From a virus: 33,577 nucleotides of DNA. Position numbers and translations under genes: made by a program. The stretch is from positions 1-33,577 of IMG/VR virus record IMGVR_UViG_3300010885_021350; one strand, 5' to 3'. Positions 1 to 33,577 of this stretch are shown one piece after another; within the stretch, counting starts at the first letter, position 1; every line of letters begins with the position of its first letter. A model generated the notes under the pieces. The model saw nothing but the letters and a program-made list of their open reading frames with translations, did no database searches and had not been told where the DNA came from.

Positions 1-1
1 A

Positions 2-700
2 GTTGCTATGGCGCGTACTTATTTGAAAGAAGCGCGCGACGCGGCTATTAAAGCCAAAGAAGATATGGCGCAACTTTCTAAAGATATTGCGGATTCTTTG
101 TCTAAAAGTTTTAGTATCACCGCGATGGTTGATGTTTCGTTTGCTAAGTATCTTGGTGCGGATTCTTTGTTGGCGGCGTATCAAAAAAAGTTAGCGAAAA
201 TGAAAGAGTTTGTTACTAATATCAAGGCGTTGAAAGCGTTGGGTTTGCCGCTTGAAATGTTGACGGACATGGTGAACGCCGGTGTTGATGGTGGTTATGA
301 TACCGCTAAATTGTTGGTGTCTAATCCGAGTGTTATTGGTTCGTTGCAAAGTTTGCAAACAGAAATTAACGCGCAGGCTTCTGAAATTGGTGGAACGTTG
401 TCGCAAGCGGTGATGGCGCCTACGGTAGCGGCGGCTACTGAAACCGCTACTAAGGCACAGGACACATTCAAGACAACCGTTGGATCTGCTGAAACTGTTG
501 GTTATGTTCCTACTTCGGAAGATAAAGCGTTAATGACAACAGATGTAACTTCTCCAATCACAATCAACGTGGATGTTGCTACTGATGCTGACCCTGCGGC
601 TATTGCCGATTATGTAGCATGGGCAATGAAAACTGGTGCAGATGCAAGTCAAGGTAACTATAAAGCACCTGCGCCGCGACGTAGAAGGACAAGAAAATAA
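2..700 (+). CDS. Tape measure protein, C-terminal part (truncated by window edge)
   Basis: The frame is open to the left edge, so this is probably the C-terminal part of a longer tape measure protein, which sets tail length and occupies the tail tube. The visible part is alpha-helical and Ala/Lys rich. The stretch around residues 45-125 has the tape-measure C-terminal style of Leu-rich helices with GL...G...A spacing, and it ends with a beta-like segment (ITINVDV) and a basic RRRRTRK tail. An ATG at 8 is preceded by AGTTGCT, as at the ATG at 5252, so a separate 230-residue protein starting at 8 is possible. It shares one base with the next gene (TAATG). Function is from sequence style and position only. 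Confidence 0.6.
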   Translation, partial: VAMARTYLKEARDAAIKAKEDMAQLSKDIADSLSKSFSITAMVDVSFAKYLGADSLLAAYQKKLAKMKEFVTNIKALKALGLPLEMLTDMVNAGVDGGYDTAKLLVSNPSVIGSLQSLQTEINAQASEIGGTLSQAVMAPTVAAATETATKAQDTFKTTVGSAETVGYVPTSEDKALMTTDVTSPITINVDVATDADPAAIADYVAWAMKTGADASQGNYKAPAPRRRRTRK

Positions 701-1578
701 TGGCTACACCTTCTCAACCTTATGTGTTTGCGTTCAACGGATATTTGTTTGGTGGCGTTGGGCAGAACGTACAAGTGCTTTCTATTGAAGGTTTAGAAGA
801 TGTTCCTGTTTTGCGTACTCAGGATGAGGGTCGTGGTTACGCTGACGGAATGTTTACGGGACGCGATTTCTTAAATGGTCGTACGATTACGATGTCGCTA
901 CAAATTATGGGTGATCCGTCGGGGGCTGGTGGTACTGCTACTTCTATGCAAACGTATTTGCAGGCAATGAAAACCTATTTGATTTCGCAAACTTCGGGTA
1001 CAGGGTTGTTGCAAATCTATTTACCTAACAGGGGTGTTCAACGTTTGAACGCTCGTGTGCGTCGTCGTTCTATAAAGATTGACCCTGAGTACACGTATGG
1101 TAAAGCGTATGCAACAGTAGAGTTTTTTTGTCCTGATCCACGTATTTATAACGATACGTTGTCCACTTCAACATTGAATCCAAACGCAGGTAACTTGCGT
1201 ACTTATCCGACGACGTTCAATATGTCGTATTCGGTGGCCGGTTCTTCTAGTATCCAAGTTACTTTGACAAATACGGGTAACTATGAAACGTACCCGACGT
1301 TTACTGTTTCGGGTGGTGCGTGTACTAACCCGTTGATTACTAATATCACGACTGGTCAACGTCTTTCATTCCCTGCAACAACCTTAACTGCTACTGATAC
1401 TTTGACTGTGAATACGGATATACGAACCGTATTACTAAATAGTGGTGCGGCACGAAACTTGTTGGGTAACAATTCTTCATGGTTCAGCCTGCCTGCTAAT
1501 ACACCGACTACACTAACGTTCTCGGTAGCAAGCGGAACCGCTACCCTGAACATCACATATCGCGACGCTTTTATCTAA
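700..1578 (+). CDS. Distal tail / minor tail protein (Dit-like)
   Basis: This 292-residue protein follows the tape measure end with a TAATG overlap. Its order (tape measure, this gene, then fibre and baseplate genes) and composition match the distal tail proteins that cap the siphovirus tail tube and anchor the baseplate. The N-terminal half holds a Gly-rich beta region with a GRDFLNGRTITMSLQI segment typical of Dit-like proteins, and an R-rich segment (ARVRRRSIKI) leads into AYATVEFFCPDPRIY. The C-terminal half is Ser/Thr-rich and beta-sandwich like. The family assignment is by pattern and context; no enzymatic motif is seen. Confidence 0.65.
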   Translation: MATPSQPYVFAFNGYLFGGVGQNVQVLSIEGLEDVPVLRTQDEGRGYADGMFTGRDFLNGRTITMSLQIMGDPSGAGGTATSMQTYLQAMKTYLISQTSGTGLLQIYLPNRGVQRLNARVRRRSIKIDPEYTYGKAYATVEFFCPDPRIYNDTLSTSTLNPNAGNLRTYPTTFNMSYSVAGSSSIQVTLTNTGNYETYPTFTVSGGACTNPLITNITTGQRLSFPATTLTATDTLTVNTDIRTVLLNSGAARNLLGNNSSWFSLPANTPTTLTFSVASGTATLNITYRDAFI

Positions 1579-1586
1579 GGACAAAA

Positions 1587-3233
1587 ATGGCTTTCACTCT
1601 TTCACAACCGCTATACGGTCAAGGTGGTTCCTACACAGCGCAACAGGACAGGCTTTTTATTAAAGCAACAACTGTGACGCAAGGTATCCGCAAACTTACT
1701 GCCTCTAGTGGTGGTGTTATGACAGGTGATCTCGCTGTCACTACTACTGGTTCCGGTAACGGATCAGTAAACGTTGCCGCTGGTGAAGTTGTTGTTGCTT
1801 CTTCTACCGCAAACTTTGGTTACTACTTTGCGTATAACGATGCTTCTACGCTTGTGGGTTCTTTTGCCGCTAACTCGTCAGGTAATCCTCGTATTGACTT
1901 GGTGACGGTGTTGATTACTGATACGGGTGCTACTCCTGTTGTTTCGTTTGCGATTGTTCAGGGTACGCCTGCGGCTTCACCTTCTGCACCTGCGACTCCT
2001 TCTAACAGTTTTGTTTTGGCGCAGGTTGCTATTCCAAACGGTTTCACGGTTACTACTACTATTGCGGCAGGTAACATTACTGATTTTCGTTCTAAAGCGT
2101 ATGTTCCTGATTTGTCGGTGACTTCTACTTCTGCAACTGTTGTTCCTTCTCCTACGCACGGCAACATGGTTTACCGTTCTGACGATCAGCGTTTGAATAC
2201 TTATAACGCGAACGCTGTTGAGGGTGCGCGTTGGGAGAATGTGCCTGAGCGTACTGGTTTTCGTAACATCGTTATTAACGGCGCAATGCAAATAGCACAA
2301 AGAGCAACTTCGGTTGCCGCTGTTGGGGCAATCGCCGGTTATTATACTGTTGACCGTTGGCGTTTGGGTGTAATCCCAACTAGTGCAAGATTTACAATTT
2401 CGCAAGCGGCAGACGCACCAACAGGCACAGATTTTCGTAATAGTTTGAAGTTTGCTTGCACTACTGCGGATGCCGCACCATCAGCAACAACATTGTTAAC
2501 TGTTGAAACTTGTATTGAAGGTCAAGATTTACAAGTGCTTCGTAAAGGAACAGCAAACGCAAAACCCGTGACACTTTCATTTTGGGTTAAGTCATTTCAA
2601 ACAGGAACTTTTGTTTGTGAGTTATATGACGAAAATAATAACCGTTCTGTTAGTGCTTTATATACGGTGTCTGCTTCTGCGACTTGGGAGTTTAAGACGT
2701 TAACATTCCCTGCTGACGCTACTGGTCAAATTGCAAACGATAATAATTCGGGTATGCGTGTTTCTTTTTATATTTACGCAGGTTCAACATACACAAGCGG
2801 AACATTGCAAACAACGTGGGGAACTTTAAGCAACCCTGCTAGAGCAGTTGGTCAAACAAATATCGGTTCTTCTACTTCTAACACTTGGCAGATCACCGGT
2901 GTCCAGTTTGAAGTTGGTTCTGTTCCTTCTCAATTTGAACGTCGTGCTTTTCAAACAGAGTTAGCGTTATGTCAACGCTATTATGAGTTTGGATCTTTTT
3001 TTCAACAACATCAGAACAATGACACCGTAAGAAACGCTTACGACATAATTTTTTATAAAGTAACTAAACGTGTTACGCCAACAACTGTTACGGGGACTAA
3101 TTCTAGTTCTACCAACTTGACAAGTGCTACTTCGCAAACATGGGATGAAACTACACAAAGAGTTGCGTGGCGGGCATCTTCTCTATCAGATTTTGTAAAT
3201 ACTCATTCGTGGACAGCATCGGCGGATATGTAA
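1587..3233 (+). CDS. Tail fibre / receptor-binding protein with carbohydrate-binding-like module
   Basis: This 548-residue protein is preceded by AAGGACAAAA upstream of its ATG. Residues 1-200 are Ser/Thr/Ala-rich and beta-structured, as in fibre shafts and baseplate-attachment parts. From about residue 228 (NIVINGAMQIAQRATS) to about 465 it carries a widespread phage fibre module: a dominated-by-strands fold with YYTVDRWRLG, TLSFWVKS, and WQITGVQFEVGSVPSQFERR followed by ELALCQRYYE. That module resembles carbohydrate-binding domains of aquatic phage fibres. The C-terminal 80 residues are polar and may be the variable tip. The likely role is binding the host surface glycan; the receptor cannot be read from the sequence. 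Confidence 0.7.
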   Translation: MAFTLSQPLYGQGGSYTAQQDRLFIKATTVTQGIRKLTASSGGVMTGDLAVTTTGSGNGSVNVAAGEVVVASSTANFGYYFAYNDASTLVGSFAANSSGNPRIDLVTVLITDTGATPVVSFAIVQGTPAASPSAPATPSNSFVLAQVAIPNGFTVTTTIAAGNITDFRSKAYVPDLSVTSTSATVVPSPTHGNMVYRSDDQRLNTYNANAVEGARWENVPERTGFRNIVINGAMQIAQRATSVAAVGAIAGYYTVDRWRLGVIPTSARFTISQAADAPTGTDFRNSLKFACTTADAAPSATTLLTVETCIEGQDLQVLRKGTANAKPVTLSFWVKSFQTGTFVCELYDENNNRSVSALYTVSASATWEFKTLTFPADATGQIANDNNSGMRVSFYIYAGSTYTSGTLQTTWGTLSNPARAVGQTNIGSSTSNTWQITGVQFEVGSVPSQFERRAFQTELALCQRYYEFGSFFQQHQNNDTVRNAYDIIFYKVTKRVTPTTVTGTNSSSTNLTSATSQTWDETTQRVAWRASSLSDFVNTHSWTASADM

Positions 3234-3395
3234 ATGTTTTATTTATTTAATGATCGTTATTTGTATGTAGATAAAAACTTTAATGCTTCTTTCACGGAAC
3301 ATGATACTGAAGGTTTTTATAAAAATTATCTCGCGTGGGTTGCTGAAGGTAATACTGCTAAAGAATGGGAACCCGAAACAACAGACATGGAATAA
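3234..3395 (+). CDS. Small acidic protein after the tail fibre, fibre-assembly-like
   Basis: A 53-residue protein begins immediately after the fibre stop codon (TAA then ATG) and ends 3 nt before the next gene, so it fills the gap exactly. It starts MFYLFNDRYLYV and contains YLAWVAEGNTAKEWEP. A Y/F-x-x-W-x-A-x-GN-T pattern is common in short proteins, or in the ends of longer ones, encoded beside phage tail fibres, often called fibre assembly or chaperone-like. It has no signal peptide or membrane segment. The role in fibre folding is inferred from that pattern and from position. Confidence 0.6.
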   Translation: MFYLFNDRYLYVDKNFNASFTEHDTEGFYKNYLAWVAEGNTAKEWEPETTDME

Positions 3396-3398
3396 CCG

Positions 3399-4559
3399 AT
3401 GGCGGCTTATCGTTACCTAACAACAAACCTGCTCACCAATACTGTCATCGGTGAACTCCCATTAACAGGTGTCACATGGGGTCAAGCATTGAATCAGGCT
3501 GGATCGTTTTCTGGTCACATGATGCTTTCCGATTTGAGTATCCAAAACGTGTTAGGAACATACAACGCAAGTAACACGTTCACTTTGGATTATGTGACAA
3601 CGCCTTCTAAAACAGGTTTGTATGTTGAACGCGACGGAGTAATCGTGTGGGGTGGTGTTATATGGTCACGAACTTATGATTCTTCTTCGCAAACGTTGTC
3701 GCTTGCCGCTAGAGAGTTTGAATCATATTTAGAACATCGCAGGATTAACGGTACAACCGTTTTTGATACAACTACGGATCAGTTCACGGTAGTAAAAACC
3801 CTTGTTGATGCGGCTCAATCTGTTGCTAACGGAAACATAAGTATTGCAACAAGCAGTATTGGTACTTCAGGACAGACTATGCAAAACTTATTTTCTGTTT
3901 GGGATTATGAAAAGAAAAACTTGTTTGACACTATCTATACGTTGTCGCAACAAGCACCACCATTCGGGTTTGATTTTGCTATCTCATGCGCGTACGACAG
4001 TTCATACAACTTGACGCGAACATTAAACTTGTATTATCCACGAAAAGGTTTAGGTATTTCTGCTAACTACAACAACCCGATGTTGGAGTTTCCTTCGTCT
4101 ATTGTGCGTTACTCGTATCCTGAAGATGGTGGATCATTAACTAACACGTTGTACGGATTTGGTTATGGTAGTAACGACGGTCAATACATTTCTTCCGTAC
4201 AATCGGGTGCGTCTTTTGCGGCCGGTTATCCTGTTCTTGAAGATACAGTTTCGTTCGCACAAATACCTGATCCTCGTATTGTTGATTCTTTAACGCAAGC
4301 GCAAGTCGCGGCGCGTTCTACACCGATTGTTGTTTTGTCTGCTTCGTGGGTTCCGACTACACAAACAACAACTAACGCTTATGTTGCACCTAACTTTGGT
4401 GACTTCGCTTTAGGAGACTTTTTCCGTATCCGCATTACTGATGACCGTTTTCCTAATATGTTAGAAACCGCTTTACGGTTATCAAAGTTTGATGTTGCTG
4501 TTGGTGATGGCGGTTCCGCAGAACTTATTTCGGGTTCGTTTGTTATCCCAACTTATTAG
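3399..4559 (+). CDS. Minor tail protein, baseplate hub (Tal-like)
   Basis: This 386-residue protein lies downstream of the Dit-like and fibre genes and has the make-up of actinophage hub/minor tail proteins: LTGVTWGQALNQAGSFSGHM near the N-terminus, then a strand-rich domain with VERDGVIVWGGVIWSRTYD and LAAREFESYLEHRR. The C-terminal part is a second beta domain (GDFALGDFFRIRITDDRFP). Such proteins close the tail tip and often support the receptor-binding apparatus. I see no peptidase motif. The assignment rests on these motifs and on gene order. Confidence 0.65.
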   Translation: MAAYRYLTTNLLTNTVIGELPLTGVTWGQALNQAGSFSGHMMLSDLSIQNVLGTYNASNTFTLDYVTTPSKTGLYVERDGVIVWGGVIWSRTYDSSSQTLSLAAREFESYLEHRRINGTTVFDTTTDQFTVVKTLVDAAQSVANGNISIATSSIGTSGQTMQNLFSVWDYEKKNLFDTIYTLSQQAPPFGFDFAISCAYDSSYNLTRTLNLYYPRKGLGISANYNNPMLEFPSSIVRYSYPEDGGSLTNTLYGFGYGSNDGQYISSVQSGASFAAGYPVLEDTVSFAQIPDPRIVDSLTQAQVAARSTPIVVLSASWVPTTQTTTNAYVAPNFGDFALGDFFRIRITDDRFPNMLETALRLSKFDVAVGDGGSAELISGSFVIPTY

Positions 4560-4567
4560 GAGTTGTT

Positions 4568-5206
4568 ATGGGTGTTCTTAATCTTCAGCCTTCGTTACAA
4601 AAAATTATTGGTGATCTTGAAGATCGCATAAAGTATTTGGAATCGTCACGTAGGTTTACGGTTCCTGTTGTTCCTGACTATACGAAATATCCGACGCAAC
4701 CGCAGTCGGGTGACATGATGTTGGATGCTTCTACGGGTTATTTGTATGTGTTTCTTATTTTGACGGGTACTGGTTACAGTAATATTATTTCTTCTTCTTC
4801 TATAAATATTTCTGTTGCTTCGTTAACGTTTGCTACTACGAACACGGGGTCATTCAATGTGGGTGATCCTGTACGTATTTATCAGACGGGTTCTACTACG
4901 AACTATATGGATGGTTCTATAACAGCATTAACGTCTAACGTGAGCATGACCGTGAACGTTACTGCTATTGGTGGTTCAGGAACTTTTGCTTCTTGGAGTA
5001 TCACGGCGTTTGGTGCGTGGCGACAAATTGCTACGTACGCGGATTTGATTGCGGCGAACGTTTTTCTTTCTACGTCGTCGGGTGGTTCCGCTACTGTTTC
5101 TGTTTCTTCTATTGGTGGTGGCGGATCGGGTTCTGCTACTTCGGGTTCAAGTGTTGGTACTGGCGGCACGGGGTTAATTCGTACTTCGGGTTACGCGCCT
5201 CATTAG
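4568..5206 (+). CDS. Minor tail / baseplate protein with Gly-rich end
   Basis: This 212-residue protein has a good ribosome-binding site (AGGAG, then TTGTT and ATG). Residues 1-30 form a short amphipathic or coiled-coil segment (LQKIIGDLEDRIKYLESS). They are followed by TQPQSGDMMLDASTGYLYV, a pattern common in actinophage minor tail proteins, and a central strand-rich domain. The last 40 residues are Gly/Ser-rich (SSIGGGGSGSATSGSS). It ends the tail block before the lysis genes. It is likely a trimeric accessory fibre or baseplate protein; the exact role is unknown. Confidence 0.6.
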   Translation: MGVLNLQPSLQKIIGDLEDRIKYLESSRRFTVPVVPDYTKYPTQPQSGDMMLDASTGYLYVFLILTGTGYSNIISSSSINISVASLTFATTNTGSFNVGDPVRIYQTGSTTNYMDGSITALTSNVSMTVNVTAIGGSGTFASWSITAFGAWRQIATYADLIAANVFLSTSSGGSATVSVSSIGGGGSGSATSGSSVGTGGTGLIRTSGYAPH

Positions 5207-5251
5207 TCTGCTATCCTCTGCGTTACGGATGGTCTAGAAGATGGAGTTGCT

Positions 5252-5509
5252 ATGGACATCCGTACCATAAAAGATATTTCAAGTCGCATTGTTGCGCTTT
5301 TTCTTGTTTCGTCATTAGGAATCATTTCGGGTGCGGCAATGTTTGCGCCTGATCTACCGATTTGGAAGTCTGCCGTGCTTGCTGGTTTCGCGGCTGTTGC
5401 TGATGTTGTGCAACGCCTCGCGCGTTACAGCCTTGACGGTAAACTCACGCTTGACGAAATCAACACCGCTTTTCTTGGTGCTGAATCAGATGAGGATGAA
5501 ACAAAATGA
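5252..5509 (+). CDS. Holin-like small membrane protein
   Basis: This 85-residue protein has two hydrophobic segments: about residues 12-32 (IVALFLVSSLGIISGAAMFA) and about 38-55 (WKSAVLAGFAAVADVVQRL). A charged acidic tail (GAESDEDETK) follows. The SD is GGAG upstream of the ATG. It overlaps the endolysin by 4 nt (ATGA). Size, two-span topology and the overlap fit an actinophage holin that permeabilises the membrane to time lysis. A separate membrane protein at 7378 is a second holin candidate, so which one times lysis cannot be decided here. Confidence 0.65.
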   Translation: MDIRTIKDISSRIVALFLVSSLGIISGAAMFAPDLPIWKSAVLAGFAAVADVVQRLARYSLDGKLTLDEINTAFLGAESDEDETK

Positions 5510-6036
5510 AGTATCCATACAAACCGCTTGTAGTTCCTGCCGCTTTGAAAAACATTCCTAATGGAAAGTTGCCTGATTCATTATTGAAGAAGGTTGATTG
5601 CAACGGGAAAATGTATGCGCCGGTTGCTGACAAGTTCAATCAAATGTTTGCGGCCGCTAAAGCGGATGGAATCAAACTTGTGAACATTGGTGATTACCGG
5701 CCGCTTGAAGCGCAACTTGGATTATTCAAAGAACGTTACCGCCCTGCTGAAGATCGTGATTATGCCGACAAGAAAAAAGGTATTCTTGTAGATACCAAAC
5801 GTGTGAAGCGTGAATACGAAGGTAAAACGTGGTTATTGCGTAACGGGTTTGCACCGTGTTCAACTCCGGGGAAATCTAATCACGGTTTAGGGCTTGCGAT
5901 TGACATTAGTGTTACCGATCCAAAAGTTGCTGAATGGTTATGCGCTCACGCGCCGGACTTCGGTTTCTTTTTACAAAGCGATGATCCGACTTCACGCGAG
6001 TTTGAATTGTGGCATTGGCAAGCAGTAGCCGCATGA
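5506..6036 (+). CDS. Endolysin, M15-family D-Ala-D-Ala carboxypeptidase-like peptidase
   Basis: This 176-residue protein has the zinc peptidase signature of family M15 (VanY-like). The motif SNHGLGLAID supplies the ligands His126 and Asp133, and ELWHWQ near the C-terminus supplies Glu167 as the probable catalytic base and His170 as the third ligand. GDYRPLEAQ upstream fits the conserved substrate-side region. It would cleave stem-peptide bonds in the peptidoglycan. No signal peptide and no wall-binding domain is seen, so release would depend on the holin. It is coupled to the holin upstream and to a tiny membrane peptide downstream, both by ATGA overlaps. Confidence 0.85.
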   Translation: MKYPYKPLVVPAALKNIPNGKLPDSLLKKVDCNGKMYAPVADKFNQMFAAAKADGIKLVNIGDYRPLEAQLGLFKERYRPAEDRDYADKKKGILVDTKRVKREYEGKTWLLRNGFAPCSTPGKSNHGLGLAIDISVTDPKVAEWLCAHAPDFGFFLQSDDPTSREFELWHWQAVAA

Positions 6037-6107
6037 TCTTTCTAACGTTCATTGTTTTTTGTGCTGGTTGTTGTTGGGTTCTTGGAAAGTTGTTTCAAGA
6101 ACAGTAA
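6033..6107 (+). CDS. 24-residue hydrophobic membrane peptide in the lysis cassette
   Basis: This microprotein of 24 residues starts with the ATGA overlap of the endolysin stop and ends with the TAATG overlap of the PA14 gene start. It begins MIFLTFIVFCAGCCWVLGKL and ends FQEQ: a single membrane segment with three Cys and a short polar tail. The double coupling argues that it is translated. It may help lysis or the export of the next product, or act only to couple ribosomes to the next start. Function is unknown. Confidence 0.5.
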   Translation: MIFLTFIVFCAGCCWVLGKLFQEQ

Positions 6108-7381
6108 TGCGGCGTTTGCTGGCACTTGTTCTGCTGGCTTTTAGTTTGATGACGGGGTCGGCTAACGCCAAGCCTTCCTATACGCAGGGTTTATCCGTTG
6201 TCGGTTATACGGTTGATGATATTCCGCCTTTGCGTTCTGATGACGCGTATCCCGTTTGTGGTGAAGGTGTGTATGAGCAAATAAATTACACATGGGATTA
6301 TCCACAAAACTTGTTCGGTGATTGTGGGTGGGATCAGTTCATGTTGCATTACAGAGGTTTCATCACGTTACCTGCCGGTGTTCAATCGGTGCGGTTTGGT
6401 ATTGCGGCTGATGATGGTTCTGATGTGACTATTGGTGGCGCGAACTTTGGCGGATGGTATGACAAGGGTTGCTCAGTTGATTATTCGGATCGCGTTGAGT
6501 TGCCTGCCGGTGAGCCGTTGAAACTGGATGCGTGGTTCTATGAGAACGGCGGTGGTACGTGCTTCATGTTGTTTTGGCAGTTCGGTTCAGATAACGCGGA
6601 TTGGGAAATTGTGCCTGCTTCGGCGTTTACTCAATCCGATGCTGTCGCGATAACTGTTCCCACTTTGACGCTTCCCGAGACAACCATCCCCATAGAAGAA
6701 TCAACAACAACATCGCAGATAGTGACGACAACTGTTTCGCCTTCTTCAACTTTTTCTCCTGCATCTACTAGCGAGATTCCTTCTGTGGTTACGACTACTG
6801 TTTTGGAGTTGCCGTCGCCTAGTGAAACAACTTTCATTTCTACTTCCACTTCTTTAGTCGTGCCAAATGTTACGACGACGGAAGCGGTGACGACAACATC
6901 TTTGGCTAAACCGGTGCCGAAACCCTCAACTACAACTACGGCTTATACAACAACGACAATTCCGGATATAACGACGACCCTCACCGCGTTATTGCCCCCT
7001 ACGACAGCCGTAGAGGTGACTAAAGAACCGGCCGCCCCTATTACTCCCGAAACTCGTTTTGACTCGCCAGAAGCCATTCTAGAGGCCGTTTCTAATCCGG
7101 TAGCCCTAGAAAATGCGACACCTGCCGAAGTCGCGGCAATTTTCACCGCGATAGATGAGGCGGCCATAAGCGACGCTCAGGGGGCGGCCATTGTGAAAGC
7201 AATTCAACACGCTTCCAAAAAAGTTCGCGCGTCATTTGAAAAAAATGTAAACGTCTTTGCAGGCCACACGGACACATACGTTCCACTAGGTTCTTCCGTC
7301 CCTGTACGCTCGCGACGCATTATCATCGTGTCATCAGTTCTTATAGCAGTTCCACCACCATCAAAGGCAAAACGAAAATGA
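6107..7381 (+). CDS. Secreted PA14-domain surface protein with Thr-rich stalk
   Basis: The start at 6107 gives 424 residues and a classical signal peptide (MRRLLALVLLAFSLMTGSAN, cleavage after ANA at 21). Residues 45-178 form a PA14/GLEYA-type beta domain with several Cys (FMLHYRGFITLPAGVQSVRF, AADDGSDVTIGG, CFMLFWQFG). Such domains bind glycans. Residues 180-330 are a Thr/Ser/Pro-rich stalk, and the end has a helical region, RSRR, a short hydrophobic stretch and the basic tail KAKRK. An upstream ATG at 6059 would lack a clean signal peptide and would overlap the 24-residue peptide. It looks like a bacterial surface adhesin carried by the phage. Its role in lysis, adhesion or exclusion is unknown. 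Confidence 0.65.
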   Translation: MRRLLALVLLAFSLMTGSANAKPSYTQGLSVVGYTVDDIPPLRSDDAYPVCGEGVYEQINYTWDYPQNLFGDCGWDQFMLHYRGFITLPAGVQSVRFGIAADDGSDVTIGGANFGGWYDKGCSVDYSDRVELPAGEPLKLDAWFYENGGGTCFMLFWQFGSDNADWEIVPASAFTQSDAVAITVPTLTLPETTIPIEESTTTSQIVTTTVSPSSTFSPASTSEIPSVVTTTVLELPSPSETTFISTSTSLVVPNVTTTEAVTTTSLAKPVPKPSTTTTAYTTTTIPDITTTLTALLPPTTAVEVTKEPAAPITPETRFDSPEAILEAVSNPVALENATPAEVAAIFTAIDEAAISDAQGAAIVKAIQHASKKVRASFEKNVNVFAGHTDTYVPLGSSVPVRSRRIIIVSSVLIAVPPPSKAKRK

Positions 7382-7536
7382 TTGACTTCTTCAAAGACAA
7401 CGTGTGGGTATGGGCAGGCGCACTAATTGTTATTTATACATTGTCGGGACAGGTGCAAAGAGTAGGTATCGCTATTTCTCTTACCGCTTTGTCTATTCAA
7501 TGGATCACGTTTCTTATACGTCGGGGAAAAGAGTGA
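7378..7536 (+). CDS. 52-residue two-span membrane protein, possible second holin
   Basis: The gene begins with an ATGA overlap of the PA14 stop. The protein starts MIDFFKDNVWVWAGALIVIY, with one hydrophobic segment at about residues 10-24 and a second at about 29-47 (VGIAISLTALSIQWITFLI), and ends RRGKE. It ends in a GTGA overlap with the next gene. Its size, two short spans and basic C-terminus are holin-like, but small membrane proteins of unknown role are common here. Confidence 0.6.
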   Translation: MIDFFKDNVWVWAGALIVIYTLSGQVQRVGIAISLTALSIQWITFLIRRGKE

Positions 7537-7805
7537 GTCCCGAAACCGTAGCCATAGCAGTTGCGGTTATTGGTGGATCGGGGATACCGTTATGGTTTCT
7601 AAACCGATTTGATAAAAGAAACACCGAACAACATTCTGCCAACATGGACATATTGACAGAAGCACGGAACGATCTAAAAGAAGTGAAGCATGAAATACGT
7701 GACGTTAAAAATGACGTTCGTGACGTTAAGCACAACTTAAACGATCACATAAAAAATCATAAGGAGAATCAAGATGGGTTTGCGCGAAGAATTAGCGACA
7801 TTTGA
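7533..7805 (+). CDS. Membrane-anchored coiled-coil protein (DUF2746-like)
   Basis: With the GTG at 7533, which overlaps the previous stop as GTGA, this is a 90-residue protein. The N-terminal hydrophobic segment (ETVAIAVAVIGGSGIPLWFL) precedes a heptad-repeat coiled coil (about residues 40-85, EVKHEIRDVKNDVRDVKHNL). The layout of one N-terminal span and a charged coiled coil beside lysis genes matches DUF2746-type actinophage proteins of unknown function. An ATG at 7404 is in frame but would overlap the previous gene by 133 nt, so I reject it. Confidence 0.6.
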   Translation: MSPETVAIAVAVIGGSGIPLWFLNRFDKRNTEQHSANMDILTEARNDLKEVKHEIRDVKNDVRDVKHNLNDHIKNHKENQDGFARRISDI

Positions 7806-8004
7806 TTTAGCCGTAAGGTTGTGTGCCGTTGGGAAACTGTTAAAAGATTTAGAGCCAGAAGTTGCTAAAGAGTTGCAAGAAATACTTTCCGACAATTCTT
7901 ACCCAACTGAACAAATAAGCCGATTGGCAAAATCAAAAAATTGGAGTGTCGGTGTTAAAAGCCTGATGGCTCACCGTAGGAAAGAGTGCCTTTGTGTCTC
8001 TTAA
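7774..8004 (+). CDS. Small protein, possible helix-turn-helix
   Basis: This 76-residue protein has a strong SD (AAGGAG, 7 nt before ATG) inside the end of the previous gene, which it overlaps by 32 nt. It is helical, with EQISRLAKSKNWSVGVKSLM resembling a recognition-type helix-turn-helix. The C-terminus holds CLC. It overlaps the metallophosphoesterase by 11 nt, so the two are likely co-translated. A DNA-binding role is a guess from the helix pattern. Confidence 0.5.
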   Translation: MGLREELATFDLAVRLCAVGKLLKDLEPEVAKELQEILSDNSYPTEQISRLAKSKNWSVGVKSLMAHRRKECLCVS

Positions 8005-9070
8005 AGACGAGTTAGACGGCGGCGAGACACGCGACGAAGTGTTGGCGATACAGAGAAGGCTTGATGTTTCTATGCGAGAAATGCGTGACGCGCAACTACG
8101 CAGAAAGCAAGCAGAAGAAATAACTGACCGCCTTAACCGTGAGTTTGATTTATTGCTAGGGCTAACAAACAAACTTGGTGAACCGCCTACGTGGTTAGAG
8201 AAGCCACGAAACGCACGTGGTCATTCTGGTACACCGTTTTTGTTGTTGTCCGATTTGCATTTAGATGAAGTAGTACAGCCTGCCGAAGTAATGGGTATGA
8301 ACGCTTACAACAGGCGCATCGCAGAAATGCGTTTAGGCAACACGTTTCAAGGTGCAGTAAAAATTGCTCGCGATTATTGGTCAAACATTAAATACGATGG
8401 GATTGTTGCACCGTTGATGGGTGACTTGTATTCGGGAGACATTCACGAAGAACTCACGCAAACAAACGAAGATACTTTACTCGGTTCTATTCTACATTGG
8501 ACAGATCACTTATCTGCCGGTATTTCTTTACTTGCTGATGAGTTTGGCAAGGTACACGTTCCGGTTGTCGTTGGTAACCATTCGCGACGTACAAGGAAAC
8601 CGCGCAGTAAGTTTCGTGCGCGAGATAACTTTGATTGGTTTACGGGTCACTTGTTAGCAAAAATGTTTAAGAACGATAAGCGCGTTACGTTTGATGTTTC
8701 GGAATCGCCTGATACAACCGTGAGCGTTTACGGATATAAGATTATGGTTACGCACGGCGATCAGGCGAACGGCGGTAATGGTATCGGCGGCGCGTTCATG
8801 CCGATTATGCGGCTTGACGCTAAGAAACGCGCAAGGCAAGCGGCCGTGAACCAACAGTTTGATTTGATGGTGTTGGGTCATTGGCATACGTTGATGTTTG
8901 CACCAAACTTTGTAGTCAACGGAACAATCAAAGGTTTTGATGAATACGCCTTTACTAGCAACTTCTCTTATGAAGAACCATCGCAAGCAATGTTCCTTAT
9001 GACTCCGGAACACGGCAAGACATACACCGCGCCGGTTTTCTGCGCTGACAGAAAGAAAGAACAATGGTAG
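7994..9070 (+). CDS. Calcineurin-like metallophosphoesterase
   Basis: This 358-residue protein starts at a GTG that overlaps the previous gene. The two-metal phosphoesterase motifs are all present: SDLHLD (Asp87, His89), MGDLYSGD (Asp144), GNHSRR (Asn195, His196), VTHGD (His254) and GHWH (His296, His298). Residues 1-70 form a charged helical N-terminal extension. Related enzymes hydrolyse phosphodiesters or phosphomonoesters; the substrate in phages is usually unknown, and candidates are nucleic acid ends, cyclic nucleotides or host alarmones. It sits between lysis and early genes without an obvious partner. Confidence 0.85.
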   Translation: MSLKDELDGGETRDEVLAIQRRLDVSMREMRDAQLRRKQAEEITDRLNREFDLLLGLTNKLGEPPTWLEKPRNARGHSGTPFLLLSDLHLDEVVQPAEVMGMNAYNRRIAEMRLGNTFQGAVKIARDYWSNIKYDGIVAPLMGDLYSGDIHEELTQTNEDTLLGSILHWTDHLSAGISLLADEFGKVHVPVVVGNHSRRTRKPRSKFRARDNFDWFTGHLLAKMFKNDKRVTFDVSESPDTTVSVYGYKIMVTHGDQANGGNGIGGAFMPIMRLDAKKRARQAAVNQQFDLMVLGHWHTLMFAPNFVVNGTIKGFDEYAFTSNFSYEEPSQAMFLMTPEHGKTYTAPVFCADRKKEQW

Positions 9071-9294
9071 ATCCCGACCTTGAATTTGATTTTAATGAAA
9101 CGCCGTTAGTTCATTTCAATGCGTGGTGTATTCAAGATGTTATTTCGTTTAACGAAGATGGTGTTGATACGTCGCTTGTTTTATATTTGGGTAGCGACGA
9201 ACACGATAAGAAAATTGGGGTTCTGCTTGACGTTTACGCGGCCGCGTATATTGCGCGTGATTTATTGTCAGGAAGTTTAGATGTCGGGTTATGA
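9064..9294 (+). CDS. Hypothetical acidic protein
   Basis: This 76-residue acidic protein starts within the end of the phosphoesterase gene (7-nt overlap). It reads as a small mixed alpha/beta protein: a strand-rich middle (SLVLYLGSDEHDKKIGVLLD) and a C-terminal helix (VYAAAYIARDLLSG). I do not recognise a family. Its end overlaps the next gene by 14 nt, so it belongs to the same transcript. Confidence 0.55.
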   Translation: MVDPDLEFDFNETPLVHFNAWCIQDVISFNEDGVDTSLVLYLGSDEHDKKIGVLLDVYAAAYIARDLLSGSLDVGL

Positions 9295-9553
9295 ACCAAT
9301 AGTCATTCTTTGGGCTGATGCTCACGCAGGGGATGGTCATTGGGCAACTCTTGACGAAGATGATACGGGTGAACATATTGTTACGACGGCCGGATTCATT
9401 ATTCACGACGACGACGGCGGCAAGGAAAATCATTTCACTATCGCGCAATCTGTTTCTCCTGATGGTTTCGTGGATCATGTGATTCATATACCGAAGGCGA
9501 TGATGCGTGAAATGTTTGGGTTAGTTAAGCAGGAATCACCGAAGGCAAACTAG
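9281..9553 (+). CDS. Hypothetical phage protein
   Basis: This 90-residue acidic protein is rich in Asp, Glu and His (HDDDGGKENH). It has WADAHAGDGHWATLDEDDTG near the N-terminus and DHVIHIPKAMMREM near the C-terminus. The make-up of alternating strands with a final helix is seen in small early proteins of actinophages. I recognise no catalytic motif. It overlaps the preceding gene by 14 nt. Confidence 0.55.
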   Translation: MSGYEPIVILWADAHAGDGHWATLDEDDTGEHIVTTAGFIIHDDDGGKENHFTIAQSVSPDGFVDHVIHIPKAMMREMFGLVKQESPKAN

Positions 9554-9605
9554 TCAACTTTAAGAATGGTCGTGATAGACAAGTGACCTTTCAAGGAGAT
9601 GGATA

Positions 9606-9743
9606 ATGAACGCGAATGACGTTGCAATGATGGTGGAGTTCTTGATGCGAGTAGTTCCGCGCGGCCAGCAAGAGGAAGAACAGTTGGTGCGTATTGTGCG
9701 AACGCTTCAGAAGTCTTTGCAAAGGCAAGTCACCGCCGCTTAA
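9606..9743 (+). CDS. 45-residue helical protein
   Basis: An SD (AAGGAG, then ATGGATA before ATG) supports translation. The product begins MNANDVAMMVEFLMRVVP and is an amphipathic helical peptide with the charged run GQQEEEQL and a C-terminus of KSLQRQVTAA. Its stop codon overlaps the stop of the leftward gene at 9740. It may be a small regulatory or partner-binding protein, but nothing specific is seen. Confidence 0.5.
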   Translation: MNANDVAMMVEFLMRVVPRGQQEEEQLVRIVRTLQKSLQRQVTAA

Positions 9744-9940
9744 CGCGCGAACGGGTTAGCAAAGAATCGTTCTGCGGCTTCGTATTTGTCTATCCATTGT
9801 TTGGCTTCCGCGATAGTTGAAAGGCCTTCTATCTCCGGTTGTAGCGTGAAGTCTTTCGCGCCGTTTGGCGCATAGTGAATATCGTATGCACCGTCAAACT
9901 TCCAAATAACCCAATCTGTTTTGTATCTTGTTTGATTCAT
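9740..9940 (-). CDS. Hypothetical protein, leftward operon
   Basis: This is one of only two leftward genes. It encodes 66 residues with a Trp-rich strand region (TDWVIWKFDGAYDIHY) and a C-terminal helix (AEAKQWIDKYEAAERFF), a style seen in small phage proteins of unknown function. It is the second gene of the minus-strand pair, 12 nt after the stop of the upstream gene. The upstream bases AAGAATTAACACA give only a weak SD. It converges tail to tail with the 45-residue protein gene, their stop codons overlapping. Confidence 0.55.
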   Translation of the reverse strand: MNQTRYKTDWVIWKFDGAYDIHYAPNGAKDFTLQPEIEGLSTIAEAKQWIDKYEAAERFFANPFAR

Positions 9941-9952
9941 TGTGTTAATTCT

Positions 9953-10309
9953 TTATGACCTTGGCAACCGGCAATTACGTTTCGTGCGGTCGCTGAACTC
10001 GTGACCTTGTGCAATCATCTGTTCGTAAACCGTTTTCTTTGTTGCCTTAGCGGACATACCGAGGCCGAAAAAATCACTATCCATATAAACCCATTCGGTT
10101 GAGTAGTAGTCAGCGTCGCTGAGTAGTTCTTCCGCGTCTGCTGTGCTGAGTTGAACAATGAAACGTTTCTTTGTTTCTTTGATGATGTATGTTTCGCGTT
10201 CGCCGGATTCGTTTACGAGGTCACGTGCTTCGTGATCTTCAAAGAAGCGTTTCGGAATGTTGAGGGTGAATGTTTCTATCATTGGTTTCTCCTTGTTGTT
10301 TGTTTCCAT
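9953..10309 (-). CDS. Leftward leader gene, small actinophage protein; paralogue of the divergent gene
   Basis: The first gene of the leftward pair. Two in-frame starts are possible: the leaderless-type ATGGAAAC at 10309 (118 residues) and an ATG at 10282 with a strong SD (AAGGAG, then AAACCA). Residues after the second start read MIETFTLNIPKRFF. The region KKRFIVQLSTADAEELLSDA matches, by eye, KKRTLIRATMAQLDGLVYDA of the divergent gene at 10454, so the two look like diverged paralogues. Its promoter (10316-10344) is nearly identical to those of 10454 and 15684. Opposite polarity suggests a separate expression time, possibly regulatory. Confidence 0.6.
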   Translation of the reverse strand: METNNKEKPMIETFTLNIPKRFFEDHEARDLVNESGERETYIIKETKKRFIVQLSTADAEELLSDADYYSTEWVYMDSDFFGLGMSAKATKKTVYEQMIAQGHEFSDRTKRNCRLPRS

Positions 10310-10315
10310 AGGTAC

Positions 10316-10344
10316 ATCATATCGGGTTTTACCCCAAAAGTAAA
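10316..10344 (-). promoter_or_regulatory. Leaderless-type promoter for the leftward genes
   Basis: On the minus strand: -35 TTTACT (10344-10339), 17-nt spacer, -10 TATGAT (10321-10316), then 6 nt to ATG at 10309. The predicted transcription start is at the A of the ATG, so the mRNA would have no leader. AAGT-N3-ACTT overlaps the -35 (10343-10353). Two other promoters in the window share this layout. Confidence 0.65.
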
Positions 10345-10378
10345 GTCTTACTTATATAACCGAAAGTTATCCCTAAAA

Positions 10379-10395
10379 CACTTATAACATAAGTG
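10379..10395. promoter_or_regulatory. 17-bp palindromic operator, copy 1
   Basis: CACTTAT-AAC-ATAAGTG is a perfect inverted repeat with 7-bp arms in the region between the divergent promoters. Its centre lies about 67 nt upstream of the predicted start at 10454. The identical arms recur at 18552-18568. The XRE protein at 17812 is one candidate binder. The region 10310-10453 otherwise holds only promoter elements. Confidence 0.6.
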
Positions 10396-10418
10396 AAATA
10401 AAAAACCCTAAGTATAAC

Positions 10419-10447
10419 TTTACTTTTCTGTAATTAACGGTTATGAT
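10419..10447 (+). promoter_or_regulatory. Leaderless-type promoter for the rightward early genes
   Basis: -35 TTTACT (10419-10424), 17-nt spacer, -10 TATGAT (10442-10447), then 6 nt to the ATG at 10454. AAGT-ATA-ACTT (10410-10420) overlaps the -35. The layout is the same as in the promoters for 15684 and for the leftward genes, so the transcript is predicted to start at the ATG. Confidence 0.7.
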
Positions 10448-10453
10448 TGAGTC

Positions 10454-10804
10454 ATGGAAACGAACACAACACCAGAAATCAAATACGAAGTATGGGTAGG
10501 CGGAAACCTTTTTGAAGATTGGGATACTCGCGGAATACTCTTAGCGATGGAAAGCGACAACGACGCTTTAGAAATCGTTTCACAGAATAAAAAGCGCACA
10601 CTAATTCGTGCAACGATGGCTCAACTAGACGGCCTTGTATATGACGCAGAATTACAAATCCAAGATTGCCACGAACCGGCTCCAAGTTGGAAACGCACCG
10701 TTAATAGGTTCATCGCGCGAGTCAATGCAGTAAAGATAAAAAGCGAATTCAACTTAGACAAATACATCAACGGGATTCTTAACAACCAAAAGGAAACAAA
10801 ATGA
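10454..10804 (+). CDS. First gene of rightward early operon, leaderless; hypothetical
   Basis: This 116-residue protein begins METNTTPEIKYEVWVGG, directly at the predicted transcription start, and has no SD. The KKRTLIRATMAQLDGLVYDA region matches the leftward gene at 9953-10309, suggesting an ancient duplication around a shared control region. The C-terminal half is basic (WKRTVNRFIARVNAVKIK). It overlaps the next gene by ATGA. Function is unknown; being the first gene after the early promoter suggests an early host-directed role. Confidence 0.6.
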   Translation: METNTTPEIKYEVWVGGNLFEDWDTRGILLAMESDNDALEIVSQNKKRTLIRATMAQLDGLVYDAELQIQDCHEPAPSWKRTVNRFIARVNAVKIKSEFNLDKYINGILNNQKETK

Positions 10805-11013
10805 AAACCACAGTACCGCTTACTAACTACGAACAACGTGGACACCTGCACCACTTTGATCCGAACACCTGCAAATATGTCATCACAGAAGGATGGTTCC
10901 ACCTAACTCAAAACGGATTAACCGTTGCGCGGCGTAAGATTCGCGGTCGCAATACCTACCTGTTCCTCGCGTTGGGTAACGTCACCGACTTCGTACCGGC
11001 AAAGGAGAAGTAA
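10801..11013 (+). CDS. Small protein, paralogue of the gene at 15684
   Basis: This 70-residue basic protein overlaps the previous stop (ATGA). By eye its sequence RGHLHHFDP...EGWFHL...VARRK...YLFLALGNVTDF follows the same pattern as KGFLTYLKP...EGYFYI...NARYK...SFCLVGAVQKF in the product of 15684. Both look like a compact strand-rich fold with a basic middle. The two sit in promoter-linked positions, so one is likely a duplicate of the other. I know no function for this pattern; a nucleic-acid-binding role is possible from its charge. Confidence 0.55.
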   Translation: MKTTVPLTNYEQRGHLHHFDPNTCKYVITEGWFHLTQNGLTVARRKIRGRNTYLFLALGNVTDFVPAKEK

Positions 11014-11180
11014 TGGCTACGACGACAATGGCAAAACTGTTTGTATTTGATTTCACCGCAAATGATGTTTCTACAATTTGGTTTGACACGTTCACCGAAG
11101 CATTGAAATACATAGAGGAAAAACGAAACGATAAGCAACTTCACTTTTCCCCAATCACAATAACGGAAGCGGCGCGATAG
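11013..11180 (+). CDS. 55-residue hypothetical protein
   Basis: The ATG overlaps the previous stop (TAATG), and AAAGGAG lies just upstream (10991-10997). The protein begins MATTTMAKLFVFDFTAND, with WFDTFTEALKYIEEKR as a central helix and a polar end (ITITEAAR). No family is recognised. The translational coupling and SD support expression. Confidence 0.5.
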   Translation: MATTTMAKLFVFDFTANDVSTIWFDTFTEALKYIEEKRNDKQLHFSPITITEAAR

Positions 11181-11222
11181 AAGCCGCAAACCAATAAGGC
11201 GATATAACACCCAATAACTAAC

Positions 11223-11417
11223 ATGAAAGAAAATATGAACACCGAAACATACCGCGCTATCTATACCTTAAACATAAGGCCACTCGTTAAGTTTCACGGC
11301 ACAGCAAACGCGTCACACCAAAAAGACAAACTAGGAAACGAGTGGACGGAGTTTTTAACTGACAACGGAACTCTATTCTTAGTGAACACCGATCATCTAG
11401 AAAAGGAAAACAAATGA
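11223..11417 (+). CDS. Hypothetical protein before the exonuclease
   Basis: This 64-residue protein starts MKENMNTETYRAIYTL; a second in-frame ATG lies 12 nt downstream at 11235. The middle (KDKLGNEWTEFLTDNGTLFL) reads as a strand pair and suggests a compact beta fold. It ends in an ATGA overlap with the YqaJ-type gene, so it is probably co-translated with the recombination genes. The 42 nt upstream show no convincing promoter. Function is unknown. Confidence 0.5.
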   Translation: MKENMNTETYRAIYTLNIRPLVKFHGTANASHQKDKLGNEWTEFLTDNGTLFLVNTDHLEKENK

Positions 11418-12346
11418 CACTATCCATCGTCCCTAAACCAACTCACGGAAGCCTTGAATGGCTCAATATTAGAAGGCGAGACGACAACGGCAAAATCGTT
11501 TTCGGCGCGAGCGAAGCACCTGCTCTGATGGGTGTAAGTAAATATGGAAACCTTGTTGACCTCGCGATAAACAAATGGCAACCGGTAGAAGTTAAAGAAC
11601 CAAATGAGTCAATGAAACGCGGCAACTATATTGAACCTTCGTTAATCGCATACGCTTGCGATCTACTTGGCGAGACGTTCATAACGCCGGAAGTAATGTT
11701 CCGCAACGGCCGGATGATCGCAACGCTTGACGGTATAAACAAAACTTCTAACATAATCATTGAAGCAAAAACAACAGCGATTTATTCAAGCGATAACGAT
11801 TTGCCGCCGGACTACTATTGGCAAGGTATCGCGCAACTTGCTTGCGTACCTACAGCAGAGAAAGTCGTATTCATCGTTCTTGACAAGTTCATGCGTTTCG
11901 GAACGTGGGTTTTGAAACGTGATGAAGAAGCAATAGCAATGCTGATGTTAAAGGCCGAAGAAGTTGGCACAACATTAGACAAACAAGAATTACCTCAATA
12001 CGACGCGTTAACGGAAGATCAAGTGAAAACACTTTTCCGTGATCCGTCCGGTGAAAAAGATCTAGGGGCTGATGGCCTTCATCTTTTAGAAGTTTGGGCG
12101 GCTACACGCGAAGCAAAGTTTGCGGCAGAGAAAGAAGAAAAGTTGGCGCGTAACGCAATAGTGAATCTGATTGCGGAAGCGGAATATGGCGTGGTAGATG
12201 GCCATAGGGTTATCTCATTCAAAGCGCGTAAAGGCAATACGCGTCTTGATACAGAATCGCTAGAGCAGGATCACCCTGACCTAGTTGCTAAATACAAAAA
12301 AACAGGAGACTCAACACGGGTCTTACGTCTAATGGGAGACAAATAA
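11414..12346 (+). CDS. YqaJ-family phage recombinase exonuclease
   Basis: This 310-residue protein matches the lambda exonuclease/YqaJ type of PD-(D/E)XK nuclease. GASEAPALMGVSKYGN is the family's N-terminal motif, followed by a glutamate within MKRGNYIEPSLI. The catalytic core is ATLDGI (Asp106) and IIEAKT (Glu117, Lys119). The product would resect double-stranded ends 5' to 3' to give single strands for the adjacent ERF annealing protein; the gene pair is a classic phage recombination cassette. It overlaps the upstream gene by ATGA, and the ERF gene starts 1 nt after its stop. Confidence 0.85.
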   Translation: MTLSIVPKPTHGSLEWLNIRRRDDNGKIVFGASEAPALMGVSKYGNLVDLAINKWQPVEVKEPNESMKRGNYIEPSLIAYACDLLGETFITPEVMFRNGRMIATLDGINKTSNIIIEAKTTAIYSSDNDLPPDYYWQGIAQLACVPTAEKVVFIVLDKFMRFGTWVLKRDEEAIAMLMLKAEEVGTTLDKQELPQYDALTEDQVKTLFRDPSGEKDLGADGLHLLEVWAATREAKFAAEKEEKLARNAIVNLIAEAEYGVVDGHRVISFKARKGNTRLDTESLEQDHPDLVAKYKKTGDSTRVLRLMGDK

Positions 12347-12347
12347 A

Positions 12348-13031
12348 ATGGAAAAAAATATATATCAAGCATTATCAGCAGTAATGGAAGATGTTGGTGC
12401 GGTGCGTAAAGCCGAAAGGAACAGCGCACAAAACTTCAACTTCCGAGGGATTGACGCGGTGGTTAATGCCGTCTCACCGGCGTTGCGCAAACATGGAGTG
12501 ATCGTGTTCCCACGTTTGCAAAGTGTTGAACAGAGTACAGTTCTTATCGGGCAGAAACAAACAGCGATGGGTCATGTGCGTGTGCAGGTAGAATACGTTT
12601 TTGTTGCACCTGATGGCAGTAACTTGAACGCGTTAGTTGCGGCTGAGGCTATGGACTCCGGAGATAAGGCGACTGCTAAAGCGATGAGCGTCGCTTTCCG
12701 TACGGCGTTATTACAAACTTTATGCCTACCAACTGATGAAACTGATCCTGATCACGATGTTTATGAACGGGCTTCAAGTCAAGTTCCTAAGCCGGTTGTG
12801 AAGAATCCTTTTCCTAACGCGGTGAAAAAAACTGAGATTGAAAACGTACAAGCCGGTTTGTCTAAATCGCAACAACTGTTAGTAGATAAGCAAGTTAAAA
12901 AGGATTATTCCGGAGAAGATACGTTGATTGTTGTTAGCGACATTATTAAACGTTCTGTTAGTTCGCTTTCTGAAGTAACCGTTGATGAGGCGCGTGTATT
13001 GCTTCCTAAGTTGTTTGGGGGCGCGGCGTGA
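12348..13031 (+). CDS. erf: ERF-family single-strand annealing recombinase
   Basis: This 227-residue protein has ERF signatures: FNFRGIDAVVNAVSPALRKH at residues 30-49 and AMDSGDKATAKAMSVAFRTA at about 104-123, followed by LLQTLCLPTDETDPD. ERF proteins anneal complementary single strands in phage recombination and replication. The C-terminal part (about residue 150 on) is a polar tail and a helical end as in longer ERF proteins. It starts 1 nt after the stop of the exonuclease and overlaps the next gene by GTGA. Confidence 0.85.
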   Translation: MEKNIYQALSAVMEDVGAVRKAERNSAQNFNFRGIDAVVNAVSPALRKHGVIVFPRLQSVEQSTVLIGQKQTAMGHVRVQVEYVFVAPDGSNLNALVAAEAMDSGDKATAKAMSVAFRTALLQTLCLPTDETDPDHDVYERASSQVPKPVVKNPFPNAVKKTEIENVQAGLSKSQQLLVDKQVKKDYSGEDTLIVVSDIIKRSVSSLSEVTVDEARVLLPKLFGGAA

Positions 13032-13210
13032 ATAGAAAAGATTACGAACAGTTAGCGACAATATTCAAATTTGCTTACAAGCAAGTTCAAGACACAACAC
13101 CAATAGAAATAGTTGACTTTATGCTAGATCAAATGTGTTCAGTCTTAAAAAGCGATAACGCCGCTTTTAATAAAGAAAAGTTTGTAACTGCCGCGAAAGG
13201 CGGCAAGTGA
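13028..13210 (+). CDS. 60-residue helical protein, GTG start
   Basis: The GTG at 13028 overlaps the ERF stop (GTGA). The product begins MNRKDYEQLATIFKFAY and ends FNKEKFVTAAKGGK. This is the helical style of a small actinophage protein (KxDYE...I...F..ERF), often found in replication blocks, with no known role. The stop overlaps the start region of the winged-helix gene. Confidence 0.55.
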   Translation: MNRKDYEQLATIFKFAYKQVQDTTPIEIVDFMLDQMCSVLKSDNAAFNKEKFVTAAKGGK

Positions 13211-13701
13211 TGGACACATTTTTTAGCGGTAGCGGCTATTACAATGGCACGGCCGGTTACGTCAATCGGCCTGCAAGCATAGAACGCGAAACCAAAAAAG
13301 AATTATCTGAACGGTTAGCGCAAGTAATGTGTAGCGTTCGCGAAGCAGGTGAAGAAGGTTTAACGTGGCATGAAGTAGCGCAAGAGAACGGCTTACATCA
13401 CGGTCAAGCGTCTGCGGCGTTATCTAACCTTCATCGGTTAGGTCACGTTTTTACTTTGCGTGAGAAACGCGGCAAGTGTCATCCGTATATTGCAACCGAA
13501 TATCGCGGATCGTTTTTTGATGATGAGGTTTACGACGAACCGGCAAAAACTAAAGCGTCAGAAGAAAAAGAAGCAGTAATGGAATTAGTTGAAGCAATAG
13601 AAAATTATCTTCATATTGCTTCGGCGTTCGGGGATCTTCACCCACAAGAAAAATTGTTATCAGAAGCATTAAAAAAATATAGAAAGGGTCAATATGAATA
13701 G
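13207..13701 (+). CDS. Winged-helix DNA-binding protein
   Basis: This 164-residue protein may start at GTG 13207 or at the adjacent ATG 13210; both abut the previous stop. Residues 40-90 read as a winged helix-turn-helix (EGLTWHEVAQENGLHHGQAS, then ALSNLHRLGHVFTLREKRGK), as in MarR-like or ArsR-like folds. The remainder is acidic and helical. Candidate roles are a regulator of the replication block or a DNA-linked accessory protein. It overlaps the SSB gene by 8 nt. Confidence 0.65.
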   Translation: MMDTFFSGSGYYNGTAGYVNRPASIERETKKELSERLAQVMCSVREAGEEGLTWHEVAQENGLHHGQASAALSNLHRLGHVFTLREKRGKCHPYIATEYRGSFFDDEVYDEPAKTKASEEKEAVMELVEAIENYLHIASAFGDLHPQEKLLSEALKKYRKGQYE

Positions 13702-14011
13702 CGTTACTATCGTTGGGAATATCGGAGAACCGATGTTGCGTATGACAACTACCGGAAAATCTATGCTCACCTTTGGGTTAGCAGTCAACCGTAAGGTTGG
13801 TGAGGACGAAAAAACTACTTGGTTCAACGTCAAATGTTGGGGCGAGTTAGCGGAAAACCTTGCCGCAGAAATCGGTAAAGGTGACCGGCTTATCGTTTCC
13901 GGCTTTATTGAAAATGAGGAGTACACCGATAAGGATGGCAACGAAAAGAAATCAACTGTTGTTATCGCTAATGAGGCAGGCCGTTCATTACGTTGGGCAA
14001 AAAGGAATTAA
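13694..14011 (+). CDS. ssb: Single-stranded DNA-binding protein (short)
   Basis: This 105-residue OB-fold protein has typical SSB motifs: MNSVTIVGNIGEPMLRMTTT at the N-terminus, WFNVKCWGELAENLA in the middle, and KGDRLIVSGFIENEEYTDKD then VVIANEAGRSLRW. It lacks the long acidic C-terminal tail (ending DDIPF in bacterial SSBs), stopping at LRWAKRN. It would protect ssDNA in replication and recombination, but could not recruit host partners through that tail. A hairpin follows its stop. Confidence 0.85.
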   Translation: MNSVTIVGNIGEPMLRMTTTGKSMLTFGLAVNRKVGEDEKTTWFNVKCWGELAENLAAEIGKGDRLIVSGFIENEEYTDKDGNEKKSTVVIANEAGRSLRWAKRN

Positions 14012-14042
14012 CGTTTTTTATTAGTACGCCATTAAACTCCCG

Positions 14043-14076
14043 TGACTAGGGATCGTATGCGTATGATCCCTAGTCA
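14043..14076 (+). promoter_or_regulatory. 12-bp perfect hairpin between SSB and WhiB genes
   Basis: TGACTAGGGATC and GATCCCTAGTCA pair perfectly around a 10-nt loop (GTATGCGTAT). No T-run follows, so it is not a canonical terminator. It lies 16 nt before the WhiB ATG and could be an RNA processing site, an operator, or a weak terminator that reduces WhiB expression. Confidence 0.5.
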
Positions 14077-14091
14077 ATCGGAAGGTAAATT

Positions 14092-14322
14092 ATGGAGTGG
14101 CGAGAAAAGGCCGAATGTCGCGGTATGGGTTGGGAAATCTTCTTTCCACCTTTTGCGGATTATCGTCAAGCGCGTGAGATATGCGCGAAGTGCGAAGTGC
14201 GTGTTCCGTGTCTTGAATCTACTTTGCTTATTGAAATAGATCGTGACGGTATGTTTGGTGGCTATACGCCCAATGAACGTGCGTTGCTTAGGGAAAAGAG
14301 AAACAAGTGGAAACCTATTTGA
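14092..14322 (+). CDS. whiB: WhiB-family iron-sulfur transcription regulator
   Basis: This 76-residue protein has the four WhiB cysteines: Cys9, then the CxxC...C set Cys31, Cys34, Cys40, which bind a [4Fe-4S] cluster. The G-rich turn GMFGGYTPNER stands in place of G[VI]WGG and is followed by a basic tail (REKRNKW). WhiB proteins bind sigma region 4 in Actinobacteria; phage copies often alter host or late transcription and help exclude superinfection. This family is the best evidence that the host is an actinobacterium. SD GGAAGG lies upstream; the end overlaps the next gene by 16 nt. Confidence 0.9.
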   Translation: MEWREKAECRGMGWEIFFPPFADYRQAREICAKCEVRVPCLESTLLIEIDRDGMFGGYTPNERALLREKRNKWKPI

Positions 14323-14732
14323 AAGATAAAGCGGATTGCGCTTGCGGTTGCGGTTTGTTTGGTACTCCGCGTAAAAGGCCTGAGGGTCATATACGTGGTT
14401 GTAAATGCCCACGTTGTTCGGGGCAACGCAATAGAAGCAAAGGTGACAAGAAGGCTCGTGATGCTCGCAAGAAACTTGGTTTAGGTGGCGCGAATACTCG
14501 GCACGAAGAACATTGGGGTGGCGCGATACGTGTTGAAGTTAAAGCAGGCGCACAAATTAAACCGGTATTAACAGCGTATCTGCGTTGCGAACTTCAATCT
14601 GAACCGCATCGCGCTATCGGTGATTATCGGCCTTTTGCGATGATTGCAATGCCTGATGGTTGGTCGGATGGTTTAGTTGTTATGCGGTTATCAAAGTTTG
14701 TTGAGTTTACAGGAGTAAACTTAGAAAACTAA
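14307..14732 (+). CDS. Cys-rich, PD-(D/E)XK-nuclease-like protein
   Basis: This 141-residue protein starts inside the WhiB gene. Residues 1-43 have a Cys cluster (Cys11, 13, 15, 32, 34, 37) and many basic residues, suggesting a zinc-stabilised nucleic-acid-binding domain. From residue 64, TRHEEHWGGAIRVEVKAGAQ offers Glu67/Glu68 and E77-V-K79, which fits a PD-(D/E)XK core. The final part (GDYRPFAMIAMPDGWSDGLV) is a conserved-looking strand region. It may be a junction resolvase or other replication nuclease, but no specific family is certain. Confidence 0.5.
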   Translation: METYLKDKADCACGCGLFGTPRKRPEGHIRGCKCPRCSGQRNRSKGDKKARDARKKLGLGGANTRHEEHWGGAIRVEVKAGAQIKPVLTAYLRCELQSEPHRAIGDYRPFAMIAMPDGWSDGLVVMRLSKFVEFTGVNLEN

Positions 14733-14735
14733 AAA

Positions 14736-14759
14736 GCCCCTATGTGGGCGCACAGGGGC
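14736..14759 (-). terminator. Hairpin with U-run on the minus strand
   Basis: GCCCC and TGTG pair with CACA and GGGGC around GGCG, with a 2-nt bulge. Read leftward the stem is followed by five T (14735-14731), a rho-independent form. Rightward no T-run follows. It could block antisense transcription into the nuclease-like gene, or affect translation of the replication gene, whose SD starts 10 nt downstream. Confidence 0.45.
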
Positions 14760-14781
14760 AACGATTATGGAGGTAATCGCT

Positions 14782-15645
14782 ATGGGAAATGGTAGCAAGA
14801 AAAAAAACGGGTTATGGGTTAAGTTAAGCGTAGATTTTTTTGATGATCCGAAGATTTTAGAAGCAGGTATAGAAGCGGAACTTTTGTTTGTTCGCGGCCT
14901 TGCTTGGGCGAAGCGTGACAACTCCGGTTTTGTTCCGCGTGGCGCGTTGATTCGTTTAGCGTTGGGTTTAACTGATTGTGATTCTGCTGTTGCTAATTTG
15001 TTGAAGTTCGGTCTTTGGGGTGAGGTTGATTCCGGTTATGAGATTCTCGCTTGGTCGTCGTGGCAAACCGATGCGGAAGTTTTATCGCGTCGTGCGGATG
15101 CCGGTTCTTTAGGTATGCACCGGCGTTGGCATAAAAATAGTTTTGTTGATGGTTGTTCTTTTTGTTCTGACGAATATCAAACCGATAACAAGTGTTATGA
15201 AAGTGCTATACCAGAGAAAGAGAAAGAGACTGTGTTACAAGATAATGACTTCAACGCTTTTTGGAGTCGTTATCCGAAGAAGGTTGCGAAGGCCGATGCG
15301 CGTAAAGCGTGGAAGCAGACTTCTAAAAGCAGGCCGGATCAAGAAGTGTTGATGGGTTGTCTCGCGTTGGCCTGTTTGAAATGGTTAGGAACCGAAGCGA
15401 AGTTCATTCCATTCCCTGCAACGTGGCTTCGTAGCGAGCGTTGGAATGATGAGATTGAGCCTTCTACTGCTATTAGCGGTGAGCAATCCCTGTCCCTTAA
15501 CCTTTCACGCGTGGTTGAGGTTCTCGCGCCTCTCCGGCAGTTAGGGGCGGCGGATAGTGAAATTGAGTATGTTTTGAGCGATTTTGATGAGGAATCTAGG
15601 CTTTTTGGGTGGGATTTCTTCCGTACGGGGAATATCCCTAAGTAA
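14782..15645 (+). CDS. Phage replication protein (DnaD/replisome-organiser-like)
   Basis: I choose ATG 14782 because a perfect SD (GGAGGT) lies 7 nt upstream; 14767 is also in frame but the SD would lie inside it. The 287-residue protein has an N-terminal winged-helix-like domain (VKLSVDFFDDPKILEAG) and a C-terminal region FNAFWSRYPKKVAKADARKAW ... FIPFPATWLRSERWNDE. The second pattern is common at the ends of phage replication-initiation and helicase-loader proteins. It would recruit the host helicase to the phage origin. No origin is identified. The promoter for 15684 begins at its stop codon. Confidence 0.7.
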   Translation: MGNGSKKKNGLWVKLSVDFFDDPKILEAGIEAELLFVRGLAWAKRDNSGFVPRGALIRLALGLTDCDSAVANLLKFGLWGEVDSGYEILAWSSWQTDAEVLSRRADAGSLGMHRRWHKNSFVDGCSFCSDEYQTDNKCYESAIPEKEKETVLQDNDFNAFWSRYPKKVAKADARKAWKQTSKSRPDQEVLMGCLALACLKWLGTEAKFIPFPATWLRSERWNDEIEPSTAISGEQSLSLNLSRVVEVLAPLRQLGAADSEIEYVLSDFDEESRLFGWDFFRTGNIPK

Positions 15646-15648
15646 GAC

Positions 15649-15677
15649 TTTACTTTTCCATAAAGGCCGGTTATGAT
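15649..15677 (+). promoter_or_regulatory. Leaderless-type promoter for the 15684 operon
   Basis: -35 TTTACT (15649-15654), 17-nt spacer, -10 TATGAT (15672-15677), then 6 nt to the ATG at 15684. AAGT-AAG-ACTT (15640-15650) overlaps the -35 and the stop codon of the replication gene. The promoter is nearly identical to those at 10419 and 10316. Confidence 0.7.
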
Positions 15678-15683
15678 TGCTAT

Positions 15684-15890
15684 ATGGAAACAAACACAAC
15701 TCAACTTCATAACTGCCCACAAAAAGGATTTCTTACCTACTTGAAGCCAAACGGCAAGAACGCAACTAGAGAAGGATACTTTTACATTGACGGCGAAATT
15801 GTTGTCAACGCAAGGTACAAACAACAGATCGGAAAATCTTTTTGTTTAGTTGGTGCAGTTCAAAAGTTTACCGCAAAGGTGGGCAAGTAA
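15684..15890 (+). CDS. Leaderless small protein, paralogue of 10801 product
   Basis: This 68-residue protein begins METNTTQLHNCPQKG at the predicted transcription start and has no SD. After METNTT it resembles the product of 10801 (EGYFYI, VVNARYK, FCLVGAVQKF). METNTT is shared with 10454 although the rest of that protein differs, so the N-terminus seems to come with the promoter. It ends in a TAATG overlap with the next gene. Confidence 0.6.
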   Translation: METNTTQLHNCPQKGFLTYLKPNGKNATREGYFYIDGEIVVNARYKQQIGKSFCLVGAVQKFTAKVGK

Positions 15891-16225
15891 TGAAAAACAC
15901 CACAAACAAATCAAAATCACCAAGTAACCAAAAGGAAAACAACACCATGAAAAAACAACGGATGATCCGAAACCATTATGGATGGATGACCGCCGAAGCA
16001 GACTTTGCGATCATTCTAGAAAGCCGAGGTCATTGGTCTGTACGTCCAATGACCGCCGAAGGCATTGACTGGAATAATTTTGAACTTACGAGCCACGTTT
16101 GGGGCGGAGTCAAGCAAGACGCGATAGACGAAATTGAACATTTGCGGAAGAAAAAACAAGCAACAAAAACAGATGAAGCCTTCACGGTTGTTTCATCTTT
16201 CATCTTGAAAGGGGTCGCGTCGTGA
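15890..16225 (+). CDS. Hypothetical protein
   Basis: The ATG at 15890 overlaps the previous stop. A second in-frame ATG at 15947 has its own SD (AAAGGA) and would remove a polar Lys/Asn/Ser-rich leader. The first start gives 111 residues, the second 92. The body has WMTAEADFAIILESRGHWS and NFELTSHVWGGVKQDAIDEI, then a basic helix (RKKKQATK). The end is a hydrophobic-polar segment (TVVSSFILKGVAS). No family is known to me. Confidence 0.5.
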   Translation: MKNTTNKSKSPSNQKENNTMKKQRMIRNHYGWMTAEADFAIILESRGHWSVRPMTAEGIDWNNFELTSHVWGGVKQDAIDEIEHLRKKKQATKTDEAFTVVSSFILKGVAS

Positions 16226-16473
16226 TTGCCGCCGCACAAAGTATTTCAATTCTTTGGATACCAATTATCGTCTTACCGATGTCTATCGGTTGGGTATGCG
16301 CCAACTTGCAAAACAGGGAAGAACAAAACGACTACGAAGAAAGCCTGAAAAAGCGCATACGTCGCGAGCGAATCCTTGCCGACGAACTTGCTGACGCTTT
16401 ATATTTTCGCGGCGTAAAACGTTTTGAAGAATCAGCGTTAAATCGCTACGAGGAAGCAAGGGGCAGGCAATGA
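16222..16473 (+). CDS. Membrane-anchored helical protein, GTG start
   Basis: This 83-residue protein starts at a GTG overlapping the previous stop (GTGA). Residues 5-28 are hydrophobic (QSISILWIPIIVLPMSIGWV), followed by a charged, probably coiled-coil cytoplasmic helix (DYEESLKKRIRRERILADEL) and a polar end. It is a single-pass inner-membrane protein with a soluble C-terminal domain. No catalytic residues are obvious; a host-membrane-directed role is possible. Confidence 0.55.
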   Translation: MIAAAQSISILWIPIIVLPMSIGWVCANLQNREEQNDYEESLKKRIRRERILADELADALYFRGVKRFEESALNRYEEARGRQ

Positions 16474-16619
16474 ACCACAATGAAAACGCCGCGCCGGAAA
16501 TAATTCAATTTCCTGAACGGCAACAAAAAGATTCACGAGAAACCGGCGAGGCGGCCGTAATTGTTTTGCATGAGTGGCGACACCGTAATCATCCATCGGT
16601 GGTTCGTGATGAACGATGA
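16470..16619 (+). CDS. 49-residue hypothetical protein
   Basis: The ATGA at 16470 overlaps the previous stop. The product begins MNHNENAAPEIIQFPERQQ and ends VLHEWRHRNHPSVVRDER. It is polar and has no membrane segment, and is too short for a family assignment. Its last 11 nt overlap the next gene. Its reality is supported only by its position between coupled genes. Confidence 0.4.
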   Translation: MNHNENAAPEIIQFPERQQKDSRETGEAAVIVLHEWRHRNHPSVVRDER

Positions 16620-16890
16620 CATTGTGACCGAATTACGAAACATAAGTATTTCTACCGAATGGGTCAAACTTCGTGACTGGACAACAATCACGACGGAAGC
16701 CGCTGACGAGATTGAACGCTTACGAGTCAAATGCAAACAATGGGAACGTGTAGCAGAAATCTATCGCGACCTACATGACGAGCAAGCAGGCCGGTACGCG
16801 CGTGAAGATTGTACTTGCTACGGATGTAAAGCATACGCACAAGAATTAAAAAGAGAGAAGGCGTTGCCTTGGCTAATGAAACAAATCTAG
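16609..16890 (+). CDS. Hypothetical helical protein with Cys cluster
   Basis: ATG 16609 gives 93 residues; an in-frame ATG at 16561 would overlap the previous gene by 59 nt. The protein begins MNDDIVTELRNISISTEW, continues with EAADEIERLRVKCKQWERVA (heptad-like), and has CTCYGCKAYAQELKRE near the end, a possible metal site with Cys in a C-x-C-x2-C pattern. The N-terminal region is of the type seen in short phage proteins that pair helix with Cys cluster. No function is known. Confidence 0.5.
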   Translation: MNDDIVTELRNISISTEWVKLRDWTTITTEAADEIERLRVKCKQWERVAEIYRDLHDEQAGRYAREDCTCYGCKAYAQELKREKALPWLMKQI

Positions 16891-17270
16891 AGATGACGCG
16901 AACCACTATCGCGGAACTAAATAAAGAGTTAGCGCGAGCCTTCAATCAAATAGAACAACTGAACGCAGTAATTACAGAAATACAAAATAGGGAACCGAAT
17001 ATGTCTGAACTTGATTTGATGCAACGATTCAAACTTGCACCGGTGCAAGAACCGAAACTTTCATGGACGATTGAATGGCGGCCAAAAGAACGCATCATTG
17101 AAGTCATCTTCAACGGGCAAGAGTGGACAGAACCAACACGAGTGTGGCTTTACAACAGCGTATTAGGCGATCTGTTTCTTTTGTTATGTGATGAGAAACT
17201 TTTATGGAAAACACAAACAAGTAACGTTTACAGTTGGCATTTGCCTAAAGGCATTCAAGGAGACGGGTGA
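16869..17270 (+). CDS. Hypothetical protein, probable TTG start
   Basis: TTG 16869 is favoured because AGAGAAGG ends 7 nt before it; ATG at 16893, after the previous stop, is the alternative. The 133-residue protein has a helical, Glu/Gln-rich N-terminus (ELNKELARAFNQIEQLNAVI) and a strand-rich C-terminal domain (KLSWTIEWRPKERIIEVIFN, then PTRVWLYNSVLGDLF). No family is recognised. It ends with a TGATG overlap after a strong SD (AAGGAG). Confidence 0.5.
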   Translation: MANETNLEMTRTTIAELNKELARAFNQIEQLNAVITEIQNREPNMSELDLMQRFKLAPVQEPKLSWTIEWRPKERIIEVIFNGQEWTEPTRVWLYNSVLGDLFLLLCDEKLLWKTQTSNVYSWHLPKGIQGDG

Positions 17271-17307
17271 TGGCCTTTTCGCGCCGGAAGCAATATGATG
17301 CGGAATC

Positions 17308-17430
17308 ATGGATCATCAAACGTGCGACAACTGCGGCGGTTCCGGCGATACTTCGCAGTATGATGACTCGTACCGTCAATGCACCGAATGTTGGGGCAAA
17401 GGTTGGGTTTTAGCCGATGAAGATTCTTGA
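17308..17430 (+). CDS. 40-residue zinc-finger protein (DnaJ-type CxxCxGxG)
   Basis: The product MDHQTCDNCGGSG ... CTECWGKGWVL has two CxxCxGxG repeats (Cys6/Cys9 and Cys25/Cys28 by count), the zinc-binding unit of DnaJ, common in small phage proteins. Such units bind unfolded protein or nucleic acid. Only a weak SD precedes it; the strong SD AAGGAG instead serves an ATG at 17270 in a different frame, which runs to 17413. The motif makes this frame the convincing one, and it overlaps the next gene by 14 nt. Confidence 0.6.
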   Translation: MDHQTCDNCGGSGDTSQYDDSYRQCTECWGKGWVLADEDS

Positions 17431-17581
17431 TACTCTCGCGTTCGCTTATATAACTTTATTTTCTATTTTTCTTTGGAAAAGTGTTTGGGAACATGAAGAA
17501 CGTAGGTCGTTGGTTATAAGCGGAACAACTGTTATCGTGTTACTTATGTTAGCCGCACTTAGGCTTTACATATTTCACTAA
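17417..17581 (+). CDS. 54-residue two-span membrane protein
   Basis: The protein has two hydrophobic segments: residues 7-20 (AFAYITLFSIFLW) and about 32-50 (LVISGTTVIVLLMLAALRL), joined by a charged turn (EHEERR). The ATG lies in the end of the zinc-finger gene. No obvious SD is seen. Membrane topology is clear, function is not; it might affect superinfection or the host envelope. Confidence 0.5.
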   Translation: MKILDTLAFAYITLFSIFLWKSVWEHEERRSLVISGTTVIVLLMLAALRLYIFH

Positions 17582-17594
17582 CAAAGGATGGGCA

Positions 17595-17825
17595 ATGTAC
17601 GATGAACACCAAGCGCAGACAGAACTGCGCGAACTACAACAAACCGTAGCGCAACTTAGAAAACAGTTAGCGCAAGAAACAGAACTATGCGATTTACAAA
17701 ACCATTGCATTAAAGCATTAGCAAAAGATTTCATAATCAAAGACATAGATCCACGCACCGATGATTTACTTCGCGAAGTAATGACAGAGTATAGAAACAT
17801 GAGAACATACAATGACCCCGAATAA
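17595..17825 (+). CDS. Small coiled-coil protein
   Basis: This 76-residue protein has a good SD (AAAGGA, 6 nt before the ATG). Residues 5-38 are a probable coiled coil (QTELRELQQTVAQLRKQLAQ) and the rest is helical and acidic (DFIIKDIDPRTDDLLREV). It overlaps the XRE gene by 14 nt, so the two may be expressed in a fixed ratio. It could be a partner of the repressor-like protein; this is not demonstrable here. Confidence 0.5.
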   Translation: MYDEHQAQTELRELQQTVAQLRKQLAQETELCDLQNHCIKALAKDFIIKDIDPRTDDLLREVMTEYRNMRTYNDPE

Positions 17826-18054
17826 TTTCCCAAACGCTTTCAAAGAGAATCGCGTTGCCGCCAAACTCACACAACGTTTTATCGCGGAACAGTTACAAGT
17901 ATCACAAACTGCGGTTTACTTATGGGAATCCGGCAGGGCTATCCCATCTCTTGCTAATCTCGTATCACTAGAACGGCTCTTTGGCGTTCAACAAGGCGAA
18001 CTCTTAATTGCGGCCGCCTATCCCGTATTGTCCGGCGAAAGAGGCACAAACTGA
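17812..18054 (+). CDS. XRE-family helix-turn-helix regulator
   Basis: This 80-residue protein has a clear Cro/CI-type helix-turn-helix: FKENRVAAKLTQRFIAEQLQ, SQTAVYLWESGRAIPS, then LANLVSLERLFGV. Such proteins bind short palindromic operators as dimers. It is the best candidate to bind the two CACTTAT-N3-ATAAGTG palindromes (10379, 18552). It overlaps the upstream coiled-coil gene, and its stop overlaps the CTG start of the lysozyme gene. Whether it represses or activates cannot be told. Confidence 0.75.
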   Translation: MTPNNFPNAFKENRVAAKLTQRFIAEQLQVSQTAVYLWESGRAIPSLANLVSLERLFGVQQGELLIAAAYPVLSGERGTN

Positions 18055-18497
18055 AGAAGATTATTGCGATACTCATATTGGTGGGATTCACATTAGTTCC
18101 GCACGATTGGGTGTTAGCGAAATCTTCAACTGATGTTCCTGCTTGGGTAGAGGTGCGTGTTGATTCCGGTATGCGTTGCGAAAAGTTTGAACCAATGTTC
18201 CGCAAAATGGATCTTCCGGTGAAAGCGTTTTCGTATATCGCGTATCGTGAATCACATTGCGCCGTTACGGCTGTAAACGCGCGTTTTGATAAGCACGGAA
18301 AAATGATTTGGGCTTTGAATCGGAATGGCACGTATGACAGCGGCCTGCTTCAAATCAACTCGTCATGGAAAACGGTTACGAAGGAAACTTGCGGCGCGAA
18401 GAAATGGGATAGAAGCCTGTTGTTAGATCCGCGTTGCAACGTCGCGGTAGCGCGAGTTCTTTTCCTAGAGTCCGGCCTAAGGCCTTGGGGCTTCTGA
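18051..18497 (+). CDS. Exported lysozyme-like / lytic transglycosylase, probable CTG start
   Basis: From CTG 18051 (overlapping the XRE stop as CTGA) the product begins MKKIIAILILVGFTLVPHDW, a proper signal peptide with cleavage near VLA at residue 23. A TTG at 18078 is an alternative but removes the basic start of the signal. AGAGG lies 7 nt upstream of the CTG. The mature part has FSYIAYRESHC (Glu67 as catalytic candidate), DSGLLQINSSW and LDPRCNVAVARVLF, the pattern of goose-lysozyme/SLT-type glycan-cleaving enzymes in actinophages. Four Cys may form disulfides. It would cleave peptidoglycan glycan strands outside the membrane, complementing the M15 endolysin. Confidence 0.7.
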   Translation: MKKIIAILILVGFTLVPHDWVLAKSSTDVPAWVEVRVDSGMRCEKFEPMFRKMDLPVKAFSYIAYRESHCAVTAVNARFDKHGKMIWALNRNGTYDSGLLQINSSWKTVTKETCGAKKWDRSLLLDPRCNVAVARVLFLESGLRPWGF

Positions 18498-18551
18498 TTT
18501 TCGGTTTTTTTAGGTGACTGTCTAGAAACTTTTTTTAAGATTTCTTTATTT

Positions 18552-18568
18552 CACTTATTCTATAAGTG
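18552..18568. promoter_or_regulatory. 17-bp palindromic operator, copy 2
   Basis: CACTTAT-TCT-ATAAGTG repeats the arms of 10379-10395 exactly with a different 3-nt centre. It lies about 63 nt upstream of the predicted start at 18623, close to the distance of copy 1 from 10454. The 55 nt between the preceding stop and this site contain only T-rich sequence. Confidence 0.6.
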
Positions 18569-18610
18569 TTTCCGACGGTGCCATAAATGGCGATAACTCT
18601 AAGAGACGGT

Positions 18611-18616
18611 TATAGT
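18611..18616 (+). promoter_or_regulatory. Putative -10 element, leaderless-type
   Basis: ACGGT-TATAGT lies exactly 6 nt before ATGGAAC at 18623, echoing ACGGT-TATGAT 6 nt before ATGGAAAC at 10454. The -35 position for a 17-nt spacer (18588-18593, TGGCGA) is weak. A factor bound at 18552-18568 may compensate. Confidence 0.45.
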
Positions 18617-18622
18617 TATCTC

Positions 18623-19048
18623 ATGGAACAAGCCATTACCCAAGGAGAAACAATGAATACATTACAAGCAAACATCGCAACCGCCGTCGCCGGAGAATAC
18701 ACATCGGTAGGCCGCTTTACTAACGCAATTCTAGAAGGATTCAGCCTTGAAGACGACAGCGCAGAGGATCGCATCGCTTCACAACTCGCGAACGAAATTC
18801 ACGCATGGGCAACTAATCGCGACTACCTCGTAAAAGCATTAGAGAACAGTTCACGCGAAGCACTCCGCCTCGTAGAACAAATTAAAACGAACTACACCAT
18901 CAACATTTCTACTGACTGGCGTATCGCGGAATACCACGAACAATGCACAGTTAATGAAAAAGTTATTTCTAACCTCTGCTACGTCGCCGGAGTAAACCGC
19001 GACCAAGTTCAAGCAATCTTCGCAACCGTCACCAAAATCCGTTTCTAA
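18623..19048 (+). CDS. Hypothetical helical protein, leaderless or SD start
   Basis: Two in-frame starts: ATG 18623 at the predicted transcription start (141 residues) and ATG 18653 with a strong SD (AAGGAG, then AAACA; 131 residues). An ATG at 18587 is further upstream but lies before the predicted promoter start. The protein (from the second start MNTLQANIATAVAGEYTSVG) is mostly helical with acidic middle (EDDSAEDRIASQLANE). It ends TNYTINISTDWRIAEYHEQC and VNRDQVQAIFATV. No family is known to me. Confidence 0.55.
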   Translation: MEQAITQGETMNTLQANIATAVAGEYTSVGRFTNAILEGFSLEDDSAEDRIASQLANEIHAWATNRDYLVKALENSSREALRLVEQIKTNYTINISTDWRIAEYHEQCTVNEKVISNLCYVAGVNRDQVQAIFATVTKIRF

Positions 19049-19078
19049 ACAATCAACCAACTACAAAAAGGAAACACA

Positions 19079-19309
19079 ATGAACACCACACAATTCCCAG
19101 ACACATACGTAAGTATCCCAAACACCATCGCTCAACTTAACGCACTCATCAAAAAAGCAGAATGGATGAAAGAAGAAGCATCACGAATGAGCAGACTTAT
19201 CAACGACGGGAAACCCGAAGAAACAATCAAGGATTCAATGCTTCGCGCAAACGACTTTGATGACCTCAATAATTTTGTCCGCGAAGCCTTCAACCACTAC
19301 ACACGATAA
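19079..19309 (+). CDS. Hypothetical helical protein
   Basis: This 76-residue protein has a good SD (AAAAGGAAACACA before ATG). It is helical and charged, with TIAQLNALIKKAEWMKEEAS at residues 16-35, and ends DFDDLNNFVREAFNHYTR. It lies 30 nt after the preceding gene and shares with its neighbours the A-rich AAAAGGAAA-type start region. No domain is recognised. Confidence 0.5.
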   Translation: MNTTQFPDTYVSIPNTIAQLNALIKKAEWMKEEASRMSRLINDGKPEETIKDSMLRANDFDDLNNFVREAFNHYTR

Positions 19310-19329
19310 TCAAGAAAAGGAAAAACACT

Positions 19330-19704
19330 ATGAACGAAACCACTACACCGGCCTTCACTCAAATTATGGAAGGTGACGTTCTCATATCAACTTGGGGATA
19401 CGACCAAACAAACGTCAATTTCTACATGGTGACACGCCGCACCGCAAAACAAGTAACGCTTCAACGCCTTGGGAACGCAGTTGTGCGGCAGGAACATTTC
19501 CTAGCCGAATCAGTTGTGCCGAACTTTGAGCCATACTCCATATACGCACTTGATCCGGAAACCGGCGAGCGCGTGTTGGCCGTGATGGGGCCAATTCGCC
19601 GCGCTGTCAAAACATACCGTGACGAAGAATATGTCAACGTAAGCGATCACTCATCAGCAAGACTATGGAAAGGAAATTCAGTTCTCCAAACCCATACTCA
19701 CTAA
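19330..19704 (+). CDS. Hypothetical conserved-looking protein
   Basis: This 124-residue protein has AAAAGGAAAAACACT before ATG. EGDVLISTWGYDQTNVNFYM followed by VTRRTAKQVTLQRL is a pattern I associate with small actinophage proteins of unknown function (DILVSSWGYDQTNVDFYE-like). The rest has NVSDHSSARLWKGNSV near the end. It is strand-rich and probably a small beta-barrel. It is the last gene before a terminator and the modification module. Confidence 0.55.
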   Translation: MNETTTPAFTQIMEGDVLISTWGYDQTNVNFYMVTRRTAKQVTLQRLGNAVVRQEHFLAESVVPNFEPYSIYALDPETGERVLAVMGPIRRAVKTYRDEEYVNVSDHSSARLWKGNSVLQTHTH

Positions 19705-19720
19705 TTGAATCTTGCTTCCG

Positions 19721-19753
19721 AATACCCTGCCGTACCCTCTGCGGCAGGGTATT
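19721..19753 (+). terminator. Rho-independent-type terminator
   Basis: A perfect 12-bp stem (AATACCCTGCCG with CGGCAGGGTATT) around a 9-nt loop is followed by TGCATTT. It lies 17 nt after the stop of the preceding gene and ends the early small-gene block before the modification operon. Confidence 0.65.
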
Positions 19754-19765
19754 TGCATTTCCGGC

Positions 19766-19803
19766 GAGTAGTGGCGGCCAACACCGAATCGCCACCACTA
19801 CTC
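19766..19803. promoter_or_regulatory. Second hairpin after the terminator
   Basis: GAGTA-GTGGCG pairs with CGCCAC-CAC-TACTC with a 3-nt bulge, or GAGTAGTGG with CCACTACTC (9 bp). It has no T-run. It may insulate the next operon or be a processing site. The bases 19804-19843 show nothing else. Confidence 0.4.
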
Positions 19804-19843
19804 AAACCGAACTAGGGAAACAACGGTAGGAAAAACACCGTCA

Positions 19844-19872
19844 TTTGCATCGTACACGGGAACTGATACCAT
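19844..19872 (+). promoter_or_regulatory. Possible promoter for the modification operon
   Basis: TTTGCA (19844-19849), a 17-nt spacer, and TACCAT (19867-19872), 7 nt before the ATG at 19880. Spacing fits a leaderless promoter, but both hexamers are poor matches. A promoter is needed after the terminator, so this is the best visible candidate. Confidence 0.3.
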
Positions 19873-19879
19873 CAGCAAC

Positions 19880-20383
19880 ATGATCATGATGGGAACAGAA
19901 ACAATCAACCTAACCAAAATCAAGCCGCACCCCAAGAACGTTCGCCAAGGCGACATAGGGGCAATAAGCGAATCGCTAGAACGTCACGGCCAATACCGGC
20001 CAATCGTCGCACAAAAATCCTCAGGGCATATACTCGCCGGAAACCACACTTATAAAGCCGCGAAACTACTTGGATGGAAACAAATAGAAGTCACGTGGGT
20101 TGACGTAAACGATGACGAAGCATTACGAATCCTGCTAGTAGATAACCGCGCAAACGATCTAGCAAACTATAACGATCACGCTCTAAACGAAATACTTGTT
20201 GGCCTCATGCAAACAGAACAACAACTTGCAGGTACAGGCTTTGACGCAGATGACCTTGACCTACTCATCAAAGATTTAGATAACGCAACGGAATCTCCAA
20301 CAGAGTTTCCGTCATACGACGAAACAACCCCTACAGAACATGAATGCCCTAAATGCAACTATAGGTGGTCAGGCAAGTCGTGA
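19880..20383 (+). CDS. ParB/Srx-fold domain protein with C-terminal zinc ribbon
   Basis: This 167-residue protein has a ParB N-terminal-domain core: IKPHPKNVRQGDIGAISESL, ILAGNHTYKAAKLLGWKQIE (the GNHR-like box is GNHT) and LVDNRANDLANYND. This variant, with GTGFDADDLDLLI downstream, is typical of ParB-like proteins beside or fused to phage DNA methyltransferases. The end HECPKCNYRW looks like half a zinc ribbon. ParB/Srx folds bind nucleotides (CTP in ParB) or DNA. It overlaps the methyltransferase by GTGA, so both belong to a modification operon. Three ATG codons lie at its start; 19880 is chosen. Confidence 0.75.
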   Translation: MIMMGTETINLTKIKPHPKNVRQGDIGAISESLERHGQYRPIVAQKSSGHILAGNHTYKAAKLLGWKQIEVTWVDVNDDEALRILLVDNRANDLANYNDHALNEILVGLMQTEQQLAGTGFDADDLDLLIKDLDNATESPTEFPSYDETTPTEHECPKCNYRWSGKS

Positions 20384-21438
20384 AACCAAAATACAAAGTT
20401 CCTGCGTTAGCGGAGATAGCCAAACTCAAAGGCACTAACGGTTATACGCTTGTATCTACATTCTCAGGATGCGGCGGTTCATGCTTAGGTTTTGAAATAG
20501 CAGGGTTTAACCCTTTACGCGCACATGAGTTCATTCCATCCGCCGTAGATACCTATAAAGCGAACCACCCAGATACGCCGGTAGATACTCGCGACATACG
20601 CGAAGTCACCACAGAAGAAATCTTAGAAACCCTAAACATGAAAAAAGGTGACCTAGATGTACTAGAAGGATCACCGCCGTGCGCCTCATTCTCAACAGCC
20701 GGTAAAAGAGAACGCGATTGGGGAAAAGTAAAAACGTATAGCGACGGCGCACAAAGATCAGATGACCTCTTTTTTGAATTTGCGCGACTTGTAGAAGGCC
20801 TACAACCAAAAGTATTCGTAGCAGAAAACGTCTCCGGCCTCGTCAAAGGAACCGCAAAAGGATATTTCTTTGAAATACTCGCCGCATTAAAAAAATGTGG
20901 CTACAAAGTAGAAGCACGACTACTAGACGCTCAATGGTTAGGAGTCCCCCAATCGCGCCAAAGAGTGATATTCGTTGGAGTTAGAAACGATCTAGAACTT
21001 GACCCCGTATTCCCTAGCCCAAACAATTACCGGTACTCAATCTTTGAAGCATTAGAAAACGTTCCTGAACCAACCGAAGAACAAGAAACAGGTTTAATAC
21101 TTACAAAAGCGGTTTACAACCAATGGATGAAAACCGAAATAGGTAAATCAAACAAAAAGTATTTTCAACTAGTACGAACAAACCCAAACAAACCCTGCCC
21201 AACAATAACCGCACACGCCGGAGAAGGCTGCGCGTCAGTCTGTCATTTCAATGAGCCACGAAAGTTTTCAATCCCAGAAATGCGTCGCCTCTGCTCATTC
21301 CCCGACGACTTCAAACTATTAGGCAAAAGAAATCAGAGAGCAGAAAGACTAGGCCGTTCAGTACCACCACTAATGATGGCCGCAATAGCAAAAACCATAC
21401 AAACAGAAATATTGGATCGTCATGCAAATCCCGACTGA
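20380..21438 (+). CDS. C5-cytosine DNA methyltransferase with altered cofactor-pocket residues
   Basis: The GTG at 20380 overlaps the ParB-like stop and gives 352 residues. The motifs are complete: TFSGCGGSCLGF (motif I), SPPCASFS with catalytic Cys101 (IV), AENV (VI), QSRQRVIFVG (VIII), KPCPTITAH (IX) and GRSVPP (X). In canonical enzymes motif X is GN(S/A)VPP; here the Asn is Arg326. The residue after the catalytic Cys, often Gln, is Ala102. The enzyme would modify cytosine C5 in DNA; the target sequence is unknown. The altered residues and the overlapping CmoA-like gene suggest the donor may be carboxy-SAM instead of SAM. Plain methylation remains the default alternative. Confidence 0.9.
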   Translation: MKPKYKVPALAEIAKLKGTNGYTLVSTFSGCGGSCLGFEIAGFNPLRAHEFIPSAVDTYKANHPDTPVDTRDIREVTTEEILETLNMKKGDLDVLEGSPPCASFSTAGKRERDWGKVKTYSDGAQRSDDLFFEFARLVEGLQPKVFVAENVSGLVKGTAKGYFFEILAALKKCGYKVEARLLDAQWLGVPQSRQRVIFVGVRNDLELDPVFPSPNNYRYSIFEALENVPEPTEEQETGLILTKAVYNQWMKTEIGKSNKKYFQLVRTNPNKPCPTITAHAGEGCASVCHFNEPRKFSIPEMRRLCSFPDDFKLLGKRNQRAERLGRSVPPLMMAAIAKTIQTEILDRHANPD

Positions 21439-22078
21439 CTGGACATTTAAACAAACCGGAATCGCCGCAGAGTTTGACCGACACGTACGCGAACAACTCC
21501 CTTGGTACGACCTAGTAACCGGCGCAGTAGCACACATCGCGAGACACTACATACCCGAACACGGCCGCGTTTACGACATAGGATGCAGTACAGGGAATAT
21601 CTCAAAACTATTAACCGAAACACTCGCAACTAGAAACGCCACTTGTATCGGAATAGACAACAGCGAACAAATGCTACAAATCTGGAACGGTTACGGAAAA
21701 ACCGAACTAGCAGACGCAACAACATACGACTACCAGCCACACGACCTCACCGTAATGTTCCTAGTCTTAATGTTCACCCCAATAACCGAACGAACAAAAC
21801 TAATAAACAAACTCATAGAAACATCACGCGCAGGCGGCGCAATTATCATAGTTGACAAACTAGAAGCCCCCAACGGTTACTTAGGAACAATCCTGCACCG
21901 CTTAACTATCGCCGGTAAAGTCGCCACAGGAACAACCGCAGAAAACATAATCAACAAAGAACTATCATTATCAGGCATACAACGACCACTAAAAGAAACA
22001 ACACTTCCAGACTCATTCAAACCGTTCTTCCGGTTCGGAGAGTTCGCAGGGTGGATACACGAAACCCCGTCTAACTAG
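21422..22078 (+). CDS. CmoA-like SAM-dependent enzyme (carboxy-SAM synthase-like)
   Basis: This 218-residue class I SAM-binding protein starts inside the methyltransferase gene (17-nt overlap). It resembles E. coli CmoA: DWTF near the N-terminus, VYDIGCSTGN (residues 50-59; CmoA VYDLGCSLGA), IGIDNSEQM (76-84; CmoA IAIDNSPAM), LMFTPITERTKLINKLIE and AGGAIIIVDK, and the end FFRFGEFAGW (CmoA WFQCFNFGSL). CmoA uses SAM and prephenate to make carboxy-SAM. I could not place the equivalent of CmoA Arg199 (carboxylate contact) with confidence; by eye it may be Glu180. It could instead be an ordinary methyltransferase. No CmoB tRNA enzyme is present in the window. Confidence 0.7.
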   Translation: MQIPTDWTFKQTGIAAEFDRHVREQLPWYDLVTGAVAHIARHYIPEHGRVYDIGCSTGNISKLLTETLATRNATCIGIDNSEQMLQIWNGYGKTELADATTYDYQPHDLTVMFLVLMFTPITERTKLINKLIETSRAGGAIIIVDKLEAPNGYLGTILHRLTIAGKVATGTTAENIINKELSLSGIQRPLKETTLPDSFKPFFRFGEFAGWIHETPSN

Positions 22079-22096
22079 CAATATTGGAATCCACAC

Positions 22097-22528
22097 ATGA
22101 CAAGTCCAAAAGCACCTAAACCAGATCAGATAGATAAAGAACGTCGGGTAATAGAACTACGACGCGCCGGTGCAACATACGACGATATAGCCCAAGCGGT
22201 CGGGTACGCCGATGCCTCAGGCGCAAGGAACGCTTATATCCGTGCGATGAAAAGAACTCTTGTAGAAGCCGGTACGGAAGAAATACGCGAACTTGAACTT
22301 GATCGCCTTGACCGTATGCAACGCGCTATATGGGCTAAAGCGATGAAAGGTGACGTTCAAGCGATTCATACGGCGTTAAAGATTCTTGACCGTCGCGCTA
22401 GGTATCTTGGCCTTGACGCGCCGATGAAGCAGGAAATTACTATTGAGAACGCTGACGGTGCAATGATTGACCGCGAAGTAGCACGGCTCGTAGAAATGTT
22501 AGAAAAAACAAATGGCACTACTTCGTAA
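22097..22528 (+). CDS. terS: Terminase small subunit-like HTH protein
   Basis: This 143-residue protein has an N-terminal HTH (VIELRRAGATYDDIAQAVGY, then SGARNAYIRAMKR) and a helical, DNA-contact-like region (ELELDRLDRMQRAIWAKAMK, then IHTALKILDRRARYLGLDAP) that is characteristic of actinophage small terminases. The small terminase recognises phage DNA for packaging. It precedes Gp88-like and large terminase genes, overlapping Gp88 by 17 nt. A short gap without a strong promoter separates it from the CmoA-like gene. Confidence 0.75.
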   Translation: MTSPKAPKPDQIDKERRVIELRRAGATYDDIAQAVGYADASGARNAYIRAMKRTLVEAGTEEIRELELDRLDRMQRAIWAKAMKGDVQAIHTALKILDRRARYLGLDAPMKQEITIENADGAMIDREVARLVEMLEKTNGTTS

Positions 22529-23147
22529 AGGGAACAGCGACCTCAAACGTGACAACATCTACGTATGGTCACTTCCTGCATGGATAGTCACCCTACCGAC
22601 CGGCAAACGCTTAAACACCTGCCCGTCTGCCGGAGTGTGCACAAAACATTGCTACGCGCTTAAAGGCACATTCAAGTTCAGGAACGTTCGTGAAGCACAC
22701 ATGAGAAACCTGATGATGATTGTTGATGACCTAAACGGTTGGATACAAGTCATGTCTTTAGAAATCGGGCATCCCAAGTTTCGTGGCGCATACGTCAGGA
22801 TACATGACGGCGGTGACTTCTTTTCCGAGGCGTATCTACAAGCGTGGCTACTCATAGCACGTGAACATCCTGAAACAACTTTTTACGCCTACACCAAAGA
22901 GGTAGAAATGTTTAGACGAATAGTTGAACCGGATTGCCCTGCAAACTTCAAATACGTTTTCTCATACGGCGGCAAACACGATCATTTGATAACTGAGGCG
23001 GATAGGCGTTGCGACGTGTTTCCTAATCACGAGTCATTGGTTGAAGCGAACTTTCATGATCAAGCAGAAAGCGACCTGCTCGCTATCACGGGGAACCACG
23101 CCGTAGGCATCGTCGTAAACAACCACGCAGGCGCAGTAAAAAAATGA
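22512..23147 (+). CDS. Gp88-family protein between terminase genes
   Basis: This 211-residue protein has the pattern of the phage gene product 88 family: CPSAGVCTKHCYALKGTF (Cys37, Cys43, Cys47), YVRIHDGGDFFSEAYLQAWL, then HPETTFYAYTKEVEMF. Family function is unknown. The Cys cluster could bind a metal or Fe-S cluster; the C-x5-C-x3-C spacing differs from radical-SAM C-x3-C-x2-C. It lies between terS and terL, with an ATGA overlap at its end. Confidence 0.7.
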   Translation: MALLRKGNSDLKRDNIYVWSLPAWIVTLPTGKRLNTCPSAGVCTKHCYALKGTFKFRNVREAHMRNLMMIVDDLNGWIQVMSLEIGHPKFRGAYVRIHDGGDFFSEAYLQAWLLIAREHPETTFYAYTKEVEMFRRIVEPDCPANFKYVFSYGGKHDHLITEADRRCDVFPNHESLVEANFHDQAESDLLAITGNHAVGIVVNNHAGAVKK

Positions 23148-23191
23148 ACGGAATGTCACTACGCCAACAACAAGCAAATCTACGCAAATGA
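23144..23191 (+). CDS. 15-residue minicistron linking Gp88 and terL
   Basis: A tiny frame (MNGMSLRQQQANLRK) starts in an ATGA overlap with the Gp88 stop and stops in an ATGA overlap with the terL start. It could serve to couple ribosomes from Gp88 to terL, or make a peptide. No function is assigned. Confidence 0.35.
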   Translation: MNGMSLRQQQANLRK

Positions 23192-24507
23192 GCGAAATGG
23201 CCGCACGAATAGCGGCGGCACAAGTTAGATGGGAACACCAGTTAGCGCGACCCAACCAGTTACCGCCCGATGGTGATTGGGTGATATGGATGATCCGTGC
23301 AGGTCGCGGCTTTGGTAAGACTCGTATCGGTGCTGAAACCCTCGCTAAATGGGCTATAAGGAACCCAAACACCCGTTGGGCGGTAATAGCCCCAACTTTC
23401 GGTGACGCTCGCGATACCTGCGTAGAGGGTGAATCCGGCCTGCTTAACATTGTTCACCGATACGGGATGCTGAAACCCCGAAACGGGTGGAACCGGTCAA
23501 CCGGAGAAATGCGGCTTATTAACGGCTCGCGTATCAAATGTTTCTCCGGCGATGAACCCGACCGGCTACGCGGCCCACAGCATCACGGCGCATGGGTAGA
23601 TGAGTTAGCGGCGTTCAAATACCCCGACGCTTTTGACCAACTTCAATTCGGTTTACGGCTAGGTGAACACCCTCGCACTATCATTACGACAACGCCGCGC
23701 CCCAAACCTTTCATTCGTGCTTTACTAAACCGACGTGACGGTTCCCTCGTAGTCACTAACGGATCAACGTTTGATAACGCCGACAACCTCGCACCATCGG
23801 CATTAGCAGAACTTATGGCGCGTTATGACGGAACACGCTTAGGTCGTCAAGAACTTTACGGTGAACTATTAGAAGATGTTGAAGGCGCACTATGGACACT
23901 TCAACTTATAGAACAAAACCGCCTACCGGAAGTACCACAACTTGTTCGCACCGTCGTCGCGGTTGACCCTTCAGTAACCGATACGGGAGACGAAACCGGC
24001 ATCATTGTCGCAGGCCGCGACAGCAAACAACACGGCTACGTTATCGCTGACTACAGCGTACGCGGCACACCTGACCGTTGGGCGCGTCGCGTAATAGATG
24101 CCTACGACGAACACCAAGCAGACTCCATCGTTGTAGAAGTCAATCAAGGTGGCCAAATGATTAGTCAAGTATTACGTACGATCCGGCCAAACTTACCGAT
24201 ACGCGAAGTACGCGCCACGAAAGGCAAACAAGTACGCGCCGAACCTATATCAGCGTTATACGAGCAAGGACGCATACACCACATCGGCGTATTTGAAGAA
24301 CTAGAAGAACAACTAACAACGTGGACACCCGATGCACCAAAGTCTCCCGACCGTTTAGATGCGCTCGTGTGGGCGTTTACGGAACTGATTCAACATTCCG
24401 GCGCGTTGTCTTATCTGCAAGCAATAGCAAAAATTTGTTCATGTGGATACCCGAACAAACAAACCAATACAGTATGTGAGTCCTGTCGCTTACCACTCGC
24501 GGCGTGA
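23188..24507 (+). CDS. terL: Terminase large subunit
   Basis: This 439-residue packaging ATPase-nuclease shows Walker A AGRGFGKTR (residues 38-46), Walker B AWVDE (135-139, Asp138/Glu139), TTTPRP as motif III, and a RNase H-like nuclease with VDPS (Asp260), VVEVNQGG (a Glu) and DRLDALVWA (a Asp). It translocates DNA into the prohead and cuts the genome. The C-terminus adds ICSCGYPNKQ ... CESC, a Cys pair set that looks like a small zinc ribbon; this is not a usual end for TerL. The start ATG overlaps the minicistron. Confidence 0.9.
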   Translation: MSEMAARIAAAQVRWEHQLARPNQLPPDGDWVIWMIRAGRGFGKTRIGAETLAKWAIRNPNTRWAVIAPTFGDARDTCVEGESGLLNIVHRYGMLKPRNGWNRSTGEMRLINGSRIKCFSGDEPDRLRGPQHHGAWVDELAAFKYPDAFDQLQFGLRLGEHPRTIITTTPRPKPFIRALLNRRDGSLVVTNGSTFDNADNLAPSALAELMARYDGTRLGRQELYGELLEDVEGALWTLQLIEQNRLPEVPQLVRTVVAVDPSVTDTGDETGIIVAGRDSKQHGYVIADYSVRGTPDRWARRVIDAYDEHQADSIVVEVNQGGQMISQVLRTIRPNLPIREVRATKGKQVRAEPISALYEQGRIHHIGVFEELEEQLTTWTPDAPKSPDRLDALVWAFTELIQHSGALSYLQAIAKICSCGYPNKQTNTVCESCRLPLAA

Positions 24508-24555
24508 TAACTTGCACTACTACACGCGAAGCAACAAAAAGGTTGAGAGGCGATA

Positions 24556-27500
24556 ATGGCGTTAAAAGATAGAATTGCTAAGGCTTTGAAATTGCCGTCA
24601 GGCGCAACAACAATGACCGAAGCACAAATCGCCGCTTCCGGTACACCACAATCAGGGATGCTTGCTACACCGTTACCTCGCGAACCTGAACTTGCTTATG
24701 TACCGTTCCCACCGGCTACACCGTTAAACCCTGCGCTTATTAACGCACCGCGTAACGATGGTCGTGCTGATCCACGTAAGTATGAGTTCCCTGTTGCGTG
24801 GAATATCCAAATCGTTGAGCAACGCAATATCCCTTTTCGTGTGTTACGCGAAGTTGCCGACGGCGCAGACATTATTCGTAAATGTATTGAAGTTAATAAA
24901 GCCGCTCTTGTCGGCATGGATTGGGACATATCCATTAACGAAGATGCAATCTCGCGTGTAATGGCTGAACAGGGAATCGGTAACACTAAAGCGGCACAGT
25001 TAGTACGTGAGCAGTATCAAGCAGAAATCACTAAGGCTAAAGACTTTTGGCGTATGCCTGACCGCATGAACGGTATGAGTTTTCAAGAGTGGCTGATGAT
25101 GGCTCTTGAAGAAGTGCTAGTTATTGACGCGCTTAGTATTTATCCAAACAGAACGCTTGACAACAAAAGTTTACATTCGCTTGAAATCATTGACGGCACA
25201 ACGATTAAACCGTTATTGAACGCGCACGGCTCACGGCCTCTCGCACCTCATCCGGCGTTTCAACAAATATTGTGGGGATTTCCTCGCGGCGAGTTTACGG
25301 CTAGTCCTGACGCTGATGGCGAGTTCACATCCGACGACCTTGTGTATGTGCCACGCATACGCCGCACATGGACTCCGTATGGCTTGTCACCGACTGAACG
25401 TTGCCTGCCGCTTGTTGATCTATACATGAAGCGGTTGCATTGGTTCCGCACCGAGTTCACCGATGGTGTGATGCCTGACCTGATTATGAAAACCGATATT
25501 GACTTCGGTAACAACCCGTCGCTCATCACCGGTTACGAGCAAGTTTTCAATGATGCGCTCGCAGGGAACCTTGAACAGCGTCGTCGTATGCGTATTGTGC
25601 CTAACGGTTTTGATCCTGTGCAGTTAGGTGTAAGTGATGCCAAGTACAGTTCCGACTTTGATGATTGGCTTATTAAATCTATTTGTGGTCACTTTGGTGT
25701 ATTGCCTTCACAAATCGGGTTCACTCCTAAAACTGGTTTAGGTGGCAAAGGTCACCAAGATGGCGAAGCGAACAGCGCAGAAACTTTAGGTTTACGTCCT
25801 CTTGTCAAATGGATGGAAGATTTATTAAATCAACTATCACACCGTTTCTTGGATATGCCACGCGACCTCACGTTTGTGTTCACTGACGGAACAGAAACCG
25901 ACGAGATGGCGCAAGCAACACGCAGGCAGTTAGAAACTTTTAGCGGCCAAAAAACGTGGAACGAAGTGCGTACGGAAATGGGATTGCCGTTGTTCACGTT
26001 CCCTGAAGCAGACGCACCAATCATTATTTCTGGCGCAACGATTATGCCACTTTCCTCTACGTTTGAAGGAGTAAGCGTTGATGCCGAAACTCAAGATGAC
26101 AGTTCACCAAACGACGCTGAAGGCCTTATGCGCGATAAGTATATAGAGTTATCAAAGTTCATTAAATGGGCGCGTACAGAAAAACAAAAATCTTTTACGT
26201 TTGATTACGTTGATAAAGAATCAGAAGCAATACTTAATGAATTAGTAAAGGCCGATGCGGAAGCCGCGCGAACGTTTGCTGAAACATTAAAAAAGGCGGG
26301 TGGTAACCCAAAAGTACGAACGGGAACGGGCGAACCGTTTCCAAAGAACCATCCGGCAAGAATCAAAGCGCAACAACTGACAACGATATATACGAAGAAG
26401 TTTTTTTCAGTTGGAAACGTTGACGCGGAAGCGTTAGCAGAACGTTGGCTTTCTTCTAGTCATACTGATCCTGAACTATTTTTACGCGAACAAAACGTTA
26501 AACCGTTAGGTACTGATGCGATTAAAGTTTTACAAGATTTGTATTACGAAGCAGGTTGGATGGCAACCGCCGCTTCTAACGTGATTATTGACCGCGCACG
26601 TAAACAAGGTAAAGCCGGTTCTGGTAATAACGCCGATTGGGAAGGCTGGACTGCCGGTAACCCCGATAAGGCACGTATCTTATTAGGCACTAAAGGTAAC
26701 GGGTCAGGTTTCCGCGAACTTTTAGAACGCGCCGAAGTCACTATTGCCGATATTGGCCGTAATAGTATTAACAGAATCGGCCGTGAACTCGCACGAGGAT
26801 CTGAAGAAGGTTTAAGTGTCCGTGAAGTTGCCCGTGCGATTGAAAGTAAAACGATTGACCGTACTCGCGCCGAAATGATCGCGCATACAGAGATGACTCG
26901 CGCTAATACAGCCGCACAATTAGATAACTACAAAACAAACGGTGTATCCGAAGTTGAATGGCAGATCGCAGACGATAACGCTTGCGAAGATTGCGCCGCG
27001 TTAGACGGCCAGTTATACGCGGTTAATGACTTACCGGAAGAACCACCATTACACCCTTATTGTGGTTGTCAGTTAATACCTGCGGCCTTTGATGCTGAAG
27101 ATGAGTACGCCTATACGCCTGATGAACTTGCGGAGATGGATGCTATGGAACCGATTGAAATTGGTAATACAGACGAACCTATTATTGACTCTGCTTCTGC
27201 TGAGGATCACGCGAACGTTCAAGATACGCACGAACTAGCAGATGAACAAGCGATACTTAATGAAGCGGCTCGCCCTAAAGCGGTTGAGGCTGACATTGTG
27301 AAGGTGCATCGTAAAGCGATTGACCGCGCCATTACACGTCTTGACGCTCTGCCTGATGACGAACCAAACAAAATCATTGTCCCTTGGGCGCAAGCACCAC
27401 GCCCCAAAATACCAACCGCCGATTGGGGCAACGCCGAACTTCGCTCATATCAAATAGACGATCTAAAAGCAACACAAAAATATGTTCACCGCGACAACGT

Positions 27501-27666
27501 TGAATGGCATCTAAAAAACTTGAATGACTCGTCAGCCGATAACAAGTCTTTACCTAACGTGGTAGTGGACGGGAACACAAACCTTATTTATGATGGTCAT
27601 CATCGCCTAGTTGCTTATTGGCTTCTCGGTGCTGACTTCGCTAACTGTTGGAAGGTAGAAATCTGA
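24556..27666 (+). CDS. Portal protein fused to MuF-like domain and ParB/Srx-like C-terminus
   Basis: This 1036-residue protein follows terL, with AGAGGCGATA before the ATG. Residues about 1-510 are a portal (DWDISINEDAIS, SLEIIDGTTIKPLL, ICGHFGVLPSQIGFTPKTGL). Residues about 530-850 match MuF/head morphogenesis proteins: MIAHTEMTRANTAAQLDNYK, then CEDCAALDGQLY and PPLHPYCGCQLIPA. Residues about 912-1036 are acidic linker plus a domain ending VVVDGNTNLIYDGHHRLVAY, a ParB/Srx-like GHHR box. The first two parts are usually separate adjacent genes, so this is a fusion of three. MuF parts enter the capsid and may be injected. The function of the third is unknown. Confidence 0.8.
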   Translation: MALKDRIAKALKLPSGATTMTEAQIAASGTPQSGMLATPLPREPELAYVPFPPATPLNPALINAPRNDGRADPRKYEFPVAWNIQIVEQRNIPFRVLREVADGADIIRKCIEVNKAALVGMDWDISINEDAISRVMAEQGIGNTKAAQLVREQYQAEITKAKDFWRMPDRMNGMSFQEWLMMALEEVLVIDALSIYPNRTLDNKSLHSLEIIDGTTIKPLLNAHGSRPLAPHPAFQQILWGFPRGEFTASPDADGEFTSDDLVYVPRIRRTWTPYGLSPTERCLPLVDLYMKRLHWFRTEFTDGVMPDLIMKTDIDFGNNPSLITGYEQVFNDALAGNLEQRRRMRIVPNGFDPVQLGVSDAKYSSDFDDWLIKSICGHFGVLPSQIGFTPKTGLGGKGHQDGEANSAETLGLRPLVKWMEDLLNQLSHRFLDMPRDLTFVFTDGTETDEMAQATRRQLETFSGQKTWNEVRTEMGLPLFTFPEADAPIIISGATIMPLSSTFEGVSVDAETQDDSSPNDAEGLMRDKYIELSKFIKWARTEKQKSFTFDYVDKESEAILNELVKADAEAARTFAETLKKAGGNPKVRTGTGEPFPKNHPARIKAQQLTTIYTKKFFSVGNVDAEALAERWLSSSHTDPELFLREQNVKPLGTDAIKVLQDLYYEAGWMATAASNVIIDRARKQGKAGSGNNADWEGWTAGNPDKARILLGTKGNGSGFRELLERAEVTIADIGRNSINRIGRELARGSEEGLSVREVARAIESKTIDRTRAEMIAHTEMTRANTAAQLDNYKTNGVSEVEWQIADDNACEDCAALDGQLYAVNDLPEEPPLHPYCGCQLIPAAFDAEDEYAYTPDELAEMDAMEPIEIGNTDEPIIDSASAEDHANVQDTHELADEQAILNEAARPKAVEADIVKVHRKAIDRAITRLDALPDDEPNKIIVPWAQAPRPKIPTADWGNAELRSYQIDDLKATQKYVHRDNVEWHLKNLNDSSADNKSLPNVVVDGNTNLIYDGHHRLVAYWLLGADFANCWKVEI

Positions 27667-27944
27667 TGAATCATTACGACATCACTGTTGGAACGACTGC
27701 AACGCTTGTATGGAAATCCAACAATCCAAAAGGTGACATCATCATTATCAACACCACTTCCACAGGTAAGGATGTGCATTTCGGCGGTTCAAATGTGAAC
27801 ACAAGTTCCACATGGGGTTTTCATTTGCCAAACAACTATGACGCATACACCATCACCGTTCCATACGGTGAAAGCCTTTACGCCGCAGTTGCAACAACAA
27901 CTGGTGTCATCCATGTGCTTGAAACAAATCCAAACCTTGCCTAA
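27666..27944 (+). CDS. Small beta-rich head protein
   Basis: ATG 27666 overlaps the portal stop (TGATG); an in-frame ATG at 27648 lies inside the portal gene. The 92-residue product is strand-rich: MNHYDITVGTTATLVWKSNN, DVHFGGSNVNTSSTWGFHLP and GESLYAAVATTTGVIHVLET. The last part fits a widespread small phage domain with a YLGGS...G-L-Y-A...V-R-V-L-E style, found near capsid genes. It may be a decoration or connector-associated protein. Confidence 0.55.
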   Translation: MNHYDITVGTTATLVWKSNNPKGDIIIINTTSTGKDVHFGGSNVNTSSTWGFHLPNNYDAYTITVPYGESLYAAVATTTGVIHVLETNPNLA

Positions 27945-27951
27945 TTAGTTA

Positions 27952-29499
27952 ATGCCCGACACCTACAAGCCCACTGCCGAAATAGCGACAGCCGCTAAAC
28001 GCGCTATCAAGTGGATAGAAGAAGGCTATGCAGGTTCAGGGTTCACAAGTGTCGGGCGCACACGCGCAACACAATTAGCGAACCGTGAACAAGTGTCACT
28101 TGAAACAGTTAAACGGATGTACTCATTCTTTGCACGACATGAGGTGGACAAGCAGGGTAAAGACTTTGCTAACATCACAAAACCAAGCGCAGGTCGTGTA
28201 GCGTGGGACGCTTGGGGTGGAGACGCTGGTTATAGTTGGGCAAAAAGAATAGTGGAGAGCATGGAAGAAAAATCTGTAGTTACTGAAATTGCTTCTGCTT
28301 TTTTTGGAATCACCAAATCTGAGAAACAACTTGACGGAACTTTACTTGTTACTGGTATCGCTACCGATAGTTCACTTGATGTTGATGAACAGATATGTGA
28401 TACCGAGTGGTTGAAAACTGCTATGCCTGAATGGTTCCGTTGGGGCAACATTCGTGAGCAACACTCAAACATCGCGGCCGGTGTCGCTACCGAGTACGAA
28501 AACAAAGACAACAAACATTGGATTACTGCTCGTGTTGTTGATCCTGCTTCAGTAAAAAAAGTTGAGTCAGGCGTACTAAAAGGTTTCAGTATTGGTATTC
28601 GTGCGCCTCGTGTTGTGCGTGACGAGAAAGCCGCTGGTGGTCGTATTGTTGACGGGCAGATTGTAGAAGTATCTCTTGTGGATCGTCCTGCTAATCCTGC
28701 TTGCACCTTGTCGCTTGCTAAAACCGTTGATGGTTCTTTACAGCAAGTTGAACTGTTATCAGATAAAGAAAATATAAATGTCTTGAAAGGCAATATCATG
28801 GATGAAGAAAGCACAGAAGAAAGTTCTGAAGTAACCGCAGAGGGTTCTAACGTACCTAGCGAAGAAAGTTCAGAAGAAACCACTAGCGAAGAAAGCACAG
28901 AAGAATCTACGGGGGAAGAAAGTTCACCTGAGTCAACTGTTGCTGTGAACGCTAAAGACATGAAAATGTGCAAAGAGTGTGGAAAAGCGATGGATGATTG
29001 TAAGTGTGCTGAAGGTGGCTACTCTGCTACAGAAAAAGCCGCTGAAGAATCTAGCGAAGAATCGTCACAAAAAATTGGTGAAGAGTCATCACAAAAACTT
29101 GGTGAAGAATCATCACGACCTAACGGCGTTGCTGGTGTAGCAGGCAAATCTAAAAAAGATCATTTGATTCATATAGAAAAAATGCTTGACGACCGCTTGA
29201 CGCACATAGAAGAAATGTTTACAGTTTTCCTAGATTCACAGAAAGAAATTGCTAAAGCGTTACAACACGAGGACATCGCAAAGTCAGTACAAGAAGTTAC
29301 TGAGCGTTTGTCAGTTGTTGAAAAATCCGCGACAGTAAATGCTCCTGTGCGTATGGCAATGGGTGAGCCAAAACCTGTTGTTGATGAAAAAATCGCTAAA
29401 GCGGCTGAATACCGCAATAAAGCAATGGCATCCACTAACCCTGTTCTAGCAAATGGCTATATGGCTCTTGCGCTAGAACTTGAAAACTCTAACAAGTAA
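27952..29499 (+). CDS. Prohead serine protease (XkdF/S78-like) fused to scaffold
   Basis: This 515-residue protein combines parts usually split over two or three genes. Residues 1-100 form a helical domain; residues 115-270 hold a serine protease with catalytic candidates His in IREQHSNIAAG and Ser in LKGFSIGIRAP, then VEVSLVDRPANPA. Residues 283-385 are Glu/Ser repeat (EESTEESS-like) with MCKECGKAMDDCKC (Cys340 on) inside; residues 390-515 are a helical coiled-coil scaffold (DHLIHIEKMLDDRLTHIEEM). It would guide and then clear capsid assembly. An in-frame ATG at 28798 (residue 283), with AAAGG upstream, could make the scaffold alone. Confidence 0.7.
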   Translation: MPDTYKPTAEIATAAKRAIKWIEEGYAGSGFTSVGRTRATQLANREQVSLETVKRMYSFFARHEVDKQGKDFANITKPSAGRVAWDAWGGDAGYSWAKRIVESMEEKSVVTEIASAFFGITKSEKQLDGTLLVTGIATDSSLDVDEQICDTEWLKTAMPEWFRWGNIREQHSNIAAGVATEYENKDNKHWITARVVDPASVKKVESGVLKGFSIGIRAPRVVRDEKAAGGRIVDGQIVEVSLVDRPANPACTLSLAKTVDGSLQQVELLSDKENINVLKGNIMDEESTEESSEVTAEGSNVPSEESSEETTSEESTEESTGEESSPESTVAVNAKDMKMCKECGKAMDDCKCAEGGYSATEKAAEESSEESSQKIGEESSQKLGEESSRPNGVAGVAGKSKKDHLIHIEKMLDDRLTHIEEMFTVFLDSQKEIAKALQHEDIAKSVQEVTERLSVVEKSATVNAPVRMAMGEPKPVVDEKIAKAAEYRNKAMASTNPVLANGYMALALELENSNK

Positions 29500-29514
29500 A
29501 GGAGAAGTAGCAAT

Positions 29515-31134
29515 ATGTCTAACTTCAATCCAGCCGAGATTTTCGGTACAAATGACCCGAAGGAACTTGCTCTCCGTAGCGAGGCTTTCAATGAGTCAGT
29601 AAACAAATCCCTTGAAGCCGCTTCAATCGCACAGACACGACCTGAACTTCAGAAGTCGTTTGGCCTTGATCCAGTTTCTATTCAAATGCAAATTGCCGCT
29701 CAACGTGAAATCGTTAAAGACATCACCGTTGGTAACGGATCTACAACTGGTTCACCTATCGGTACTGGTCTTGTACCTTTTGACTTGGAAGCACCTGCGA
29801 AATATCTTGCACCGCGTCCAACGCCATTGCGTAACAAGTTGCCACGTGAAAAAGGACAGGGTACTGCTCGTCGTTTCAAGCGCATCACAGGTATCACAGG
29901 TTCAGGTACTGGTGGAACTTCAAACATCCATCCGGGTATTTCTGAAACCACGCAGAACAACTTTGCACCTGCTGGTGCGGCTAACACTCTGTATCTTGCT
30001 CGCGGTAGCAAAATTGCTTACGCTGGTGACGATCAGATCGTGCCGTACTTCCAGTTCGGTTTGAGTGACAGCGTTTCATGGCAGGCACAATACGGCGGTC
30101 AAGGTTTCCAAGACATCCGTGCGTTGTCTGCACAATCGTTGCTTTATTCGTCAATGTTGATGGAAGAAAAAATGTTGCTTATGGGTCGTGGTACTAACGC
30201 CGCTTTCTCTGGCGCTCTTGCCGCCCCTGCAACCGTAACGCTTACTGCACGTACAGCCGCTACTGGTGAAACCGCTCTTGGTTTGACCGACAAACTTACT
30301 GTGTATGTAACTTCTGATGCAGGCGCTTTTGGTCAGTCAGTTCTTTCGGGTGCTGTAACTTCGGGTACTGCATTAACTTCAGGTCAAGTAGTTGACGTAA
30401 CAATCTCTGCTGTAACAGGCGCGCTCGGTTTCAATGTTTACGTTGGACACGGTGCATCGGCTGTTGCTTCAAGTGCTTGCTACTACGATGGCCGCACAGG
30501 TTCACGCACGTTTACCATTTCGGGAACATTGCCAACAACCACCGCCGCCGCTTCAACTGTTACCGCTGACTCGTCTGCATACGCAAACGGCTACGACGGA
30601 ATCATGGCTTACGTAACTGGTTCAGGTTCGGGTTACACAAATAACTTGAACTCAACGTTCAATGCGACAAGTCCGGGGTCTGAGTTCCAGACTGCGTTTG
30701 CTTCGTTGTATAACAGCGTGAAGTCTGATCCTGATGAAATCCTTTTCAACGGTTCTGATCGTAAAGCAATGAGCGAACTTTTGAAGAACTCATCCTCTAA
30801 CAACTACCGTCTTACAATTCAGCAGGACGAAATCGGTAACGCAGTTATGGGTTCGGTCATTACCGCAATTCAGAACGAAGTGACCGGAAAAGTTGTTCCG
30901 ATGACGGTTCACCCTTGGATGCCACAGGGCAATACGGCAATCCTTTCGTACAGCCTTCCAATTCCAGACTCGCAAGTGTCTAACTGTTGGAGTGTTGTAA
31001 ACGTTCAGGATTACACAGGTATTAACTGGCCGGTTACCCAGTTTGAGTATGAAACTTCTTCGTACTGGTACGGTACGTTTGTTTCTTATGCAAGTGCTTG
31101 GTCAGGTTCAATCACCGGCATCACCGCCGCCTAG
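29515..31134 (+). CDS. Major capsid protein with inserted domain
   Basis: This 539-residue protein has an SD AGGAGAAG and is the first structural gene after the protease-scaffold. N-terminal residues (AEIFGTNDPKELAL, then LAPRPTPLRNKLPREKGQGT) fit an HK97-fold capsid arm, and EEKMLLMGRGT to GEFQTAFASLY the A and P domains. Residues about 234-352 are a Thr/Ala/Ser-rich, Ig-like insertion (PATVTLTARTAATGETALGL ... GTLPTTTAAAS), which many capsids display on the surface. The C-terminus is WPVTQFEYETSSYWYGTFVS. A hairpin follows the stop. Confidence 0.8.
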   Translation: MSNFNPAEIFGTNDPKELALRSEAFNESVNKSLEAASIAQTRPELQKSFGLDPVSIQMQIAAQREIVKDITVGNGSTTGSPIGTGLVPFDLEAPAKYLAPRPTPLRNKLPREKGQGTARRFKRITGITGSGTGGTSNIHPGISETTQNNFAPAGAANTLYLARGSKIAYAGDDQIVPYFQFGLSDSVSWQAQYGGQGFQDIRALSAQSLLYSSMLMEEKMLLMGRGTNAAFSGALAAPATVTLTARTAATGETALGLTDKLTVYVTSDAGAFGQSVLSGAVTSGTALTSGQVVDVTISAVTGALGFNVYVGHGASAVASSACYYDGRTGSRTFTISGTLPTTTAAASTVTADSSAYANGYDGIMAYVTGSGSGYTNNLNSTFNATSPGSEFQTAFASLYNSVKSDPDEILFNGSDRKAMSELLKNSSSNNYRLTIQQDEIGNAVMGSVITAIQNEVTGKVVPMTVHPWMPQGNTAILSYSLPIPDSQVSNCWSVVNVQDYTGINWPVTQFEYETSSYWYGTFVSYASAWSGSITGITAA

Positions 31135-31144
31135 TAAACAGGTT

Positions 31145-31183
31145 GTCACGGTAGAGGAAGCCCCATCCGACCTCTACCGTGAC
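31145..31183 (+). terminator. 13-bp hairpin after the capsid gene
   Basis: GTCACGGTAGAGG and CCTCTACCGTGAC pair perfectly around a 13-nt loop, 10 nt after the capsid stop. No T-run follows. It may stabilise or partly terminate the abundant capsid mRNA, reducing expression of the genes after it. Confidence 0.6.
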
Positions 31184-31208
31184 GACACTTGTTGGGAGTG
31201 TCAAAATT

Positions 31209-31481
31209 ATGAAACGGTTACTACCGCCTGATAAGGCAGTAATAGAAACAGGTGTACCACGCGCTAATGGTGGTGAGTCTGTTTACCGTATGCAACGCGA
31301 TGGAACAATTCATGTTTCAGATCACGACTATGCGCTTCTGCGAAAAGCAGGGTATTCGGAACCTATGGCTGGTGGGTTCGCAAAGGCGCATGGTTGGGTC
31401 TGTAATGAATGTGGCTTTCGTGGCTACTTTAAGAAATGTGGACGTTGCAAGTCAGAAGATTCGCGTCGCGGAAACGAGTAG
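31209..31481 (+). CDS. Small protein with zinc ribbon
   Basis: ATG 31209 gives 90 residues (start MKRLLPPDKAVIETG); GTG 31179 is in frame but lies in the hairpin arm. GGGAGT stands upstream of the ATG. The C-terminal part WVCNECGFRGYFKKCGRCKS has two Cys pairs, a zinc ribbon. The N-terminal part has an Ile-His-Val strand region (GTIHVSDHDYALLRKAGYS). Such proteins occur near capsid genes in actinophages, with no firm role. Confidence 0.55.
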   Translation: MKRLLPPDKAVIETGVPRANGGESVYRMQRDGTIHVSDHDYALLRKAGYSEPMAGGFAKAHGWVCNECGFRGYFKKCGRCKSEDSRRGNE

Positions 31482-31505
31482 TATCGTTGTGAAAGGAAGG
31501 TTGAG

Positions 31506-32393
31506 ATGACACAGGAAATAACTACTATCTCGCCTCTTTTCTCTACACCGTATTTAACGCTTGCTGAATATAAGCAAGCCCCTACCGCTGTTGATGTTGA
31601 TGATTTGGTTGGTGGTGGTTCTTCCGCTGTTAACGATCAGGAGTTAGCAAACGTTATTGCTAGGGCTTCATCGTGGATTGACTCTTACTGTGGTCAGGTT
31701 CTTGCCGCTACTGAAGATACAGAGTCGTTTCGTGCAAGAGTTTCTCGTGACGGTTTCTTACGACTTCATGTGCGTTACTCGCCTGTCATTGAAGTCGTTT
31801 CTGCCTCGTATGGTTCTAACCCGACGTTAATGAACACGCTTGATCCAACTACAGCGTGGATTGAAAACATGGCTATCGTGTTTCCTTTGCAAGGAATGGC
31901 GGCATCGTTTTTAGGGCAGATCCAATTTTCGCGTGTGTGGTCGCCGCTGGCTGAACAGTTTTGTACGGTCACTTATGTGAACGGGTATGCAAACACTTTG
32001 TTGACCGCTAGTGTTTCTGTTGGTGCTACTTCTCTAAGTGTGAGTGACACAACAGGTTTTATACCTAACCAAAAGTTTATGATTTATGACGGGTCATCTA
32101 CAGAATTAGTCAAGGTGGCTTCAACTTATGTGCCGGTACAGGGCGCAGGAACGGTTTCTTTAGCCTCGGCTGTGGTTAATGCCCACGCTTCCGGCGTGAG
32201 TGTTTCTGCTTTACCACCTGCCGTTAAGCAAGCCGCTATCTATATGACGAGTGTTATTTTGAAGGCTCGCGGTAACGCCACATTGGTTATGGGTACGTTA
32301 ACGCCTTCGCAGTTCATGGAAACTAATCCTTCTGCTTCTAGTGATTTGGGTTCAGCAATGGAACTGTTAAAGCCTTACCGACGGATGCGCTAA
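31506..32393 (+). CDS. Head-tail connector (adaptor) protein with insertion
   Basis: This 295-residue protein has LTLAEYKQAPTAVDVDDLVG and DQELANVIARASSWIDSYCGQ, the N-terminal pattern of gp6-like head-tail adaptors, plus YSPVIEVVSASYG. Adaptors join the portal ring to the stopper. A strand-rich part (residues about 150-240) with SVGATSLSVSDTTGFIPNQK is a probable insertion, since typical adaptors are much shorter. The end is helical (QAAIYMTSVILKARGNATLV). Its stop overlaps the next gene (TAATG). Confidence 0.7.
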   Translation: MTQEITTISPLFSTPYLTLAEYKQAPTAVDVDDLVGGGSSAVNDQELANVIARASSWIDSYCGQVLAATEDTESFRARVSRDGFLRLHVRYSPVIEVVSASYGSNPTLMNTLDPTTAWIENMAIVFPLQGMAASFLGQIQFSRVWSPLAEQFCTVTYVNGYANTLLTASVSVGATSLSVSDTTGFIPNQKFMIYDGSSTELVKVASTYVPVQGAGTVSLASAVVNAHASGVSVSALPPAVKQAAIYMTSVILKARGNATLVMGTLTPSQFMETNPSASSDLGSAMELLKPYRRMR

Positions 32394-32881
32394 TGTCTCG
32401 CGCTACCGTTCGTGCCGCCGTTCAAGCATATTTCGCGCCGCCTGCCGTTACGGGTTTGAACAAATTGTTCACCGCGTTACCTAAACGTATTGAAGGAACA
32501 TGGTTCAGGTATGGGCAACCGGCCGGAACGCTTTCCGGTGCTGTTGGTGTTGTTCATATTGTTGGTGAATCTGAGGAACGTATCGCGATTGGTGGTGAAA
32601 CGTCAGGTAAAAAATGGGTTCATTATGAAGTTCAGTTGCAAGTCTTTCAACATTCTTTAGAACGTCACGCGGAAGATGCGATGGCAAACTTTGACATTGT
32701 AATGGACAATATAAAAGCGTTGCTTCGTGCTAATCGTCGTCTTGCTAACTATCCTGTCATTTTTGAGGCAGGTGAAAAGTATCTTGAAGGAGAGTATGGT
32801 GAACCTAAAGTTCTTGCTGACGGTTCCACCGAGATTTGGGGTGCTATCAGATTTGAAGTATCGGAGATATTAACCACATGA
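32393..32881 (+). CDS. Tail-completion / tail terminator-like protein
   Basis: This 162-residue protein starts at the previous stop. Between the adaptor and major tail genes the expected proteins are stopper and tail terminator. Its pattern SRATVRAAVQAYFAPPAVTG, KKWVHYEVQLQVFQHSLER and EKYLEGEYGEPKVLADGSTE fits a tail terminator-type fold (helix, then four strands). The final strands (WGAIRFEVSEI) close the domain. Assignment is by position and pattern. It overlaps the next small gene by ATGA. Confidence 0.6.
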   Translation: MSRATVRAAVQAYFAPPAVTGLNKLFTALPKRIEGTWFRYGQPAGTLSGAVGVVHIVGESEERIAIGGETSGKKWVHYEVQLQVFQHSLERHAEDAMANFDIVMDNIKALLRANRRLANYPVIFEAGEKYLEGEYGEPKVLADGSTEIWGAIRFEVSEILTT

Positions 32882-33045
32882 AAATTACTGTTGAAGATGA
32901 GCGCGTGTTCCCGACGTTGGGAATTGTTGCGCAAGCAGGAGATGAAGTTGATTTACCTGCGGATGTTGTTGTTGTACAATCAAGTAAGACTAAAAAAGTC
33001 TCGGAAGTGAAAGAAGGTGACAGCGATGGCTCTACCTCGCTCTAG
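32878..33045 (+). CDS. 55-residue small acidic protein
   Basis: ATGA at 32878 overlaps the previous stop. The product begins MKITVEDERVFPTLGIVAQA and has GDEVDLPADVVVV, a small strand-rich domain, then an acidic, Ser-rich end (KEGDSDGSTSL). Its end overlaps the start of the major tail gene by 20 nt. Such short proteins between connectors and tail genes are common; the role is unknown. Confidence 0.5.
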   Translation: MKITVEDERVFPTLGIVAQAGDEVDLPADVVVVQSSKTKKVSEVKEGDSDGSTSL

Positions 33046-33577
33046 GTCATATCTAGGAATTGCAAAAGAAACACGACCTGCGGCCGGTGTTGCCCCAACT
33101 GCTGTAGCGGCTACGGATTACATTCCGTTTACGTCTATTACACCGTTTGACAACATTGCGTATCTTGATGATAAAGGTATGCGCGGTTCTATGGTTGATG
33201 AGTACGACGTTATTCAAGGAAACATTTATTCCGAGTTTGAATTTGCTGGTGATGTTTTTCCTGACACCGTTGGCTATATGGTCGCTGGTGTTCTTGGTGA
33301 TGTTGTTACTACTGGCGCAAGCGCACCGTACACTCACGCGGTTTCTACGTTGAACTCGCAGGCTTCTAACGGTCAGCCAACGACGTTTACTTTGAGTGAC
33401 TACTATTCGTTGGGTGCGGCTTCAACTCGTCGGTATGCCGGTACGCAATTTCAAAGCATTGACTTCAAGTTCACCGCAGATAGTTTATTGACTTACACAA
33501 CTAAGGCTCTTGGTTATGCTTCTGCAACTGCAACAAACCCAACACCATCATTTAGTACTGTTACACCGCTTCCGTCA
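33026..33577 (+). CDS. Major tail protein, N-terminal part (cut by window edge)
   Basis: The frame starting at ATG 33026 stays open to the right edge (184 codons). GGTGAC precedes the ATG in the end of the previous gene. The protein begins MALPRSRSYLGIAKETRPAA and contains YIPFTSITPFDNIAYLDDKG, GNIYSEFEFAGDVFPDTVGY and SIDFKFTADSLLTYTTKALG, the beta pattern of actinophage tail tube proteins. The C-terminal part is missing. It is the first tail gene after the connector block, the position of a tube protein. Confidence 0.75.
   Translation, partial: MALPRSRSYLGIAKETRPAAGVAPTAVAATDYIPFTSITPFDNIAYLDDKGMRGSMVDEYDVIQGNIYSEFEFAGDVFPDTVGYMVAGVLGDVVTTGASAPYTHAVSTLNSQASNGQPTTFTLSDYYSLGAASTRRYAGTQFQSIDFKFTADSLLTYTTKALGYASATATNPTPSFSTVTPLPS

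Follow-up and report, generated by a model that had tools for sequence, protein, structure and literature searches.

Does a phage that encodes a C5-cytosine methyltransferase and, overlapping it, a protein resembling the carboxy-SAM synthase CmoA use the two together to carboxymethylate its own DNA? The question is raised by a linear virus record of 33,577 bases from IMG/VR, analysed here over its whole length and called the window. A sequence-only reading had placed the gene pair at 20380-22078 with an overlap of 17 nt between the two ORFs, both of which are correct, and had proposed that carboxy-SAM made by the second protein would allow the first to write 5-carboxymethylcytosine (5cxmC). 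This chemistry appears well founded, as judged from the homology of the pair to a published system and from the co-occurrence of CmoA with a particular arginine of the methyltransferase. The novelty that the proposal implied did not hold, because the CmoA-CmoX system was already in print: for the Synechococcus phage S-B43 it was described in December 2025 that CmoA makes carboxy-SAM, that CmoX uses it to produce 5cxmC and that the ligase CmoY adds glycine (PMC12783734). Carboxy-SAM-dependent DNA modification is thus already known, and the window is a further instance and not the first. As the authors of that study searched IMG/VR with SpCmoX (PMC12783734), the window contig may itself be among the 5,615 CmoX sequences that they count.

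Layout of the locus and the methyltransferase

The genes lie on the plus strand in the order parB-cmoX-cmoA and form one operon. A ParB-like N-terminal-domain protein of 167 aa is encoded at 19880..20383 (PF02195, E 7e-8), a predicted DNA cytosine C5-carboxymethyltransferase (CmoX) of 352 aa at 20380..21438 (PF00145, E 1.9e-60), and a predicted CmoA-like carboxy-SAM synthase of 218 aa at 21422..22078. The GTG start codon of cmoX at 20380 overlaps the TGA of the ParB-like gene, the overlap of these two genes being 4 nt, and a second in-frame GTG for cmoX is found at 20365. On the 3' side of the CmoA-like gene follow, in this order, a probable small terminase, called from its position (22097-22528), a GP88-family gene (22512-23147; PF17338, E 6e-52), the large terminase and the portal gene. 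The probable small terminase matches phrog_645, a family with the misleading label RNase E. The C-terminal tail of the large terminase (24400-24507) is rich in cysteine and contains two CxC/CxxC pairs, as it does in several relatives.

Phages with a related large terminase carry differing DNA-modification cassettes in the slot between the ParB-like gene and the terminase genes. The slot, which in the window (19880-22078) contains CmoX-CmoA, holds elsewhere TET/JBP oxygenase genes together with other enzymes (L201:3212-5488, L214:1322-5036 and L218:3035-5547), Mom (L228:2904-4291 and L258:753-2178), a fusion of ParB with an N6/N4 methyltransferase (L252:4352-5542), or an unidentified gene accompanied by an FkbM-type methyltransferase (L206:3430-5596). 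DNA modifications seem to be exchanged at this site.

The WhiB gene from which the sequence-only reading had derived an actinobacterial host is present at 14092-14322 (PF02467, E 1.9e-15) and suggests, as a sequence marker, the same host range to us; searches with the terminase and a capsid-region protein returned no close isolate. With this, carboxy-SAM DNA modification would extend to a phage whose host is probably an actinobacterium.

The solved structure closest in sequence to the window methyltransferase is PDB 8yf3 (E 3.8e-68; next entry E 2.8e-23), that is SpCmoX, the DNA cytosine C5-carboxymethyltransferase of S-B43, crystallised with carboxy-SAM (PMC12783734), to which it is 39% identical. 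When modelled with AlphaFold (mean pLDDT 88.8), the window protein superimposed on 8yf3 with Z 41.0 (rmsd 2.1, 315 aligned residues), as compared to 32.7 and below for ordinary C5-methyltransferases. Both by sequence and by modelled fold, the protein is hence nearer to CmoX than to ordinary C5-methyltransferases. In the alignment, every cofactor-binding and catalytic residue of SpCmoX that we checked has its counterpart in the window: the carboxy-SAM contacts F25, E47, F48 and D69 correspond to F28, E50, F51 and D72, and the SPPC motif is kept as S98-P99-P100-C101, with the nucleophile Cys101 corresponding to SpCmoX Cys98. The most telling feature of the protein, which had escaped the sequence-only reading, is its motif X. 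It reads GRSVPP, with Arg326 (codon 21355..21357, plus strand) in the place where Asn is usual, and Arg326 aligns with Arg350 of SpCmoX and with Asn304 of M.HhaI. Arg350 touches the carboxyl group of carboxy-SAM, the sole cofactor accepted by wild-type SpCmoX (PMC12783734). By homology of sequence and model, the window methyltransferase is predicted to be a CmoX, a class whose defining traits include carboxymethyl transfer to cytosine and a GC target. Neither GC nor CG dinucleotides are depleted in the window, from which nothing firm on the target follows.

The CmoA-like protein and its arginine

The resemblance of the second gene product to CmoA was confirmed, at scores below the NCBIfam cut-offs. 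CmoA (TIGR00740) was its best NCBIfam match (E 1.5e-15; 57.5 bits for a cut-off of 193.3), the score for NF011995 was 43.4 for a cut-off of 285 bits, and the best PDB sequence matches were the CmoA proteins of E. coli and H. influenzae. The full-length profile phrog_4752, whose label "tRNA methyltransferase" is misleading for phage CmoA, matched the window protein with E 2.5e-51, SpCmoA with E 7.4e-71 and E. coli CmoA with E 1.4e-101. Identity to E. coli CmoA and SpCmoA is 24-26% (26% to SpCmoA), and most SAM-binding residues of E. coli CmoA are kept. An AF2 model (pLDDT 92.7) has the CmoA fold, the nearest PDB chains being the CmoA structures 4gek, 1im8 and 4iwn with Z 25-26 (for 4gek: Z 25.8, 213 aligned, rmsd 2.3). 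As other SAM methyltransferases reach Z 23.5, the fold alone is no proof of CmoA function. Consistent with the sequence-only reading, which had found no tRNA carboxymethyltransferase encoded here, a tblastn search of the window with E. coli CmoB gave no meaningful match (best E 1.1).

In E. coli CmoA, the carboxylate is held by a salt bridge with Arg199 (PMC3663124). The corresponding column contains Glu180 in the window protein and Glu188 in SpCmoA. The divergence of the window CmoA, its NCBIfam miss and the absence of Arg199 all speak against DNA carboxymethylation by the pair. The low score and the lack of Arg199 weigh less, however, because both are shared by SpCmoA, which is active in carboxy-SAM synthesis as measured (PMC12783734) and also remains under both NCBIfam cut-offs (115.6 of 193.3 bits for TIGR00740, and 102 bits for NF011995). 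Among 71 distinct homologues we distinguished three nearly exclusive classes by the position of an arginine in E. coli numbering, namely Arg199 (n = 12), Arg203 (n = 12, including SpCmoA, and with one sequence that bears Arg at 207 as well) and Arg207 (n = 47). The window CmoA belongs to the Arg207 class: its Arg188 is located eight positions past the Arg199 column, in a motif KELSLxGxQRP that is kept across dozens of divergent CmoA relatives, which implies selection. From this sequence pattern we infer that the Arg207-class arginine, Arg188 in the window, may take over the carboxylate contact. To our knowledge, no member of this third class has been assayed.

Motif X arginine and CmoA among relatives

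We collected relatives of the window methyltransferase from two sources, viral contigs and the genome contigs of bacteria and archaea, read their motif X residue off alignments and searched the retrieved flanks for CmoA by profile. In the second source, CmoA was encoded nearby for 25/30 genes of the Arg type, but for 0/43 of the Asn type and 0/4 of the Met type. With all sets combined and contig-end cases excluded, 95 of 100 Arg-type genes had CmoA nearby versus none of the 48 genes of the Asn, Met and Cys types (Fisher p 1.3e-33, relatedness ignored). On a tree built with the motif X residue masked, the Arg state changes three times, and essentially every one of these changes is matched by a like change of CmoA; three independent switches are too few for the tree-corrected sign test to become significant (p 0.25). 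We did not find this contrast of Arg with Asn, Met and Cys within one methyltransferase family, which serves as a control, in the main text of PMC12783734.

A ParB-like gene, on the other hand, does not mark carboxymethylation. We rejected it as a marker since in bacterial genome contigs it was equally common beside both types (25/30 Arg-type and 43/47 Asn/Met-type genes). It is therefore a general partner of the methyltransferase family, and its product is probably a DNA-binding accessory.

A search for other phages with the same gene pair, which the sequence-only reading had suggested, was successful. Isolated phages with both the motif X Arg and CmoA are S-B43, S-CRM01, TurkishDelight, Mcat8, PaBG (in which CmoA is annotated beside cmoX) and Erwinia SNUABM_1. 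In a sample of six distant relatives, motif X contains Met or Asn (Cellulophaga phi18:3, Flavobacterium FPSV-S2, Rhodobacteraceae LS06, LoVEphage, Pseudomonas U8 and Aphanizomenon CL131); the genera that they infect were all missing from the CmoA matches listed, in a non-exhaustive search that omitted PaBG. The Moraxella phage Mcat8 (KR093632), with a complete genome of 40.7 kb, resembles the window in its parB-cmoX-cmoA order with overlapping ORFs and in having no ligase match (identity 49% for CmoA and 45% for CmoX). It differs in its Gram-negative host, and its proteins are annotated as hypothetical.

Related combinations were observed in other genomes. Arg-type CmoX with CmoA, in some cases together with a ligase homologue, occurs in bacterial assemblies of Nonomuraea (L122, L125), Streptomyces sp. 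NRRL S-455 (L144), a Hyphomicrobiales MAG (L183) and Bradyrhizobium jicamae (L188), the last two of which have ICRMVPP instead of GRxVPP as motif X. The Alcaligenes phage Afa-NA1 (L115, PV550095.1) has a CmoA homologue at 5953-6705, and no CmoX was recognised within 6 kb of it; 2.5 kb downstream of CmoA lies a gene (9178-10497) that carries the annotation DNA adenine methylase and possibly encodes another carboxy-SAM acceptor. In the Staphylococcus phages SPbeta-like (L112:6690-7688) and vB-SscS-F1 (L114:7497-8504), the latter also with a CmoY homologue, CmoA adjoins or lies near a distant HhaI-like methyltransferase with Gly, not Arg, at the motif X position, which reflects either another mode of carboxylate binding or a limit of the alignment.

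The end product and known carboxy-SAM systems

By analogy with S-B43, we consider it very probable that the two genes constitute a CmoA-CmoX module, predicted to carboxymethylate phage DNA. The CmoA-like protein would convert SAM and prephenate, which we assume to come from the host shikimate pathway, to carboxy-SAM. In CmoX, the target cytosine would be flipped out and attacked at C6 by Cys101, Arg326 would hold the carboxylate of carboxy-SAM, and the carboxymethyl group would be moved to C5 to yield 5cxmC in phage DNA, with probable DNA-binding assistance by the ParB-like protein. Bare 5cxmC would be the likeliest end product of the window module. Its role would most likely be to block host restriction, in analogy to the HhaI resistance that modification by SpCmoX gives in vitro (PMC12783734).

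Searches with five CmoY proteins returned no meaningful match in the window. Two complete phages with CmoX and CmoA, Mcat8 and S-CRM01 (178.6 kb), are likewise without a CmoY match, and as none of the three gave one, the modification may end at bare 5cxmC. Ligase searches of phage collections did not name any Moraxella phage; the cyanophages that they listed were solely S-B43 and two near copies of it, S-B05 and RB11-B. Numerous relatives have no ligase near the module, where absence means none within the fetched flanks and some contigs are partial. With absence defined in this way, the ligase label changes at least 16 times on the CmoX tree, which is near the value for shuffled labels; the ligase is therefore seemingly gained and lost freely. 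The published counts (5,615 CmoX, 4,257 CmoA, 2,251 ligases and 1,660 ParBc; PMC12783734) agree with the existence of many ligase-less modules. A replacement tailoring enzyme common to ligase-less loci was considered and rejected, the kept neighbours being terminase genes and shadow ORFs. We thus regard it as fairly likely that nothing is added later to 5cxmC by the window module. The broader proposal, that the ligase-less branch ends in free, negatively charged 5cxmC by way of a third-class CmoA with a different carboxylate-binding arginine, is more tentative, its chances falling slightly short of even.

A competing explanation, which agrees with the main one up to the last step, is that 5cxmC is an intermediate, capped by a CmoY-type ligase encoded in a missing part of the genome or by an unrecognised or host enzyme. 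In S-B43, the carboxymethyl group provides the attachment point for glycine and is not the final base, and virion DNA contained the glycine amide alone, with no free 5cxmC detected (PMC12783734). Moreover, the closest CmoA among the matches found (73% identical) is encoded by the uncultivated phage contigs L086-L088 from IMG/VR, which share with the window the ParB-like gene and a CmoX of 58% identity but differ from it by a CmoY ligase gene between parB and cmoX; and a ligase may lie outside the window, a linear fragment of 33.6 kb. Against capping stand the missing match to five CmoY proteins, the numerous relatives with no ligase near the module, the ligase searches in Moraxella phages and cyanophages, and the lack of any other enzyme family common to ligase-less loci; furthermore, the missing part would, by gene order, lie inside the tail-gene region between the window ends. 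Capping is thus a possibility to be taken seriously, albeit rather less probable than a module that stops at 5cxmC. That the methyltransferase writes plain 5mC with SAM, next to an unrelated CmoA-like protein serving tRNA modification or SAM-dependent methylation, appears very unlikely. The family is indeed one of C5-methyltransferases, and the window CmoA is divergent, below the NCBIfam cut-off and devoid of Arg199; however, the motif X arginine is shared with SpCmoX, which takes carboxy-SAM only (PMC12783734), CmoA accompanies 95/100 Arg-type genes versus 0/48 other relatives, and no CmoB was found in the window. Least probable of all is an inactive relic, for which the missing Arg199 of CmoA could be cited, as both ORFs are intact, all checked active-site residues of CmoX are kept, and KELSLxGxQRP has been conserved in divergent relatives.

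Carboxymethylation by the CmoA-CmoX module raises a testable question, namely whether ending at bare 5cxmC is common among phages, which the isolates Mcat8, S-CRM01, PaBG and TurkishDelight are able to answer directly.

Three known systems can be compared with the window. S-B43 shares a CmoX with the motif X Arg, a CmoA-like gene in the operon and no CmoB found; its gene order is cmoA-cmoY-cmoX, whereas the window has parB-cmoX-cmoA with the ParB-like gene in front, no CmoY found, and a CmoA of another arginine class. The engineered M.MpeI N374K represents the same kind of swap, since exchange of its motif X Asn for a basic residue likewise leads to use of carboxy-SAM (PMC12783734); unlike the window protein, this enzyme is engineered, carries Lys instead of Arg, targets CG and has no dedicated synthase. 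The CmoA/CmoB tRNA wobble pathway of E. coli has the CmoA fold in common with the window, but its acceptor is tRNA, via CmoB, while in the window no CmoB was found and CmoA is missing Arg199. To the published system the present analysis adds the comparison of Arg with Asn and Met types, the division of CmoA into three arginine classes, complete phages with the module and no ligase match, and the non-specificity of the ParB-like gene.

Follow-up and report, generated by a model that had tools for sequence, protein, structure and literature searches.

A compact ParB-CmoX-CmoA operon of a tailed-phage contig very probably serving carboxymethylation of DNA cytosines

In December 2025, Yang et al. 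described a phage enzyme type that transfers a carboxymethyl group to DNA cytosine (Nat Commun; PMC12783734). CmoX of Synechococcus phage S-B43 (SpCmoX) forms 5-carboxymethylcytosine (5cxmC) with carboxy-SAM (Cx-SAM) made by the phage CmoA (SpCmoA), and CmoY of the same phage is an asparagine synthetase-like ligase that adds glycine (PMC12783734). In the crystal structure of SpCmoX with Cx-SAM (8YF3), the carboxylate of the carboxymethyl group is contacted by Arg350, which occupies the position of Asn304 in M.HhaI; wild type SpCmoX uses Cx-SAM only, while the R350N variant uses neither SAM nor Cx-SAM (PMC12783734). In total, 5,615 candidates with SPPC and Arg were reported, many of them located beside CmoA, the ligase or ParBc, and the published counts hold 2,251 ligases for the 5,615 CmoX (PMC12783734). 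The CmoX cofactor can also be supplied by host CmoA of E. coli, and a GC recognition motif is reported for SpCmoX only (PMC12783734). Among C5-methyltransferases in general, the recognised sequence differs between enzymes. Next to these phage proteins, two further systems are related in part. In the tRNA cmo5U pathway, CmoA likewise makes Cx-SAM and the carboxylate is met by basic residues, namely Lys91 and Arg315 of CmoB (PMC4482062); unlike CmoX, however, CmoB is an unrelated acceptor enzyme acting on tRNA uridine. As described in PMC12783734, a basic motif-X residue also permits Cx-SAM use in the engineered M.MpeI N374K, which differs from natural CmoX in being a laboratory mutant of a CpG methyltransferase, with Lys instead of Arg and, in that description, no dedicated CmoA.

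The window, i.e. the whole virus record of 33,577 bases analysed here, lacks end repeats and represents a fragment of a tailed-phage genome encoding Erf, a RecE-like exonuclease, portal and tail proteins. It harbours the three consecutive genes listed in Table 1, which are interpreted with high confidence as a compact DNA-modification operon giving rise to 5cxmC. SpCmoX and SpCmoA share with the window the C5-methyltransferase fold, the SPPC nucleophile, the Arg at the M.HhaI Asn304 position and the neighbourhood of CmoA. In S-B43, however, CmoA and CmoX are separated by CmoY and lack an adjoining ParB, whereas the window has the order ParB-CmoX-CmoA devoid of a ligase. The latter order, with no ligase nearby and likewise adjoining the terminase, is found in Moraxella phage Mcat8 (KR093632; 44 % identity for CmoX and 50 % for CmoA), where, in contrast to the assignments made here, the cassette is merely annotated as hypothetical proteins.

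Table 1 Features of the ParB-CmoX-CmoA operon in the window
Feature	Position	Strand	Remarks
ParB-N-domain protein, C-terminal CPKC zinc-ribbon-like tail	19880..20383	+	PF02195, E 7e-8; overlaps CmoX by 4 nt
CmoX, putative DNA cytosine C5-carboxymethyltransferase	20380..21438	+	352 aa; PF00145, E 2e-60
Cys101 codon TGC, catalytic nucleophile in SPPC	20680..20682	+	Corresponds to SpCmoX Cys98 and M.HhaI Cys81 (PMC12783734)
Ser121 codon AGC, YSD motif	20740..20742	+	Separates CmoX from Asn relatives
Glu322 codon GAA	21343..21345	+	Precedes Arg326 by four residues; conserved in 99 % of Arg enzymes
Arg326 codon CGT	21355..21357	+	Corresponds to SpCmoX Arg350 and M.HhaI Asn304; predicted Cx-SAM carboxylate ligand
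CmoA-like carboxy-SAM synthase	21422..22078	+	218 aa; 17-nt overlap with CmoX stop; PHROG 4752, E 2.5e-51

The CGT codon is read in frame as Arg within QRAERLGRSVPPLMM of the open reading frame 20365-21438 (+), and the context of this residue in the translated protein is AERLGRSVPPLMM. Two GTG codons could serve as start, at 20380 (352 aa, Arg326) and at 20365 (357 aa, Arg331); the former is the likeliest, since as part of GTGA it shares bases with the stop codon of the preceding gene. Alignments with PDB sequences place Arg326 in the motif-X column that holds Asn in M.HaeIII (GNAVP) and DNMT1 (GNAVPP), confirming the replacement of the motif-X Asn by Arg on which the original prediction was built. 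Its further claim of otherwise intact motifs, arguing against simple decay, held up as well: Cys101 of SPPC, Glu149 of ENV as well as Arg193 and Arg195 of QxRxR show no variation across 38 relatives, and the glycine-rich motif I is likewise present and invariant in relatives. The Arg itself never varies within the window enzyme's own clade, and 151 of the 306 non-redundant relatives possess it.

Among PDB sequences, 8YF3 is the best match of the window CmoX (E 4.3e-68; next 3e-23), and the alignment at the Arg column pairs ERLGRSVPPLMM of the window with ERVGRMVPPLMM of 8YF3 at an overall identity to SpCmoX of 40 %. The AlphaFold2 model of the protein (pLDDT 90.8) likewise retrieved 8YF3 as top Foldseek match (E 4.3e-30), and structural alignment yielded a Z-score of 39.0 and an rmsd of 2.1 over 315 residues, as compared to a Z-score of 31.5 for the next structure. 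The window protein thus combines the C5-methyltransferase fold, the SPPC Cys and the Arg at the R350/N304 position, and by analogy to SpCmoX the group it transfers to DNA cytosines is very probably carboxymethyl instead of methyl, with a cofactor made by the product of the next gene. That a basic residue in motif X could bind the carboxylate of carboxy-SAM, as had been proposed from the sequence, is realized in Arg350 of the S-B43 homologue (PMC12783734).

Assignment of the downstream gene to CmoA is based on its best family and structure matches. The top NCBIfam match is TIGR00740 (CmoA), at 57.5 bits and thereby below the cut-off of 193.3, which is also missed by the proven SpCmoA (115.6 bits). 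E. coli CmoA (4GEK) is the closest PDB structure by sequence and, for a model with a pLDDT of 91.6, by fold; CysG and BelI methyltransferases follow closely in the fold ranking, and fold similarity by itself is hence not decisive for CmoA identity. In E. coli CmoA, Arg199 contacts the Cx-SAM carboxyl (PMC4482062). The window protein possesses Glu at this position, but so does SpCmoA, and Arg199 was therefore dropped as a criterion for CmoA membership. This Glu, the sub-cut-off score and an identity of just 25 % to SpCmoA were counted against the interpretation of the operon as a 5cxmC cassette.

Co-occurrence of the motif-X Arg with CmoA was examined in relatives gathered from IMG/VR, phage records and GTDB genomes by means of Arg-type, Asn-type and Met-type queries. 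For 306 enzymes, non-redundant at 90 % identity, the aligned residue was read and the same locus was matched with a CmoA profile. CmoA was detected in 138 of the 151 Arg loci and in none of the 155 others (Asn, 0/52; Met, 0/102; Cys, 0/1); among loci flanked by 3 kb or more on either side, the respective numbers were 67 of 70 and 0 of 84. A basic residue at this column thus occurs mainly together with CmoA, as the original prediction had anticipated, and its counter-case of Arg in many enzymes lacking a CmoA neighbour was encountered in only 13 of 151 loci, most of them truncated or with CmoA elsewhere. Inspection of whole records revealed CmoA elsewhere in the genome for the loci L407, L354 and L089, a contig end cutting off CmoA in L300, L329 and L270, only weak CmoA matches for L372, and fragments of 27–37 kb still without CmoA for L080, L107 and L112, the last of which is also devoid of Glu322; L062 and L078 were outside this re-check. 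Such loci do not contradict the model, since host CmoA can supply the cofactor, as reported for E. coli (PMC12783734).

In a tree built with the motif-X residue itself masked, Arg requires 4 changes, as compared to a mean of 35.5 upon shuffling. Asn or Cys enzymes nested inside the larger clade of the window enzyme all lack CmoA, also in whole MAGs (L375, L364) or records (L108, L109). The association rests, however, on few evolutionary changes, which was likewise counted against the main explanation: there are only two independent pairs, both concordant but too few for significance and with no readable direction of change, so the contingency table overstates the number of independent events. 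Together with the properties of S-B43 CmoX, the Arg/CmoA coupling supports the predicted signal of altered cofactor use, although an enzyme of this kind had already been published. The contribution beyond it is modest: the published pattern is confirmed independently, a signature at second sites is added, and the cassette form without a ligase is brought into focus. In this independent sample, a single residue column predicts SAM versus carboxy-SAM across phage cytosine methyltransferases, and carboxymethylating phages hence become recognisable from sequence. A separate large clade of phage C5-methyltransferases carries Met at the motif-X column (IGMSVPP; L086, L087, L088, L185-L264 and others); its 102 non-redundant members never co-occur with CmoA.

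Two further residues accompany Arg326. Position 121 is occupied by Ser in 98 % of the 151 Arg enzymes and in 0 of 12 nested Asn/Cys relatives, which have Glu, His, Ala or Phe, whereas Glu322 is found in 99 % of the Arg enzymes versus 50 % of the nested relatives; Ser121 thus covaries with Arg326, and Glu322 does so more weakly. The main text of PMC12783734 does not name Ser among the Cx-SAM contacts, and this covariation as well as the ligase-free share of about half of the complete loci go beyond that text. Judged from sequence, the small residue at 121 may accommodate the carboxymethyl group, and the orientation of Arg326 may be set by Glu322. Arg alone does not explain the cofactor switch, since SpCmoX R350N is dead with both cofactors; by analogy, an R326N exchange alone would not simply restore SAM use in the window enzyme. 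The second-site residues could explain the inactivity of R350N with SAM and are candidates for the remainder of the switch, with Ser121 representing a testable second determinant. Bacteroidota-encoded Arg-type enzymes beside CmoA (L378, L379 and L382) form their own branch on the tree and have Gly instead of Ser at 121 (YGN motif).

Use of Cx-SAM, 5cxmC as end product, a sequence specificity and an anti-restriction role are all predicted for the operon. CmoA would generate carboxy-SAM from SAM and prephenate, CmoX would flip out the target cytosine, and Cys101 would attack C6, upon which the carboxymethyl group would pass to C5 to yield 5cxmC in the phage genome. Arg326, in place of the motif-X Asn, is envisaged to pair with the Cx-SAM carboxylate in a pocket probably also shaped by Glu322 and the small Ser121, and the modification most likely shields phage DNA from host restriction. 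Two other readings of Arg326 have little in their favour. Decay or a sequencing error can practically be dismissed, as conservation already refutes it: Arg is invariant in the clade of the window enzyme and shared by 151 non-redundant relatives, all with intact catalytic Cys. Alternatively, CmoX could be an ordinary SAM-dependent C5-methyltransferase tolerating Arg, next to a CmoA-like gene for an unrelated small-molecule or tRNA methyltransferase, as the score of the CmoA-like protein below the curated family cut-off would allow. This is highly improbable in view of the proven homologue, which cannot use SAM (PMC12783734), the near perfect Arg/CmoA coupling and the joint change of Ser121 and Arg326; furthermore, no cmoB neighbour was seen among the annotated genes of the window.

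The fate of the carboxymethylated base is less certain. The CmoY-like AMP-forming amide ligase of the CmoA-CmoX-CmoY system for 5cxmC-amide is absent from the fragment at hand: no PF00733 (Asn_synthase) match was obtained beside the operon or anywhere else across the 33.6-kb contig, on which a distant ligase would not be seen. Possibly, though rather doubtfully, 5cxmC from CmoX/CmoA is an intermediate that a ligase outside the contig or an unrelated enzyme turns into an amide, in the manner of CmoY from S-B43. A ligase is indeed encoded within 5 kb in 43 of 89 complete Arg/CmoA loci, and the fragmentary nature of the window (no end repeats, no tape-measure gene found) leaves scope for one. Moreover, L285, whose CmoA is closest to that of the window (73 %), and the likewise closely related L274 carry a ligase between ParB and CmoX. 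At this very site of the window, a 4-nt overlap between the ParB and CmoX genes leaves no room for a ligase, and the ligase-free order ParB-CmoX-CmoA recurs in L007, L009, L017 and Mcat8. Ligase-free loci account for 46 of the 89 complete ones, in line with the counts in PMC12783734, which marks this form of the CmoX cassette as common. In a more novel reading, put forward tentatively and at less than even probability, 5cxmC would remain bare in this lineage, i.e. a final base with a permanent charge (or be tailored by a non-homologous enzyme), which would make the ligase-free ParB-CmoX-CmoA cassette a distinct modification type, its pocket being set by the coupled Arg326, Ser121 and Glu322 rather than by Arg alone.

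The restriction-site content of the window is conspicuous. AGCT and TCGA are entirely missing from positions 1-33577, as compared to shuffle means of 94.5 and 141.9, respectively, and very few sites remain for GCAGC, GCCGGC, CCNGG and GGNCC. The clade relatives L007, L017, L009, L039/L053, L272, L274, L280, L285, L296 and L308 lack AGCT entirely or almost so, which does not hold for L289, L056, L273, L015, L277 and L300. The missing sites suggest strong past restriction pressure and a modification that does not protect every site. Stronger avoidance by ligase-free than by ligase-bearing CmoX phages was considered but found no support: any palindromic 4-mer is avoided in 14 of 46 versus 16 of 43 loci (p 0.51), and site avoidance does not correlate with ligase presence.

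The ParB-like protein is the usual partner in CmoX loci, homologues adjoining 113 of the 138 Arg/CmoA loci; association of ParBc with CmoX has also been reported in PMC12783734. Recurrent extra clusters recognised by Pfam in the neighbourhood of these 138 loci, some further clusters being without Pfam match, are related to packaging and structure and include no other tailoring enzyme. Downstream of CmoA follow a small gene, probably coding for a packaging protein as judged from its position, a GP88-family protein (22512-23147; PF17338, E 6e-52) and the large terminase (23188-24507). The GP88-family protein has a Cys-rich N-terminal segment (CPSAGVCTKHC) and, among the Arg/CmoA loci, recurs near CmoX in L007 only. 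The large terminase is nearest to that of Microcystis phage Mae-JY09 (52 %), a weak hint at a possible cyanobacterial host.
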